Shown here piece after piece: positions 1 to 64,000 of a stretch of 64,000 nucleotides of DNA. The first letter of the stretch is position 1. Every line of letters starts with the position of its first letter. The DNA is taken from the NCBI GenBank assembly GCA_022841915.1, contig JALHQN010000001.1, positions 744,001-808,000 of the forward strand, written 5' to 3'. The notes beneath the pieces were generated by a model, which saw nothing but the letters and a program-made list of their open reading frames with translations, searched no databases and was not told where the DNA came from. Source of the stretch: Burkholderiales bacterium. Its GTDB lineage: Bacteria > Pseudomonadota > Gammaproteobacteria > Burkholderiales > WYBJ01. The position numbers and the translations under genes were made by a program.

Positions 1-681
<681 letters not shown>

Positions 682-848
682 TCCGCGCCCCGACCCGGGG
701 CGTTGTGGCGATTCGACTGCTCCGGCGCACCGGCTCTCGAAATGGGGCTGCCCGCCGCAGCCCGAGAACAACCGCCCTTTCCGTCTGGGTCGAACGTTGT
801 TAGTCCGTCCGGTGTCCCACCAGGGTAGCAAATTTTTCCCCGTTTAGA

Positions 849-878
849 TTGCAATCTCTGTGGCCTATGGCGGATAAT
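849..878 (+). promoter_or_regulatory. Putative sigma70 promoter of rpmE
   Basis: TTGCAA (849-854) and GATAAT (873-878) are separated by 18 bp and lie 35 bp before the chosen rpmE start. The match to consensus is moderate, and this is inferred from sequence only. Confidence 0.45.
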
Positions 879-912
879 GGCGGGCTCTAGTTCTTCCGCT
901 TTGGAGCAGGTC

Positions 913-1131
913 ATGAAGGAAAAAGTGCACCCCAACTACGTCGAGATACCGGTCACCTGCAGTTGCGGGAACACGTTTACGACCCGCTCCACCATGGGCC
1001 GCCCGCTGCACGTGGAAGTCTGTTCTGCCTGCCACCCGTTCTACACGGGCAAGCAGAAGATCGTCGACACCGCCGGTCGCGTCGAGCGTTTCAAGCAGAA
1101 ATATGCTCGGGCCGGAGCCAAAGCCGCATAA
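913..1131 (+). CDS. rpmE: 50S ribosomal protein L31 (zinc-binding form)
   Basis: L31 is a small protein of the large ribosomal subunit that bridges to the small subunit. The start was set at the ATG at 913 (MKEKVHPNY), which matches the family N-terminus and has GGAG at 903-906 at proper spacing; an ATG 36 bases upstream would add a 12-residue tail unlike the family. The 72-residue product has the TCSCGNTF and [11 protein letters not shown] segments, so it is the cysteine-containing, zinc-binding paralogue rather than the zinc-free form made under zinc starvation. It has its own predicted promoter after rho and a strong hairpin downstream. Confidence 0.96.
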
Positions 1132-1151
1132 GGCTCGGCAGACTCGATGCA

Positions 1152-1177
1152 ACAAAGGCAGCCCCGGCTGCCTTTGT
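1152..1177. terminator. Bidirectional intrinsic terminator between rpmE and the UPF0016 gene
   Basis: ACAAAGGCAGC / GCTGCCTTTGT form a perfect 11-bp stem with the loop CCCG. T-rich sequence lies on the rpmE side and A-rich sequence on the other. It sits between two converging genes and can serve both. Confidence 0.8.
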
Positions 1178-1192
1178 CATTTCCGCCTGAGC

Positions 1193-1756
1193 TCAAGATC
1201 CCGCGCCCAGCAATACGGCCACCCCCAAGGCGGCAAACACCCCGGCTGCCACCCAACGCACGGCCTTCAGCGGCAAGCGTTTGACTAGCCGCTCTCCCAG
1301 CAGCACCACGGGCACATTCGCGATCATCATGCCAAGCGTGGTGCCCAATACGACCGCCCCGAGCGCGTTGTACTTCGCGGCCAGCGCAACGGTGGCAAGT
1401 TGAGTCTTGTCGCCCATTTCGGCCAGGAAGAAGGCAACGAGCGCGGTGATGAATACGCCAGTACGCCCCATCATCGGCACGTCATCTCCAAGCTCGTCGG
1501 GGCGCAACGCCCAGAGCGCGATGGCAAGAAACGACACGCCGAGGAGCCAGCGCAATAGGTTCGGACCGAGTTCCGAGGCAACCCAATCCCCTATCCACGC
1601 AGCCAGGAAGTGATTGGCGAGGGTGGCGACGAAAATCGCCAAGATGATCGGGCCCGGGCGGCGAAAGCGTGCAGCCAGCATCAGGGAAAGCAATTGTGTC
1701 TTGTCGCCGATTTCGGCAACGGCGACCACGAGCGTAGAGGTCAGTAACGCGGACAT
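1193..1756 (-). CDS. UPF0016/GDT1 (TMEM165) family Mn/Ca exporter-type membrane protein
   Basis: A 187-residue hydrophobic protein with the twin family signature, EIGDKTQ near the N-terminus and EMGDKTQ in the second half, each on a membrane helix and together forming the cation path. Bacterial members such as MneA export manganese from the cytoplasm. The start at 1756 (MSALLTSTLVV) is preceded by AAGAGG. The frame stays open to 1888, but that extension runs through the riboswitch and was rejected. The upstream yybP-ykoY riboswitch strongly supports a manganese role. The gene converges on rpmE and stands alone as a transcription unit. Confidence 0.93.
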   Translation of the reverse strand: MSALLTSTLVVAVAEIGDKTQLLSLMLAARFRRPGPIILAIFVATLANHFLAAWIGDWVASELGPNLLRWLLGVSFLAIALWALRPDELGDDVPMMGRTGVFITALVAFFLAEMGDKTQLATVALAAKYNALGAVVLGTTLGMMIANVPVVLLGERLVKRLPLKAVRWVAAGVFAALGVAVLLGAGS

Positions 1757-1831
1757 GAGAAAACCTCTTGAGCGGGCAGGCGGACGAACCGATGGCACGA
1801 CAGACCCCGCCCAACCCCTAAGCGGTCCATC

Positions 1832-1940
1832 GATGCCAAAGGTCTCGCCAAGCCCAGAGGCTGGATACGCCATGATCGCGAGGATCAAGTATGTTGACGC
1901 ATCCTTCCACGCGAAGTGGAGCGGCTACTCCCCAGTGACG
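1832..1940 (-). promoter_or_regulatory. yybP-ykoY manganese riboswitch
   Basis: Read on the minus strand, the leader holds the hallmark segments of this class in order: GGGGAGTAG (1933-1925), GTCAACATACTTG about 35 bases later, and GGCGAGACCTTTGGC (1849-1835). In proteobacteria this aptamer binds Mn2+ and activates exporter genes (mntP, alx, UPF0016 members). The region between the aptamer and the start codon contains GGACCGC...GCGGGGTC, which could form an alternative hairpin as the expression platform. The boundaries are approximate. Confidence 0.87.
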
Positions 1941-2084
1941 ACACGGATATTACCAGTTTGTCGACGATCGGGAGGAAACTCGATCACGTCTGGTTGATTC
2001 AGCGCAATCCAGGCCTTTCACGATCGACGACGGCCCGACGAGAGCCAGACCGTCCGTCGTCGATCGAAGCCATTCTGCAGACGG

Positions 2085-2585
2085 CTAGTACGTTTTGTAC
2101 GGGAGAAACTTGCCGCTCATGACGATGCTGACTCGATCGCCCTTGGGGTCAGGCTCCCGGGTGAGATCCATCTTGAAGTCGATGGCGCTCATGATGCCGT
2201 CCCCGAATTCCTCGTGGATGAGGGCCTTGAAGGTCGTTCCATACACGCTGACGAGCTCGTAGAAGCGATAGATCAGCGGATCGGTAGGCACCGCGGTCGG
2301 CATGGATCCTTTGTAGGGGACCTGCTGCAAAAGCAGCACGGCATCGGCAGGCAGGCCAAGCAATTTGCCGGCGGCTTCGGCTTGCTGCTTGGTCATCTGC
2401 ATCTGACCGAGGAGGGCGGCCGTCGTCCACTCCTTGCTCTGCCCGACCACCTTGGCCACTTTGGCCCAAGTCAGTCCTTTCTTTATACGCGCCATGACGA
2501 TCATTTCCGTCACGTCATCGCGAGTCATCGGCTTGGTCATGCTCGCTGCTGCCAGCAGCGCTTCGGGCGCATCGCTCTTTTTCAT
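2085..2585 (-). CDS. cynS: Cyanate hydratase (cyanase)
   Basis: Cyanase converts cyanate and bicarbonate into CO2 and carbamate, which breaks down to ammonia and CO2. The 166-residue product (E. coli 156) has an N-terminal helical DNA-binding-like domain and the C-terminal catalytic domain. The catalytic residues are in place: R107 and E110 in IYRFYELVSVYG and S133 in GIMSAIDF, each offset by 11 from E. coli R96, E99 and S122. The ATG at 2585 was chosen because GAGGAG sits 5 bases upstream; a GTG two codons earlier is possible. It lies 13 bp after the importer ATPase and is the last gene of the operon. Confidence 0.95.
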   Translation of the reverse strand: MKKSDAPEALLAAASMTKPMTRDDVTEMIVMARIKKGLTWAKVAKVVGQSKEWTTAALLGQMQMTKQQAEAAGKLLGLPADAVLLLQQVPYKGSMPTAVPTDPLIYRFYELVSVYGTTFKALIHEEFGDGIMSAIDFKMDLTREPDPKGDRVSIVMSGKFLPYKTY

Positions 2586-2598
2586 GCTCACTCCTCTA

Positions 2599-3525
2599 TC
2601 AATGTCTCAAGGGCACCACTACACGATCGTTCATTGCAGCCGCCGCCTCTGCCGGTGACTCCGGCATATCCGCTCCGGGATAGACGAGCGGCGGACTGCG
2701 TTGGTCATAGCCTGCGGGAGGAGCGTCGTTGAACTTGCGCGACCGAGTGACGAGAAAGTCGACCAGGTGGTTGCGCAACGCGTAGTACCCAGGCTCTTTA
2801 TGGACTGTGTCGCGGTGACGTGTACGCGGAAGCGGATTGCATACGATTTCTGCGACCTTGGCTTCGGGGCCGTTCGTCATCAGCACGATCCTGTCCGCGA
2901 GCAAAATCGCCTCATCCACGTCGTGGGTGATCATGAAGACAGTTTGGCGAGTCTCGGCACAGATCCGCAGCACCTCGTCCTGCAGCACCCCGCGCGTCAG
3001 GGCATCGAGAGCGCTGAAGGGCTCGTCCATCAAGAGCATCTTCGGCTCTATGGAAAGCGCCCTCGCGATGCCGACCCGCTGCTTCATTCCGCCGGAAAGT
3101 TCGGACGGACGCTTGCGCTCGGCGCCTAGCAGGTTCACCAACTCCAGATACTTCATGCAATGCGCGCGAACCTTCTGCGCGTCCCAAGACGGCCAGCGCG
3201 ACTGCACCGCGAACGCCACGTTACCCAAGGCCGTGAGCCAGGGCATCAGGGCATGGCTTTGAAAAATCACGGCCCTGTCCAAACTTGGTCCGCTGACCTC
3301 GCGGCCCGCCACGAAAACGTAACCCTCGGTTGCGGTTTCCAAGCCAGCGAGAACGTTCAATATGGTCGTCTTACCGCAGCCGGAATGACCGATCAGGCAG
3401 ACGAACTCTCCTGGATCGATGTTGAAGTAGAGATTCTCGAACACCGTCGTCTGCGCGCCGGTGCGCGATGGAAAACGCTTGGCGATGCCTTCGATGCGGA
3501 TAAGGGGCTCGGGCATGAGAGTCAT
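2599..3525 (-). CDS. cynD: ABC transporter ATP-binding protein, cyanate/nitrate type
   Basis: The energising ATPase of a nitrate/sulfonate/taurine-family importer, 308 residues. Walker A GHSGCGKTT is at 46-54, Q-loop Q89, signature LSGGMKQR at 143-150, Walker B MLLMDEP at 163-169, and switch His 201. A tail of about 40 residues rich in Pro and Ala follows the usual domain. The start at 3525 overlaps the permease stop as ATGA, implying translational coupling; an ATG three codons downstream is also possible. Position and order (SBP, permease, ATPase, cynS) match cynABDS of cyanobacteria, so cyanate is the favoured substrate, though the close relatives NrtD and CmpD cannot be excluded from sequence alone. 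Confidence 0.85.
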   Translation of the reverse strand: MTLMPEPLIRIEGIAKRFPSRTGAQTTVFENLYFNIDPGEFVCLIGHSGCGKTTILNVLAGLETATEGYVFVAGREVSGPSLDRAVIFQSHALMPWLTALGNVAFAVQSRWPSWDAQKVRAHCMKYLELVNLLGAERKRPSELSGGMKQRVGIARALSIEPKMLLMDEPFSALDALTRGVLQDEVLRICAETRQTVFMITHDVDEAILLADRIVLMTNGPEAKVAEIVCNPLPRTRHRDTVHKEPGYYALRNHLVDFLVTRSRKFNDAPPAGYDQRSPPLVYPGADMPESPAEAAAAMNDRVVVPLRH

Positions 3526-4364
3526 TCCGGGAAGGTAACCAGACGAGCGAGGCGCTCGAGCACGCGATCGAGCACCATCCCCACCAGACCGATGGCGAGA
3601 ATGCCGCAAACGATGTTGCTGATCGAAAGATTGTTCCACTCGTTCCAGACGAAGTAGCCGATGCCGGTACCGCCGACGAGCATTTCAGCAGCCACGATCA
3701 CCAGCCACGCGATGCCGATCGAAATCCGCATCCCGGTCATGATGGTCGGCGCTGCGGCCGGCAAGATAACGCGCAGCGCCTTGCGCACCGGCCCGACTTC
3801 GAGCGTACGCGCGACATTGAGCCACTCGCGCCGCACACTGGCCACGCCGAAAGCCGTATTGATCAGCATCGGCCAAAGCGAGCAAATGAAGATCACGAAG
3901 ATCGCAGAGATGCCGCTGTCCTTGAGCGTGAACAGCGCGAGCGGCATCCACGCCAGCGGTGACACCGGTTTCAGCACCTGGATGAACGGATCCAGCGCCT
4001 TGTACACCGTCGGCGACATGCCGATGAGAAACCCCACCGGGATCGCCACCAAGGCGGCCAGCGAAAATCCCGCCAGGACCCGCATCAGGGAATGCGCCAG
4101 CTGTATTCCGATCCCCTTGTCGTTGGGCCCGTTGTCGTAGATCGGATTGATCACATGCGACCACAGCTTGGCGCCCACCTCGGCCGGCCCCGGCAACGCA
4201 GACTTCTGGCCGGTGGCGGCGGCTGCGCCCACCAGCTTGGCGTACTCCGGATCGACCGTTTGCTGCCCTGCGCTCGGCAAGGTCGCCACATGCCATACGC
4301 CGAGCAGCAGCAGGAACAAGGTGACAGACAGCAGCAGGGCGCGCCAATCGAATGCGGCATTCAT
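3522..4364 (-). CDS. cynB: ABC transporter permease, cyanate/nitrate type
   Basis: A 280-residue inner-membrane permease with an N-terminal helix (LLLSVTLFLLLLGVWHV), a linker, and a five-to-six-helix core. The cytoplasmic EAA loop that docks with the ATPase is visible around REWLNVARTLEVGPVRKALR. The start at 4364 has GGAGG eight bases upstream; the GTG at 4379 lies before that site and was rejected. It follows cynA by 31 bp and overlaps the ATPase gene by 4 bp. The family covers nitrate, cyanate, bicarbonate and taurine importers, and the cyanate assignment rests on the operon partner cynS. Confidence 0.84.
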   Translation of the reverse strand: MNAAFDWRALLLSVTLFLLLLGVWHVATLPSAGQQTVDPEYAKLVGAAAATGQKSALPGPAEVGAKLWSHVINPIYDNGPNDKGIGIQLAHSLMRVLAGFSLAALVAIPVGFLIGMSPTVYKALDPFIQVLKPVSPLAWMPLALFTLKDSGISAIFVIFICSLWPMLINTAFGVASVRREWLNVARTLEVGPVRKALRVILPAAAPTIMTGMRISIGIAWLVIVAAEMLVGGTGIGYFVWNEWNNLSISNIVCGILAIGLVGMVLDRVLERLARLVTFPE

Positions 4365-4395
4365 GGCGCGTACCTCCACCTTGTGCCGAACGCGC

Positions 4396-5760
4396 TCACG
4401 GCGCCCGCCGGATGCTGAAGCTTGCGAGATAGGCTTCCGGCTTGGCCGGATCGAACTCCTTCTTCATCACGGTGAATTTCTTCGAAGTTTGTGATGGCGG
4501 CGTGAGACCCACCTCCTTCATCAGTTTCGCGGCATCGGTTGCCAGAAACACCTCGCGGGCTACCTTGGCGTAGTCGACTTCGCCCTTGAGCTGCCCCCAA
4601 CGCTTCATCTGCGTGAGTATCCAGACGGCGAAGGAGTGCCACGGGAACGGATCGAAGTCGATGCGCTCCGGCACTTTGCGAACGCCACCCAGTCCGTCGG
4701 CGAAGGTGCCGGTGAGCACTTGCTCGACGACCGTTACCGGCTGGTTGAGATAACTCGCAGGCGCAATCGCCTGGGCGATTTCCTTGCGGTTCTCGGCTTT
4801 GCGGGCATAGGCGGTGGCATCCATGATGGCCTTGAGCAGCGCGTGATACGTGTTGGGCATCGTGGTCACGAACTCCCGACTCGCTGCGAACGCGCAGCAC
4901 GGATGACCATCCCACAGATCCCTCGACAAGGTGTGGATATAGCCCACACCGTCGTAGACGGCGCGCTGGTTGACCGGATCAGGCGCGAGAAATCCGTCGA
5001 TGTTGTCCGCACGCAGATTGGCGACCATTTCCGGGGGAGGCACGGAACGGATCTGGACGTCCTTGTCCGGATCGAGGCCGTGTTCGGCGAGGAAATAGCG
5101 CAGCAGGTAGTTGTGCATCGAGTAGTCGAACGGCACAGCGAACTTGAATCCCTTCCAGGACTTGGGATCGCGCTTGTCCTTGTGCTTGATCGACAGCGTG
5201 ATCGCTTGGCCATTGATGTTCTCGATGGCGGGGGCGGTGTACGGTATGGGGCTCGATCCTATGCCAAGAGAAATCGCCAAAGGCATCGGAGAAAGCATGT
5301 GTGCCGCGTCGTACTCCTTGTTCAGCGTCTTGTCCCGGACCACCGCCCAGCCGGCTGTCTTGATCACGTCGACGTCCAGACCGTACTTCTTATAGAACCC
5401 CATGGGATGCGCCATGATGATCGGCGTCGCGCAGGTGATCGGAATGAAGCCGACAGCAAGCTTCTGCTTTTCGAGTCGGGTCGGCGTCTGCGCGAAGGCT
5501 TCCTTGGCCGCACCCAGCGGAAAAAACGCCTGCAGTGCGGAGAAGGCCGTGCCAGCGCCCACTGCCTGCAAGAACCGGCGGCGCACGCCGTCTTGCGGAA
5601 ACAGTGCCCGCATCACCGCCTGCTCGACGACCCGCTCGGCCAGTGCGTCGCCGGACGCGATCTGCGCGGCCGCGTGCTCCTCCTGCGATCGGTGAGCGCC
5701 ACAGTTGCAGCCGCCACCCAAGGGTTTGCTGCCATCGAATGCGTTGTCGAACATGCTCAT
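4396..5760 (-). CDS. cynA: ABC transporter substrate-binding protein, cyanate/nitrate type, Tat-exported
   Basis: A 454-residue periplasmic ligand-binding protein of the NrtA/CmpA/CynA group. The N-region is unusually long: about 59 residues, including a GGGCNCGAH cysteine cluster, precede a twin-arginine motif (RRRFLQ, residues 60-65), a hydrophobic stretch and a likely cleavage after AFAQ (about 91). This points to folding, possibly with a cofactor, before Tat export. The ATG at 5760 has AGGAG at seven bases. It is the first gene of the importer-cyanase operon; 115 bp upstream ends the NarL-type regulator gene, with a large inverted repeat in between. Confidence 0.86.
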   Translation of the reverse strand: MSMFDNAFDGSKPLGGGCNCGAHRSQEEHAAAQIASGDALAERVVEQAVMRALFPQDGVRRRFLQAVGAGTAFSALQAFFPLGAAKEAFAQTPTRLEKQKLAVGFIPITCATPIIMAHPMGFYKKYGLDVDVIKTAGWAVVRDKTLNKEYDAAHMLSPMPLAISLGIGSSPIPYTAPAIENINGQAITLSIKHKDKRDPKSWKGFKFAVPFDYSMHNYLLRYFLAEHGLDPDKDVQIRSVPPPEMVANLRADNIDGFLAPDPVNQRAVYDGVGYIHTLSRDLWDGHPCCAFAASREFVTTMPNTYHALLKAIMDATAYARKAENRKEIAQAIAPASYLNQPVTVVEQVLTGTFADGLGGVRKVPERIDFDPFPWHSFAVWILTQMKRWGQLKGEVDYAKVAREVFLATDAAKLMKEVGLTPPSQTSKKFTVMKKEFDPAKPEAYLASFSIRRAP

Positions 5761-5854
5761 TGCGTTGCTCCTGCGGGCTAGTCTGACTCGATGCTACGGT
5801 GGGATGAGCCCCGCTCATATCGCGGGTCGCTCGATTCGTTTGTGGTGCCTTGCG

Positions 5855-5888
5855 GCAAGGCGTGTAGTGCCATCACTACACGCCTTGC
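5855..5888. repeat. Perfect 15-bp inverted repeat between the response regulator and cynA
   Basis: GCAAGGCGTGTAGTG (5855-5869) and its exact complement (5874-5888) flank the four-base loop CCAT. The repeat spans the stop codon of the response-regulator gene. No T-run follows on the minus strand, so it is not a standard terminator. It could be an attenuating or RNA-protecting hairpin, or an operator for the cynA promoter. Confidence 0.8.
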
Positions 5889-6511
5889 AAGCCTTGCCTC
5901 ACGGCATAGAGCGCGATCTCGACATCATTGCGGGCCCCCGTCTTCTCGCAGACGCGCGCCCGATACGTGCTCACGGTGTTCGGACTGAGCGACAACTGTT
6001 CGGCGATGTTGGCTACGCTGTGGCCAGCGGCGATCAGCTGAAACACCTGGTACTCGCGCCGAGACAAGGTTTCGACCGAGCCCTGTTGCTCCGCACCGCT
6101 CAGAGACGCCGCCAGGCTTTCGGCTTGGGCCAAGGTGAGGTAGACGCCTCCTCCCGCGGCCTTTCTGATCGCCGCGAGCAACTCTTCGGCGTCGGCGCTC
6201 TTGTTGACGTAACCCGCCGCGCCCAGCTTCAGGCAGCGCACTGCATACTGCTTGTCAGGATAGGTCGACAGCATCAGCACAGGCAGGCGTGCAAACTCGC
6301 TCTTGAACTGGCGTAACACGTCGAGACCATCGCGCTGCGGCAACGCGACGTCCAGCAACACCAGGTCGAAACTTTGATCACGCGCGAGCCGAATGGCATC
6401 GGCGCCATTGCCCGCCTCTCCGGTCACCGTCACGTCCGATGTGTCGGCGAGCATCTGCTTGAGACCCTGGCGAACGATGAGGTGATCGTCGCAGATGAGC
6501 AATCGGATCAC
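5876..6511 (-). CDS. NarL/LuxR-type response regulator
   Basis: A 211-residue two-component regulator. Receiver domain 1-115: acidic pair D8/D9, phospho-acceptor D54 (LVLLDVALP), switch S82 and K104. A C-terminal LuxR-type helix-turn-helix follows around 147-205 (LSRREYQVFQLIAAGHSVANIAEQL). It overlaps the kinase gene by 4 bp, so the two are a cognate pair. It lies directly upstream of the cyanate importer on the same strand, which suggests that it controls the importer, but this is inference from position. Confidence 0.93.
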   Translation of the reverse strand: MIRLLICDDHLIVRQGLKQMLADTSDVTVTGEAGNGADAIRLARDQSFDLVLLDVALPQRDGLDVLRQFKSEFARLPVLMLSTYPDKQYAVRCLKLGAAGYVNKSADAEELLAAIRKAAGGGVYLTLAQAESLAASLSGAEQQGSVETLSRREYQVFQLIAAGHSVANIAEQLSLSPNTVSTYRARVCEKTGARNDVEIALYAVRQGLQGV

Positions 6512-7728
6512 GCCTCGTGCTCCGGACGATCGAGCGCTCTCGCAACTGGCATCGACAGCCGCACCGTCGTTCCCTCACCGGTCAGGCTCTCGATATCGAC
6601 GCGTCCGCCGAAATGACCGGCGCGCTCTCGCATTCCCAACACGCCATACGAGCGCGGACTCGTCAGTTTGCACTGACTCATGCCTTGGCCGTTGTCGGCC
6701 ACCTCCAGCACCAGCATACCGTCGCCGACGTCGAGTTTCACCGTGACGACGGTCGCATGCGCATGACGAGCCACGTTGCTGAGCATTTCCTGAAAGATCC
6801 GGAAAACCGCGATCGCCATCGAACCATCCGGCGTCACAGCGCCCGCCGTCGTCTGCATGCGCCATTTGCATGGAATCTCCGTGGACTCGGAGAACTCCTG
6901 CGCTTGCCATTCCAAGGCTGCCCACAAGCCCTGATGGTCGAGGATGCTCGGTCGCAGATCGGTGATGATGCGCCCGACGTTCTCGACCGCACGTTCGATC
7001 AGACCACCCATGGAATGGCACTTGCGCTCGAGCCCGACATCGGCGACCACCCGCTTGCGCAGCCAGTTCACGTCGAACTTCAGTGCTACCAGAAGACTGC
7101 CTAGCTCATCGTGGATCTCACGCGCGATTCGCGTGCGCTCGTCCTCGCGCACGCTGTCCAGATGGGCCGAAAGCTCGCGCAGCCGCTCGACGGCGATCGA
7201 CAGCTCGCTCGTGCGCTCTTCCACACGCTGCTCCAGCTCGCTCTTGGCCCGTCGCAGCAGTTCTTCGGCGAGCTTGCGCTCGGAGATGTCGACGAATGTA
7301 ACCACGGCGCCGCGAACGAGCCCCGCGTCGAGGATCGGATAAGAAGAGTACTCTGCTGGAAAGGACGAGCCGTCACAACGCCATAGCACCTCGGTGTCGA
7401 TACGGCACGGCAGGCCTTTGCTGAACGCATGGAAAATCGGACACGCGTCGACCGGATAGTGCGTGCCGTCAGCGTGCGCGTGGTGAATGAGGTAATGCAT
7501 GTTGCGCCCGAGCACCTCATCGGCGCGATAGCCCAGCATGCGCGCGCCGGCCCGGTTGATGAAGGTGCAGCGTCCGTCGAGGTCGATTCCGAAGATGCCC
7601 TCGCCAGTCGATTCGAGCAACAGCTGCAGCTGATCGCGCCAGGGATCGGAGGTAGGCGATCTATTGGAGCCCGCCGCTACCAGCGGACGGGACCCGATCT
7701 CGTTCAGAACATATGAGTAATCCGCCAT
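6508..7728 (-). CDS. PAS-domain histidine kinase of the HisKA_3 (NarX-like) type
   Basis: A 406-residue kinase with no transmembrane helix, so the signal is read in the cytoplasm. A PAS domain covers about residues 32-150 (GIFGIDLDGRCTFINRAGARMLGYRADEVLG, shown only to locate it), then a short coiled coil to 195, HisKA_3 with phospho-acceptor H206 in REIHDELG, and an HATPase_c domain from about 290 (N-box EMLSNVARHAHA, G1 VADNGQGM). The PAS insert HHAHADGTHYPVDACPIFHAF is rich in His and contains a Cys, as in related redox- or metal-responsive PAS kinases; ligand unknown. No other gene intervenes between it and the regulator. Confidence 0.92.
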   Translation of the reverse strand: MADYSYVLNEIGSRPLVAAGSNRSPTSDPWRDQLQLLLESTGEGIFGIDLDGRCTFINRAGARMLGYRADEVLGRNMHYLIHHAHADGTHYPVDACPIFHAFSKGLPCRIDTEVLWRCDGSSFPAEYSSYPILDAGLVRGAVVTFVDISERKLAEELLRRAKSELEQRVEERTSELSIAVERLRELSAHLDSVREDERTRIAREIHDELGSLLVALKFDVNWLRKRVVADVGLERKCHSMGGLIERAVENVGRIITDLRPSILDHQGLWAALEWQAQEFSESTEIPCKWRMQTTAGAVTPDGSMAIAVFRIFQEMLSNVARHAHATVVTVKLDVGDGMLVLEVADNGQGMSQCKLTSPRSYGVLGMRERAGHFGGRVDIESLTGEGTTVRLSMPVARALDRPEHEA

Positions 7729-7971
7729 GTCGACTGCAGCGCGCGTACCGATGCAGCCACTTAGGCATCATCCATGCCAACAGCAATCAGGTCCTGCAGA
7801 TCTGGGAAAAACTCATTCGAGAACAAGAAAATGCAGTACGTGGGACGGGCAAGATGATGTCGGCGAGGTAACCGTGCGTGCGCTCGATCGGTGCGCGCAG
7901 GGCTCGGCGCACCAGGAGGAAGCGCAAGCACACGAAGATGTCCCAACACAGTGCATCGGCGCTTCGGTCGA

Positions 7972-9855
7972 TCAATCCTTGAGCAAAACCGCTATGGCTT
8001 CCTGCAGTTCGTACCAGCGCAGCTCCAGAGACTCGATAGCCGCCTCGATCGCAGCCCGGCGCTTGTGCATCGACGCGATCAGATCGCTGCCTCCGGTGGC
8101 ACCCGCAATCAGCGCCTGATCGATGCTCTCGCGCTCTGCGCTCAGTTGTTCCAACTCGGTTTCCAGCCGCCGGCTTTCCTTCTCCAGCGGACGGCGCTGC
8201 GCCGCGACTGCATCCTGACGCCGCGCCCGGTCACGACGCTCGTCCTTGCGGGTCGCTCGCGCAGCGGCGTCCTGCTGAGACTCCTTGCTCGCGGTCGTCA
8301 GCCAGAGGCGATAATCGTCCAGATCGCCGTCGAAAGGCTGCACGCGTCCGTCGGCGACCAGCCATAGATCGTCAGCCGTCGTGCGCAGCATGTGGCGATC
8401 GTGAGAAACGATGACCACCGCACCCTCGTACTCCTGCAGCGCCAGGGTCAGCGCATGGCGCATCTCGATGTCGAGATGGTTGGTCGGCTCGTCCAGCAGC
8501 AGAAGATTGGGACGCGTCGCCACGATCAGCGCCAGCGCCAGGCGCGCGCGCTCGCCGCCCGAAAACGGCCCTACCGGGGCAAGCGCCTGCTCGCCGCCGA
8601 ACCCGAAACGGCCGAGGAAGTCCCGCACATCCTGCTCTCTCGAATGGGGCTGCGCGCGCGTCAAATGCTGCAAGGGACTTTCGTCGGGCCGCAGCTGCTC
8701 CAGCTGATGCTGCGCGAAGTAACCGATGACCAACCCGCGACCCTCTCGTCGTTCGCCGGCCAACGGCTTCGCCTCGCCGGCCAACACCTTGATGAGCGTC
8801 GACTTGCCCGCGCCATTGCGCCCGAGCAATCCGATCCGCGACCCCGGCAGTAGGGAAAGCGTCGTTGCGCCCAGCACCGGCACGTCGGCATAGCCCATCA
8901 CGGCTTCGTCCAAGGCGATCAAGGGGCTCGGGGCGGCCAGCGGCGATTCGAAGCGAAACGTGAAGGCGGAATCGACATGCGCCGGCGCGATGCGCTCCAT
9001 GCGATCCAATGCCTTGAGCCTGCTTTGAGCCTGCTTGGCCTTGGTGGCCTTGGCGCGAAAGCGATCCACGAAACTTTGCAGATGCGCGATCTCGCGCTGC
9101 TGTCTGACGTACATGGACTGCTGGTTGGCCAGCGCCTCTGCGCGAGCGTTCTCGAACGCGGAGTAGTTGCCGGTATAGGAAACGACGCTTTGGCCGTCGA
9201 AATGAAGAACTCGTTCGACGATTCCGTCCAGGAAGTCTCGGTCGTGCGAGACGAGGAGCAGCATGCCGCGATAGGCGGCCAGCCAGCGTTCGAGCCAGAG
9301 CACCGCGTCGAGGTCGAGGTGATTGGTCGGCTCGTCAAGCAGCAGAAGGTTCGAACGGGCGATCAGCGCGCGCGCCAGATTCAGGCGCATGCGCCAACCG
9401 CCGGAAAAGGAGGCGACGGGCGCAAAGTGGCTGTCAGCCTCGAATCCGAGGCCATGCAACAGCGCCGCCGCCCTGCTTCGAGCGCTGTACCCGTCGATGT
9501 GCTGCAATCGATCGTGCAGCAGCGCAAGTTCTTCGGCCCGATGCTGCTCTTGCGCGCGAACGATGTCACGCTCCACCTCACGCAGCTCGGCATCACCGTC
9601 CAGCACATACTCGAGCGCAGGCTGCGGGACACCGGGCGTCTCCTGCAGAACACGCGCTATCCGAATGTCAGGGGGCAACTCCAAATCGCCGGCCTCGGGC
9701 TGCATTTCACCGGCAAGCAGATCGAGCAGGGTCGATTTGCCGCAACCGTTCGCACCGACGACCCCGATACGCTGCCCGGCGTGAAGGGTGAGATCGATGC
9801 CGGCAGCAAGGATGCGGGAGCCGCGGGCGAGCGTCAGTTTGCGTAGATTGATCAA
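7972..9855 (-). CDS. ABC-F family ATPase (YheS-like)
   Basis: A 627-residue soluble protein with two ABC cassettes and no membrane part. Walker A motifs are GANGCGKST near residue 34 and GRNGAGKST in the second half; signatures are FSGGWRMRLNLARAL and FSGGERARLALAL; both Walker B segments read NLLLLDEPTNHLD. The interdomain linker that reaches the ribosomal P-site in ABC-F proteins is present (about 235-290), followed after domain 2 by a long charged coiled-coil tail. Length and layout match YheS (637 in E. coli), a ribosome-binding translation factor. It is separated by 243 bp from the downstream kinase gene. Confidence 0.9.
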   Translation of the reverse strand: MINLRKLTLARGSRILAAGIDLTLHAGQRIGVVGANGCGKSTLLDLLAGEMQPEAGDLELPPDIRIARVLQETPGVPQPALEYVLDGDAELREVERDIVRAQEQHRAEELALLHDRLQHIDGYSARSRAAALLHGLGFEADSHFAPVASFSGGWRMRLNLARALIARSNLLLLDEPTNHLDLDAVLWLERWLAAYRGMLLLVSHDRDFLDGIVERVLHFDGQSVVSYTGNYSAFENARAEALANQQSMYVRQQREIAHLQSFVDRFRAKATKAKQAQSRLKALDRMERIAPAHVDSAFTFRFESPLAAPSPLIALDEAVMGYADVPVLGATTLSLLPGSRIGLLGRNGAGKSTLIKVLAGEAKPLAGERREGRGLVIGYFAQHQLEQLRPDESPLQHLTRAQPHSREQDVRDFLGRFGFGGEQALAPVGPFSGGERARLALALIVATRPNLLLLDEPTNHLDIEMRHALTLALQEYEGAVVIVSHDRHMLRTTADDLWLVADGRVQPFDGDLDDYRLWLTTASKESQQDAAARATRKDERRDRARRQDAVAAQRRPLEKESRRLETELEQLSAERESIDQALIAGATGGSDLIASMHKRRAAIEAAIESLELRWYELQEAIAVLLKD

Positions 9856-10045
9856 GCGGACCGGGCCGAGGAAACCGCACGCGCAGCAAGCGCCGCGAGG
9901 CAGATGAAGCCCGCAAGTTTACCAAACGCCGCCCCCCGCTGGGCGCGCTTCGCTGCGCGAGATGGCCCGGCTCCGTCATGGCGCAAGCGCCCCCTCTGCC
10001 CCAGGGGACAAGCCGCTTACTCGACGCTTCACGTAGAATACGCAG

Positions 10046-11713
10046 GTGCCGAACGATAATGTCCTTTCGTCTGCGCGCCCCGCCGACCACGGTGTCATGG
10101 GTGTGCTCTTCGTCCTCATCTGCGCTGCCTGGATCGTTCCCGGGCTCATCGGTCACGACCCCTGGAAACCCGACGAAGCGCACACGTTCGGACTCGTGCA
10201 TCACCTGCTTCAAGGCGGCGGCTGGGTGATTCCGACCCTGGCCGGCGAACCTCACGTCGACAAGCCACCGCTTTTCATCCTCACCGCGGCCGCTTTCGCA
10301 AAGTCGTTTTCGTTCCTGCTGCCGATGCACGATGCCGCGCGCCTGGCGAGCGGCTTCTACATGGCTCTTGCATTCGGCTTCATCGCCGCCGCCGGGCGTG
10401 TGCTGCACGGCCCTCACCGGGGATGGCTGGCGACCCTGCTCGTGCTCGGCTCGCTGGGCTTGGTGGTTCGGGCGCATCAGTTGATTGCGGACACCGCCCT
10501 GTTCGCCGGGTTCGCCATGGGCTGCTACGGGCTTGCTCTGATGCTCCGACGCCCCAATGCCGGCGGCTTCTGGCTCGGCACGGGTCTCGGCCTGGGCTTC
10601 ATGGCCAAGGGACTGCTCGCGCCCGTGGTGCTCGGGCTTACGGCGCTAGTATTGCTTCTCGCCTGCCAGCAATGGCGCAATCGTGCCGCCTGGACGGGCA
10701 TGTCGTTCGCCCTGCTGGCCGCTCTGCCCTGGCTCGCCATCTGGCCGATCGCGCTTTATTCGCAATCGCCCGGGCTGTTCTGGGACTGGCTCTGGACCAG
10801 CAACATCGGCCGCATGACGGCGCCCGGCGTCCTGGTCCCGCGCATCGAACATCTGGGGTATCTCTCCATACTCCCCTGGTATGCATGGCCCTCCCTGCCT
10901 CTGGCGCTCTGGGTACTTTGGGGAACGCGCGTTTCGCGCTTCGGCCGCCCCGCCATACAACTGCCCGTCGTGCTGTTTCTTTGCTCGTTCGTGGTGCTGA
11001 GCATTCGCGGCGAGACACGCGAACTCCACGCCATGCCGATGCTGATTCCACTCGGTCTGCTCGCGACCGCCGCCGTGGACAACATGCGCCGGGGCGCTTC
11101 GAATGCGATGTACTGGTTCAGCGTGATGGGCTTCACCTTCTTCGCCATCGTCGCCTGGATCTACTGGAGCGCGCTCGAACTGGGTCTGCCGCAACGCTTG
11201 TCGCTGCATCTGCATAAATTGCAGCCTGCCTACGAAAGCCATGTGCGCTGGCCGGCGCTGATCGCGGGGCTGGCGTATTCGGCCGCATGGATCGTCCTGC
11301 TGGTCAAACTCAAGCGCAGCTTCGAGCGCCCGGTGGTGGTCTGGGCCGCAGGCACGACGCTCATCTGGGGGTTGCTGATGAGCCTCTTCGTCGACTATGC
11401 GGATACGAGCAAGAGCTACCGAAGCATGATTGCCGGCATGGTGCGATCGCTGCCGGCACACTACGACTGCGTCTCCAGCCGCGGACTGGGAGAATCACAG
11501 CGCGCTTTGCTGCACTACCACGCGGACATCCTTACCTACCGCGAAGAGATTCCGACGCGACAGCGATCGTGCGAACTGCTGCTGGTGCAGGGCCAGCGCG
11601 CCGAACCGCCGGAGATTCCCCAGGGGTGGCATCAAATCTGGGAGGGCACTCGCCCGGGTGAGAAGGAAGAGTACTTCTGGCTCTACGGATACGGCCCGCC
11701 GCCAGCCCTGTAG
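10046..11713 (+). CDS. GT39/ArnT-type membrane glycosyltransferase
   Basis: A 555-residue protein with about ten to twelve hydrophobic helices in the first 430 residues and a soluble C-terminal tail. The first periplasmic loop carries DPWKPDE, the acidic motif of PMT/ArnT glycosyltransferases that use polyprenyl-phosphate sugars; HVDKPPL follows, as in that family. It probably moves a sugar onto lipid A, a lipid or a protein on the periplasmic side; the acceptor cannot be told from sequence. The start is GTG at 10046, and an ATG 17 codons downstream is an alternative. It is divergent from the ABC-F gene and convergent with GH57. Confidence 0.82.
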   Translation: MPNDNVLSSARPADHGVMGVLFVLICAAWIVPGLIGHDPWKPDEAHTFGLVHHLLQGGGWVIPTLAGEPHVDKPPLFILTAAAFAKSFSFLLPMHDAARLASGFYMALAFGFIAAAGRVLHGPHRGWLATLLVLGSLGLVVRAHQLIADTALFAGFAMGCYGLALMLRRPNAGGFWLGTGLGLGFMAKGLLAPVVLGLTALVLLLACQQWRNRAAWTGMSFALLAALPWLAIWPIALYSQSPGLFWDWLWTSNIGRMTAPGVLVPRIEHLGYLSILPWYAWPSLPLALWVLWGTRVSRFGRPAIQLPVVLFLCSFVVLSIRGETRELHAMPMLIPLGLLATAAVDNMRRGASNAMYWFSVMGFTFFAIVAWIYWSALELGLPQRLSLHLHKLQPAYESHVRWPALIAGLAYSAAWIVLLVKLKRSFERPVVVWAAGTTLIWGLLMSLFVDYADTSKSYRSMIAGMVRSLPAHYDCVSSRGLGESQRALLHYHADILTYREEIPTRQRSCELLLVQGQRAEPPEIPQGWHQIWEGTRPGEKEEYFWLYGYGPPPAL

Positions 11714-11752
11714 CGCCCGTACGCAGGTGCTCGCCCACCACGCGCCGCTGAA

Positions 11753-13435
11753 TCAACTCGCTCGACGCATCGCCCCGCCGGCTTCCGGCTCCCCGCCCCC
11801 GCGGCTGATGGGCTGAGAGAGCTCCGCCGGCGGCTCGAGATTCAGCATCCGGTAGAGCTGACTCAGGTTGCGCCGAAACAGCTTGTCGAAGCTTGCGACC
11901 GCATGCGAGGGGTTGTAGTCGCCGAACCACCAAAACCAGTCCGAAGCTTCGCAGACGCTAAGGCGCCGCTCGCACGCATCCATCCCCTGCGCCGAAAGGC
12001 GACCGCTGGCGGCCACCAGGTCGAAGCTGCGCTTGGCCGCGCAGAGCAAGTCCCATGCTCGGTTCTTATCGGGGGCGCCGATCCAGGTGGAGAACGTCCC
12101 GTAGACCCAACTTCCAGCGGCGACGCGGCCGAGGGGCTCGCGCTTGCGGCCGAGACAATCGGAAGGCAACACAGTTCTGATGACATCGTGCTGCTCGAGC
12201 GAAGCGTAGAGATCCTGCAGGAAGAAATAGCCGTTGTACGGGTAGTACTCCCAGGCATTTTCCCCGTCGAGCATGACACTCACCACCGAGGGTTCATCGC
12301 CCGTCGCGGCGTTGGCAAGCTTCTCGAGTTCGGCGACGAAGTGCATCGAGGCGTCCTTGCCATGCCATTTGGCATATTCGAAGCCGATGAGATCCGAGAG
12401 TCGGTCATCGCGATACAGCATCATGACCCCGTGCGCATCGTAGGGACGGTACAGATACTGTTGTTTCCCACCCGCCAACTGAGCCGCAGACAAGGAACGC
12501 GCGAGCACCGCTTCGCTGCTGGCCGTCCATGCGACGCCACTGGCCGCGAGCAACTCCACGAAGCTCTCCGATAACGCGCCTTCGGCGGGCCAAATGCCCT
12601 TGGGCAGCACGCCAAAACGCGCCCCATGACTCGCGACCGCAGAGCGGATATGCGTCGCCACGCGCGTGCGTCCGCCGGCATAGGCCGCTTCTCGGGGAAG
12701 CCGAACATCCGGTTCACTCTCGCGCGCGCTTTTCAGATCGATCAGCAACGGCGCGAGCGGATGCTGATGAGGCGTGGCGGACAGCTCGATGCGCCCGGAA
12801 TCGGCGAGCGCGCGATAGCGGGGAATGATGCCTTTGACGACGGAACCGATCAGGTCGAACAACGCGCGTCGATCGCTCAACGAAAAACCCGCGCCCTTGG
12901 TCATCAATTGCACGACGAGCGCCTGCTCCCTGCGCACCGACTCGCCCGTCCATGCGAGGTGGTACCACGTGAGCAAGTCGGCCAAGTATTGGCCAGACAG
13001 ATAGGCAAGTGCGGGCTCGCCGCATTGCACCGCTTGCGTGTAAAGCTGATGAAGGAACCGGTACGCCGGAAACGGTTCGATCATGCGCGCATGGTTGTTG
13101 AGGAAACAACTGTCCAGGATGAACTGGTGCTCCGCGGCGGAAATACGATTCGGGTCGGGATGAACGAGCAGCCTCAACAACGGATCCCGGATCTCGCCAC
13201 TTTCGAACTGACGCGCGTAGTCCTCGACCTGATCCAGCAGTATGGGCACCAGGTTGACAGTGGCGCGAATCCGCGAACGCTGCTCCAGGTGCCAAGCCAT
13301 GTCGGAATAATCCTTGATGGCATGCAGATACACCCAGGGGTAGAGGAACTCGCCAGTGGCCGGATCACGATAATCCGGCTGGTGCATGTGCCAAAGCAGC
13401 ACGAGATCCAGAGAGGGCTTCAAGTTGTCAGGCAC
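11753..13435 (-). CDS. Glycoside hydrolase family 57 protein (alpha-glucan active)
   Basis: GH57 enzymes are alpha-amylase, amylopullulanase or glucanotransferase type. Family motifs run in order: LLWHMHQPDY at the N-terminus, the nucleophile region GIWPAEGALSE, and the acid/base region VMLDGENAWEYY with Asp. The frame is open to 13585, but that part lies inside glgC. A GTG at 13435, 19 bp after the glgC stop, gives 560 residues beginning VPDNLKPSLDLVLLWHMHQ and was preferred; no ATG is available near it. It lies directly after glgC on the same strand, so a role in trimming or rearranging glycogen is likely. The exact specificity is not evident. Confidence 0.86.
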   Translation of the reverse strand: MPDNLKPSLDLVLLWHMHQPDYRDPATGEFLYPWVYLHAIKDYSDMAWHLEQRSRIRATVNLVPILLDQVEDYARQFESGEIRDPLLRLLVHPDPNRISAAEHQFILDSCFLNNHARMIEPFPAYRFLHQLYTQAVQCGEPALAYLSGQYLADLLTWYHLAWTGESVRREQALVVQLMTKGAGFSLSDRRALFDLIGSVVKGIIPRYRALADSGRIELSATPHQHPLAPLLIDLKSARESEPDVRLPREAAYAGGRTRVATHIRSAVASHGARFGVLPKGIWPAEGALSESFVELLAASGVAWTASSEAVLARSLSAAQLAGGKQQYLYRPYDAHGVMMLYRDDRLSDLIGFEYAKWHGKDASMHFVAELEKLANAATGDEPSVVSVMLDGENAWEYYPYNGYFFLQDLYASLEQHDVIRTVLPSDCLGRKREPLGRVAAGSWVYGTFSTWIGAPDKNRAWDLLCAAKRSFDLVAASGRLSAQGMDACERRLSVCEASDWFWWFGDYNPSHAVASFDKLFRRNLSQLYRMLNLEPPAELSQPISRGGGEPEAGGAMRRAS

Positions 13436-13454
13436 CGAGCGAGCGCTCGCAGCA

Positions 13455-14777
13455 TCAGCGCGTCGAATGCACGTGCTGACCGAGCCGATCCGGCGTGACC
13501 AGCGTGACGCCTCGCTCGGTAACGAGGAATCGCCGGCGATCGCGCTCGGGATCGAGTCCGATGCGCTCACCGGACGCAATGACACAGCGCTTGTCGACGA
13601 TCACCTTCTTGAGCACGACGTCGCTGCCGATCTTGACATCGGGCAGGATGACGCTGTCCTCGATGAGACTGCGGTTGTCGACACGCACGTTGGAGAACAG
13701 CAGCGACCGTCGCACTGCCGCGCCACTGATGATGTCGCCGCCCGAGACGAGCGCATCCGTGGCCATGCCGCGCCGCCCCTCGTCGTCGAACACGAACTTG
13801 GCCGGGGGCAACTGCTCTTGGTGTGTCCAGATCGGCCAGACGTTGTCGTAGAGGTCGAGCGCGGGCGTCACCCGGGTGAGTTCGATGTTCGCTTCCCAAT
13901 AGGCGTCGATCGTGCCGACATCGCGCCAGTAAGGCTCTCCGCCATTGCTCGTCACGCACGAATCGCCAAAACGGTGGGCGTAAACGCGATAGCGGGGCAC
14001 CAGATGAGGAATGATGTCCTTGCCGAAGTCATGCGCCGACCGAGGCTCGTCGGCATCACGGATCAATTGCTCGAACAGGAACCGGGTATTGAATACGTAG
14101 ATGCCCATGCTTGCCAGCGCCACCCCAGGCTTGCCGGGGATGTGGCCAGGGTTCGCGGGCTTTTCCATGAACTCGAGCACTCGATCGTTCGAGTCCACAC
14201 TCATGACCCCGAAGGCGCTGGCATCTTCCACCGGCACCTCGATGCAACCCACGGTGGCATCGGCCGCTGTGCTGACGTGGTAGGCCAGCATGCGGCCGTA
14301 ATCCATCTTGTAGATGTGATCTCCGGCCAGGATCAACATGTACTCCGGACTGTAATCCCGCAGGATATCCAGGTTCTGGAATACAGCGTCGGCCGTCCCT
14401 TTGTACCAGTCTTCGACGATGCGCTGCTGGGCCGGGAGGATATCGACGAACTCGCGCAAGCGGCCGTCGAGCGAACTCCAGCCGCGCTGGATATGCTGGA
14501 TCAAGCTCTGGGCTTTGTACTGAGTCGCCACCCCGATCTGACGGATACCCGAGTTCACGCAATTCGACAGCGGGAAATCAATGATGCGAAATTTCCCGCC
14601 GAACGGCACGGCCGGCTTGGCTCGCCAGTCGGTCAGCCCGAGCAGCCGACTGCCTCGGCCACCGGCGAGAATCAGCGCGTACGTTTGCTTGGTGAGACGG
14701 CTGACGTAGCGTTCGCCGTAACGCTCGCTTCGCTGGGGGGCTGCTGGCGCGGCGCCCGGATTGGCTGTAGTGGTCAT
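13455..14777 (-). CDS. glgC: Glucose-1-phosphate adenylyltransferase
   Basis: Makes ADP-glucose from glucose-1-phosphate and ATP, the committed step of bacterial glycogen synthesis. The 440-residue product has the nucleotide loop AGGRGSRL, the allosteric and substrate segment [18 protein letters not shown], the catalytic Asp in [12 protein letters not shown], and the left-handed beta-helix repeats at the C-terminus ([16 protein letters not shown]). It is divergently transcribed from glgB across an 80-bp gap and followed by GH57. The ATG at 14777 gives a tail of about 28 residues before the catalytic domain, normal for the family. Confidence 0.96.
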
Positions 14778-14857
14778 TGCTGCGTTGAGGTAACTTGCAC
14801 GAAAGGTTGGGGACTGGCGTTCAACGCACGCACCGGTCGATATAATCGATCGCTCAC

Positions 14858-17035
14858 ATGAGACACGAGCATAGCCCCAAAGTCAATCCACGCGCGCTCA
14901 GCCTCATCGAGGCTCGATCGCACGATCCGTATGCGGTGCTGGGCGTCCACGGGCAGGGGCCGACTCGCACGATACGCATCTACGAGCCTCACGCCGAGCG
15001 TGCCTGGCTGGAGTGCGGCAGCGACTGGCGCGAGATGGAACCCGAAGGCGACGGACTATTCCGATTGAGCAGCGCCGGACCGGCCCGGCCCTATCGCATC
15101 CGCTGGTCGCACGCCGGTCGGGTGGTCGAACGTCACGACCCCTATGCCTTCCTCCCCTCGATACCGGCGCAAGACATTTATCTCTTCAACGAAGGGCGCC
15201 TGCTGCAAGCCTACCGGATGCTCGGTGCGCACGCTTGCGAGCGTGACGGCGTGCAAGGGTATCGCTTCGCCTGTTGGGCGCCCAACGCGGAGCGCGTGAG
15301 CGTCGTCGGCGACTTCAACGATTGGGACGGACGCACCCATCAGATGTCCGTCCATGGCGCCTCGGGTGTTTGGGAGCTGTTCGTCCCGGATCTGCCCGGG
15401 CAGTCGAACTACAAGTACGAAATCCGGCATCGCAGTGGCCGTGTCTTCCTGAAGACCGATCCCTATGCGCGCACTTACGAGGTGCGGCCAGGCAACAGCT
15501 CCCGCACGCTCCCCGAGTCCGCTTACCGCTGGAACGATCGCTCGTGGATGGACCAACGGCCGTCATTCGACTGGCAGCATGCTCCGATCAACATTTACGA
15601 ATTGCACCTGGGTTCTTGGCGGCGCCACCCCGACGCCAGCTTCTATACGTACGCAGAACTGGCCGCGGCGCTCGTTCCCTACTTGAAGGAGATGGGTTAC
15701 ACCCATGTCGAACTGCTGCCGGTGACCGAGCACCCTCTCGACGAGTCGTGGGGCTACCAGAGCACGGGATTCTTTGCGCCCACCAGCCGCTACGGCAGTC
15801 CGGACGAGTTCAAGGCCTTCGTCGATGCTTGCCACCAGGCCGGCATTGGCGTCATCCTCGATTGGGTGCCCGGTCACTTTCCGCGCGACAGCTGGGCGCT
15901 TGCCCATTTCGACGGCAGCGCCCTCTACGAGCACGAAGATCCGCGGCTGGGGCTGCACCAGGACTGGGGCACGCACATCTTCAACTACGCTCGCAGAGAG
16001 GTCACCTGCTTCCTGCTATCGAGCGCGCATCTCTGGTTGAACGAGTTCCACATCGACGGTCTGCGTGTCGATGCGGTCGCCTCGATGCTGTATCTGGATT
16101 ACTCGCGCAAGGCGGGCGAATGGCTGCCCAACAGATACGGCGGCCGGGAGAATCTCGAAGCGGTCGAGTTTCTGCGCGCCTTGAACATCATGGTCCACAG
16201 CGAGTTTCCAGGCGCGATCACGCTAGCGGAAGAATCGACCGCCTGGCCAGGCGTCTCGCGCCCCGTGTATCTCGACGGCCTGGGCTTCACCATGAAGTGG
16301 AACATGGGCTGGATGAACGACACCCTCCGCTATTTCGCGCGCGACCCGGTCCATAGACGTTTCCACCACCCGGAGCTCACCTTCGGCCAGATGTACACGT
16401 ACAGCGAGAACTTCGTCTTGCCGCTGTCCCACGATGAAGTCGTGCACGGCAAGGGCGCGATGGTCGCCAAGATGCCCGGCGACGAGTGGCAGCGTTTTGC
16501 CAATGCCCGCCTGTTGCAGTGTTATCAGATCGCCACCCCGGGCAAGAAGCTCACCTTCATGGGCAATGAATTGGGTCAGACACGCGAATGGTCACAGGCG
16601 CGCGAGCTCGATTGGCCGTTGCTGCAACATGCCCCGCATGCCGGCATGCAAGCCCTGTGCAAGGCGCTGAACGAAGCGTACCGGCAACTGCCCGCGCTGC
16701 ACGAACTCGATTTCGATCCCGCCGGCTTCGACTGGATCGACTGCCATGATGCGGACCAATCCATCCTCGCCTTCGAGCGGCGCGCGCGCGACGGTCGCTG
16801 CGTCGTGATCGCGCTCAATTTCACGCCGCTGGTCCGCAACGGCTATCGAATCGGCTTGCCTCTTGGCGGCCCCTGGCGCGAGATCCTGAACACCGACTCC
16901 AGCTTCTTCGGCGGGAGCGACTGCGGCAACGGGGGCTCGGTACACGCCGAGCCTATCCCCTGGATGGGGCGCGCGTTTTCCGCTGCAATCACCCTCCCGC
17001 CCCTCGCCGGCATCATGCTGGCGCCACCGTCATGA
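14858..17035 (+). CDS. glgB: 1,4-alpha-glucan branching enzyme
   Basis: Introduces alpha-1,6 branches into glycogen. The 725-residue product (typical about 730) has a short N-terminal domain, a CBM48 module around 125-220 ([20 protein letters not shown]), and the GH13 barrel with nucleophile Asp in [16 protein letters not shown], acid/base Glu in LAEESTAWP and the stabilising Asp in [11 protein letters not shown]. The only in-frame ATG at the proper place is 14858. A TATAAT at 14841-14846 lies only 11 bases before it and no ribosome-binding site is visible, so the mRNA may be nearly leaderless. Its stop overlaps hslO by 4 bp. Confidence 0.96.
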
Positions 17036-17883
17036 GATCGACCGCGATGCGCGACTTGCTGCATGTCTTCATCTTCGAGCACATCGCTGTACGGGGCGCC
17101 ATGGTGCACCTCGACGAGACTTGGCGCCATATTCGGTCCTTGCGCAGCTACCCGCCCGTGGTGGAACGCCTGTTGGGCGAAAGCATCGTGGCCGCGGCCC
17201 TGCTTGCATCGACGCTGAAAAGCGAGTCGAGCAATCTGCTGCTCCAGATGCAAGGCGAGGGGCCGCTACGGCTGCTCGTCGCCGAATGCACGAGCGACCT
17301 CGGTCTGCGCTGTACGGCGCGCTGCGATGAGGAGATCGGCGCGGCCCCCCTGAATGAACTGATGCGCAACGGGCGTTGCGCGATCACCGTCGGCACGATC
17401 GACGAAGCCAGACGATATCAGGGCGTGGTGCCGCTGGATCGACCGACGCTCGCAGGGGCGCTGGAGGACTACATGGCCCGATCCGAGCAGCTCGAGACGC
17501 GCATCGTGCTGTTCGCCGATGGGGACGCAGCGAGCGGTCTGCTGCTGCAGCGTGTGCCGGAGCGCATCGACACCGATGGCGACGACTGGAATCGAGCGGT
17601 TCACATGGGGTCGACTGTCTCGGCCGATGAGCTGCGCCTGCTTGCACCCGCGATGCTGCTGCGGCGCCTCTTTCCCGAGGACGACGTCAGGCTCTTCGAC
17701 GGTCGCCCCCTGCGCTATCGATGCTCCTGTTCTCGGGAACGCGTCTGCGGCATGCTGACGTCCCTGGGACGCACCGAAGTCGAGCAAGTCATCGCAGAGC
17801 AGGGCCGTGTCGAGGTCACCTGCGAGTTTTGCGGGCGCAGCTATCGCTTCGACGCCGCGGACTGCGATCGTTTGTTCGGCTAG
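17032..17883 (+). CDS. hslO: Redox-regulated chaperone Hsp33
   Basis: A holding chaperone that switches on when oxidants release zinc from its C-terminal cysteines. The 283-residue product has the substrate-binding N-terminal domain (LLLQMQGEGPLRLLVAE) and the redox switch with CSC near residue 227 and CEFC near 264, the expected C-x-C / C-x-x-C spacing. ATG at 17032 overlaps the glgB stop (ATGA); an ATG five codons later is possible. Coupling to glgB has no obvious functional meaning but implies co-expression. Confidence 0.95.
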   Translation: MRSTAMRDLLHVFIFEHIAVRGAMVHLDETWRHIRSLRSYPPVVERLLGESIVAAALLASTLKSESSNLLLQMQGEGPLRLLVAECTSDLGLRCTARCDEEIGAAPLNELMRNGRCAITVGTIDEARRYQGVVPLDRPTLAGALEDYMARSEQLETRIVLFADGDAASGLLLQRVPERIDTDGDDWNRAVHMGSTVSADELRLLAPAMLLRRLFPEDDVRLFDGRPLRYRCSCSRERVCGMLTSLGRTEVEQVIAEQGRVEVTCEFCGRSYRFDAADCDRLFG

Positions 17884-17950
17884 TTCGACCCGCCCAGGGA
17901 GCTTGCGAGCCGCCGTCTGCTGCAACGCATCGCCCCATTGGCGCGAAGAC

Positions 17951-17956
17951 TATAAT
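17951..17956 (+). promoter_or_regulatory. Putative -10 element upstream of the ketothiolase gene
   Basis: A perfect TATAAT (17951-17956) lies 52 bases before the thiolase start; no good -35 hexamer is visible at 16-18 bp. A copy of the phaP-type 14-mer, TCTGCTGCAACGCA, occupies 17916-17929 where the -35 would be. Confidence 0.4.
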
Positions 17957-18007
17957 GCGTGATTCGCACATCCCTATCCGTGTAGATCTGCCACCAAGGA
18001 GAAGTCC

Positions 18008-19198
18008 ATGAACGGTCAGCGCGAAGTCGTCGTATTGAGCGGGGCACGTACGGCCATCGGAGATTACGGCGGCGCCCTGAAGGATGTGGCCCCCACCGAT
18101 CTGGCCGCCACCGTCGTTCGAGAGGCGGTCAAACGCGCCTCGATCGACCCGGCTCAAGTCTCGCAATTGGTCTTTGGCAACGTGATTCATACCGAACCCA
18201 AGGACATGTACCTCTCCCGTGTCGCGTGCATCAAGGCCGGCCTGCCGCAGGAAACCGTCGCCCTCACGCTCAACCGGCTCTGCGGCAGCGGGCTGCAAGC
18301 CATCGTCTCTGCAGCCCAGAGCATCAGCACCGGAGACTGCGACACGGCGGTGGCGGGCGGGGCCGAATCGATGAGCCGCGGCGGTTATCTGCTGCCCAGT
18401 CTGCGCTGGGGACAACGCATGGCCGACGGCGGCGTGATCGACATGATGGTCGGCGCACTGACGGACCCTTTCGACACCGTCCACATGGGGATCACCGCCG
18501 AGAATATCGCCGATCAATGGAAAATCTCCCGGGAAGACCAGGACGCCTTCGCGGTGGAGAGCCATCGCAGGGCGATCCACGCGATCGAGCAGGGACGCTT
18601 CAAGGAGCAGATCGTTCCGGTCGAGATCAAGGGGCGCAAAGGCACGGTGCTGGTGGACCGCGATGAACATCCTCGCGCGGACGTCACGCTCGAAGGGTTG
18701 GCCAAGCTGCGTGCCGCATTCAAGAAGGACGGCTCGGTCACCGCGGGCAACGCCTCGGGCATCAACGACGGCGCCGCCGCCGTGGTGCTGATGGAGGCGG
18801 GCAAGGCCAAATCCAGCGGGCTCAAGCCCCTGGCTCGCCTGGTTTCCTACGCCGTCTCGGGCGTCGACCCCAAGATCATGGGCATCGGCCCCGTGCCGGC
18901 CTCGACACGAGCGCTGGACAAGGCAGGACTCACCATGGCCGATATGGACGTGATCGAATCGAACGAAGCGTTCGCAGTTCAGGCGCTCGCGGTGGCTTGC
19001 GATCTCAAATTGCCCGCCGACAAGACCAATCCCAACGGCGGCGCCGTAGGCCTGGGGCACCCCATCGGCGCCACGGGCTGCATTCTTACCGTGAAGGCGC
19101 TCCATGAGTTGCAGCGCATTGCCGGGCGCTATGCGTTGGTCACGATGTGCATCGGCGGCGGCCAAGGCATTGCCGCGATCTACGAACGAGCGGCCTAG
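18008..19198 (+). CDS. Acetyl-CoA acetyltransferase / beta-ketothiolase
   Basis: Thiolase II that condenses two acyl-CoAs, for example to acetoacetyl-CoA for PHA synthesis, and can work in reverse. The 396-residue product has the nucleophile Cys in LNRLCGSGLQAI, the NEAFAVQ loop, His in GLGHPIGATG and the second catalytic Cys in TMCIGGGQG. AAGGAG lies 8 bases before the ATG. The sequence recalls the BktB/PhaA group of betaproteobacteria, but the two cannot be told apart confidently here. The phasin gene follows 115 bp downstream on the same strand with its own promoter, placing it in PHA metabolism. Confidence 0.92.
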   Translation: MNGQREVVVLSGARTAIGDYGGALKDVAPTDLAATVVREAVKRASIDPAQVSQLVFGNVIHTEPKDMYLSRVACIKAGLPQETVALTLNRLCGSGLQAIVSAAQSISTGDCDTAVAGGAESMSRGGYLLPSLRWGQRMADGGVIDMMVGALTDPFDTVHMGITAENIADQWKISREDQDAFAVESHRRAIHAIEQGRFKEQIVPVEIKGRKGTVLVDRDEHPRADVTLEGLAKLRAAFKKDGSVTAGNASGINDGAAAVVLMEAGKAKSSGLKPLARLVSYAVSGVDPKIMGIGPVPASTRALDKAGLTMADMDVIESNEAFAVQALAVACDLKLPADKTNPNGGAVGLGHPIGATGCILTVKALHELQRIAGRYALVTMCIGGGQGIAAIYERAA

Positions 19199-19205
19199 AC
19201 AGCGC

Positions 19206-19286
19206 TTTGCTGCACCACAAAAAAAGTTGCCGGCTCGGGTTGACTCGCCCTGCATGATCGCCTAGACTCGGTTTTGTTGCGCCGCA
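19206..19286 (+). promoter_or_regulatory. phaP promoter bracketed by two PhaR-like 14-mers
   Basis: TTGACT (19240-19245) and TAGACT (19263-19268) are 17 bp apart. TTTGCTGCACCACA (19206-19219) lies upstream of the -35, and TTTGTTGCGCCGCA (19273-19286) covers the expected start of transcription. The two copies agree with TTTGYTGCRCCRCA. PhaR of Ralstonia eutropha is known to repress phaP from one site upstream of the -35 and one at the transcription start, so PhaR operators are the best reading. Confidence 0.65.
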
Positions 19287-19313
19287 CCATTACCCTGACC
19301 TACGGAGAGCGCC

Positions 19314-19841
19314 ATGTACCAGTCCCCCGAGCAGTTCATGCAGTTTGGCAAGTCGAGTCTCGAAGCAGCGTTGAGCTTGGCGAACATCACCTTGCAGGGC
19401 ACCGAACGGTTGGTCGGCCTGCAACTCAAGACGGCCAAGGAAGCCTTGGACGAAAGTATCCGCAGCGCCAAAGCCCTCTCGGACATCAAGAATGTCCAAG
19501 AGTTGATGAGCCTTCAGTCCACGGCCACCCAACCGAACATGGAGAAAGTCATGGCGTACTCGCGCAGCGTGTACGAAGTGGCTTCCGATACACAGACCAA
19601 GATCAACAAAGTGCTGGAAGATCGCATGAGCAAGGTCGGCGGCGAACTGGTCGCGGCAGTCGACAAGGCGGTCAAGACCGCCCCGGCCGGCTCTGAAACT
19701 GCGGTCGCGGCTTTCAAGTCCGCAGTGGCTGCCGCCAGCACTGCCTACGACACCATGTCGAAAGTCGCTCGCGAAGCCACGGATCTCGCCGTAAGCAGTG
19801 CGACGACGCAAGCAGCCAAGGCAACCAAAAAGCAGCACTGA
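19314..19841 (+). CDS. phaP: Phasin (PHA granule-associated protein)
   Basis: Small amphipathic protein that coats polyhydroxyalkanoate granules and sets their number and size. The 175-residue product begins MYQSPEQFMQFGKSSLEAAL and is almost wholly helical, with the phasin-domain segment LTNI-like ANITLQGTERLVGLQLKTA, then an Ala/Lys-rich tail ending in AAKATKKQH. GGAGAG precedes the ATG at the right distance. Its promoter carries likely PhaR sites, and a strong terminator follows, so it is a single-gene unit. Confidence 0.95.
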   Translation: MYQSPEQFMQFGKSSLEAALSLANITLQGTERLVGLQLKTAKEALDESIRSAKALSDIKNVQELMSLQSTATQPNMEKVMAYSRSVYEVASDTQTKINKVLEDRMSKVGGELVAAVDKAVKTAPAGSETAVAAFKSAVAAASTAYDTMSKVAREATDLAVSSATTQAAKATKKQH

Positions 19842-19868
19842 TCGAAATCTTCGGTATCTTTGCCGCAC

Positions 19869-19899
19869 GAGCCCTGTCTAAACCACAGGGCTCTTTTTG
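19869..19899 (+). terminator. Intrinsic terminator after phaP
   Basis: GAGCCCTG / CAGGGCTC form an 8-bp stem around a nine-base loop, followed directly by TTTTT. Confidence 0.92.
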
Positions 19900-19944
19900 T
19901 TTGTGGGCTAGAATCTTTCCATCGTACTCAGGCTTGCGCAGGCC

Positions 19945-21621
19945 ATGTCGAAACTCACCCAGTCCGTCGCATGGACGAAACTTCAGACGCACGCCACGCG
20001 GGTGAGAGCGACGCATATGCGCGACCTCTTCGAAGCCGATCCGCAGCGCGCTGCCCGCTACACGCTGACGGCGGCAGGCATCACGCTCGATTACTCCAAG
20101 AACTGGCTCGTCGACGAGACCCTGCCCTTGCTCGTTTCGCTGGCCGAGCAGGAGCAAGTCGGCGCATCGATCGAGCGCATGTTCCTCGGGGAACGCATCA
20201 ACAACACCGAAGACAGAGCGGCGTTCCATGTAGCCCTGCGCGCCAACGCACCGATGCATACCGCCGGGCGAGATGTCGTTCCTGACGTCGTGCGCGTGCG
20301 TGCAGCGATGCGTAGCTTCGTCGACTCGGTTCGCGACGGCACGGCGAAGGGCCATACGGGCAAACCGATGCGCGCCATCGTCAACATCGGCATCGGCGGC
20401 TCCGATCTTGGTCCCCTGATGGCAACCGAAGCGTTGGCGCCCTATCGACATCCGCGTCTGACGCCCTACTTCGTCTCGAATGTCGACGGCACCCATCTGA
20501 GCGAGGTGCTCAAGCGCGTCGATCCCGAAACGACGTTGTTCATCGTCGCCTCGAAGACCTTCACCACGCAGGAGACCATCGCGAACGCGCTATCCGCACG
20601 CGAATGGCTCGTCAGCGCGCTCGGATCGGAACAGGCAGTCGGCCGACACTTCGTCGCCCTCTCCACCAATCTGCAGGCAACCGCCCAGTTCGGCATCGAT
20701 GCGCGAAACGTGTTCGAGTTCTGGGATTGGGTCGGCGGACGCTATTCGGTATGGTCGGCCGTCGGGCTGTCGCTTGCGCTGGCGATCGGCATGGACGAAT
20801 TCGAACAGATGCTTGCCGGCGCTCGCGCGATGGACGAACACTTCAAAAGCGCGCCGCTGGAAGCGAACATGCCGGTCGTGTTGGCGCTTCTAGGCATCTG
20901 GTGCACGAACTTCTTCGGCACGAGATCGCTGGCGATCCTGCCCTATGACCAGTATCTCGCGCGTTTCCCCGCGTACCTCCAGCAGCTCGAGATGGAGAGC
21001 AATGGAAAGCGCGTGCGACGTGACGGCGAACCCGTAGATTACGCCACCTGCCCTGTGATTTGGGGAGAGCCCGGCACGAACGGCCAGCACGCGTTCTATC
21101 AATTGCTGCATCAAGGCAGCGAAATCATTCCTGCCGATTTCATCGCGCCGGTGCGCACGCACAATCCACTTGGGCAGCATCATCGCCTGCTGCTCGCCAA
21201 CTTCATCGCCCAAACCGAGGCCTTGATGCGCGGCAAGACCTCCGCGGAAGTTCGAGCGGAGTTGGTGAAACAAGGCCTTACCGGCGCTGCGCTCGAGGCC
21301 TTGGTGCCGCACAAGGTCTTCCTAGGCAACCGGCCCAGCAACTCGATCGTGCTCGAGCAACTGACGCCGCACACGCTCGGCGCATTGATCGCCCTCTACG
21401 AGCACAAGGTCTACGTGCAAGGCAGCATCTGGGGCATCAATTCATTCGACCAGTGGGGAGTCGAGTTGGGCAAGCAGCTTGCGCAGCGAGTCCTCGACGA
21501 CCTCGCTGGCCCCGATGAACCGTCTGAGCACGACGCTTCGACCCAAGGACTGATAAAGAGAATGTTGCTCGCCGACCGAGCCGCACCGTTGGCTGTCGCC
21601 AAGAAAGGGCCGCTCTCATGA
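19945..21621 (+). CDS. pgi: Glucose-6-phosphate isomerase
   Basis: Interconverts glucose-6-phosphate and fructose-6-phosphate, linking glycogen and hexose pools to glycolysis. The 558-residue product has both family signatures, [19 protein letters not shown] and [18 protein letters not shown], and the active-site segment [12 protein letters not shown]. It sits between phaP and glgA, and the following small gene overlaps its stop by 4 bp. Some betaproteobacteria keep pgi within glycogen clusters, which fits here. Confidence 0.96.
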
Positions 21622-21824
21622 ACGACGAAACCTTCAATCTGAGCATACGCAGGTTCCTGAAGATGGTTGGCGTGAAATCCCAGCACGAGATCGAACAGGC
21701 GGTGTCACGCGCATTGCGCGAAGGCAAGCTGACGGGCGCGGAAAGCATGCCGGTGCACATGACCCTGCGCATGCCCGATCTCGACCTGGAAATTCCGTTC
21801 ACAGGCCATATTGATTTGGAATAA
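21618..21824 (+). CDS. Small DUF6494-type protein of unknown function
   Basis: A 68-residue conserved protein ([19 protein letters not shown] start). I recall homologues grouped as DUF6494, but the function is unknown. It is acidic at the C-terminus, with no signal peptide, membrane helix or cysteine. The start codon overlaps the pgi stop (ATGA), and glgA begins at or near its end, so it is embedded in the pgi-glgA operon; a regulatory or accessory role in storage metabolism is only a guess. Confidence 0.82.
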
Positions 21825-23325
21825 ACTCGCGTTGCCCCGCATCGAAAGCCTCCGCCCCGACGTGCCTTTGCCCCCGCGCCTGCTGTTCGCTGCTTCCGAG
21901 GCCACCCCGATGACCAAGACGGGTGGTCTGGCGGATGTCGCTGCTGCGCTTCCCGCGGCCCTGCGCGAACTCGAAGTCGACGTGCGCGTCTTGTTGCCCG
22001 GATATTCGTCGGTCCTAAGCGCAATCACCCATGTCCAGCCGCTGGCTGAACTACCTGCCCTCGGTGCGTTCCCCGCGTGCAAGCTGCTTGCCGCGCAGGG
22101 GCCGGACAGGCAACAGCTCATCGTGCTTGCCTGCCCGGAGCTCTACGAGCGCGCCGGCGGCCCATATCTCGACGCAGCCGGCAAGGACTGGCCCGACAAT
22201 GCCGTGCGCTTCGGCCTGTTCTCGTACGTCGCCGCGCTGCTCAGTGCCGATTCGTCTCCCTGCGAATGGCGTCCGGACGTGCTCCAATGCAACGATTGGC
22301 AAAGCGGCCTCGCGCCAGCCTATCTGCGTTTCGGCGGCCGCCCGCACGCGTCCAGCCTGATGACGGTTCACAACCTCGCGTACCAAGGCATCTTTGCGCC
22401 GTCGTTCGTTCCACGTCTCGGCCTGCCCTCACAGAGCCTGCATATCGACGGCCTCGAGTACCACGGCAACATGTCGTTCCTCAAGGCGGGGCTCTTCTAT
22501 GCTGATCGCATCAGTACGGTGAGCCCCACCTACGCTCGCGAGATCCAGTCGGAGCCGCTCGGTTTCGGCCTGCACGGGCTGCTTGCAGGCCGAAACGCTG
22601 TACTCGACGGCATTCTGAACGGAATCGACGAGCGCGCCTGGAACCCCGCTACTGATCCCGCCTTGCACACCAACTACGACGCCGATCGATTGCCGGACAA
22701 GGCGCGAAACAAGACTGAATTAAGGCGGCGTTTCGGCTTGAGGCAAAATCCCGAACTGCCCCTGTTGGGGATTGTGAGTCGATTGATTGCGCAGAAGGGC
22801 ATCGATCTGGTAGTCGCATGCGCCGAGCGGCTGGTCGCCTTGCCTGCGCAGATCATCGTCCTGGGTACCGGCGACGCCGATATCGAGCACGATCTTGCAG
22901 CGCTTGCGCGCGACCATGCCGGAACGGTCGCATTCATGCGCGGCTTCGACGAATCGCTGTCGCACCTGATTGAGGCTGGCGCGGACATATTCCTCATGCC
23001 ATCCAGGTTCGAGCCCTGCGGTCTGAACCAGATGTACAGCCAGCGCTATGGCACCCCCCCGGTCGTGCGTAGAACAGGAGGCTTGGCAGACTCGGTCGTA
23101 GACTGCACACCGGCCACGCTAGCCATCGATTCTGCAACTGGCTTCGTGTTCGACAGTCCGACCCCTGCCGCATTTCTGGCGGCAGCGACGCGTGCCGTGC
23201 ACACCTGGCGCCAGCCCGACCTCTGGCGCCAAGTGCAGCGCAACGGCATGACCAGAAACTTCAGCTGGACGGCAAGTGCACGCCGCTATCGCGATCTGTA
23301 TCAGACCATGCGCCCGGCAACCTGA
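21811..23325 (+). CDS. glgA: Glycogen synthase (ADP-glucose type)
   Basis: Elongates alpha-1,4-glucan using ADP-glucose. GT5 family, about 500 residues. The ADP-glucose loop KTGGLADV lies near the N-terminus (LLFAASEATPMTKTGGLADV); MTVHNLAYQG, the central VSRLIAQKGID and the C-terminal MPSRFEPCGLNQMYS with its catalytic Glu are intact. The start is uncertain: TTG at 21811 overlaps the upstream gene, and TTG 21832 or GTG 21862 are equally weak, with no clear ribosome-binding site, so translation may depend on coupling. It is convergent with glgP across 28 bp. Confidence 0.95.
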   Translation: MIWNKLALPRIESLRPDVPLPPRLLFAASEATPMTKTGGLADVAAALPAALRELEVDVRVLLPGYSSVLSAITHVQPLAELPALGAFPACKLLAAQGPDRQQLIVLACPELYERAGGPYLDAAGKDWPDNAVRFGLFSYVAALLSADSSPCEWRPDVLQCNDWQSGLAPAYLRFGGRPHASSLMTVHNLAYQGIFAPSFVPRLGLPSQSLHIDGLEYHGNMSFLKAGLFYADRISTVSPTYAREIQSEPLGFGLHGLLAGRNAVLDGILNGIDERAWNPATDPALHTNYDADRLPDKARNKTELRRRFGLRQNPELPLLGIVSRLIAQKGIDLVVACAERLVALPAQIIVLGTGDADIEHDLAALARDHAGTVAFMRGFDESLSHLIEAGADIFLMPSRFEPCGLNQMYSQRYGTPPVVRRTGGLADSVVDCTPATLAIDSATGFVFDSPTPAAFLAAATRAVHTWRQPDLWRQVQRNGMTRNFSWTASARRYRDLYQTMRPAT

Positions 23326-23353
23326 CCCCTGATGGCAAGGCTGGAGCCCGGCG

Positions 23354-25912
23354 CTACAGCCAGATCATCAATCCAGTCTCGAACGGATGCGCAAGCAGCT
23401 CGTGGCACGGATACACCCTTACATGGTATTCGAGCTTGCCGCAAAGCTCAGGCGAAAGTTGCAGGGAGAACAAATCTTCGCCGGCCTCGGTCTTGACGCC
23501 CTCCCACTCGAGTTCGTACCGCGCGGCGCCCTGCATGCGCGGCTGCCCCAGCGGACGGCCCATGATGAGTTCGACAACCACATCGTTTGCGGCCAGACCA
23601 TTGAGCGTGACCGCCACCTGCAAAGTGAAGCTGTCCCCGAAGGGAATGTTCACTCTCGGCGTATCCAGGCGACGCACCCTGACGCCATGCCAGGCGCTGT
23701 ATACCTTGCTCTTCCACTTCGCGACCTGCTGCGCTCCCTCGAAACCGTTCTCGCTGAACCGGCGCCCTTGCTTCGAGGCCGGCAGATAGGTCTTGCGAAC
23801 ATATTCGGTCAGCATTCGCGTGGAATTGAATCGCGGCAGCAGCGAAACGATCGAGCGCTTGGCAAGCTTCACCCAGCCGGGCGAGTAGCCCACGTCGCCC
23901 CGATCGTAATAGAGGGGTGAGACATGATCTTGCAGCAACTCGTAAAGCGTCACAGCCTCCTCGTGAGCCCGCCTCCCTTCCTCCAGATGCGGTGAAGCAG
24001 GCTTGATCGCCCAGCCGTTGCTGCCGTCGTAGGCCTCGCCCCACCAGCCATCGAGCACCGAGAGATTGATGCCGCCATTGAGCGCCGCCTTCATGCCCGA
24101 GGTCCCGGAGGCCTCCATCGGATAGATCGGGTTGTTGAGCCAGACATCGCAGCCGCAAACCAGACGCCGAGCCAGCCGCATGTCGTAATCCTCCACCATG
24201 AGGATACGCCCCTCGAACTCAGGCAGGCGGGCCACCCGCTGCACTTGCCGGATGAGATCTTGCCCGGGCGTATCCGCCGGGTGCGCTTTGCCGGCGAAGA
24301 GGAACAGCACCGGACGCTTCGGGTCGGAGACGACCTCGCGCAGCCAATCCAGATTGTCGAACAGCAAGCCAGCGCGCTTGTACGTTGCGAATCGCCTGGC
24401 AAATCCGATCGTCAGCACGTTCGGATTGAGCGGGTCGGCAAGCTTGAGCAGCCGATCCAGATGGGCTTCGGAGCCATTGTTGCGAAAATGCTGCTGAGCT
24501 ACGCGATAGCGCACCAGATGCAGCATCTGCGACTTGAGCGATTGCCGCACGCTCCAGAACAGCTGGTCGGGAATTCGCTCGACACCATGCCAGAACTCCG
24601 CGTCGCACAATCGATGCGCCCAGCCGAAACCGAGGTAGCGCTCGAATACCTCGTGCCATTCCTGCGCGAGGAAGGTCGGCACATGGACGCCATTGGTAAT
24701 GTGAGTAAGCGGATTCTCCTCGGGCTCGATGCCGGGCCACATCTGCGCACAGATTTCGGCCGACACGCCGCCATGGATGCGAGACACACCGTTCTGAAAC
24801 CGGGACCCTCGAATCGCGAGCGCAGTCATGTTGAAGTCGCTATGCTCGGCGACTCGCCCAAGAGCAAGCAGCGCCTCGGCGGATACTCCAAGTTCGCTCG
24901 CATGGCGCTCGAAGTAGGTCGCGATCATGCCGGCGCTGAAGTGATCGTGACCCGCGGGAACGGGGGTATGCGTCGTGAACACGGTGTTCGCCGCCACTGC
25001 CTCGAGTGACGCGTCGAAGTTCAGCCCCTGTTTGGCCAGCAGACGCATCCGCTCGATCACCAAAAAGGCGGCGTGCCCCTCGTTGATATGCCAGATCGTG
25101 GGTTTGAGTCCCAGTTCGGCCAGCAGGCGAACTCCGCCCACGCCCAATACGATTTCCTGCTCGATCCGTGTCGTGCGATCGCCACCATAGAGCTGATGGG
25201 TGATGTCCCGATCGTGCGAGGCGTTGGGTTCGACGTCCGTATCGAGCAGATAAAGCGTGACGTGACCAATACGCGCGCGCCACGCTTTGGCCTTCACCAC
25301 GCGTCCCGGCAGATCGACCGCCACGTGGATCTCCGCGCCGGCGGCATCGAGCACAGGCTCGATCGGCATGGCGGCGAACTCGCTGTCGCCGTAGCTTGCG
25401 TGCTGGCTGCCTTCCGCGTCGATCAGTTGCGAAAAATAGCCCTGCCGATAAAGCAGGCCGACACCGACGAACGGGAGTCGAATGTCGCTGGCGCTCTTGC
25501 AATGATCGCCGGCCAGAATGCCGAGGCCGCCCGAATAGATGGGAAAGCTCTCATGGAAGCCGAACTCCGCGCAGAAATACGCCACGAGATCGGAACTACG
25601 CAACCACTCCGACCCGCTTCTTCGAAGCGGCTCCGAGTGGTAGGTGTCGTAGGCGGAAAGCACCTTGTTGAAGGTGCCGAGAAAAACCGGGTCCTCGGCC
25701 ACTTCGAGCAGGCGCCGCTCGTCGACGCGCTGCAGGAACGCCTTGGGGTTGTGTCCCACTGCGTTCCATAAGCCGGGCTGCAGCAGACTAAATAGCCCAC
25801 GGGTCGGACGGTCCCAGGAATACCAGAGGTTGTTCGCCAGTTCGCTCAGCCGCTGCAACCGCTCTGGAATGCGGGGATGAACCTGTAGCGTGAATGCGGT
25901 GCCCTTTGCCAT
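23354..25912 (-). CDS. glgP: Alpha-glucan phosphorylase (DUF3417-containing type)
   Basis: Releases glucose-1-phosphate from alpha-glucan. The 852-residue product has the N-terminal DUF3417 domain (LSELANNLWYSWDRPTRGLF) of the phosphorylase group in which the PLP site reads EASGTSGMKAALNG, present here at about 600. C-terminal beta domain from about 720. The start at 25912 (MAKGTAF) has AGGA at suitable spacing; the longer frame to 25960 was rejected. It converges with glgA; orn lies upstream on the same strand. Together with GH57 it is the degradation arm of the cluster. Confidence 0.94.
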   Translation of the reverse strand: MAKGTAFTLQVHPRIPERLQRLSELANNLWYSWDRPTRGLFSLLQPGLWNAVGHNPKAFLQRVDERRLLEVAEDPVFLGTFNKVLSAYDTYHSEPLRRSGSEWLRSSDLVAYFCAEFGFHESFPIYSGGLGILAGDHCKSASDIRLPFVGVGLLYRQGYFSQLIDAEGSQHASYGDSEFAAMPIEPVLDAAGAEIHVAVDLPGRVVKAKAWRARIGHVTLYLLDTDVEPNASHDRDITHQLYGGDRTTRIEQEIVLGVGGVRLLAELGLKPTIWHINEGHAAFLVIERMRLLAKQGLNFDASLEAVAANTVFTTHTPVPAGHDHFSAGMIATYFERHASELGVSAEALLALGRVAEHSDFNMTALAIRGSRFQNGVSRIHGGVSAEICAQMWPGIEPEENPLTHITNGVHVPTFLAQEWHEVFERYLGFGWAHRLCDAEFWHGVERIPDQLFWSVRQSLKSQMLHLVRYRVAQQHFRNNGSEAHLDRLLKLADPLNPNVLTIGFARRFATYKRAGLLFDNLDWLREVVSDPKRPVLFLFAGKAHPADTPGQDLIRQVQRVARLPEFEGRILMVEDYDMRLARRLVCGCDVWLNNPIYPMEASGTSGMKAALNGGINLSVLDGWWGEAYDGSNGWAIKPASPHLEEGRRAHEEAVTLYELLQDHVSPLYYDRGDVGYSPGWVKLAKRSIVSLLPRFNSTRMLTEYVRKTYLPASKQGRRFSENGFEGAQQVAKWKSKVYSAWHGVRVRRLDTPRVNIPFGDSFTLQVAVTLNGLAANDVVVELIMGRPLGQPRMQGAARYELEWEGVKTEAGEDLFSLQLSPELCGKLEYHVRVYPCHELLAHPFETGLMIWL

Positions 25913-26057
25913 CCTGTTTTCCTGGATTGAGTTTGCGTGCGTTAGATCCCATGCGGCCACTCGGCGCCACCAACGAGGTATATCGCCGCTATCGGCCGCA
26001 AGCCGGAACGCCCGTCGCGTTGATCGAGTAGACCCCGGCAGCGCCCTGTCGGCGCCA

Positions 26058-26603
26058 TCACAAGCGCAGGAAGTGCTCCCGATAATATTTCAGTTCACCA
26101 ATGGACTCGTGAATGTCCGCAAGTGCCTCGTGTTTACCCGCCTTGACGATGCCGCTCAGAAGTTCCGGGCGCCAACGCCGCGCCAACTCCTTCAGTGTGC
26201 TCACGTCGAGATTGCGGTAAAGAAAGTAGGCCTCGAGCCTGGGCATATAACGGGCGAGAAAGCGTCGATCTTGATGCACCGAGTTACCGCACATCGGCGA
26301 TGTCGTCGCGGGGACGTACTGCGAGACGAATTCCAGCATGGTTGCTTCGACCTGTGCCTCGTCGAGGCTCGAAGCACGGACCCGATCGGTGAGTCCCGTG
26401 CGGGCGTGCGTATTCGTGTTCCAGGAATCCATGCTGTTCAGAACACTGTCCGGCTGATGAACCACCAGGACTGGCGCTTCGGCGACGGTGTTGAGGTTCG
26501 CGTCCGTGATCACGATGGCGACCTCCAAGACCCTGTTTTCTTCCGGGTCGAGCCCGCTCATTTCCATGTCTATCCAGATGAGACTGGTCGCATCCTGTGC
26601 CAT
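26058..26603 (-). CDS. orn: Oligoribonuclease
   Basis: A DEDDh 3'-5' exonuclease that finishes RNA decay by degrading di- to pentaribonucleotides. 181 residues, normal length. Visible catalytic blocks are [10 protein letters not shown] at the N-terminus, the middle [16 protein letters not shown] and the C-terminal [12 protein letters not shown]. Divergent from the M48 protease gene over 60 bp, a pairing seen across betaproteobacteria. AAGG lies six bases before the ATG. Confidence 0.97.
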
Positions 26604-26663
26604 AATGAACCTTGGTAAATTTGCTCTATTGTGTCATAACTTCAGTATCTTCCGCAGCCGCAC

Positions 26664-27914
26664 ATGCATCCGTTCACGGTCCTTTTCCTCGCGGCGTTGG
26701 CGCTGACGACCAGCATCCGGCTCTATCTCGCGTACCGTCAGTACCGGCATGTCCATGCCTGTCGAGGCAGCGTACCGCCAGCATTCGCCGAACAAATCGA
26801 ACTGGGTGCACACCAGAAGGCCGCGGACTACACCTGCGAAAAAACGCGGCTAGGCGCCGCCGGCACCCTGATCGACTCAGCCCTGCTGCTAGCGCTCACC
26901 CTGGGAGGCGGACTCGATCTGGCAGATCGAATCGCTTCCCACTATTTCGACCCAGGCATCGCACGTGGGATTGCGTTCATTGCGACCATAGCCATCGCCT
27001 GTTCGATCGTCGAATTGCCCTTGAGTCTTTACCGAACGTTTCGCCTGGAGGCGCGGTTCGGCTTCAACAAGATGACGCTTCGACTGTTTGCGCTCGACTT
27101 GCTGAAGGGAGTGATCCTGGCTGCAGCGCTCGGCGGCCCCTTGCTCGCCCTGATCCTGTGGCTGATGGAGGCGTCCGGCGAACACTGGTGGCTCTATGCG
27201 TGGCTAGCATGGACCGGTTTCAATCTGTTGATCCTCGCCATTTACCCGTCGTTCATCGCGCCGCTCTTCAACAAGTTCTCACCGCTGCAAGACGAACCTT
27301 TGAAGCGGCGCATCGAAGGCTTGCTCGATCGCTGCGGCTTTCGCTCGCAGGGGCTGTTCGTCATGGATGGTTCGCGACGAAGCTCGCATGGCAATGCGTA
27401 CTTCACGGGATTCGGGCGCTCGAAGCGAATCGTGTTCTTCGACACCTTGCTCTCGCGCCTGGAACCCTCCGAGGTCGAGGCGGTACTGGCTCACGAACTG
27501 GGGCACTTCAAGCACAAGCATGTCATCAAGCGCATGATCTGGCTTTTCGCCGCTGCGCTCGGTTTCTTCTGGCTGCTAGGACAGTTGATGCAGCAGACCT
27601 GGCTTTATCATGCACTTGGCGCGGACCATCCCTCCATGGCGATGGCACTCGCGTTGTTCTTCCTGGTGCTGCCGGTGTTCACGTACTTGCTGCAGCCTTT
27701 GCTCGGCATGTACTCGCGCAAGCACGAGTTCGAAGCAGACCACTACGCGACCACGCACGCGTCGGCGAAGGATCTGGAACAGGCGCTGGTGAAGCTCTAC
27801 AAGGACAATGCATCGACGCTGACGCCGGATCCGCTGCACTCGGTCTTTTACGACTCGCACCCTACAGCCGCCACGCGCATCGCCCGATTGCAGGCTGAAC
27901 CAGCCGGACACTGA
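26664..27914 (+). CDS. M48-family Ste24-type membrane metalloprotease
   Basis: A 416-residue inner-membrane zinc protease with several transmembrane helices before and after the catalytic motif. The zinc site is AHELGHFKHKH (HExxH), with the third ligand Glu in KHEFEADHYA. The layout matches CAAX-protease-like (Ste24) members rather than HtpX, which is shorter. In bacteria the substrates are uncertain and probably concern membrane-protein quality control. It starts the M48-phhB-rsgA run on the plus strand. A moderate promoter pair (TTGGTA 26612-26617, CATAAC 26635-26640) lies upstream. Confidence 0.92.
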   Translation: MHPFTVLFLAALALTTSIRLYLAYRQYRHVHACRGSVPPAFAEQIELGAHQKAADYTCEKTRLGAAGTLIDSALLLALTLGGGLDLADRIASHYFDPGIARGIAFIATIAIACSIVELPLSLYRTFRLEARFGFNKMTLRLFALDLLKGVILAAALGGPLLALILWLMEASGEHWWLYAWLAWTGFNLLILAIYPSFIAPLFNKFSPLQDEPLKRRIEGLLDRCGFRSQGLFVMDGSRRSSHGNAYFTGFGRSKRIVFFDTLLSRLEPSEVEAVLAHELGHFKHKHVIKRMIWLFAAALGFFWLLGQLMQQTWLYHALGADHPSMAMALALFFLVLPVFTYLLQPLLGMYSRKHEFEADHYATTHASAKDLEQALVKLYKDNASTLTPDPLHSVFYDSHPTAATRIARLQAEPAGH

Positions 27915-27934
27915 ACAATCCTAGCGGAGGCCTC

Positions 27935-28273
27935 ATGACAGACACGATCGACCTCGTCTCGAGCAAGTGCAAACCGTGCGAAGACGGAGTGGCGCCCATG
28001 ACGCAGGAGCAGATCACCCGCATGCTGACCAAGATCGAAGGCTGGTCTTACGGCAACGGCGTCGTCACAAGAACGTACCACTTCCCCAACTATTGGCAGA
28101 CGATGGCCTTTGTCAACGCAACCGCCTGGATCTCGCATCGCGAAGATCACCACCCGGACATCACCGTCGGATACAACCAGTGCCGGGTGGATTACTGCAC
28201 CCACTCGATCAAGGGCATCTCGGAAAACGACTTCATCTGTGCAGCCAAGGTGAACGCTCTGTTCGGCCTTTGA
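27935..28273 (+). CDS. phhB: 4a-hydroxytetrahydrobiopterin dehydratase
   Basis: PCD family: recycles the pterin cofactor of aromatic amino-acid hydroxylases. 112 residues. The family signature is present as HREDHHPDITVGYNQCRVDY, with the catalytic histidines in DHHPD, and the C-terminal THSIKGISENDFICAAKV. GGAGG lies five bases before the ATG. It lies 20 bp after the M48 protease gene and 5 bp before rsgA. No phenylalanine hydroxylase is in the window. Confidence 0.95.
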   Translation: MTDTIDLVSSKCKPCEDGVAPMTQEQITRMLTKIEGWSYGNGVVTRTYHFPNYWQTMAFVNATAWISHREDHHPDITVGYNQCRVDYCTHSIKGISENDFICAAKVNALFGL

Positions 28274-28278
28274 CCAGG

Positions 28279-29190
28279 ATGCGAGGGCTCACGAAGCTAC
28301 CGAGCACTCCTCTTCGCGGCCGGGTCGTCGCCTGCTTTGGCCGACGCTCGCTGATCGAAATCGAGGACGGTTCGACGATCGCCTGCGTATCGAGAGGCCG
28401 TCGTACAGGCATTGTGTGCGGAGATCAGGTTAGCGTGACGCGCACCTCGCCGGGCGAAGGCGTCATCGAAGATATCGAACCGCGCTCCTGCCTGATCTAT
28501 CGCTCCGACGAGCAACACGAGAAAGCCATCGCTGCGAATATCACGCAAGTGATCGTGGTTCTGGCTGTCGCGCCCACACCCAACGTCGACTTCATCGATC
28601 GTTGCTTGGTCGCGGCCGAGCACGCGGAGGCCGCGACACTATTGGTCTTGAACAAGACCGATCTGCCGCCGGGGTCTGGCGAAGCCGCACACATTGCAGC
28701 GAGCTATGCCCAACTGGGCTATCGCACGCTCCCCATGTCGGCTCTATCGCCCGCAGCGGATTTGCTCGCGGCACTGGCGGGCCACCTGAGCGTGTTTATC
28801 GGCCAATCCGGCGTGGGCAAGTCGACGCTGGTCAATCGATTGGTGCCGGACGCCGGGGCGCGTGTCGGTGCAACTTCGGCGACGCGCGATGCAGGCCGAC
28901 ACACGACCACGCACGGACAACTCTACCGGCTCGACGAGCACAGCGCCATCATAGACTCTCCGGGCATGCATGCGTTCGGCTTGAGCCATGTCGATCCGGC
29001 CGACCTCGCCAGTTGCTTCATCGAGTTTCGCAGCCTGCTCGGCAACTGCCGCTTCAGCAATTGCCGCCACGATGGTGAACCCGGATGTTTTCTCGACGAA
29101 GCCGTGCGCACGAACCAGATCCGCGCCGAGCGGCTCGCCAGTTATCGCCGAATACTGCGATCCCTCGGCAAGCGCCCAAGCGGGAATTGA
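28279..29190 (+). CDS. rsgA: Ribosome small-subunit biogenesis GTPase RsgA
   Basis: A late 30S assembly GTPase with circularly permuted G motifs: G4 NKTD comes first, then G1 GQSGVGKST, then G3 DSPG. An OB-fold is at the N-terminus (RGRVVACFGRRSLIEIEDG) and a zinc-binding C-terminal part (LGNCRFSNCRHDGEPGC). 303 residues from the ATG at 28279; the frame extends upstream through phhB but that part is a shadow. It lies 5 bp after phhB and is probably translated by coupling. It converges with the CobD/CbiB gene. Confidence 0.96.
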   Translation: MRGLTKLPSTPLRGRVVACFGRRSLIEIEDGSTIACVSRGRRTGIVCGDQVSVTRTSPGEGVIEDIEPRSCLIYRSDEQHEKAIAANITQVIVVLAVAPTPNVDFIDRCLVAAEHAEAATLLVLNKTDLPPGSGEAAHIAASYAQLGYRTLPMSALSPAADLLAALAGHLSVFIGQSGVGKSTLVNRLVPDAGARVGATSATRDAGRHTTTHGQLYRLDEHSAIIDSPGMHAFGLSHVDPADLASCFIEFRSLLGNCRFSNCRHDGEPGCFLDEAVRTNQIRAERLASYRRILRSLGKRPSGN

Positions 29191-29257
29191 GCCTCGGCCA
29201 CGTACCTACGACGTCCGGCGCTGCAGCGTGCGCCCGCTCGACACGGTGGATTCTCCA

Positions 29258-30178
29258 CTAGCCCAGCCAGGTTGCTGCCGTGATGAGAAGAATCACGAAC
29301 AGCCACAATACGAGCGCCCTCCAGATCAAGCCGACTGCGCTGGTCATCAATTCGGCGTCGGCTTCTTCGCCCATGCCGAGCTCGGCACGGACCTCGATCG
29401 GCTCGACAGAACCCAGAGTAGACCCCAGACGGACGCCGATCGCACCCGCTCCGCTCGCCAATACGATGCCCTGAGAACTGTCTGACCAATTACCAGCCTG
29501 CGTTCGCCAGCAATAGAGCGCATCTTCGAAATCGCCGACCACGGCGAACGACACCGCGGTAAGGCGCACAGGCCCCCAATCGGCCCAGTGAAAAACTGTG
29601 CGGCTGAAGGCGCTGAATCGGTCTTCGTCGGCGTCTCGACGCTCGCCCCAGTGATCGCGCAACATGGCAGCCAGCCGATAGAACACTGCGCCGCCCGCCC
29701 CGAACACCGCGAACCAGGCGATGACGCCGAACACGTGGCGATGAGCGCTGAACAGACCTCGTTCGATCGCCAGGCGTGCAACTTCGCTGCTACCCATACT
29801 CTCGGCAGAACGGCCAATCCAGTTCTCCACGTTTTTCCGCGCACGGGCGAGATCCCCCGTGCGCAAGGCGTCCAGCGTGTCGCTGTACGCGTGACTGAAC
29901 TGGCGAAAGCCCATCGTGAGATACAGCACGCCGATGTCGAGAACGAACGCCGCAACCGGTGCAACGCTCCTCAGATACATCGACACCGCCACCACCGCCC
30001 CAACGATGGGAACGATGACCAGCAACCAGGCAAGCACGCCGTGCTGGTAACTGCCGCCATTGAGCGCGCGATCGACGAACCGCGAGTAGCTGCGAAACGC
30101 ATGATAGGCAGGATTGGACGCCGACAGGGCGCGCGCCTGCTCGATCAGTAGGGCGGCGACTAGCGCGAAGAAGGTCAC
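29258..30178 (-). CDS. CobD/CbiB-family membrane protein
   Basis: 306 residues with four to five hydrophobic helices (LAWLLVIVPIVGAVVAVSMYL, cut here; FGVIAWFAVFGAGGAVFY; a C-terminal LVLWLFVILLITAATWL). It belongs to the cobalamin-biosynthesis CbiB/AmpE-like superfamily as found beside rsgA in many betaproteobacteria. True CbiB forms adenosylcobinamide in the B12 pathway. No other B12 gene is in the window, and the protein is on the divergent, AmpE-like side, so a B12 function should not be assumed. Convergent with rsgA. Confidence 0.8.
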   Translation of the reverse strand: MTFFALVAALLIEQARALSASNPAYHAFRSYSRFVDRALNGGSYQHGVLAWLLVIVPIVGAVVAVSMYLRSVAPVAAFVLDIGVLYLTMGFRQFSHAYSDTLDALRTGDLARARKNVENWIGRSAESMGSSEVARLAIERGLFSAHRHVFGVIAWFAVFGAGGAVFYRLAAMLRDHWGERRDADEDRFSAFSRTVFHWADWGPVRLTAVSFAVVGDFEDALYCWRTQAGNWSDSSQGIVLASGAGAIGVRLGSTLGSVEPIEVRAELGMGEEADAELMTSAVGLIWRALVLWLFVILLITAATWLG

Positions 30179-30299
30179 GATTCGAAGACGATGCGACTAC
30201 GCGCCCACCGCAGCGCGCATCGATGATGTCGTCGCCCTGCCAGGCGCTCCATCGAGGCACCCGCCGGCGAAGCAGCGGGAGTCGGGGACTGCGTCGCAC

Positions 30300-30797
30300 T
30301 CAAGCATAATGGATACTCATCACTTCGACTTCCTGCGCCTTGCCGTCGCGGTTCCAGGCGAACGACTCGCCGACCTTGAGCCCAATGAGCGCTTTGCCCA
30401 GCGGGGACGCCCAACTGATGCTGCCGGCGTGCACATCGGCTTCGTCTTCGCCAACGATGTGGTAGGCCACACAGGCACCGTCCTCACCCTTGATTTCGAC
30501 CCGAGCGCCGAAATGGACTTCGTCCTCCGGCTGTCCTCCGGGATCGACCAGAATGGCACGCTCGAGTCGACCTTGAAAGTAACGAAGATCGCGCTTCACT
30601 TCCAGCAGCCGCGTGCGAGCCAACGGGTCGTCGTTGGCAGCTAGCCCTTCACGCTCGGCTTGCAAAGCATGTACGCGAGCATGCAGCTGCTCAAGCCCTT
30701 TGGGCGTCACGTAGTTTGGATGCGGGCTCTGCGGACGCTCGGGCAACTCGTCCGACGGCAGATTATCGTCGGATTCCTTGACGAAGGCGCGGCTCAT
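30300..30797 (-). CDS. greB: Transcription elongation factor GreB
   Basis: Stimulates RNA polymerase to cleave backtracked transcripts. 165 residues: N-terminal coiled coil entering the secondary channel (about 25-95, YVTPKGLEQLHARVHALQAE) and C-terminal FKBP-like domain (SISWASPLGKALIGLKVGES). The N-terminal start MSRAFVKESDD is typical of GreB rather than GreA. It lies after the methyltransferase gene on the same strand with a 52-bp gap. Confidence 0.94.
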   Translation of the reverse strand: MSRAFVKESDDNLPSDELPERPQSPHPNYVTPKGLEQLHARVHALQAEREGLAANDDPLARTRLLEVKRDLRYFQGRLERAILVDPGGQPEDEVHFGARVEIKGEDGACVAYHIVGEDEADVHAGSISWASPLGKALIGLKVGESFAWNRDGKAQEVEVMSIHYA

Positions 30798-30849
30798 GGG
30801 GGATCACCGAAGCTGGACGGACTCACCGTAACATCATGAGCGGCCCCTG

Positions 30850-31467
30850 TCAAAGCACCGGACGCACTGCTCGAACTGCGGTCGAACCCCACACGAGAAG
30901 ACGATTGTTCGCGGGCATGGCATTGTCCTCGAGCAGTTCCAGCCCGATCGCTCGAGCCAACTCGTCGACCGCTTCGAAGTCTCGAATTCCGCTTGCCGGA
31001 TCGCGGTGCCGCAGCCAGGCATCGAACTGCGCGTTGCTCTGCGACGTGAAGCGGCCGCCGTAGTTGTACGGCCCATAGAGCGCAACGACACAATCGTCGG
31101 CGCGATGTCGCGCGATGCCTCGAAACATGGCCCGCACCGCATCCCAGGACGCGATGTGCACGACGTTCGCACTGAAGAAGGCGTCGCAGACACCGACGTC
31201 CCACGCGTCAGCCAGCACATCCAGCGTCACCGGTTCCAAGACGTTGGGCAGCCCGGCATCGCCCAGCCACGCGCGTATGCCGGCATGCGCCTGTGGCAGA
31301 TCACTCGTCTGCCATACGAGATGCGCGAGTGCCGCACCGAAATAGACCGCGTGCTGCCCGGTTCCGCTGCCGATCTCCAACACGCGATGCCGATGCGCAA
31401 ACACACGAGTCAGAACACCCAGTATGGGGTCGCGGTTGCGCTCGCACGCTTCGGCTACGGGCTTCAT
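30850..31467 (-). CDS. DUF938-type SAM-dependent methyltransferase
   Basis: 205 residues. The SAM-binding motif EIGSGTGQHAVYFG is near the N-terminus, followed by SDLPQAHAGI (motif II) and ANVVHIASWDAV. MKPVAEACERNRDPIL is the typical family start. The substrate is unknown. The start at 31467 overlaps the patatin stop (ATGA), so it is coupled to that gene; the open frame to 31590 lies inside patatin and was rejected. Confidence 0.88.
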   Translation of the reverse strand: MKPVAEACERNRDPILGVLTRVFAHRHRVLEIGSGTGQHAVYFGAALAHLVWQTSDLPQAHAGIRAWLGDAGLPNVLEPVTLDVLADAWDVGVCDAFFSANVVHIASWDAVRAMFRGIARHRADDCVVALYGPYNYGGRFTSQSNAQFDAWLRHRDPASGIRDFEAVDELARAIGLELLEDNAMPANNRLLVWGSTAVRAVRPVL

Positions 31468-32663
31468 GCGGCAGTATGTGCCGTGGTGCGAAGCTCGCAA
31501 TACCACTGCGGATCGTAGCCTAAGAATCCCCGCAGATTCTCGCGCTTGGCCATGGCATCCTTGTAGCCCAGCGCGATCAGCTCGCGGCAAAAGCGTCGTC
31601 CGAAGAGCAGGTACGAGAGCAGTGTCGAGCCGCCGCGTTGGGTGGCACCGACGCTGCCGAACAGCCCGCGAACAGTCCTCGGCAACTCATCGATATGGCG
31701 CATGGCAATGTGCTCCAGTTCTTCAGACGGCGAGATCACCATGAAGTCGACATGTCGCAGAGACGTACGCTTGTTCTGCAGAGCTTCCTCGGGCAACAGG
31801 CTCAGTGTCCTGTTGATCCTTTTCAGCCGCTCGAGATCGACCTCCATCGAATCGAGGAAAATGCTGTTCATGGCATGCCCCGCGATCTGCGCCAGCGTCG
31901 GATAGCCCTCGGAGGGGTTGCGCTGTTTCTCTGCCGGCGCGCTCGCCTGCAATTGACGACCGACAGCAACCACCAATACCCGCTCGGCACCCAAGTGGAG
32001 CGCCGGGCTCACCGGTGCGATCTGGCGCATCGAACCATCGCCGAAATACTCTCGATTGATGTGTACCGCCGGAAAAATGAATGGCAGGGCCGATGATGCA
32101 AGCAGGTGATCCAGCCCGATCGAGGCAGGCACGCCCACCCTGCGCACACGTCGCCAAGGGTTTACGTCGGCTGCCCCCTGAAAGAAACACACCGACTGCC
32201 CCGAGGTGTAGCCCGAACATGTTATGGCCAACGCATATAGATGCTGCGCGTCGATCGCCTGCTGGATACCGGGGAACGCGATGCGCTCAGCGAGCAGTCT
32301 CCTCAACGGAGAGTTGTCGAGCAAGGAAGTCGGATCGCGCCCCCGGCCACCAGTGACCGCGGCCAGCATCCAGCGCAAGCTGTTCTTCATTACGCCGGGC
32401 AGATCGGTCCGATACACCTGCTCGGGCGAGAAGTTCTTCCAAACCGCCTGCAGACGCAGCACGGCACGTCGATAATTGGCCGCATCTGCGGCCAGAGCCA
32501 CCGCGTTGATCGCACCGGCCGAAGTCCCGCAGATGATGGGAAACGGATTCGAAACGTTCTTCGGAACAAGATCGGCGATCGCTCGCAGCACGCCCACCTG
32601 GTAGGCTGCACGGGCACCGCCCCCGGTGAGTACGATCCCTATACGGGGGCGCAGTTCGTTCAT
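31464..32663 (-). CDS. Patatin-like phospholipase
   Basis: 399 residues with the patatin core: oxyanion loop TGGGARAAYQVG, nucleophile elbow GTSAG (Ser about 49) and catalytic Asp in FGDGSMRQ. The C-terminal third is an extension of helical character. No signal peptide or membrane helix, so a cytosolic or peripheral esterase/phospholipase acting on lipids, possibly PHA-linked lipid turnover (speculative). It is preceded by a small unknown gene and followed by the DUF938 methyltransferase in one operon. Confidence 0.92.
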   Translation of the reverse strand: MNELRPRIGIVLTGGGARAAYQVGVLRAIADLVPKNVSNPFPIICGTSAGAINAVALAADAANYRRAVLRLQAVWKNFSPEQVYRTDLPGVMKNSLRWMLAAVTGGRGRDPTSLLDNSPLRRLLAERIAFPGIQQAIDAQHLYALAITCSGYTSGQSVCFFQGAADVNPWRRVRRVGVPASIGLDHLLASSALPFIFPAVHINREYFGDGSMRQIAPVSPALHLGAERVLVVAVGRQLQASAPAEKQRNPSEGYPTLAQIAGHAMNSIFLDSMEVDLERLKRINRTLSLLPEEALQNKRTSLRHVDFMVISPSEELEHIAMRHIDELPRTVRGLFGSVGATQRGGSTLLSYLLFGRRFCRELIALGYKDAMAKRENLRGFLGYDPQWYCELRTTAHTAA

Positions 32664-32700
32664 GAGGGCACACTTCCAGCCTCAGACACCGCCCGATCCG

Positions 32701-33012
32701 CTAGTGGGCGACAGGGAAACCCAGATCGTCGCGTTGCCCGATAGCCATTTCGATCGCGTCGGTCAAAGTCTCCTCCGACAACGTCTCCAGCACCGACCCC
32801 AGGTTGCGGACGCAAGCGCGAGCCTCCGCTGGAAGGCTGTCGAGGTCCAGTGTCGAGAAAACCGCAGCGGCCGCCCCCGCCGCCTGCAGCAGGCGCTCGC
32901 GCTCGCGAATGATCAGTTCGATCTCTGCACCGAGACAGGCCCGAGCTTGCGCCTCGCCGTAACTCATCTCGCCGTCTGCAACGTTCGACAGTCTTCGCGT
33001 TCTTCTCGTCAT
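32701..33012 (-). CDS. Small conserved-looking protein of unknown function
   Basis: Not recognised. About 103 residues from the ATG at 33012, which has AGGGAG nine bases upstream; ATGs at 33021 and 33039 are alternatives. Predicted all-helical and acidic in its second half (LSEETLTDAIEMAIG), with a basic N-terminus MTRRTRRLSN and two cysteines. No signal peptide or membrane helix. It lies 37 bp before the patatin gene on the same strand and is probably co-transcribed. Confidence 0.6.
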   Translation of the reverse strand: MTRRTRRLSNVADGEMSYGEAQARACLGAEIELIIRERERLLQAAGAAAAVFSTLDLDSLPAEARACVRNLGSVLETLSEETLTDAIEMAIGQRDDLGFPVAH

Positions 33013-33111
33013 GCCTGCCATCTCCCTGCCATGGATCATCGAAGGGCCTGCTCACCCTACATATCGGCCGAATATCGGGTCGATTGAATGTTCCGATGGA
33101 GGGCACTCGCA

Positions 33112-33603
33112 TCAGTCCCTGGGCAAAGCGATGTCGACGACGGTGGGTTTGAGCACCCGCGTTATTTCTTGGGGTTCGATCCCGACCAGGAAGCCACGTC
33201 TGCCGCCGTTGATATAGATTCTAGGCAAGTCCAGTATCGTCGTCTGGACGTAAACCGGCATGAGGCGTCGCGTGCCGAAGGGCGATGTCCCGCCGACTTG
33301 ATAGCCCGTGTGACGCTGGGCCACGACGGGATCGCAGGGCTCGATGGATCGCGCGCCGCTCGATCGAGCGAGATTGCGGGCAGAGACATTCATGTCGCCG
33401 TGCATGAGCACGATGAGGGGCTCACGCCGATCATTCTGCATGACGAGCGTCTTCACGACGGTGTGCTCGTCCACGCCCAGTTCGCGCGCACTGACCCGGG
33501 TGCCTCCACGCTCTTCGTAAGTATATGGGTGCTCGCTGAACCGTACACCCGCTAAGCGCAATGCACGGATCGCAGGCGTGACGGGGATCCGATGGGCAGC
33601 CAT
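33112..33603 (-). CDS. ybaK: YbaK-type aminoacyl-tRNA deacylase
   Basis: Hydrolyses misacylated Cys-tRNA(Pro) and related products. 163 residues with the YbaK/ProX fold: VVKTLVMQND, GARSIEPCDP, GYQVGGTSPFGTRR. The catalytic Lys is in VVKTL. GAGG is placed five bases before the ATG, which is 7 bp after the upstream NUDIX stop, so translation is probably coupled. Confidence 0.93.
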   Translation of the reverse strand: MAAHRIPVTPAIRALRLAGVRFSEHPYTYEERGGTRVSARELGVDEHTVVKTLVMQNDRREPLIVLMHGDMNVSARNLARSSGARSIEPCDPVVAQRHTGYQVGGTSPFGTRRLMPVYVQTTILDLPRIYINGGRRGFLVGIEPQEITRVLKPTVVDIALPRD

Positions 33604-33610
33604 GCAAGCC

Positions 33611-34282
33611 TCAGCCGCGCATCAACTGGTAGAAGAAATAGAGCATGCCGGCGGTCGCACCCCAGACATAGCGGCCTTCGTAGGGAGCGGCCAGATACTT
33701 GCGAACCAGGCCCTCGTGCTCGTAATGACGCCGCTGGAAGTTGTTCGCCGCGAGGAAATGCTTGAGCGGAATCTCGAAGATATCCTGCACTTCGAACGGA
33801 TCGGGTTGAACGGTATAGGGCGGCTCGATCCATCCCACCACGGGCGTGACGCGAAACCCGGAATTCAGTTCGTACTCGGGCATGGCGCCCAGGGTTTCGA
33901 TCCGATCGCGAGACACGCCGATCTCCTCCTCGGTCTCGCGCAGCGCCGTCTCCTCGCGATTGCGGTCAGCCAACTCCACGCCGCCGCCGGGAAAGCTGAT
34001 CTGGCCGGCATGACCCTTCAGATGGCTGGTGCGCTGTGTGAGCAGGACTTGCACGCCTTCCGGGCGCGACACAAGCAGGATCAGCACCGCGGCATAGCGG
34101 GTTTTCATCCCTTCGGGGATTCGATCCTGGTGCCACAGATCGCAGTCGTATGTACGCAGATACGCCGGTGCGTTCGCCAGACGCTCGATGAGAAAAAGGC
34201 GCGTGAAGTGGGGATCCACACCCAACCGGCTGTCCGCCGTCAGGATCGGCTCCTGAACAGGTACGCTCGTCTCGGCTTGCAT
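33611..34282 (-). CDS. NUDIX hydrolase, CoA pyrophosphatase type
   Basis: 223 residues. The Nudix box is GVELADRNREETALRETEEEIGV (longest run here cut to key residues: E-E-T-A-L-R-E-T-E-E-E-I-G) preceded by the CoA-pyrophosphatase marker LLTQRTSHLKGHAGQISFPGG (LLTQRT...GQISFPGG). It cleaves CoA to 3',5'-ADP and phosphopantetheine. It forms a short operon with ybaK. Nearest named relative is NudL (YeaB) of E. coli. Confidence 0.92.
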   Translation of the reverse strand: MQAETSVPVQEPILTADSRLGVDPHFTRLFLIERLANAPAYLRTYDCDLWHQDRIPEGMKTRYAAVLILLVSRPEGVQVLLTQRTSHLKGHAGQISFPGGGVELADRNREETALRETEEEIGVSRDRIETLGAMPEYELNSGFRVTPVVGWIEPPYTVQPDPFEVQDIFEIPLKHFLAANNFQRRHYEHEGLVRKYLAAPYEGRYVWGATAGMLYFFYQLMRG

Positions 34283-34353
34283 GGGGCTGATTCTACCGCG
34301 CTCGCTGCTCGCGGTAAGCAGTCGAGGCGACGCTCACTGACGCGCCATTGCAG

Positions 34354-36642
34354 TCACCTCTCGTCGCGCAGGGTCCCTGCCTCGACGACACTGAGCGCGG
34401 TCATGTTGAGTATGCGTCGGACGGTGGCAGAAGGTGTCAGGATATGGGCGGGACGCACGGCGCCCAGCAGGATAGGACCGACGGTGATGCCGTCGCCCGT
34501 AGCCGCCTTGAGCAGATTGAAGGCAATGTTCGCGGCATCGAGCGTCGGCATGATGAGCAGGTTCGCCTGGCCGGTCAAACGGGCATTAGGGAACAGTCGA
34601 GCGCGCAGATTCGCATCGAAAGCGACGTCCCCATGCATCTCGCCTTCGACTTCGAGGTCGGGAGCCGAGCGCCACAAAATCGCCAGAGCCGCACGCATCT
34701 TCTCTGCAGAGGGCGTGTCGAGACTGCCGAAGTTCGAATGCGAGAGCAGGGCCACCCTAGGAACCAGACCGAATCGCCGGACGCCTTCCGCCGCCAGTAT
34801 GGTCATCTCGGCGATCTGATCGGGCGTCGGGTCCAGATTCACATACGTGTCGCAAATGAATACCGTCCGGCCCGGGAGCAGCAGCATGTTCATCGCAGCA
34901 AAACCCTGGACGCCGTCCCGGCGCCCGATGACATGACCGATCGCGCTCAAGTGTCGCTGGTAGGTTCCTACGGTGCCGCAAAGCATGGCATCGACCTCGC
35001 CACGCCGGAGCATCATGGCGCCGATCAGCGTCGTATCGCGGCGGATCTGCTCCTTGGCCCGTTCCTGCGTCACCCCTTTGCGTTGCATCAGGTCGTAGTA
35101 GCCGGACCAATATTCGCGAAAGCGCGAGTCGCTCTCGGGATTGACGATCTCGAAATCGATCCCTGGGCGAAGCCGCAGACCCAGGCGCTCGATGCGTGCA
35201 CTGAGCACCTCCGGTCGCCCGACCAGGACAGGCTGGGCTATACGCTCGTTGACCACTTCCTGAGCGGCCCGCAATACACGCTCATCCTCGCCTTCACAGT
35301 ACACCACCCGCTTGGGCGCCTGCTTCGCTGCCGTGAACACGGGTTTCATGATGAGCCCGGACTGCCAAACGAAATCGGACAGACGCTCGCGATAGGCCGC
35401 GAAATCCTCGATCGGGCGGGTCGCCACCCCACTATCCATCGCGGCGCGAGCCACTGCGGGCGCGATCGTCGCGATCAACCTGGGATCGAACGGACGCGGG
35501 ATGATGTAGTCGGGCCCGAACCGATCCTCCTGCCCGCCATACGCCGCGACGACGACCTCGGACTGCTCGGCATGCGCCAGTTCGGCCAAGGCCTCCACGG
35601 CCGCGAGTTCCATCTCGCGGGTGATGCGCGTAGCCCCGGCATCGAGAGCGCCGCGAAATACGAAAGGGAAACACAGCACGTTGTTCACTTGGTTCGGGAA
35701 GTCGGAACGTCCCGTGGCCACCACGGCGTCCGGGCGCACCGAGCGTGCGAGGTCGGGCATGATCTCCGGCACGGGATTGGCGAGGGCGAGTATCAGCGGA
35801 CGAGGTGCCATCGAGGCCACCATCTCTGCTTTGAGAACGCCTCCGGCGGAAAGACCGAGAAACGCGTCCGCCCCGACGATGACTTCCCCAAGCGTTCGAG
35901 CCTCGGTCCGACGCGCATAGCGGGCCTTGAACGGATCCATCTCGGCCGTGCGCCCCTGGTACACGACACCCGCGATATCTGTGACCCAGATGTTGTCTTC
36001 CCTGACGCCCATGCTCACCAGCAATTCGAGACAAGCGAGCGCGGCAGCACCGGCGCCGGAGACCACCAGCTTGATTTCGCCGATCTCCTTGCCGACGACC
36101 CGCAGCCCGTTGCGTACGGCGGCGCCCACGATGATCGCGGTCCCATGCTGATCGTCATGAAAAACGGGGATGCGCATCCGCTCGCGCAATTGGCGTTCGA
36201 TGATGAAACACTCCGGCGCCTTGATGTCTTCCAGGTTGATGCCGCCGAAGGTCGGCTCGAGCGAGGCAATGATGTCGACCAGCTTCTGCGGATCACGCTC
36301 GTCGACCTCGATATCGAACACGTCGATGCCGGCGAATTTTTTGAACAGAACCGCCTTGCCTTCCATCACGGGCTTGGCCGCGAGGGGGCCGATCGCCCCC
36401 AAACCGAGCACGGCGGTTCCGTTGGTAATGACTGCCACCAGATTGCCTCGGGCGGTGAGCGTGCGGGCAGCGCCTGGATCCTCCTTGATCGCTTCGCAGG
36501 CAAAGGCGACACCCGGGCTGTAGGCGAGGGCGAGATCGCGTTGGTTCGTCAGCCCTTTCGTCGGCGTCACTGCGATCTTGCCCGCTACCGGTTGGCGGTG
36601 ATAGTCGAGCGCTGCTTGCTTGAGCTGGTCGTTGTCGTTCAT
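34354..36642 (-). CDS. maeB: NADP-dependent malic enzyme with phosphotransacetylase-like domain
   Basis: Decarboxylates malate to pyruvate with NADPH production. 762 residues, the large MaeB type. Malic-enzyme domains occupy about 1-420 (N-terminal [16 protein letters not shown]-binding part [16 protein letters not shown]). A phosphotransacetylase-like domain fills the remainder and in this family acts in acetyl-CoA control rather than catalysis. The ATG at 36642 ([16 protein letters not shown]) matches the family start; the TTG at 36690 was rejected. Single gene with its own upstream region. Confidence 0.95.
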
Positions 36643-36750
36643 GGATTTCGATCGTGCGTGCGTGTTCTGCTGGGGAGTCGGCTTTTTCAACCAAGCCGGG
36701 CCTGAGTCTTCACATGAGACACATCGTGATGCATCGGCATTCGACGTCGA

Positions 36751-37734
36751 TCAGGAGGTCGCGCGCGCGCGCAGGTAGGAGAGCCGATCGACCGAACGCA
36801 CGGTCAGGTGCTGGACGGACTTCGAGCGAAGTATGTGCAGCTCGACCTCTTCGCCGGCTGGCCCGCTCGCCCAAAGCGTCCGATAGAACTCACCCTGTCC
36901 GCCTATGGACTGGCCCGCCACGCCCAGGATGACATCGCCTCGACGCATCCCCGCATCGGCTGCGGGCGTACCCGGGAGAATGCGAGTTACGACTACATGC
37001 CCGTCGATCTCTTCCGAGTAGATTCCTAGCCAGGGTCGTCCCGGCTCGCGGCGCCGGCCTTCGGTGACCAGTTCGTCCAGCACGGGTTTGAGCAGGTCGA
37101 TCGGCACGAACATGTTGCCCGGAAAGGCGACGCTGGTATTGAGCGCATCTCCGACCCAGAGCGATCCGATGCCCACCAACCGCCCATCACGGTCCAGCAG
37201 CGCCGCGCCGCTGTGATCGAAACGCGGCGGCGCGGTGAAGAGGGCGTCGTCGATCATGTACTCCCAATATCCGGTAAAACCGCGCCGCGACACGACATAG
37301 GCCGTGCTCAAGCCGCCGGCCGCACTATGGGTGGCGGCATACACTTGATCGAGCTCGTGAAGCTTGTCCGAATCGCCGATGGCAACCGGTTGAGACGTGA
37401 CGCTAGGCGAGGTACGCACCAGGCCGAAGCCCGTGACCGGATCGAAACCTATGGCAACTGCCGGAAAGACACGCCCATCGGGCGCAATCACCAGGATGGA
37501 GTCGGATTCCATCACCAGATAACCGATCGTCACGATCAAGCCATCGGCGCTGATCACGACCCCAGTGCCCTCGCGCTCTGCACCCAGCGTATCCGCAGTT
37601 CGCGCGTCCGGGACCGCCTTGATGCTCAACTTCACGATGGCATCGAGCGGCAATTTGCGCGCCGGGGCCTCGGCGAGAAGTTCGTGGGTCGCCCGCCAAC
37701 AAGCAAACGCAGCAGTGAACAAGGGCAAGGTCAT
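36751..37734 (-). CDS. Degenerate HtrA-like (S1C) protein with PDZ domain
   Basis: 327 residues with the HtrA order of trypsin-like fold then PDZ (about 231-315: LPGTPAADAGMRRGDVIL). The catalytic triad is broken: the His position in TIGYLVM is Tyr72, and the Asp position in FDPVTGFGLV is Gly102. Only the serine-type loop remains, as DHSGAAL with Ser175 and an altered neighbourhood (HSGA instead of NSGG). It is therefore probably not a protease but a PDZ-type scaffold or inhibitor. No clear signal peptide. Divergent from the aminopeptidase gene. Confidence 0.78.
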   Translation of the reverse strand: MTLPLFTAAFACWRATHELLAEAPARKLPLDAIVKLSIKAVPDARTADTLGAEREGTGVVISADGLIVTIGYLVMESDSILVIAPDGRVFPAVAIGFDPVTGFGLVRTSPSVTSQPVAIGDSDKLHELDQVYAATHSAAGGLSTAYVVSRRGFTGYWEYMIDDALFTAPPRFDHSGAALLDRDGRLVGIGSLWVGDALNTSVAFPGNMFVPIDLLKPVLDELVTEGRRREPGRPWLGIYSEEIDGHVVVTRILPGTPAADAGMRRGDVILGVAGQSIGGQGEFYRTLWASGPAGEEVELHILRSKSVQHLTVRSVDRLSYLRARATS

Positions 37735-37776
37735 TTGGCCTCATGCTAACATTGCTCACGATTCCCGGCGACGCTC

Positions 37777-38763
37777 ATGCAAGTCATCGACCCACACCCG
37801 ACCGACTTGTACCCCCCGATAGAGCCTTCCTCCTGGGGGATGCTGCCCCTCGATCATGGACACGCGATGTACTGGGAAGAAGCCGGCAACCCGGAGGGCG
37901 TTCCGGTCGTTTTTCTTCATGGCGGCCCCGGCGCGGGCTGCACCCCGGACCACCGCCGCTTCTTCGATCCAGGCGCGTATCGGATCGTCCTGTTCGATCA
38001 GCGCGGCGCAGGTCGCTCCACACCCGCGGGCGAAATCGCCGCCAACACGACGCAACTGTTGATCGCCGATATGGAGCGGCTGCGCGAACACCTGGGGATC
38101 GAGCGATGGATCGTATTCGGCGGCTCTTGGGGAAGCACTCTTGCCTTGGCGTACGGCCAAGCCCATGCTGGTCGCTGCCTCGGATTCATCCTGCGAGGCA
38201 TCTTTTTGGGACGACCGAGCGAAATCGAATGGTTTCTATATGGTATGCGCCGTATTTTTCCTGAAGCTTGGCGCAACTTCGTGCGGGAAATACCCGAAAC
38301 CGAACGCGACGATCTGCTCACCGCGTTTCATCGCCGTCTCTCGCACCCGGATCCAGGAATCCACCTGGCAGCCGCCCATGCCTGGAGTTCGTACGAAGGC
38401 GCATGCTCGACCCTACGTCAGAAGGCGGCGAGTCCGTCTCGAGCCCCGGTAAGCCAGAGTGCGATCAATCTCGCGCGCATCGAGGCACACTACTTCGTCA
38501 ACGACGTGTTCATGTGCCCGAACGAACTCGTCGACAACCTGGATCGCCTCACCCACTTGCCGTGCGTCATCGTCCAGGGACGCTACGACGTCGTCTGCCC
38601 CATCTCGAGCGCGGATGAATTGGCTCAAGCCTGGCCGAGCGCCCAATATGTGGTCATTCCCGATGCGGGCCATTCGGCTTGGGAGCCCGGGATCATGGCG
38701 GCGCTGGTCCGAGCCACCGACGACATGAAGCGCCTGTATCAGGAAGCCCCTGCGGCGCGGTGA
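37777..38763 (+). CDS. pip: Prolyl aminopeptidase (proline iminopeptidase)
   Basis: An alpha/beta hydrolase of the S33 family that removes N-terminal proline. 328 residues, normal size. The HGGPGAG oxyanion strand, the nucleophile GGSWGS, and the C-terminal catalytic Asp and His (GRYDVVCP, DAGHSAWEP) are present. Soluble, no signal peptide. Isolated gene between the HtrA-like gene and the convergent phaM. Confidence 0.94.
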   Translation: MQVIDPHPTDLYPPIEPSSWGMLPLDHGHAMYWEEAGNPEGVPVVFLHGGPGAGCTPDHRRFFDPGAYRIVLFDQRGAGRSTPAGEIAANTTQLLIADMERLREHLGIERWIVFGGSWGSTLALAYGQAHAGRCLGFILRGIFLGRPSEIEWFLYGMRRIFPEAWRNFVREIPETERDDLLTAFHRRLSHPDPGIHLAAAHAWSSYEGACSTLRQKAASPSRAPVSQSAINLARIEAHYFVNDVFMCPNELVDNLDRLTHLPCVIVQGRYDVVCPISSADELAQAWPSAQYVVIPDAGHSAWEPGIMAALVRATDDMKRLYQEAPAAR

Positions 38764-38830
38764 CACACCCGCCGATCCGGACGGCCCCGCTTAGCCCTTC
38801 GGGCCGGTCAGGCTCGAACTTCGCGCCCCG

Positions 38831-39103
38831 CTACTGTGCTGGCTTGTCGGCAGAATCGCCGCCCCCTTTGCCGGACAATGTCTCGAGCGCGGCTTTCTGC
38901 ATCTCGAGCGTCTTGATGGTCATCTGCAGAAACGCCAGATTCATCTTTAGCCAGTTTTCGACGCTGCGCAACTCGGCCAGCTTGCGGTCGAGTTCCTCCG
39001 GGTCGACTGTGGGGGCGATCATGCCGGGCAGGGGGAAACCCATGGGGTTCCACATCTTCTGCATGAACTCGAGCGTGTCCTTGGACCAGAAATCTTCCGC
39101 CAT
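38831..39103 (-). CDS. phaM: PhaM-like PHA-granule protein, short form
   Basis: 90 residues from the ATG at 39103, chosen because AAGGAG lies six bases upstream; upstream Met codons lack this. The body resembles the helical oligomerisation region of PhaM (FWSKDTLEFMQKMWNPMG and DRKLAELRSVENWLKMNL). Ralstonia PhaM binds PHA synthase and, through a long Lys/Ala-rich basic tail, DNA. That tail is missing here: after ETLSGKGGGDSADKPAQ the protein ends. Granule binding without nucleoid tethering may follow. It lies downstream of the transglycosylase on the same strand. Confidence 0.78.
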   Translation of the reverse strand: MAEDFWSKDTLEFMQKMWNPMGFPLPGMIAPTVDPEELDRKLAELRSVENWLKMNLAFLQMTIKTLEMQKAALETLSGKGGGDSADKPAQ

Positions 39104-39200
39104 CTCGACTCCTTCCTCGGGATGAATGTATTCCACGATGGACATAGAGCCTTCGGGAACAATACTTCGCCGAGATGCTGCGCCGATTCCGGTGCAGAGT

Positions 39201-39941
39201 CTAGGTGCGGCTGGGCGTAGGCAAAGGCTGACCGGTAGAGCGCTGCAGGGCACGACGCAGAAACTGCTCCAGCCGCTCACGCTCCGAAAAAACCTTCACA
39301 GCATAGGGATTGTCCGGGTTGGGGCCGTTACCGCTGTAGAGACCCAGGGCCGCCATGAAATCGCCTCCGGTGCGGCTTGCGTATTCCCTGAGCACTTTTG
39401 CGCCGACGAGAATGTTCGTTTCGGGATCGAGCACATTCAATTCGCCGCCGTGCGGCGCACGCAGCTTGTCCTGGTGGTACTCGGGAATCACCTGCATGAG
39501 GCCTTTGGCGCCCATGCCGCTCTCCGCAATCGGGTTGAAACTCGATTCCACGGCCATCACCGCGAGGATGAGCAGAGGATCGAGCTTGGTCATCTGCCCG
39601 GCGGAATAGGCCAGATGGATGAATCGCTGTACCGCTTCGGTGGAAACGCGATACCGCTTGGAGATGAAATCTGCGAGCGCCTGTTGATGCAATGCCTCGC
39701 GCTTCGCGGCCGACACCGGCTGGCCGTTCACGGAGCTAACGGCCCGAGTCGACGGGGTCGCTTCCGCAGGGTGCGAAACATGCAGAAAGCGGGGCGCATT
39801 CTCCAATGCCCTCAACCAGCCCGGCAGGGCGACCAGGATGGCGATGCTGCCCGCGATCACGAATGTCATTCGGACCAAGGTCCCTCGCGCTGCGAGGTGC
39901 TGATACGACGTTGGTGCGGTAATGCCAATCAATCCAGCCAT
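39201..39941 (-). CDS. Lytic transglycosylase (SLT domain)
   Basis: Cleaves peptidoglycan between MurNAc and GlcNAc. 246 residues: a membrane anchor or uncleaved signal around 22-45 (VRMTFVIAGSIAILVALPGW), a linker, and an SLT domain from about 110 with catalytic Glu in AVESSFNP, then GAKGLMQVIP and the C-terminal GLYSGNGPNPDNPYA. AGAGG lies nine bases before the ATG. Two NrdR-like boxes lie upstream at 40049-40098. Confidence 0.92.
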   Translation of the reverse strand: MAGLIGITAPTSYQHLAARGTLVRMTFVIAGSIAILVALPGWLRALENAPRFLHVSHPAEATPSTRAVSSVNGQPVSAAKREALHQQALADFISKRYRVSTEAVQRFIHLAYSAGQMTKLDPLLILAVMAVESSFNPIAESGMGAKGLMQVIPEYHQDKLRAPHGGELNVLDPETNILVGAKVLREYASRTGGDFMAALGLYSGNGPNPDNPYAVKVFSERERLEQFLRRALQRSTGQPLPTPSRT

Positions 39942-40048
39942 TGCATTTTGCCTCTCATCCGAACGCGCTGTGCGCGATGTAACCCGGAGCAGACCGATTT
40001 AGCCGGCGATCTGCGCCCCCCGTCCAGGATGTTTGTGGGGCAGGATTA

Positions 40049-40098
40049 CCCCAATATGTAGTAGGTCGCTGACCTACAATGGCTACTAATTGTGGTCG
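40049..40098 (-). promoter_or_regulatory. Pair of NrdR-like boxes upstream of the lytic transglycosylase
   Basis: CCCCAATATGTAGTAG (40049-40064) matches the near box of nrdA at 14 of 16 positions, and CTACTAATTGTGGTCG (40083-40098) matches the far box at 13 of 16. Order and orientation are the same as at nrdA, with the gene on the minus strand; the spacing is 2 bp longer. A palindrome GTAGGTC-gct-GACCTAC (40061-40077) overlaps the near box. Confidence 0.62.
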
Positions 40099-40140
40099 CT
40101 TCGATGAAGCGGAACCGCAGTGTGCCAGAGAGGTGACCCT

Positions 40141-40308
40141 GTGGCAAGCTTTTCATGTTGCATCGCAACAATGCTGTTAGCATTATCCGTGCACGATGCC
40201 TTTGACATTTGTTCGCTGCCGCCCCACCAAGACGCCGCATCCGATCGACACGAAGACCAGCCACGCGCCAAGAACTGCCACTGCGGCCAGGCGCACTTCG
40301 CGCCCTGA
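40141..40308 (+). CDS. Possible small secreted or membrane peptide
   Basis: A 55-residue frame from GTG at 40141, preceded by AGAGGTG five bases upstream. It begins ASFSCCIATMLLALSV, a short hydrophobic stretch, followed by a polar part ending KNCHCGQAHFAP with a C-x-C pair. The opposite strand also has an open frame. No family is recognised; it may be a chance frame, and the confidence is low. Confidence 0.28.
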   Translation: MASFSCCIATMLLALSVHDAFDICSLPPHQDAASDRHEDQPRAKNCHCGQAHFAP

Positions 40309-40342
40309 TGGCAGGTCGCGTCGCCCTGCCTGAGATCCTTGC

Positions 40343-41212
40343 TTACCGGAACTTCTGCAAGCCTTCGGGCAAGACGTGCTCTGGGTATCGGACGAGAAAG
40401 CGTCTCAAGCCCTCGCGGGCTTCGCGCTGCCGCCCCTGATCCAACAGCTCGGTCAAATGACGAAGCCAAGCCGCAGGATCATTCTCGTATGCGTGAACCA
40501 CTTCGCTGGGCTCGGCTGTGGACGCTTTTGAATCGGACGGACTCTCGTCTCTGCGGTGCGCAAGCTTCGCCCTGCCCGACAAGGCGGCTGCGTCGGGACG
40601 CTCTTCGAGCGCGGATGCCGCTAGCGGCGGCCGGGGTGCAGCCGGCGAGGCCGGCGCCGACGCGAGCGGAGCACCCGACGAGAGGTCGTGCGAACGAGGT
40701 AGCTCTGCCTGGGAAGCGCCCATCACTTCGGAAGACGGTGGTGAACCTGCTGACGAATGTGCGGATTGCGACGAAGGCTGCCTTGCCTCGCCAGCCGCGG
40801 ATGCAGTCGGCCCGGATGGACTAGCCGCATCGGTGACACGTCTCGAGGCCGCCTCAGGGGAAGCCAGTGGGCCCGACGGCCCCGGCAGCCGCTCGCGGCG
40901 CAGTGTCGAGGAGCCAACCTCCTCCTCGGAAGCGTCGGGGCGCACCGGCGAAGCCGGCACGCCCGCGTCCGAGATCAACTCAGGCTTCTCAGACTGCATC
41001 GTCAGTGTCAGGCTCACCGTGAGGGCAATGACGGCCGCCAAGCCGAGCGGCATCTGCCAACGATCGAGAACGTTAACGAGCCTGCGCACCAACGAAGGAC
41101 GCGCCGCCCGCGATGCGGCCACACGGATCCGCTCATCCAGCCAGTACGGAGGCTCTTCGCGAGCGCCAGCGCGGTAGATCGAAGACAACTTGCCGTTTTC
41201 GTCTTGGCTCAC
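40343..41212 (-). CDS. Putative anti-sigma factor, single-pass membrane protein
   Basis: 289 residues from a GTG at 41212 that overlaps the sigma-factor stop (GTGA); an open frame continues further but lies inside the sigma gene. N-terminal cytoplasmic part 1-52 (YRAGAREEPPYWLDERIRVAA), one transmembrane helix 53-72 (QMPLGLAAVIALTVSLTL), then a long low-complexity Ser/Ala/Pro/Glu region to about 220 and a conserved-looking helical tail (WLRHLTELLDQGRQREAREG). No zinc HxxxCxxC motif. Coupling to an ECF sigma gene is the main evidence for the anti-sigma role. Confidence 0.66.
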   Translation of the reverse strand: MSQDENGKLSSIYRAGAREEPPYWLDERIRVAASRAARPSLVRRLVNVLDRWQMPLGLAAVIALTVSLTLTMQSEKPELISDAGVPASPVRPDASEEEVGSSTLRRERLPGPSGPLASPEAASRRVTDAASPSGPTASAAGEARQPSSQSAHSSAGSPPSSEVMGASQAELPRSHDLSSGAPLASAPASPAAPRPPLAASALEERPDAAALSGRAKLAHRRDESPSDSKASTAEPSEVVHAYENDPAAWLRHLTELLDQGRQREAREGLRRFLVRYPEHVLPEGLQKFR

Positions 41213-41784
41213 ATCAGCTCCACAAGGCCACGCCGCAGCTTCGCCACGGCATACCTCAAACGACTTTTTGCAGTCTCCTCGCTCACCCCTGTGGCGATGG
41301 CGATCTCGGCCAAACTTAGGCCACCCTCCTCGCGCATCACGAACGCCTCCCGCTGGTCGTGAGGCAAGGCTTGGAGCAGCACGCTGAAACGCTCGATTTG
41401 CGCTTTGGTTTCCAGGCGCACATCGGGTTGTTCTCTCGGGTCCGCAACGAGGAGATCGGTCGGGTCGACATCGTCGGCGCCCTGGTCCGGCAAGGAGGGA
41501 CGATGGGCCGAGCGGCGAAAATGGTCGATCACCTTGTTGTGAGCGATCCGATACAAGTAAGTCGCGAATCGCGCCTGCGGGACATAACGGCTCTTGGCGC
41601 GGATCAAACTCATCCAGACGTCTTGAAACAGTTCTTCGGCAACAGCTGCCACACCGCACTGCCGAAGCAGGAAACGGTAGAGTCCTCCGCGGTGTCGCGA
41701 GTACAGCAGTTCAAACGCACCGGCATCGCCGGAACGAAAGGCACTCATGAGCGTCTCGTCGCTCTTTGCGGCTTCTTCTCCCAT
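41209..41784 (-). CDS. ECF-type RNA polymerase sigma factor
   Basis: 191 residues from the ATG at 41784 (MGEEAAKSDETLMSAF). Region 2 spans about 25-95 (ELLYSRHRGGLYRFLLRQC, AEELFQDVWMSLIRAK), and region 4 spans 125-185 (LPHDQREAFVMREEGGLSLAEIA). No ribosome-binding site is clear, and the frame extends to 42021, but the upstream part is not sigma-like. Overlap with the anti-sigma gene indicates a sigma/anti-sigma pair. The stimulus is unknown. Confidence 0.9.
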   Translation of the reverse strand: MGEEAAKSDETLMSAFRSGDAGAFELLYSRHRGGLYRFLLRQCGVAAVAEELFQDVWMSLIRAKSRYVPQARFATYLYRIAHNKVIDHFRRSAHRPSLPDQGADDVDPTDLLVADPREQPDVRLETKAQIERFSVLLQALPHDQREAFVMREEGGLSLAEIAIATGVSEETAKSRLRYAVAKLRRGLVELM

Positions 41785-42137
41785 CGCGGTCGCAGTATGC
41801 GAGACAGGGTGCCGCGCGGCAAGATCCGAGGGTGAAGCAGCGCCCGACGCACAGCTTCCCTCGAGGCAAGCGCCATCCGAAACCCCGCCCGCACTCAGCT
41901 TCACGGCTGCGGGTAAGACACAGAACGGCAGGCGAACCGGATAACCACGTCGCACGTCGGCGAACCTGCCGAGCGGCACGCCTGTGAGTCCATTCGAATC
42001 GACATCCGCCTTCCCCGCCATTGCTCGGTACGACTCGAACGCATGAAAACGCCCACGGGGTTAACGCATTGCGCTTGCTTGCCCCACCCCACCCCCGCCT
42101 CTATAGTGGCTGCAGCAATGCAGCGGAGGACGGTATC
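41785..42137. other. 353-bp divergent intergenic region (ECF sigma / EF-G-like)
   Basis: On the plus side a good promoter (TTGCCC 42079-42084, 17 bp, TATAGT 42102-42107) leads to the EF-G paralogue. On the minus side no ECF-type operator could be named with confidence. The open frames across it have no homology that I recognise. Confidence 0.6.
42079..42107 (+). promoter_or_regulatory. Putative sigma70 promoter of the EF-G-like gene
   Basis: TTGCCC (42079-42084) and TATAGT (42102-42107) with a 17-bp spacer, 30 bp upstream of the GTG start. Good match in spacing and -10. Confidence 0.5.
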
Positions 42138-44186
42138 GTGACATTCCTACCCGAAGCTATTCGAACCATTGCTTTCGTCGGCCACGGTGGAGCGGGCAAG
42201 ACGACCCTTGCCGAGTGTCTGTTGGCGAAAGCCGGCGCGATCCCTACAGCCGGAAGTGTCGAGCGCGGCACCACTGTCGCCGACTTCGATCCGCTGGAAA
42301 AAGCCCACAAGCATTCCATCCAGTCAGCGGTGCTGCACTGCGTATGGCAGTCGACCCGCGTGCACATGCTGGATACCCCCGGCGCGCCCGATCTGATCGG
42401 CGGAGCCCTGGGGGCACTCGAAGCCGTCGAGACTGCGGCCGTTGTCATCAATGCGCAGAACGGGATAGAAATCATCGCACGCCGGATGATGCAATGGGCG
42501 CAGAAGCGCCGACTATGCCGCCTGATCGTGATCAACAAGATCGACGCCGAACACGTGGATCTCCCGACGTTGGTCCAAACCATCCAAGACGCTTTTGGCA
42601 AGGAATGCCTGCCGATCAATCTGCCGGCGGATGGCGGACAGCGAGTCGTCGATTGTTTCTTCAACCCAGCCGGCACCTCCGATTTCCTGTCTGTGGAGCA
42701 AGCTCACCAGGCGCTGATCGACCAAGTGGTCGAAGTGGACGAAGAACTCATGTCCGTCTACCTCGAGAAAGGTGAAATCAGTCCCGAGCAACTGCACGCC
42801 CCCTTCGAGGCGGCTTTGCGCGAAGGGCATCTCATCCCCATCTGCTTCACCTCTGCCCGCAACGGCGCCGGCATCCAAGAACTACTGGACATCATCGTGC
42901 GACTGATGCCCAACCCTGCGGAAGGCAATCCGCCGCCTTTCATGAAAGGCGAAGGCGCCTTGGCCGAACCGGTTCAGGCTGTTCCGGATCCCTCGAAACA
43001 CGTGCTGGCTCATGTCTTCAAGATCGTGGTGGATCCTTTCGTTGGCAAGCTCGCCATCTTTCGCATCTACCAAGGAACGGTCACACGAGACACGCAACTG
43101 TTCATCGGCAATGGGCGAAAGCCGTTCAAGGTCGGACACCTCCTCATGCTCCAGGGCAAGGAACATGTGGCTGTACCTGACGCCGGCCCAGGCGACATCG
43201 CGGCAATCGCCAAGGTCGAGGAAATCGTCCTGGACAGCGTGCTTCACGATTCTCACGACGAAGACCACATTCATCTCGCACCTGTCGAAATGCCTCAGCC
43301 GATGTACGGACTGGCCATGGAACCCAAGCGTCGCGGCGACGAGCAGCGCATATCCGACGTGCTCCACAAGATTGCGGCCGAAGACCCTTGCTTCAGCGTG
43401 GAACACAACAGCGCCACCCATGAGACCGTGATTCGAGGATTGGGCGACCTGCACTTGAGGCTGGTGCTCGAGAGGATGGCCAGCCAGTATCACGTGGAGG
43501 TCGACACCCGCCCCCCGCGAATTCCCTATCGGGAAACGATCACCGCCAAAGCCGAAGGGCATCACAGGCACAAGAAGCAGACTGGCGGCGCCGGTCAGTT
43601 CGGCGAAGTCTTCCTGCGCGTCGAGCCGCTGCCCCGAGGCTCGGGATTCGAGTTCGTCGACGAAGTGAAAGGGGGAACGATTCCGAGCCAATTCATTCCA
43701 GCCGTGGAAAAAGGCATCCACCAAGTCCTGGCTGCAGGCCCCGTCGGGGGCTATCGCGTCGATGATGTCCGAGTCACGGTTTACGATGGCAAGCATCACG
43801 CAGTCGACTCCAAGGAAGTCGCCTTTATCACCGCTGGCAAGCGGGCCTTTCTCGATGCCCTGACCAAGGCGAAGCCGATTGTCCTCGAGCCGATCGTCGA
43901 CATCGAGATCACCGCGCCGGAGGGGTGCATGGGCGAAATTACCGGAGACCTATCGGGGAAGCGCGGACAAGTGAACGGCACAAACAGCTTGCCGGGCGGA
44001 ACGATCCAGGTCTCGGGCAAGGTGCCGCTGTCCGAACTGAACAACTACCAGAATCGGCTGAAGTCGGTGACGGGCGGCCAAGGCTCATATACGATCGAAC
44101 TGAGTCATTACGATCCCGTCCCGCCGCATGTGCAGCAGCAGATCGCGGGGGAACACAAGAGCGCGCACGGGGACGAAGACTCATAG
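42138..44186 (+). CDS. Elongation factor G-like GTPase (EF-G paralogue)
   Basis: 682 residues from GTG at 42138, which has GGAGG eight bases upstream. EF-G domain order is kept: G domain with G1 GHGGAGKTTL, G3 DTPGAPDL and G4 NKID, then domains II-V (domain IV around FGEVFLRVEPLPRGSGF). The G motifs depart from canonical EF-G, which has GHVDHGKTT-like G1 and DTPGHVDF, so it belongs to the 'EF-G-like' group whose role is not settled and which may not translocate. The canonical fusA is not in the window. Confidence 0.88.
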   Translation: MTFLPEAIRTIAFVGHGGAGKTTLAECLLAKAGAIPTAGSVERGTTVADFDPLEKAHKHSIQSAVLHCVWQSTRVHMLDTPGAPDLIGGALGALEAVETAAVVINAQNGIEIIARRMMQWAQKRRLCRLIVINKIDAEHVDLPTLVQTIQDAFGKECLPINLPADGGQRVVDCFFNPAGTSDFLSVEQAHQALIDQVVEVDEELMSVYLEKGEISPEQLHAPFEAALREGHLIPICFTSARNGAGIQELLDIIVRLMPNPAEGNPPPFMKGEGALAEPVQAVPDPSKHVLAHVFKIVVDPFVGKLAIFRIYQGTVTRDTQLFIGNGRKPFKVGHLLMLQGKEHVAVPDAGPGDIAAIAKVEEIVLDSVLHDSHDEDHIHLAPVEMPQPMYGLAMEPKRRGDEQRISDVLHKIAAEDPCFSVEHNSATHETVIRGLGDLHLRLVLERMASQYHVEVDTRPPRIPYRETITAKAEGHHRHKKQTGGAGQFGEVFLRVEPLPRGSGFEFVDEVKGGTIPSQFIPAVEKGIHQVLAAGPVGGYRVDDVRVTVYDGKHHAVDSKEVAFITAGKRAFLDALTKAKPIVLEPIVDIEITAPEGCMGEITGDLSGKRGQVNGTNSLPGGTIQVSGKVPLSELNNYQNRLKSVTGGQGSYTIELSHYDPVPPHVQQQIAGEHKSAHGDEDS

Positions 44187-44254
44187 GCACGCTCGTTGCG
44201 GCCAACCCGGCACTTCGACGCCCGCAGTTAAACGAATCACGCAGCAGAAAACAC

Positions 44255-44851
44255 ATGGACGAGATGGTTCGGCAGGCCATGGAAAAGTGGCCCAACGTGC
44301 CGGCGGTGTTCGGCTGGCTGGCGCTCGACCGCCGCGGCTCATGGCTCATCAAGGACGAGCGGATCACCAATCCCTTGATGATCGACTTCATCAACCGCAA
44401 CTATGGACACGATTGCGCGGGGCGGTGGTTCTTTCAGAACGGCCCGCAACGCGTGTTCGTGCAGTTGGCTTATGCGCCCTGGGTGCTTCGCACAGGAGCA
44501 GGAGACACGTTGCTGACGCATACCGGCCAACTCGTCGAACGAATCGATCGCGCATGGCTCGACGACGGGGGCGTCGTGCTGTTCGAAACCGAGCATGGCC
44601 CGGCGACGCTGGACGACCGCGACATCGAAGTAGCTTCGTTGCGCTACGTCGATGCCAGCGGCCTTCCTCCTCAAGAAGATGATCTCATCCTGGCGGTGGA
44701 ACGTCTCGCCGACGGGGAGCGCGTCGAACTCTACTTCGAGTACGCGGGGCGCAAGACGCGCGTTGAACCGGTTGCCCGGTCGGAAGCGCCGGCCCGGCTC
44801 GGCTTCATTCCCGACCCGCAGCCCGACGAGAAGAACGGGGCATCGACTTGA
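44255..44851 (+). CDS. Conserved betaproteobacterial protein of unknown function
   Basis: 198 residues (MDEMVRQAMEKWPNVPAVFGW start), soluble, acidic in its second half. The family is well conserved in betaproteobacteria in my recollection but has no assigned function. Visible features are the tryptophan-rich N-terminal half (GWLALDRRGSWLIKDERI; GRWFFQNGPQRVFV), resembling a small beta-rich domain, and a Pro-rich tail (FIPDPQPDEKNG). The stop shares one base with the start of the HAD gene (TGATG), so the two are translated together. Confidence 0.8.
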   Translation: MDEMVRQAMEKWPNVPAVFGWLALDRRGSWLIKDERITNPLMIDFINRNYGHDCAGRWFFQNGPQRVFVQLAYAPWVLRTGAGDTLLTHTGQLVERIDRAWLDDGGVVLFETEHGPATLDDRDIEVASLRYVDASGLPPQEDDLILAVERLADGERVELYFEYAGRKTRVEPVARSEAPARLGFIPDPQPDEKNGAST

Positions 44852-45660
44852 TGCGCCCGCTCGAGCTGTGCCCGGCAAGCCGCTTGGCTCGCCTGCGCGG
44901 CGTACTGGCCGACATCGACGACACCATCACGACCGATGGCAGGCTGCGAGCCGACGCCTACATGGCCATGGAGGCCATCCAAACCGCTGGCCTCTTGCTG
45001 ATCCCCATCACGGGCCGCCCTGCGGGATGGTGCGACCACATCGCACGCATGTGGCCAGTGGACGCCGTAGTCGGTGAGAACGGCGCGTTCTGGTTCCGGT
45101 ACGATCACCAAGCGCGCCAGATGCGAAGGCAGTTCGTTGCCGATGAGCAGACGCGCCGACATCACTCCGAACGCTTGCGCCGGATTGCAGCCGAGGTATT
45201 GCAGCAGGTCCCGAACGCCAAGATATCTGCCGACCAACTCTACCGTGAGGCCGATCTGGCCATCGACTTCTGCGAAGATGTCGAGCGTTTGCCGGACACG
45301 CAAATCGAGCAGATCGTGACGATCATGCGCAATCACGGGTTGACCGTGAAGGTCAGTTCGATTCACGTCAACGGCTGGTTCGGAAGCTACGACAAGCTGA
45401 CGACAACGCGCGAATTGTTGACCACAGCATTTGGTCGCCGCGAAGAAGCATTGCGGGAGGAGTTCGCCTACATCGGCGATTCACCGAACGATGAGCCCAT
45501 GTTCGAATTTTTCGACTGCACCGTGGGGGTAGCGAATGTCGCGGATTTCGCCCAACGCATGCGACATCTTCCTCGTTATGTCACCGACCATCGCGGAGGA
45601 TCGGGTTTCGCGCAGTTTGCCCGTGTACTCACTCACGCTATCGCCAGCTCTCACGACTAG
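44851..45660 (+). CDS. HAD-superfamily phosphatase (type IIB)
   Basis: 269 residues. The HAD motif I is LADIDDTIT, motif II ITGRPAG, and motif IV AYIGDSPNDEPM; a cap domain lies between about 80 and 190. The pattern fits sugar-phosphate phosphatases such as mannosyl-3-phosphoglycerate or sucrose-phosphate types. The exact substrate is unknown. Coupled to the preceding unknown gene by a one-base overlap, last in the EF-G-like run. Confidence 0.87.
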   Translation: MRPLELCPASRLARLRGVLADIDDTITTDGRLRADAYMAMEAIQTAGLLLIPITGRPAGWCDHIARMWPVDAVVGENGAFWFRYDHQARQMRRQFVADEQTRRHHSERLRRIAAEVLQQVPNAKISADQLYREADLAIDFCEDVERLPDTQIEQIVTIMRNHGLTVKVSSIHVNGWFGSYDKLTTTRELLTTAFGRREEALREEFAYIGDSPNDEPMFEFFDCTVGVANVADFAQRMRHLPRYVTDHRGGSGFAQFARVLTHAIASSHD

Positions 45661-46095
45661 CGCACCATTCTTCAGACCGCGCGACGATCTGCTGCAAGTA
45701 GCGTCACCTCGGTGACGGCACGGTTCAAGAGAACTCCCAAAAGCGATCGGCAGCTATCGCACCGCTGATTCGACGATACGCCTGGGCTCACGCCAGGCCT
45801 GTGCAATGTTTTTGGAGGCGTGATTTGGGCTTGGAGTGAATGTCAAGCGCGGGGAGGAGTCGGGCACTTGTTTTCATATTGCAAAAATACACCCGCCATC
45901 CAAGAATGCAGGCGTTTTTGCATTGTGAAATAAAATATCATCATTATTCTTTTTAAAAACAATGATTTGAAGTTTACCGGATTGCGAGAGACACCCTCGT
46001 CATCGCGACTTTTCGGCAGACCAACCCAGATTTGTCCGCCTGGCGAGAGTTTTCTGGTATGCTTTCACTCGTTGCCGGCCCTCGGATTACACCAC
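45661..46095. other. 435-bp convergent intergenic region with an AT-rich tract and inverted repeats
   Basis: It lies between two gene ends. It holds IR CGTCACC/GGTGACG (45702-45717), IR GCCTGG/CCAGGC (45782-45800), and an AT-rich tract (about 45870-45975) with a 17-base inverted repeat TTTTCATATTGCAAAAA / TTTTTGCATTGTGAAAT (45871-45887 and 45915-45931, 13 of 17 matching). A possible promoter with extended -10 TATGCT lies at 46058-46063 on the plus strand. No protein gene was found. Confidence 0.7.
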
Positions 46096-46500
46096 CTAGG
46101 ATCGGTCACCCATCGGAAACGGCCAAGCTTCGGGGATTGAATTCGGACGTTGTATCGCCGATCTGTCAGCTGGGGTTGCCGGGATTCCTCCAGACTTCGA
46201 TAGCTGGAGATGCGTGATGGGAGCAGGCTTCTTCGCGGCTATTGCCTTTGCTGTTTTCTTAGCCGCCTTACGAGCCGCGGGTCCAGTACCCGCGGCTTTT
46301 TTCTTTTCTGACTGCGCCTTCGATTCCAGCTTGGGCTCGGCTCCCGCCTTTCCAGACTTTGCAGCACTGGCCGTCGCCTGCGACCCTCGACGGGATCTGC
46401 CTTTGAGCGTCTTGGGTGCCGAGGACGCCCCTCCCTTTACCGAGCCAGACTTCACCGCCCGGGCTGGCTTCTGCGACGCCGCGCCGTTTCTCGCTGCCAT
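46096..46500 (-). CDS. Histone H1-like / AlgP-like basic protein
   Basis: 134 residues, strongly Lys/Ala/Ser-rich in the first 95 (GPAARKAAKKTAKAIAAKK), as in AlgP- and histone H1-like nucleoid proteins of beta- and gammaproteobacteria. The C-terminal 40 residues differ, with no Lys run (SKSGGIPATPADRSAIQRP). GGAGGG at eight bases before the ATG supports it as a real gene. It may bind DNA non-specifically. It lies downstream of the DUF2442-like gene. Confidence 0.78.
   Translation of the reverse strand: MAARNGAASQKPARAVKSGSVKGGASSAPKTLKGRSRRGSQATASAAKSGKAGAEPKLESKAQSEKKKAAGTGPAARKAAKKTAKAIAAKKPAPITHLQLSKSGGIPATPADRSAIQRPNSIPEAWPFPMGDRS
46273..46308 (+). terminator. Terminator-like hairpin on the plus strand, inside the histone-like gene
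   Basis: AGCCGCGGGT / ACCCGCGGCT form a perfect 10-bp stem with the loop CCAGT, followed by TTTTTTCTTTT. In the coding direction it encodes a Lys/Ala stretch, so it may be a by-product of codon use; on the plus strand it looks like an intrinsic terminator. Confidence 0.45.
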
Positions 46501-46555
46501 ATGTTTACCCTCCAGTCACCGAAGCGCAAACCACGTGCAACGGATACATCCAAGC

Positions 46556-46807
46556 TCACTGCAACGCCGCGCGTAGCCGGGTCGCCAGATCTCGATAGAG
46601 CGCGGCAGAATCCAGTCTGATCTCATCCCCCCATTGAACAACGCCCGTCTCGGGGTCCAAGCTCACATCGAGAAACCGGTCGATGTCGCGCCAGGCGCTG
46701 AATTGGACGATCTCCACCAGATCGCCCAAGTACACACGCCCTTCCAAGCCGTCGTCGAACAACAAATACAGCGAATAGTCCGCCTCGGCCCGGCATTCCT
46801 CGACCAT
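46556..46807 (-). CDS. DUF2442-like small protein
   Basis: 83 residues from the ATG at 46807; a TTG at 46848, just after the nrdB stop, would give 14 more residues including LRRLGRRRLTP. Contains the pattern Y-S-L-Y-L-L-F-D-D-G-L-E-G-R-V-Y-L-G, typical of DUF2442. Some DUF2442 proteins lie next to toxin-antitoxin-like pairs; here no partner is seen. It immediately follows nrdB. Confidence 0.7.
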   Translation of the reverse strand: MVEECRAEADYSLYLLFDDGLEGRVYLGDLVEIVQFSAWRDIDRFLDVSLDPETGVVQWGDEIRLDSAALYRDLATRLRAALQ

Positions 46808-46851
46808 AGGCGTCAACCGCCGGCGACCCAGACGCCGCAGATTGGTCAAAC

Positions 46852-47964
46852 TCAGTCCCAAGACAGCGCCCCGCCCGTCTGATACTCGGTGACGCGCGTC
46901 TCGAAAAAGTTCTTCTCCTTCTTGAGGTCGATCATCTCGCTCATCCACGGAAACGGATTGGTCACCCCTGGGAACAATGGCTCGATGCCGATCTGCTGAG
47001 CGCGGCGATTCGCGATAAAACGCAAGTACTCTTTGAACATAGGCGCATTCAGACCCAACACGCCACGCGGCATGGTGTCCTCGGCATACCGGAACTCGAG
47101 CCCGACGGCGGTACGGAACAGTTCCTGAATCTCTTCTCGAAATGCCGCCGTCCACAGGTGCGGATTCTCGAGCTTGATCTGGTTGATCAGATCGATGCCG
47201 AAATTGCAGTGCATGGACTCGTCGCGAAGAATGTACTGGTACTGCTCCGCCGCTCCCGTCATCTTGTTCTGCCTGCCCAGCGCCAGAATCTGCACGAATC
47301 CGACATAGAAAAACAATCCCTCCATCAGACAGGCGAATACGATCAGGCTGCGGAGCAGACGCTGATCGTTCTCGGGCGTGCCCGTACAGAACGTGGGATT
47401 GGTCAGAATGTCGATGAACGGGATGAGGAACTGGTCCTTCGCCCGGATGCTCTCGATCTCGTTATAAGCGTTGAACACTTCGCCTTCATCGAGGCCCAGG
47501 CTTTCCACGATGTATTGGTAGGCATGCGTATGTATCGCCTCCTCGAAGGCTTGCCGAAGCAGGTACTGCCGGCACTCCGGTGCCGTGATGTGGCGGTACG
47601 TTCCGAGCACGATGTTGTTGGCCGCGAGCGAATCGGCCGTGACGAAAAAGCCGAGATTGCGCTTCACCAGGCGCCTTTCATCTTCAGTGAGGCCGCTTGG
47701 ATCCTTCCATAGCGCGATGTCGCGGTTCATCGGGATTTCCTGCGGCATCCAATGGTTGGCGCATGCCGAAAGGTATTTCTCCCAAGCCCACTTGTACTTG
47801 AAAGGCACGAGCTGATTGACGTCCGTCTGGCCGTTGATAACGCGCTTGTCGTCTGCGGAAATACGACGAAAGCGCGCCAAGTCGGCAGGGGCTTCGATGA
47901 CCCCGCTGCCTTTGCCCACCTGCGGAGGGGTCGTTGTCTTGAGTTCTTGTTCGAATTGCAGCAT
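46852..47964 (-). CDS. nrdB: Ribonucleoside-diphosphate reductase subunit beta (class Ia)
   Basis: 370 residues from the ATG at 47964 ([12 protein letters not shown]), with AGGAG eight bases upstream. The diiron/tyrosyl-radical site is present: E, H and the radical Tyr in [11 protein letters not shown], and E with H in [10 protein letters not shown]. It forms the active enzyme with NrdA, converting NDPs to dNDPs. The gene is 61 bp after nrdA and shares its promoter. Confidence 0.96.
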
Positions 47965-48025
47965 CACCTTGCTCCTGGATTCTTGTCGTCGATCTACGTC
48001 TGTTTTCTTGCCGGCAAACACGGGC

Positions 48026-50875
48026 CTACTGACAAGCCTCGCATTCCGGATCGTCGATCGAGCAGACCTTCAACTCCGTGGCCTCCCCGGCCGTCGGCAC
48101 CGCGTTCAGCGCACCCGCACGCCCTGTGGATTTCTCCGCGTGCGTGGCGCCCAGCGTGCGCAAGTAGTACGTCGTCTTCAACCCGCGCAGCCAAGCGAGC
48201 TTGTAGGTATCGTCCAGCTTCTTGCCGGATGCGCCGGCCATATACAGATTGAGCGACTGCGATTGATCAACCCACTTCGAACGCCGCGCCGCGCACTCCA
48301 CCAGCCACTGCGGCTCGACCTCGAACGCCGTCGCATACAGCGTGCGCACCTCGGGGGGAATGCGATCGATCTTTGCCAGGCTGCCATCGAAATACTTCAG
48401 ATCCGAGATCATCACCTCGTCCCAGAGGTTCAGACGCTTGAGATCTTCCACCATGAACTGATTGGCCACCGTGAACTCGCCCGACAGATTCGACTTCACG
48501 TAAAGATTCTGGAACGTGGGCTCGATGGACTGCGACACACCGGTAATGTTGGCGATGGTCGCCGTCGGGGCAATGGCCAGACAGTTGGAGTTGCGCATGC
48601 CGACCTGTGCGATGCGCTTGCGCAGCGCCTCCCAATCCAGGCGCGCCGTCCGATCGCACTCGACGTATCCGCCGCGCTGTTCCTCGAGCAGGTTCAGCGT
48701 TTCGTGGGGCAGAACGCCTTGATCCCAAAGCGACCCGTTGAACGTGGCGTACCGACCGCGCTCCTCGGCCAAGTCCGTGGACGACCAATACGCGCAATAC
48801 GCCACCGCCTCCATCGCCCGATCGGAAAACTCGACTGCCTCCTGCGACGCGTACGGAATGCGCAGGGCGTGCAGACAGTCTTGGAACGCCATGATGCCCA
48901 GGCCGATGGGCCGATGCTTGAAATTGGAGTTTCGCGCCTTGTCGACTGAGTAGTAGTTCAGGTCGATCACGTTATCCAGCATCCGCATCGCCGTGGAAAC
49001 CGTGCGGCGCAGCTTCTCCAGATCGAGGCTGCGGGTCTCGCGATCGAGATGAGCGAGCAGGTTGACCGAGCCCAGATTGCAGACCGCAATCTCCTCCGGA
49101 CCGGTGTTCAACGTGATCTCGGTGCACAGATTCGAGCTGTGGACCACACCGACGTGCTGCTGCGGCGAGCGCAGATTGCAGGGATCCTTGAACGTGATCC
49201 AGGGGTGCCCGGTCTCGAACAGCATCGACAGCATGCGGCGCCACAGTTGCACGGCCGGGATGCGCTTGAAGAGCGTCAATTCACCGCGCTCGATTTTCGC
49301 TTCGTAGGCAAGATAAGCCTGTTCGAACGCGCGGCCATGCTTTTCGTGCAGATCGGGCACATCGGAAGGGGAGAAGAGGGTCCAGTCGCCTCCTTCCATG
49401 ACACGCTTCATGAACAGGTCCGGAATCCAGTTGGCCGTATTCATGTCGTGGGTGCGCCGCCGGTCGTCGCCGGTGTTCTTGCGCAACTCGAGAAACTCCT
49501 CCACGTCCAGATGCCAGGTTTCGAGATAGGAGCACACGGCACCTTTGCGCTTGCCGCCTTGATTCACGGCCACGGCCGTGTCGTTGACCACCTTCAGGAA
49601 CGGGACGACGCCTTGGGATTTCCCGTTGGTGCCCTTGATGTGGGCACCGAGCGCACGCACCGAGGTCCAGTCGTTGCCGATGCCGCCGGCGAACTTCTGG
49701 AGCATGGCGTTTTCCTTGATCGACTCGTAAATGCCGTCGAGGTCGTCCGGAACGGTAGTCAGATAGCAACTTGCCAGCTGGGAGCGGCGAGTGCCGGAAT
49801 TGAAGAGCGTCGGCGTCGAGCTCATGAAGTCGAAGTTCGACAGAATGTTGTAGAACTCGATTGCGCGCGCCTCACGCTCGCTCGCCTTCTCGTTCAGCGC
49901 AAGCCCCATCGCCACACGCATGAAGAAAGTTTGCGGCAGCTCGATACGGCGCTCCTTGATGTGCAGGAAATACCGGTCGTAGAGAATCTGCAGACCGAGA
50001 TAGCCGAACTTCAGATCCCGCTTGTGATCCAGGGCCGCGCCCAGGGCCGCAAGATCGTAGTCGCCCAAACGCACATCGAGCAATTCAGCTTCGATGCCCA
50101 TCCTGATGAGTTGCGGAAAGGCTTCGGCATAACCGTGTTTCATGCCGGCGTGGGTGACCTCGCGCCCGAGCGTCTCGAGCCGCAGATTGTTGAGCAGTAG
50201 CCGGGCTGTCACGAAGCTGTACGCAGGCTCCGACTCGATCAGGGAGCGCGCCGCCAATATCATGGACTTGCGCACCTCGTTGCTCGAAATCCCGTCGTAG
50301 AGATCGCGCAGGGTTGCCTGCACGATGGGCTCGCACTTCACCTCGCCGCCCAGCCCCTCGCAGGCCTCCTCGATCAGCGCAGTCAATGCCTGCATGTCCA
50401 AGGGGCGCCGGCTGTCGCCGTCGACGACATGGATGGCGGGCGCAGTCGCATCCTGCGCCGAAGCACTGCGCTGCTGCGCCCGCTCCTGCGAACGCGCCTC
50501 GCGATACAGCACGTAGGCGCGCGCCACCTCATGCTCGCCGCCGCGCATCAGAGCCAACTCGACCTGATCCTGGATATCTTCGATGTGGAACGTCCCCCCG
50601 CCGGGACGACGACGGACGAGTGCATTGACCACCGCATCCGTCAGCCCCGCCACCAATTCGCGGATGCGCGCCGACGCGGCGCCCTGGCCGCCGTTGACGG
50701 CGATGAACGCCTTGGTCATCGCGATCGCAATCTTCGCCGGCTCGAAGCCCACCACCGCACCATTGCGCCGTATCACCTTGTATTCACTAAGGCTTGTGTC
50801 GCGCCCAGGACTGTTTTCTGCGACAGCCAGGCCAACTGGCGGAACGTGGGAGGGAGTTTCGGTAGCGAGTTGCAT
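48026..50875 (-). CDS. nrdA: Ribonucleoside-diphosphate reductase subunit alpha (class Ia)
   Basis: 949 residues, longer than E. coli NrdA (761) because of N-terminal additions: an ATP-cone at about 30-125 and a second cone-like region ([19 protein letters not shown]) to 235. Catalytic Cys segments are [22 protein letters not shown] and [10 protein letters not shown]; the C-terminal tail ends in [12 protein letters not shown] with the redox pair. Two ATP cones suggest more complex allosteric control than in E. coli. Transcribed with nrdB from a promoter overlapped by NrdR boxes. Confidence 0.96.
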
Positions 50876-51178
50876 GAGTGATGTCTCCTGGAGGGCGCTT
50901 TGTCGTTGTTTTTGGGCTGTGGGCTACACGTGCCGATTAGAAAAACCACAATATGTAGTGGCTCAACACGCGATAAGCGACTAATTGTAGTAGCTGAGTT
51001 TGGCTTGTCAACCCCGCAGGAGGCGTGCCGCGGCCTACCGCGCGGCTCAAGCGGCGAAAAAATCAGCACAGGCGGACAGCGACAGAAGATCGCCGCAACG
51101 GTCGCCGCGAAGCGACGCGTTTCGGCGGGCGTTGATCGGGCCGACGCGCAGCTTGCGCCAGCAATCGTCAGACGATGC
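50876..51178. other. 303-bp region between nrdA and ampD: nrdA promoter and a GC-rich part without a gene
   Basis: 50946-51011 carries the nrdA promoter and NrdR boxes. The part from 51012 to 51178 has short open frames on both strands, none with a recognised family or a good ribosome-binding site. Confidence 0.6.
50946..51011 (-). promoter_or_regulatory. nrdA promoter with two NrdR boxes
   Basis: Minus-strand TTGACA (51006-51011) and TACAAT (50984-50989) are 16 bp apart. NrdR boxes CCACAATATGTAGTGG (50946-50961) and CGACTAATTGTAGTAG (50978-50993) lie 32 bp apart (centre to centre), about three helical turns; the second overlaps the -10. This is the layout of NrdR repression known from E. 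coli. Confidence 0.85.
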
Positions 51179-51766
51179 TTAGCAGCCGGATCGGACGATG
51201 CCCAATCGGGACCAATCGAAAGCCGGACCCGGATCGGTCTTGCGGCCGGGGGCGATGTCGCTATGTCCGGCAACGTCGCGAATGGGATAGGTTGTCCGCA
51301 AGGCGCGAACCAAGTCTATGCAGACCGCATACTGTGCCGCCTCGTAAGGCAGACAATCCACCCCTTCCAGCTCGATCCCAATGGAGAAGTCGTTGCATCG
51401 CTCACGACCGCGCCAGTGGGAGACACCGGCATGCCAAGCACGCTTCAGACATGACACGAACTGGATGAGCTGGCCGTCGCGGCGAACGAAGAAATGGGCC
51501 GATACGCGCAATCCTGTCAATTGGGCGAAGTAAGGATGCGCATCGACCCGCAGCGCATTGGTGAACAGGCGCACCACGTCTGACCCGCCAAACTCGCCAG
51601 GCGGCAGGCTGATGCCATGAATGACGATGAGTTCGATCGGCACGCCTTCGGGTCGCTCGTCGAAATTGGGTGAGTCAATGCGCTCGACATTGCGCAGCCA
51701 TCCCAACTCGTCGATGAGGAATGCATCGTCGTTGCGACACGCAGGCTCAAACACGGCTCGCCTCAA
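51179..51766 (-). CDS. ampD: 1,6-anhydro-N-acetylmuramyl-L-alanine amidase
   Basis: Cytosolic recycling amidase that cleaves the peptide from anhydroMurNAc; loss leads to AmpC induction in other bacteria. 195 residues. Zinc ligands are H in LIVIHGISLP, and H and D in VAGHSDIAPGRKTDPGP. The frame opens at a TTG (51766) that overlaps the pilR stop (TTGA); a GTG at 51754 is an alternative. AmpD following pilR-pilS is a common betaproteobacterial order. Confidence 0.94.
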   Translation of the reverse strand: MRRAVFEPACRNDDAFLIDELGWLRNVERIDSPNFDERPEGVPIELIVIHGISLPPGEFGGSDVVRLFTNALRVDAHPYFAQLTGLRVSAHFFVRRDGQLIQFVSCLKRAWHAGVSHWRGRERCNDFSIGIELEGVDCLPYEAAQYAVCIDLVRALRTTYPIRDVAGHSDIAPGRKTDPGPAFDWSRLGIVRSGC

Positions 51767-53133
51767 TCTTTGCCATCGAGCGCTTCATTGAGCCCCAACC
51801 GCGCCATCCGATAGCGCAATGCACGAAACGTGATGCCCAGCAGTTTCGCGGCGGCCGTGCGATTGAAGCGAGTCTTCTCCAGCGCGTCGAGGATAGCCTC
51901 GCGCTCGACCCGGTCCAGGTGGTCCTGCAGATTCATGGGGGTCGATGCCGACACCCCCGCCGCGATCGGAGCAGAAAGCTGAAGGTCCGTAACTTCGATC
52001 ACGTCTCCGCTGGTCAGGGCAAGCGCACGCTCCAGAACGTTCTCCAGTTCCCGCACATTACCGGGGAAGGGATACGCCTGCAGGGCCCGTATCGCTTCGG
52101 CCGAGAGCTTGGGCGCAGCATCGGCCTCTGCCCCACCCGCAAGACGCGCCAGGATGGATTGCGCCAGCATAGGAATATCGTCCGGCAGCTCGCGCAGCGA
52201 GGGCATGCGCAGTTCGATGACGTTGAGCCGGTAATACAAGTCCTGGCGGAATTTTCCCGCATCGACGCATTCGCTTAGATTCTGATGGGTGGCGCTGATG
52301 ATGCGCACATCGGCAGACTCCTCCTGCGTCGACCCCACCTTGCGGACTTTCTTCTCTTGGATCGCGCGCAGCAGTTTCACCTGCATCAATATAGGCAATT
52401 CGGCCACTTCGTCGAGAAACAACGTGCCCCCGCTTGCCGCCTGGAAGAAGCCCTCGCGATCGGCGTCCGCGCCCGTGAACGCGCCCTTGCGATATCCGAA
52501 AAATTCGCTCTCCATCAACGCCTCGGGAATGGCGCCGCAATTCACGGCGACGAAAGGCTTGTCGCGACGAGGACTATTGATGTGGATCAGGCGGGCGGCG
52601 AGTTCCTTGCCGCTGCCCGACTCGCCCCGCACGTGGATCGGCGCCTGGCTGCGCGCGAGCTTCGCGATCACCGCGCGCGTCTGCTGCATGAGCTCGGAAT
52701 TTCCCAACAAATTAGGACCGGCCCTGTGGGCGCTGGGAGGAGCAGAGTCCCCCGCCGAGCGCGGCATCTCGGGCGAGAGCTTCAACGCGGATTGCACCAG
52801 CGCACGCAACTGGCTCAGTGCTACGGGTTTGGCGATATAGTCGAAAGCCCCAGCCTTCAGGGCGGCAACCGCGTTCTCGGCACTGCCAAAAGCCGTAATG
52901 ACCGCAACCGGGGTGCTGGGGTAGTGCCGACCGACGTGCTCCAACAAATCGAGGCCGTTGCCGTCGGGCAGACGCATGTCGGTGAGGCAAAGATCGTAAT
53001 GCTGCTTCTGCAGCAACTGCTCCGCATCAAAGCCGGTGCCCGCCGTGTCCACGGCAAGGCCCATGCGAGTCATCGTCATGGACAGCAGTTCTCGGATGTC
53101 CGACTCGTCGTCGACGACCAGAACGCGCGGCAC
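51763..53133 (-). CDS. pilR: Sigma54-dependent response regulator PilR
   Basis: 456 residues from a GTG at 53133 (VPRVLVVDDESD), 13 nt after the pilS stop, with GGAA upstream. Receiver domain with phospho-acceptor D52 (LTDMRLPDGNG), AAA+ domain with GESGSGKE and the sigma54 contact KGAFTGAD, and a C-terminal Fis-type HTH (FNRTAAAKLLGITFRALRYR). Activates type IV pilin genes. The pilin gene is not in the window. Confidence 0.93.
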   Translation of the reverse strand: MPRVLVVDDESDIRELLSMTMTRMGLAVDTAGTGFDAEQLLQKQHYDLCLTDMRLPDGNGLDLLEHVGRHYPSTPVAVITAFGSAENAVAALKAGAFDYIAKPVALSQLRALVQSALKLSPEMPRSAGDSAPPSAHRAGPNLLGNSELMQQTRAVIAKLARSQAPIHVRGESGSGKELAARLIHINSPRRDKPFVAVNCGAIPEALMESEFFGYRKGAFTGADADREGFFQAASGGTLFLDEVAELPILMQVKLLRAIQEKKVRKVGSTQEESADVRIISATHQNLSECVDAGKFRQDLYYRLNVIELRMPSLRELPDDIPMLAQSILARLAGGAEADAAPKLSAEAIRALQAYPFPGNVRELENVLERALALTSGDVIEVTDLQLSAPIAAGVSASTPMNLQDHLDRVEREAILDALEKTRFNRTAAAKLLGITFRALRYRMARLGLNEALDGKD

Positions 53134-53146
53134 TGCTTTTTCCGAT

Positions 53147-54799
53147 TCAGCCAGGGTTGACTCTCCGACAATCGACGCAGAAATGTCCGCCTGCTGCGGA
53201 CTCGATGTACTCCAACGATGCTCCGTTCGCCTCGCACACTTCGCGGGCGATGTACAAGCCCAACCCGGTGCCGGTCGATACGGTGGTGAAAAACGGCTCG
53301 AACAGATGTGCGCGATGTTCGAGCGGGACGCCCGGCCCATCATCGATCACGCTCAATCTTACTCTATCGGATTGCGTGCCCGAATCGACTCGAATCTGGA
53401 TGCTGCCGCGCACGCCGCGGCTATGGCGCAAAGCGTTGCGGCATAGATTCCACATCACCTGGTTGAGGTGGCTGCGGTCGAAGAAAATGGCTGCCTGGGT
53501 CGCGAATTCGAACTCGAGCACCGCAGGATCGATTTTCTCGATGCTGCAGAACTGCTCGGCGAAAACGCGAAGATAGTCGCAGACCGGAAACTGCTCCTTA
53601 TGGGCCCGGTCTCGCCTATTGAGCCTGAGCACGTCCTGCACCATGCGATCCAGGCGCTGGGTGTTGTCATGGATGATGTCGAGCAGGCGCCTTCCCGTAG
53701 GATCCAGCCCGCCTTCCTCCTGGAGCAGTTCGGTGGCGTGACTGATTGCGGACAATGGATTGCGTATCTCGTGAGCGATGTTGGCCGTCAGGCGGCCCAG
53801 CGAGGCAAGCTTCATCTGCCGCGCCTGAGCCTGAACGCGCGTCAGATCCTCGAGAAACAGGACCGCGCCCACGTTGCCATGACGACCGACCGGGACGAAC
53901 CGCACGCTGACGGGTTTGCCGCCGATCAAGGTCGTAAGCGGCTCCGTTTCTGCCGCAGCAGCCCCCTTCCAGCGAGCAATGCGCCCGGCGAGTGCCGGCG
54001 CCCGCTCGCGCAACGATGCCTCGATGTGGCCAGCGGGAATCGGCCCGAGCAAGGCGTCGGCCTTCGCGTTGCGGCTCCTTATGCGACCATCCGCATCCAC
54101 GACGAGAACGCCTGCATCCATATCCTGGATGACGAGCTGGTTGACCTGCGCCATGTTAGCCAGATCGACCTCGCGCTGAGCAGCCAGCCGTTCGCTCTCA
54201 GTCGTGTACCGTGCCAATACATGCGCTACCCAGGCGGTCGCGAAAAAACCGATCGACAGGAAACCTGCCTGAACATAGAGCGCGACGGCGGCCTCGTCCG
54301 CCAATACTTGGTAGGTATGCTCGAGCAATACACCGATGCTGGCCAGCGCCGCATGAAACAACGTCAGGCGGCCGCGACTGATCATTCCGGCGCCGGCGAG
54401 AACCGCGAGCAAAAGCAATCCCAGTCCGCTCACCACACCGCCACTCACATGCATGAGGACGACGATGAAGGTCACGTCCGCGGTTATCTGGATGCTCAAC
54501 TGCCAATCCAGATCCGGCCGACGCATCTTCGCGGGAATCAGGCAAAGCAGGCCGAAGACGACATAAAGCAGGCCGGTATAGGTAAAGGTCGCGCGATCTT
54601 TCCAACCCAGGAAAGTGTCGGTCCCGAGGATAGCGATCGACGTCAGCATGAGAATCGCCACAGCGATTCTGTATGCGTTGAAGAACCGCAACGAGCGCCA
54701 ATGCGTATCGGAGAAACTGCTCTCGCGGATCGCCCCTGAACGCAGCCCGGCGGCCCCGCCACCCTTTGCCGTCAACCTCGGCGCAGCCTCAAGACCCAT
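53147..54799 (-). CDS. pilS: Sensor histidine kinase PilS
   Basis: 550 residues: six transmembrane helices in the N-terminal about 210 residues, a PAS domain around 235-320 (NQLVIQDMDAGVLVVDADG), a HisKA domain with phospho-acceptor His in NIAHEIRNPLSA, and an HATPase_c domain. Cognate of PilR downstream, with the gene pair 13 bp apart. The start overlaps the PP0621-type gene by 11 bp. Confidence 0.93.
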   Translation of the reverse strand: MGLEAAPRLTAKGGGAAGLRSGAIRESSFSDTHWRSLRFFNAYRIAVAILMLTSIAILGTDTFLGWKDRATFTYTGLLYVVFGLLCLIPAKMRRPDLDWQLSIQITADVTFIVVLMHVSGGVVSGLGLLLLAVLAGAGMISRGRLTLFHAALASIGVLLEHTYQVLADEAAVALYVQAGFLSIGFFATAWVAHVLARYTTESERLAAQREVDLANMAQVNQLVIQDMDAGVLVVDADGRIRSRNAKADALLGPIPAGHIEASLRERAPALAGRIARWKGAAAAETEPLTTLIGGKPVSVRFVPVGRHGNVGAVLFLEDLTRVQAQARQMKLASLGRLTANIAHEIRNPLSAISHATELLQEEGGLDPTGRRLLDIIHDNTQRLDRMVQDVLRLNRRDRAHKEQFPVCDYLRVFAEQFCSIEKIDPAVLEFEFATQAAIFFDRSHLNQVMWNLCRNALRHSRGVRGSIQIRVDSGTQSDRVRLSVIDDGPGVPLEHRAHLFEPFFTTVSTGTGLGLYIAREVCEANGASLEYIESAAGGHFCVDCRRVNPG

Positions 54800-55028
54800 G
54801 CAATCGGCGATGCTCGTCGGAGCAGAAAAAAGCGTCGCCCGCGACGCAAGCCTCGCTCCGGGGCAAATGAACTCCGCAACGACAACACTGGACCATGTCT
54901 TCGTCGGGCGTGGCTTGCGCCCGAGGCACCGCGCGCTCCGCCTGGCTGCGCGCCACGGCTCGCGCGTACGCGCGACAAATGTAGTACACGGCGCCGGCGA
55001 TCACGATCACTAGCAGTATTTTGGCCAA
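54789..55028 (-). CDS. PP0621-type small membrane protein with cysteine motif
   Basis: 79 residues from TTG at 55028, preceded by GGGAG at seven bases. One N-terminal transmembrane helix (ILLVIVIAGAVYYICRAYA) then a zinc-ribbon-like part with CCRCG and CSDEH. Function unknown; homologues are found upstream of pilS in betaproteobacteria, and the 11-bp overlap with pilS implies coupling. Confidence 0.78.
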   Translation of the reverse strand: MAKILLVIVIAGAVYYICRAYARAVARSQAERAVPRAQATPDEDMVQCCRCGVHLPRSEACVAGDAFFCSDEHRRLHGS

Positions 55029-55199
55029 TCGGCTGCTCCCGCTATTCGCATGGTCACCTGGTCTCCGAGCCAGAGACCACGGCAATCATTATCCCATGCG
55101 TGTGGCGGCATGGATATCGAAGCAAGGCGGCACGCATGCAGTCCAGCAAGGCACCGGAGAGACGTCCGACGAGGAGTGGAAGAACCTGGAGAATGGAAA

Positions 55200-55276
55200 T
55201 GGTCGGGGTGAGAGGATTTGAACCTCCGACCACTGCGTCCCGAACGCAGTGCGCTACCAGGCTGCGCTACACCCCG
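55200..55276 (-). tRNA. tRNA-Pro (anticodon CGG)
   Basis: A 77-base cloverleaf reading CGGGGTGTAGCGCAGCCTGG at the 5' end; anticodon stem CTGCG/CGCAG, loop TTCGGGA with anticodon CGG; T-arm GGTTCAAATCC; acceptor end with encoded CCA. G37 and the rest are typical of proline. Confidence 0.97.
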
Positions 55277-55395
55277 ACTGCCGCGATTACCAGCAAGAAC
55301 TCGAAACAGGAAGCGAAAAACGCGCGGGATCACCGCGCGCCAGCATCGCCTGCCTGCCGTTCGCAGACCAAAGCCGTGCTTGATAAGGCACGACT

Positions 55396-56403
55396 CTAGA
55401 ATTTGCGCTCGACTGCGAACGAGGCCAATTCTAGCAGACTCTCCAAATGATTTGAACGCGGCAAATGACGAACCGCATCGCAGGCGATCCGGACCTCGGC
55501 CTCCGCCTGTCGCCGGGTGTAATCCAACGCGCCCGTCTGACGCACCGCATCGAGAACGGGATCCAGCTCCTCCAACCCGCCATGCTCGATGGCCTCGCGA
55601 ACACGAAGCGCTTGCACGGGCGAACCGCGCCGCATCGCGTAGATAAGCGGCAACGTCGGCTTGCCTTCGGCGAGATCGTCCCCGATGTTCTTACCCATTT
55701 CAGTCGCCGCGCCCGAATAGTCGAGCACATCATCGATCAGCTGAAAGGCGGTCCCGAGATGCATGCCGTAGGCAGCCATCGCCTCTTCGTCGTGTGCACT
55801 GGCACCGCTGATGACGGCACCCAGCCGGGTAGCAGCCTCGAATAGCTTGGCGGTCTTGCAGCGAATCACCTGTAGATAACCAGCCTCATCGACATCGGCG
55901 TTATGGCACGTCATCAACTGCAGAACCTCGCCTTCGGCAATCACGTTGGTCGCATCCGCCAGGACCTGCATGACACGCATGTTGCCCACGTCCACCATCA
56001 TTTGAAACGCCCGGGAGTACACGAAATCCCCCACCAGCACACTCGCCGCATTTCCGAACAGGGCATTGGAAGTAGCCTGGCCGCGGCGCAGAGAGGATTC
56101 GTCCACCACATCGTCGTGGAGCAGGGTCGCCGTATGGATGAACTCCACGATGGCCGCCAAGCGGTGGTGCTCATGGCCCGAGTATCCAAAGGCACCGGCC
56201 GAGAGAATCACCAAGGCAGGACGCAGCCGCTTGCCGCCCCCTGTCACGATATGGTGAGCCACTTCGCGCACGAGAACCACGTCCGAATGGAGGCTCTTGC
56301 GGATCACCTCGTCGACAGCCTGCATGTCGGAGGCAATGCGCTTGTGTATGGTTTCGATGGCCACGGGAGGAAAAGGCGAGGAAGATGCAGATTCGGCCTT
56401 CAT
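55396..56403 (-). CDS. ispB: Octaprenyl diphosphate synthase
   Basis: Makes the C40 isoprenoid side chain of ubiquinone. 335 residues from the ATG at 56403 (MKAESAS). Both aspartate-rich motifs, DDVVD (TLLHDDVVDESSLRRG) and DDVLD (FQLIDDVLDYSGAA), and GGGKRLRP are present. It is divergent from rplU across about 100 bp. Confidence 0.95.
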   Translation of the reverse strand: MKAESASSSPFPPVAIETIHKRIASDMQAVDEVIRKSLHSDVVLVREVAHHIVTGGGKRLRPALVILSAGAFGYSGHEHHRLAAIVEFIHTATLLHDDVVDESSLRRGQATSNALFGNAASVLVGDFVYSRAFQMMVDVGNMRVMQVLADATNVIAEGEVLQLMTCHNADVDEAGYLQVIRCKTAKLFEAATRLGAVISGASAHDEEAMAAYGMHLGTAFQLIDDVLDYSGAATEMGKNIGDDLAEGKPTLPLIYAMRRGSPVQALRVREAIEHGGLEELDPVLDAVRQTGALDYTRRQAEAEVRIACDAVRHLPRSNHLESLLELASFAVERKF

Positions 56404-56446
56404 GATAGCAATTCCAGCAGGCGCTAGTGCGCCCATTCTGTAGTAT

Positions 56447-56476
56447 TTGACCCTCACCCCCGGCGCCTTGTATACT
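56447..56476 (+). promoter_or_regulatory. rplU operon promoter
   Basis: TTGACC (56447-56452) and TATACT (56471-56476) with an 18-bp spacer, 31 bp before the rplU start. Confidence 0.7.
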
Positions 56477-56507
56477 TTGCGCCTTTTTTCAAGCGAGCCT
56501 AGCAGTC

Positions 56508-56822
56508 ATGTACGCTGTGATCAGGACAGGTGGCAAACAGCACCGAGTAAGCGTCGGAGAGGCGCTCAAGGTAGAGAAACTCGATGCCCAGGCAGGTGCT
56601 GAAATTCTGCTGACCGAGGTGCTCATGGTCGGCGAGGGCGAGCAGGTCACTATCGGTGCTCCGCTAGTCGATGGCGCAGCGGTCAAGGTAACCGTGCTCA
56701 GCCAAGGCAAGGGCGACAAGATCAAGATCTTCAAGATGCGTCGCCGCAAGCATTATCGGAAAACTCAAGGACATCGCCAGCTCTACACAGAGATCCGGAT
56801 CGATTCCATCTCGACGAACTAG
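56508..56822 (+). CDS. rplU: 50S ribosomal protein L21
   Basis: 104 residues, normal length, with [14 protein letters not shown] at the start and the signature [15 protein letters not shown]. First gene of the rplU-rpmA unit, 18 bp before rpmA. Confidence 0.98.
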
Positions 56823-56839
56823 TTTCTTCGGAGCAAGAA

Positions 56840-57097
56840 ATGGCACACAAAAAAGCAGGCGGGAGTTCCCGCAACGGGCGAGACTCCGAGTCCAAGCGAC
56901 TGGGCGTCAAGCGTTACGGCGGTCAGTTGGTCACGGCGGGAAGCATCCTGGTGCGCCAGCGCGGCACCCGCGTGCACGCAGGCATCAATGTCGGCATGGG
57001 ACGCGATCACACCCTCTACGCGTGCATCGCCGGCACGGTAGTGTTCGGACAGCGTGGCCCGGCGAATCATCAGATCGTGAGCATTCTGCCCGCCTGA
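56840..57097 (+). CDS. rpmA: 50S ribosomal protein L27
   Basis: 85 residues; starts [19 protein letters not shown], the conserved N-terminus that reaches the peptidyl-transferase centre. It is followed by a terminator and obgE. Confidence 0.98.
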
Positions 57098-57117
57098 ACC
57101 TCAATGTTCTCCAACAA

Positions 57118-57147
57118 GAGCCCTGTCCTCTACGGCAGGGCTTTTTG
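57118..57147 (+). terminator. Terminator between rpmA and obgE
   Basis: AGCCCTG / CAGGGCT (7-bp stem) around a ten-base loop, then TTTTTG. Partial readthrough to obgE is likely, since no promoter was found in the 28 bp that follow. Confidence 0.85.
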
Positions 57148-57165
57148 TTTCAGGGCCACGGTTGA

Positions 57166-59339
<2,174 letters not shown>

Positions 59340-59349
59340 CAAACGAGGG

Positions 59350-59907
59350 CTAGCGGTCGCCGCGATGGGGCGATTCGCCCCTCAAGCCGCTTCGCAATCG
59401 CCTAATGATCGAGGCGCGATCGGCCGGCACGATTCCGTCTGCACAGAAGTAATCCGAGTACAACATCGCCTGATGCTCATTGAGGCGGCCGGAAAGGATA
59501 GGCTCCCACTCGGAGCGTCTGGCCTCGACCCATCCTTTGTTCGGATAACCGACCGCGTAAAGACGTCTTTCCCGGGTCTGACAACGAATCCCCTCGTAGG
59601 AGACGTTCACAGCTCCCCCGCTCGTTCGCATCACGAGAGCGTATCGCACCACCCCATCGGCACCGACGACCAGGGTGGCCGCGTCGATGAAATACCTGTG
59701 TGAATCGACCGGCCCCGGATAGAACTGCACCAAGTCGGAATCCTTCGGATAGCGAGGCAGTTCCAGTTTGGCTTCCCTGGGAGGACCACTGGGTTCTTCG
59801 CCAAAAGCGCCTCGATCGGCATCCCGCGCTTCTGTTCCGGACACGCGGGATCCGCAGGCGGACAACAAGGTGAGCGCGGCGATTGCAGCGGCGATACGCC
59901 GGATCAT
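59350..59907 (-). CDS. CNP1-like lipoprotein
   Basis: 185 residues with a lipoprotein signal and lipobox LLSAC (Cys18), so anchored in the outer or inner membrane facing the periplasm. The rest is of the CNP1-like family (first seen in Neisseria/Bordetella as a conserved protein of unknown role). The start overlaps the DUF3501 stop (ATGA), coupling it to the rubrerythrin operon. It converges with proB across 10 bp. Confidence 0.87.
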   Translation of the reverse strand: MIRRIAAAIAALTLLSACGSRVSGTEARDADRGAFGEEPSGPPREAKLELPRYPKDSDLVQFYPGPVDSHRYFIDAATLVVGADGVVRYALVMRTSGGAVNVSYEGIRCQTRERRLYAVGYPNKGWVEARRSEWEPILSGRLNEHQAMLYSDYFCADGIVPADRASIIRRLRSGLRGESPHRGDR

Positions 59908-60488
59908 GTCAAATCACGAATCAACGACGCACGCACGGCATCGCCGACCTCATCGATGACGTGCGAATAGCTCGGATGGTCGACTCCGATGGCAAGACCG
60001 GCGCCGGAGCGCAGACGCGACTTCATGGCTTCGTTGAGCTCGAAGCGCAGAAAATGCACCGACGAAGTCTTCTCGTCGTTCTCGCGCTCCAGGTCTTCAT
60101 CGGCAATGGCATAGACAGGTTGATCCCCTTCCACCTTGACCCATACGCGATCCTCGATGCCGATCAGCTTGGGCAGCATGCGGCGGCGCTCCTCGACCTC
60201 CGGATACTCGATCAGCATCGTCGCTTTCCAATTGCTGCCGTCGGGGACAAGCGGGTTGTAGGCATCGATCTCGTCCTGGATGCCCTGGGCTTCAAAAATG
60301 CGTTCCGCCCGCAGCATTTCCTGGATCTGATAGCGCATGGTGAGTTCGTCCTCGAACACCAGCGTCACGTTAGGGCCGACACCCAACGTACGATTCTTCT
60401 TGTGAGCGAGAACCTTGCTTCGAAACTCATTGCGCTCGCGCGAGTAGGCCTCGAGCGTCATTAGGCTGTCACGGCTGATTCGAGCCAT
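59904..60488 (-). CDS. DUF3501 protein
   Basis: 194 residues from ATG 60488 with GAGGA six bases upstream. Family of unknown function (MARISRDSLMTLEAYSRERNEF start; MLRAERIFEAQGIQDEIDAY). Found beside rubrerythrin and Fe-S oxidoreductase genes as part of a recurring triad in proteobacteria in my recollection. Soluble, acidic. It is co-transcribed with CNP1 and the Fe-S gene. Confidence 0.85.
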   Translation of the reverse strand: MARISRDSLMTLEAYSRERNEFRSKVLAHKKNRTLGVGPNVTLVFEDELTMRYQIQEMLRAERIFEAQGIQDEIDAYNPLVPDGSNWKATMLIEYPEVEERRRMLPKLIGIEDRVWVKVEGDQPVYAIADEDLERENDEKTSSVHFLRFELNEAMKSRLRSGAGLAIGVDHPSYSHVIDEVGDAVRASLIRDLT

Positions 60489-60560
60489 TGTCGTCCTCAT
60501 ATCAAAGTCATGCCGGCCAGGTTCGACTGGCCGGCCAAGCAGCCTGTGGCGAGTAGTCAA

Positions 60561-61889
60561 CTACAGGCCGTACGCCATACGCAGCAAGGTGAGCGGATGG
60601 GCCTTTTCGGGCGCATCTTCGCCGATGCCCTGACAGATGTGCCTACCGGCAATCGCGCAATCCGAACTGATGTAGTCGGCTTGCGCTTGCGCCATCTGCT
60701 TGAACACCGGCTTGCCGATCTTCATCGACTGTTCGAAATACTCCTTTTTCACCCCCCAAGTACCATCATGACCCGAGCAACGCTCGATCATTTCAACCTG
60801 GGTATCGGGCAGGAGCTTGAAGAGATCTCGCGTCTTGTTACCCATGTTCTGCACCCGCAGATGGCAAGGCACGTGATAGGCGATCTTTCCAAGAGGGCGC
60901 TTGAAATCGGTCTTCAGCATCCCGTCCTTGTGACGCGCCATGAGATATTCGAAAGGATCGAACATCGCTTCGGCAACCGCAGCCACGTCCTTGTCCTCGG
61001 GGAAGAGCAACGGCAGTTCTTGCTTGAACATCAACGTGCATGACGGCACCGCCGTAAGAATGGCATAGCCCTCACGAGCCAGTTTCGCCAGAACGGGAAT
61101 GTTCTTGTCTTTCAACTTGGCCACAGACTCGAGATCGCCCAATTCCAGCTTGGGCATGCCGCAGCAGACTTCCTGATCGACCAACTGGCTGGGTATCTGG
61201 TTGTGCGCCAGAACCTGGAGCAAGTCATGGCCGATGCCGGGCTCGTTGCAGTTCACGTAACAAGTCGCGAAGATCGCAACCTTCCCAGGAGCATTTGCTC
61301 CGTCCCGGACCTCGAACCCTGCCTGCGGCTGCGCCGACCCGCGAAACTTCTGCGGCGAGTATTCGGGCAACACCCTGTCCTTGTGGACGCCGATGACCTT
61401 CTCCATCAACCCCCGTGCGCCGTCGTTGCGGTTCACCGCATTGACGACTTGCGCGACCACGGGTATCGCCGCCAACTTGCCGACCGCATCCGTGCTGGTG
61501 AGAAGCCGGTCCCGAAAGGATGCGCCCGAGGTACGGTACTTCACCGCCTTGGCTCGCAACATCAGATGAGGGAAATCGATGTTCAGCGGATGCGGCGGCA
61601 CGTACGGACATTTGGTCATGAAACACATGTCGCACAGGTAGCATTGATCCACCACATCCCAGTAACGCGCCTTGTCCACGCCGTCCAATTCGCCCGTCGG
61701 CCCTTCGTCGATCAGATCGAACAGGCTGGGAAACGAATTGCACAGATTGAAGCAGCGGCGGCAGCCGTGACACACATCGTAGACGCGGTGCAATTCGTCG
61801 AACAGTTTGGCTTCGTCGTAGAAATCGGGATTGCGCCAGTCGATGGGATGGCGCTTCGGCGGCTCTAGGTTACCTTCTCTGGCTGACAT
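60561..61889 (-). CDS. GlpC/HdrB-like Fe-S oxidoreductase subunit
   Basis: 442 residues. N-terminal part: two 4Fe-4S motifs (CHGCRRCFNLC and CYLCDMCFMTKCP). C-terminal half: two CCG-type domains, the first with CCGMPKLELGD, the second with PCHLRVQNMG and CSGHDGTWG, where one of the usual two cysteines is Ser. Related to GlpC and heterodisulfide-reductase subunit B. Sits between rubrerythrin and DUF3501 and probably supplies electrons to rubrerythrin (inferred). Confidence 0.88.
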   Translation of the reverse strand: MSAREGNLEPPKRHPIDWRNPDFYDEAKLFDELHRVYDVCHGCRRCFNLCNSFPSLFDLIDEGPTGELDGVDKARYWDVVDQCYLCDMCFMTKCPYVPPHPLNIDFPHLMLRAKAVKYRTSGASFRDRLLTSTDAVGKLAAIPVVAQVVNAVNRNDGARGLMEKVIGVHKDRVLPEYSPQKFRGSAQPQAGFEVRDGANAPGKVAIFATCYVNCNEPGIGHDLLQVLAHNQIPSQLVDQEVCCGMPKLELGDLESVAKLKDKNIPVLAKLAREGYAILTAVPSCTLMFKQELPLLFPEDKDVAAVAEAMFDPFEYLMARHKDGMLKTDFKRPLGKIAYHVPCHLRVQNMGNKTRDLFKLLPDTQVEMIERCSGHDGTWGVKKEYFEQSMKIGKPVFKQMAQAQADYISSDCAIAGRHICQGIGEDAPEKAHPLTLLRMAYGL

Positions 61890-61987
61890 GTGCGGTTCTC
61901 ATGAAGAGGTGGGAAACGACTGGCACAAAACAAAAAGGGTGATGCGATGGGTCTTGCCCACCGCATCACCCCGCTTGCATCGTCGGT

Positions 61988-62407
61988 CTAGTCCGCGAGG
62001 GCGTCCAGCGCCTTCTGGAACCGATTCGCGTGCGAGCGCTCGGCTTTCGCCAGAGTCTCGAACCAGTCGGCGATCTCTCCGAACCCTTCGTCGCGGGCCG
62101 CCTTGGCCATACCCGGATACATATCCGTGTACTCGTGCGTCTCGCCTGCGATCGATGCCTTCAGATTGTCACGTGTGCGACCGAACGGCAGATCGGTCGC
62201 CGGATCGCCGCAGGTTTCCAGGTACTCGAGGTGACCATGTGCATGGCCGGTCTCGCCTTCAGCGGTCGAGCGAAACACCGCCGCCACGTCGTTCTGGCCC
62301 TCGACATCGGCTTTGGCAGCGAAGTACAGGTAGCGGCGGTTCGCCTGGGACTCTCCCGCAAATGCGGCCTTCAGATTGTCGTGCGTCTTGGATCCCTTCA
62401 GTTGCAT
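61988..62407 (-). CDS. Rubrerythrin, short form without rubredoxin domain
   Basis: 139 residues. Diiron peroxidase; ligands E19, E52xxH55, E89, E92 and E123xxH126. The two halves look alike ([12 protein letters not shown] and [12 protein letters not shown]), as in all rubrerythrins. No C-terminal rubredoxin, so an outside electron donor is needed, plausibly the Fe-S protein next to it. AAGGAGAGG is before the ATG. First gene of the operon, with a palindrome in the promoter. Confidence 0.93.
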
Positions 62408-62474
62408 CGTTCCTCTCCTTGCCTTGGTTGTTACATCGCTGTTCAGACTTCCAGCCTCAACAGCCGCCCTCTAC

Positions 62475-62513
62475 TTTAGAATCATTCTAAATTTTTAAGC
62501 TCAGCGGCGTCAA
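62475..62513 (-). promoter_or_regulatory. Promoter of the rubrerythrin operon with a 17-bp Fur/PerR-like palindrome
   Basis: The minus-strand -35 TTGACG (62508-62513) and -10 TAGAAT (62484-62489) are 18 bp apart. The -10 lies inside a perfect palindrome, TTTAGAATCATTCTAAA (62475-62491), shaped like the 7-1-7 boxes of the Fur family (PerR, Irr). A repressor bound here would block RNA polymerase. Confidence 0.7.
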
Positions 62514-62559
62514 TCATCCATCACTGCACAGTGGGTGCGTTCGTCGTTCCTTGTCCGGT

Positions 62560-63132
62560 TCAGGCGCTGCCCGTAGTCGCCGCCTCTGTCTGCGGGGCGG
62601 GCGCTTCGTACCCATCGCGCACGGGCTCACGCCCCCGCGCGATGCGCCGATATCCCCTCGATCGATCCACAAATCGGCTCAACTCGTTGAGCGCGCGCTG
62701 ATAGACCTCACGCTTGAACTCAATGACCGATTCGAGCGGGACCCAATAGTCGCTCCACCGCCAGGCGTCGAACTCGGGACGCTCACAGGCACGCAACTGG
62801 ACGTCGCAATCCCGCGCCACGAATCGCAGCAAGTACCAGATCTGCTTCTGGCCTCGATAGTTTCCGCGCCAGTCCCGCTTTATCCAGTGGTCGGGCACCT
62901 CGTAGCGCAACCAGCCTCGCGTTCGCCCCAGAATCCGAACATGATGCCTTGCGAGCCCGACCTCTTCGTTGAGTTCACGGAACATCGCCTGCTCGGGCGA
63001 CTCTCCGTACTTGATGCCCCCTTGCGGGAATTGCCACGCATGCTGATTGACCCGCTTACCCCAGAACACCTCGTTCCGATGATTGAGGATGATGATTCCC
63101 ACGTTCGGGCGATAACCATCCTTATCTATCAT
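62560..63132 (-). CDS. rppH: RNA pyrophosphohydrolase
   Basis: Removes pyrophosphate from the 5' end of mRNA to start decay. 190 residues with the Nudix box [20 protein letters not shown] (G-x5-E-x7-R-E-x-x-E-E-x-G) and [17 protein letters not shown] at the start. The C-terminus has a Pro/Ala-rich extension. It is close to proB and CNP1 as in other betaproteobacteria, but the rubrerythrin operon lies between. Confidence 0.95.
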
Positions 63133-63230
63133 GTGAACACCCGCAAGGTCTTATTCCGAGAACGATTCTTCCACAAATCTCACACTCGCGAAAGCGGCGA
63201 GGCAAGGCAGGGGCTGAGCAACACGCAAAT

Positions 63231-64000
63231 CTAGGCCCTTCGCCGCCCGAAAATCAAGCCGCCCGCGTCGTGCTGGTTCATCGATCGCAGACCAGCCACG
63301 AAGGCGGGAAACTCGAGTCCGAAACGCTCTTTGAGCAGTTTAGCCCGGCTCTGCAACGTCACCCAGCGCAGGCCGTCCGGTACTGCCCCCCTCGCAAAGG
63401 CGAGCACGATGACGTTACCCGGGCGCTCCGCAGGCAGGCACAGGCAGCGCCCATCGAAGGCGGCCTCGATGCGCTGCACATTGGCGTCGAAAGCCCGGTC
63501 GTTCGCCCACAAGTTCATCACGAAAACGCCGTCGTTGCTCAAGGCGCGCTGGGCTGCCCGAAAGAACGCCTCCGTGGCGAGCGATGCAGCCAGCGACTGA
63601 CCGTCGTAAGCGTCCACGAGAAGAACATCGACAACCTGCGCGAGCGACTCGACATACTGCGCCCCGTCCCCCACGCACACCGAAAGCCGCTGGCACTGGC
63701 CCGGCAGTCCGAAGTAAAGCCGCGCCGCATCGATGACGTCCGCATTGATTTCGACCACGGTGGACCGAGTTTCCGGCATGGTCCGGTAAATGAACTTGAC
63801 GAGCGACGCACCGCCCAGACCGATGAGCAGCGCACTTTTCGGTGGCGCGCCGAACAGCAGGAAAGACATCATCGCGCGCGTGTACGACAGTTCCAGATCG
63901 TCCGGCCTGTCGATTCTCATCGCGCTCTGCACGGTGTCAGTGTCGAGGTGTAGCGTCCGCAGGCCGTGACGCTCGCGAACTTCGACGCCGTTACGCCGAT
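63231..64000 (-). CDS. Spermidine-synthase-like protein (5' end beyond the window)
   Basis: The frame stays open to the window edge, so the gene is partial. Visible features of the aminopropyltransferase fold: ALLIGLGGASLVKFIYRTM (SAM-type loop) and DVLLVDAYDGQS (catalytic Asp). Residues upstream of the first possible start in the window (GLRTLHLDTDTVQSAM) match the usual N-terminal part of spermidine synthase, so the GTG at 63932 is internal. Many proteins of this group are not true SpeE, and the substrate is uncertain. Confidence 0.88.
   Translation of the reverse strand, partial: RRNGVEVRERHGLRTLHLDTDTVQSAMRIDRPDDLELSYTRAMMSFLLFGAPPKSALLIGLGGASLVKFIYRTMPETRSTVVEINADVIDAARLYFGLPGQCQRLSVCVGDGAQYVESLAQVVDVLLVDAYDGQSLAASLATEAFFRAAQRALSNDGVFVMNLWANDRAFDANVQRIEAAFDGRCLCLPAERPGNVIVLAFARGAVPDGLRWVTLQSRAKLLKERFGLEFPAFVAGLRSMNQHDAGGLIFGRRRA

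Follow-up and report, generated by a model that had tools for sequence, protein, structure and literature searches.

A conserved palindrome on the promoter of a rubrerythrin operon is a probable operator of an Irr/PerRA-branch Fur-family repressor in Burkholderiales

Gene content of the rubrerythrin operon

The window analyzed here is a 64-kb stretch of a Burkholderiales draft genome of 6.2 Mb, and the operon under study consists of three genes on its minus strand. The first (rbr, 61988-62407; Pfam PF02915, 101.6 bits) encodes a rubrerythrin of 139 amino acids without a rubredoxin domain, which we assigned to the aerobic type from its size and gene context, following the excerpt of PMC5114695. 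The second (60561-61889, minus strand) encodes a GlpC-like Fe-S oxidoreductase with CCG domains (PF02754), whose match to the GlpC model falls below the cut-off; it is the probable electron partner of the rubrerythrin and is called RFO after the same excerpt. The third (59904-60560, minus strand; PF12007, 252.4 bits) encodes a DUF3501 protein, and its place in the cluster is supported by synteny in most relatives. Among the 80 loci nearest by rbr (the best 80 of 593 confirmed, referred to below as the named loci), RFO lies nearby in 74 and DUF3501 in 73, and the closest rbr genes listed there belong to Burkholderiales and Betaproteobacteria MAGs, with 94-95% identity.

In the excerpt of PMC5114695, the aerobic-type cluster is described as a rubrerythrin lacking rubredoxin that is co-localized with DUF3501 and RFO, and the window operon has the same three genes, again with a rubrerythrin devoid of rubredoxin. 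Judged by gene content, this is the aerobic-type RBR-RFO-DUF3501 cluster already described. The sequence-only reading had described a rubrerythrin together with its probable electron partner, in agreement with the PF02915 and PF02754 matches and with this cluster context. The main text of PMC5114695 never mentions "PerR".

A palindrome covering the -10 element of the rbr promoter

A scan of positions 62380-62620 yielded a single promoter-like match, TTGACG-18-TAGAAT, running on the minus strand from 62513 to 62484 (shuffle mean, 0.1). Its -35 hexamer TTGACG (62508-62513) is kept in the two congeners having rbr, and its -10 hexamer TAGAAT (62484-62489), set off by an 18-nt spacer, falls within a predicted operator at 62475-62491. 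This element, TTTAGAATCATTCTAAA, is a perfect 8-1-8 palindrome of 17 bp with A or T at 14 of its 17 positions and the core TTAGA-N5-TCTAA; it covers the -10 element, and the rbr start codon lies 67 bp downstream. The sequence and the promoter scan thus bore out the perfect palindrome on this promoter from which the analysis started. An alignment of three sequences from the window's genus shows two conserved blocks, the box and the -35 element, in an rbr upstream region that otherwise aligns poorly.

Palindromy by itself is unremarkable in 64 kb, as the window contains three perfect 8-1-8 palindromes versus a shuffle mean of 2.0, and 22 of 60 shuffles (those of at least 99% of the window length being accepted) reach three. 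When the count was confined to A+T-rich palindromes (at least 12 of 17), one was observed versus 0.03 per shuffle. The significance of TTTAGAATCATTCTAAA comes from its position and from its conservation in relatives. It is unique at up to three mismatches both in the window (0.00 expected from 100 shuffles) and in the whole draft genome, so that the genome scan proposed in the sequence-only reading returned the rbr site and no other. We give a negligible probability to the explanation that the palindrome arose by chance or belongs to an RNA or terminator element: about two 8-1-8 palindromes per window are indeed expected, but Rfam gave no match at gathering score in 61900-62700, there is no terminator-like site in 62380-62620, and the same promoter keeps the box in dozens of genomes.

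Conservation and placement of the box upstream of rbr

The conservation of the box was examined in two samples. The order sample comprised 150 genomes, 72 of which have rbr at E ≤ 1e-30, and up to 200 bp upstream of rbr was scanned, with the better copy used in the two genomes carrying two rbr genes. The consensus TTAGANTNANTCTAA was found at two mismatches or fewer in 41 of these 72 genomes and in 0.6% of shuffled upstream regions; since this consensus was picked after the upstream sequences had been viewed, the count of 41 is not blind. In the named loci, the best 80 of 593, TTAGA-N5-TCTAA with at most one mismatch precedes rbr in 37 cases (0.6% in shuffles), and it was found upstream of none of the 74 RFO, 73 DUF3501 and 23 rppH genes of these loci. 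The 43 named loci without the box before rbr include those of Nitrosomonas, Gallionella, Burkholderia and Paraburkholderia. The box also occurs at gammaproteobacterial rbr loci, namely L075, L078, L109 and L068 (named Acidiferrobacterales), and the 17-mers of L068 and L075 are identical to TTTAGAATCATTCTAAA, up to strand.

In two genomes of the order, G149 (C1:2699148-2700385) and G020 (C1:2522276-2523532), rbr stands head-to-head with ahpC; both genomes are without an Irr-like match, the box is absent from the 200 bp before rbr, and a different regulator may act there.

To compare the position of the box, we stacked 65 sites (36 from the order sample and 29 of the 37 named ones) and sorted the layouts by eye. 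In most of them, TTGACA is separated by about 17 nt from a TATACT-like -10 element, and the box follows some 11 nt downstream of the latter, a layout that would place it over the first bases to be transcribed. In a second layout, seen in the window's genus and a few others, the -10 element is part of the box. Such a range of positions, from -10 to about +20, suits a repressor and not an activator. The invariance of TTAGA and TCTAA in the stack results from the selection of sites; in the 37 named sites, no such selection applied to the inner T/A at positions -1/+1, which 80% of them have. At the rbr promoters of L177, L081 and L100, tandem TTAGA-N5-TCTAA boxes occur about 30 bp apart, possibly bound by two dimers. 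The element is a near-palindromic, A+T-rich inverted repeat of 15-17 bp in a repressing position at a promoter, which is the form of a Fur-family operator.

A candidate regulator of the Irr/PerRA branch

The genome encodes three Fur-family proteins: L001, a Fur; L002; and L003, called Zur-like by eye only, which scores highest with a Fur model, at 49 bits against a cut-off of 220. The L002 gene (G000:C1:587658-588080) lies outside the window. Among the models, IrrA gave its product the highest score, 129.8 bits (cut-off, 150), ahead of Irr (123.4 bits) and of Leptospira PerRA, which came third (93.4 bits; cut-off, 200); the best solved-structure match is Leptospira PerRA (PDB 5nl9, E 4e-21). 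All five clade members that were scanned fall under the NCBIfam cut-offs for both IrrA and Irr, and the IrrA of Ruegeria, run as a control, passes.

Relatives of L002 were found at E ≤ 1e-12 in 54 of the 150 order genomes. In a tree of 44 rows, which took in the best 30 of these 54 matches and left out PerRA and the other 24, the most divergent among them, the 30 order members form one clade (support, 97/91). This clade is sister to, and not inside, six alphaproteobacterial Irr/IrrA rows (joint support, 99/98), and it stands apart from Fur, from two Fur/Mur-like alphaproteobacterial rows and from Listeria PerR. The tree is to be read with its root as a drawing root, its outgroup branches being long and meeting and the bootstrap not fully settled; the Rhodovulum and Azospirillum rows, labeled "alphaIrr", grouped with Fur.

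Residues corresponding to the Bacillus PerR metal ligands H37, D85, H91, H93 and D104 are kept in all 30 aligned members (of 54), and so is the Asn of helix H4 that is characteristic of PerR and Irr. The structural zinc Cys set (two CxxC) is present in none of these 30 proteins, nor is the Cys-Pro pair, the core of the heme regulatory motif. According to the excerpts of PMC8638967 and PMC10294975, residues such as these ligands and the Asn tell PerR/Irr from Fur/Zur.

Co-occurrence of the box with the regulator gene

Among the 72 rbr genomes of the order, 37 have both the box at rbr and an Irr-like gene, 4 the box only, 7 the gene only and 24 neither (Fisher, 3.9e-9); counted by family, the numbers are 20, 1, 2 and 11 (3e-6). 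For the sequence-only reading, absence of the palindrome from relatives that share the operon would have counted as evidence against it; the box is in fact kept in 37 of the 44 rbr genomes with an Irr-like gene, and it is 24 of the 28 without the gene that are without it. Five genomes, all drafts, have a box and no Irr-like gene: G045, G084, G095 and G123, with the box at rbr, and G144, with the box at trxB. For four of the five, a member of the same family with an Irr-like gene exists, and the IrrA model gives one Fur-like match in each of the five, with 55-62 bits.

Those single Fur-like matches, together with the fact that both proteins are of the Fur family and encoded in this genome, could speak for canonical Fur (L001) or the Zur-like L003 as the protein that binds the site. 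We consider this very unlikely, since in both proteins an Arg replaces the PerR/Irr Asn in helix H4, and the 24 of 28 rbr genomes cited above lack the box along with the Irr-like gene.

The regulator gene itself often carries the site. When upstream regions were scored with a matrix built solely from the 37 named rbr sites, 20 of 29 relatives had a site scoring at least 8 before the irr-like gene, compared with 0.5% of shuffles and 0 of 212 control upstream regions; one of the 30 irr-like loci was left out because its upstream region was too short. The site is typically TTAGACAnAGTCCAA and mostly begins 35-42 bp before the start codon. In the window's genus, a scoring site at the irr-like gene was found in none of the four sampled members, two of which have a TTAGAC half-site.

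The OxyR element is a 15-bp sequence, ATAG-N7-CTAT, and the half-site spacing and length of TTAG-N7-CTAA match it. The genome encodes an OxyR homologue (L307, 246.5 bits, under the model cut-off of 329), and OxyR could then be supposed to bind the site and activate the operon upon peroxide. This alternative was rejected on co-distribution and position, and we regard it as highly improbable. The site does not track oxyR: OxyR (E ≤ 1e-60) is absent from 15 of the 41 rbr genomes with the box versus 5 of the 31 without it, and among the rbr genomes lacking OxyR, 14 have both the box and the Irr-like gene, 1 the box only, 0 the gene only and 5 neither. Nor does the site lie upstream of the -35 element; it sits on the -10 element or beyond it, which is ill-suited to an activator. 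Inspection of one relative (L036) by eye showed no further element at 22-bp spacing.

Across the whole order sample, an OxyR match is absent from 17 of the 54 Irr-like-positive genomes versus 16 of the 96 Irr-negative ones. Expressed as presence, these are 37 of 54 versus 80 of 96 (p 0.04, not corrected for kinship), a distribution that would fit a possible swap of peroxide regulators.

Other box sites and the regulon in relatives

Exact copies of TTAGANTNANTCTAA numbered 42 in the 150 genomes versus 21 for the backward control, and 29 of the 42 are at rbr. Eight of the other 13 precede trxB (4), ahpCF (2), a peroxiredoxin gene (1) or a bacterioferritin-like gene (1, L231). The remaining five make no functional sense by gene names assigned by eye: two lie between serA- and pheA-like genes, one is at a sigma-factor-like gene, one near a topoisomerase-like gene and one near a transposase-like gene. 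Of 17 further sites chosen by hand, five lie before peroxiredoxin genes and one before a catalase gene, and the remaining 11 have no telling target. Ten target proteins were compared with NCBIfam: two thioredoxin reductases, an AhpC and one peroxiredoxin C scored above cut-off, three peroxiredoxin C proteins just under it, and a partial AhpF, a catalase and the bacterioferritin-like protein matched below it; the remaining targets were named by their likeness to these ten.

The two boxes between serA- and pheA-like genes (L220 and L221, in G033 and G078) belong to two members of one family and may be either chance occurrences or a lineage-specific target.

The loose pattern TTAGA-N5-TCTAA was not enriched genome-wide, with 75 sites in the 54 Irr-positive genomes versus 101 for the backward control; among its non-rbr, non-irr sites, inspection covered 11 and 14, with 13 falling outside it. 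In the genome studied here there are three sites at two mismatches versus 31 for the backward control, and its ahpC (C8) has no site within two mismatches. A PerR-type regulon, that is, peroxidases or catalase together with the regulator itself, was encountered in the relatives taken together, and the genome's own box is the one at rbr. Because the rbr operator is the only one recognizable in this genome, the local regulon may be a single operon. Three of the degenerate sites in the window's own genus were inspected and discarded as candidates, one (L301) lying before a LysR-type gene and two (L302 and L303) being without an evident target.

Judging by gene identity, the targets in relatives resemble a PerR-like regulon. 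The PerR/Irr type of Fur-family box to which the palindrome had been likened at the outset also fits the regulator clade, which is sister to Irr and has the PerR metal ligands, and the boxes at irr-like, ahpCF, peroxiredoxin, trxB and catalase genes of relatives.

The main rival to a peroxide signal keeps the same operator and L002 and takes iron or heme as the signal: the protein would bind under iron limitation and dissociate once iron or heme is abundant, which would restrict synthesis of the iron-rich rubrerythrin to times of sufficient iron. In its favor, the clade is sister to alphaproteobacterial Irr, IrrA is the top-scoring model of L002, one box stands at a bacterioferritin-like gene, and, according to the excerpt of PMC3413700, Bradyrhizobium Irr acts as a repressor of the rubrerythrin-like blr7895, and in Rhodobacter Irr binds the promoter of mbfA. 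However, the recognizable targets in relatives are peroxide and thiol-redox genes, and no heme-synthesis, siderophore or iron-uptake gene was recognized by eye among the sites inspected. The Cys-Pro pair is missing from all 30 aligned members, although the same excerpt reports that some alphaproteobacterial Irr proteins also lack the motif, and none of the five scanned members passes the IrrA or Irr cut-off, which the Ruegeria control does. We judge iron or heme sensing unlikely, yet clearly less so than binding by OxyR, Fur or L003.

Proposed mechanism and comparison with known systems

Our preferred explanation is that the palindrome is the operator of L002, an Irr/PerRA-branch Fur-family repressor that would be released by H2O2 and control rbr-RFO-DUF3501, and we hold this to be probable. 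The peroxide-sensing repression proposed in the sequence-only reading is thereby supported, the peroxide signal itself being a prediction. It draws on the computed site, its overlap with the promoter, its conservation, its co-occurrence with the regulator gene, and the site at that gene and the peroxide-type targets in relatives; from these we infer binding by L002, repression and peroxide as the signal, with iron or heme sensing as the main rival. According to this model, a metal-loaded L002 dimer would bind the box and cover the -10 element, shutting RNA polymerase out of rbr-RFO-DUF3501. H2O2 would oxidize the iron at the PerR-like His/Asp site, L002 would let go of the DNA, and the peroxide-reducing rubrerythrin system would then be produced.

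Several known systems come close to this arrangement. The ICE, or Irr box, of Alphaproteobacteria has a consensus close to TTAGAA-N3-TTCTAA, and Irr proteins, like the L002 clade, are without the structural CxxC and carry Asp at the regulatory-site position that is occupied by Glu in Fur. The excerpt of PMC3413700 states that alphaproteobacterial Irr represses rubrerythrin-like genes through ICE boxes, that the Rhodobacter mbfA start maps within the Irr box and that a Rhodobacter irr mutant is more peroxide resistant. The L002 clade differs from Irr in belonging to another class, in scoring under the IrrA and Irr cut-offs, in having no Cys-Pro pair and in its recognizable targets, which are peroxide-defense genes, and a 2021 paper describes Irrs as restricted to alphaproteobacteria (PMC8638967, excerpt). 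The same excerpt reports that Leptospira PerRA and PerRB have no C-terminal CxxC and likens the autoregulatory sequences of PerRA to Irr boxes.

The metal-site residues of Bacillus PerR are matched in the L002 clade, and the PerR box is likewise a short palindrome (15 bp, 7-1-7), given as TTATAATNATTATAA where it is quoted in the excerpt of PMC545781; the PerR regulon comprises catalase, AhpCF and usually PerR itself (PMC10294975, excerpt). In contrast to Bacillus PerR, the L002 clade is without the structural zinc Cys and distant in the tree, in which PerR was represented by the Listeria row, and the box here has G/C at its fourth positions (TTAGAAT versus TTATAAT). The predicted PerR of deltaproteobacteria, as set out in the excerpt of PMC545781, has boxes at rubrerythrin operons that overlap a candidate -10 element in Geobacter; its consensus sequences differ, however, and several of the deltaproteobacterial genomes show linkage of perR and rbr, whereas the regulator gene is unlinked in the flanks examined here.

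Fur-family boxes at rubrerythrin operons are already known or predicted, and the operon itself is known. The apparent novelty, on the sequence evidence, lies in an Irr-branch clade of betaproteobacteria that combines a PerR-like regulon with an Irr-like box, and in the occurrence of this box in gammaproteobacteria as well. A search of open-licence papers yielded no description of the clade or the box, which is weak evidence of absence. More broadly, we put forward, as a tentative reading given a little less than an even chance, that in betaproteobacteria and some gammaproteobacteria this zinc-site-free Irr/PerRA clade could be their PerR, repressing the rbr cluster, AhpCF and peroxiredoxins, thioredoxin reductase, catalase and itself via TTAGA-N5-TCTAA and standing in where OxyR is absent; what was seen in gammaproteobacteria is the box. 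If true, it would suggest that the Irr branch sensed peroxide before it came to sense iron or heme. A named regulator, a box and a target list together make up a testable peroxide regulon in a group where no described PerR was found. They propose a regulator for the aerobic-type rubrerythrin cluster and offer a comparison for how a single Fur-family branch came to respond to peroxide in certain lineages and to heme in different ones.

Surroundings of the irr-like gene

No Irr-like gene was found in the rbr loci within flanks of 1.5 to 5 kb, which were often ended by contig ends. In the genome studied here, the L002 gene (region G000:C1:586239-589526) is flanked by an integrase/transposase-like ORF on one side and by type IV pilin-like ORFs on the other, with no metal or redox genes among the neighbors (ORF names assigned by eye). 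In two congeners, the sequence TTCGAGTCACTCCAA, which we take to resemble a tRNA T-arm, is repeated near the irr-like gene.
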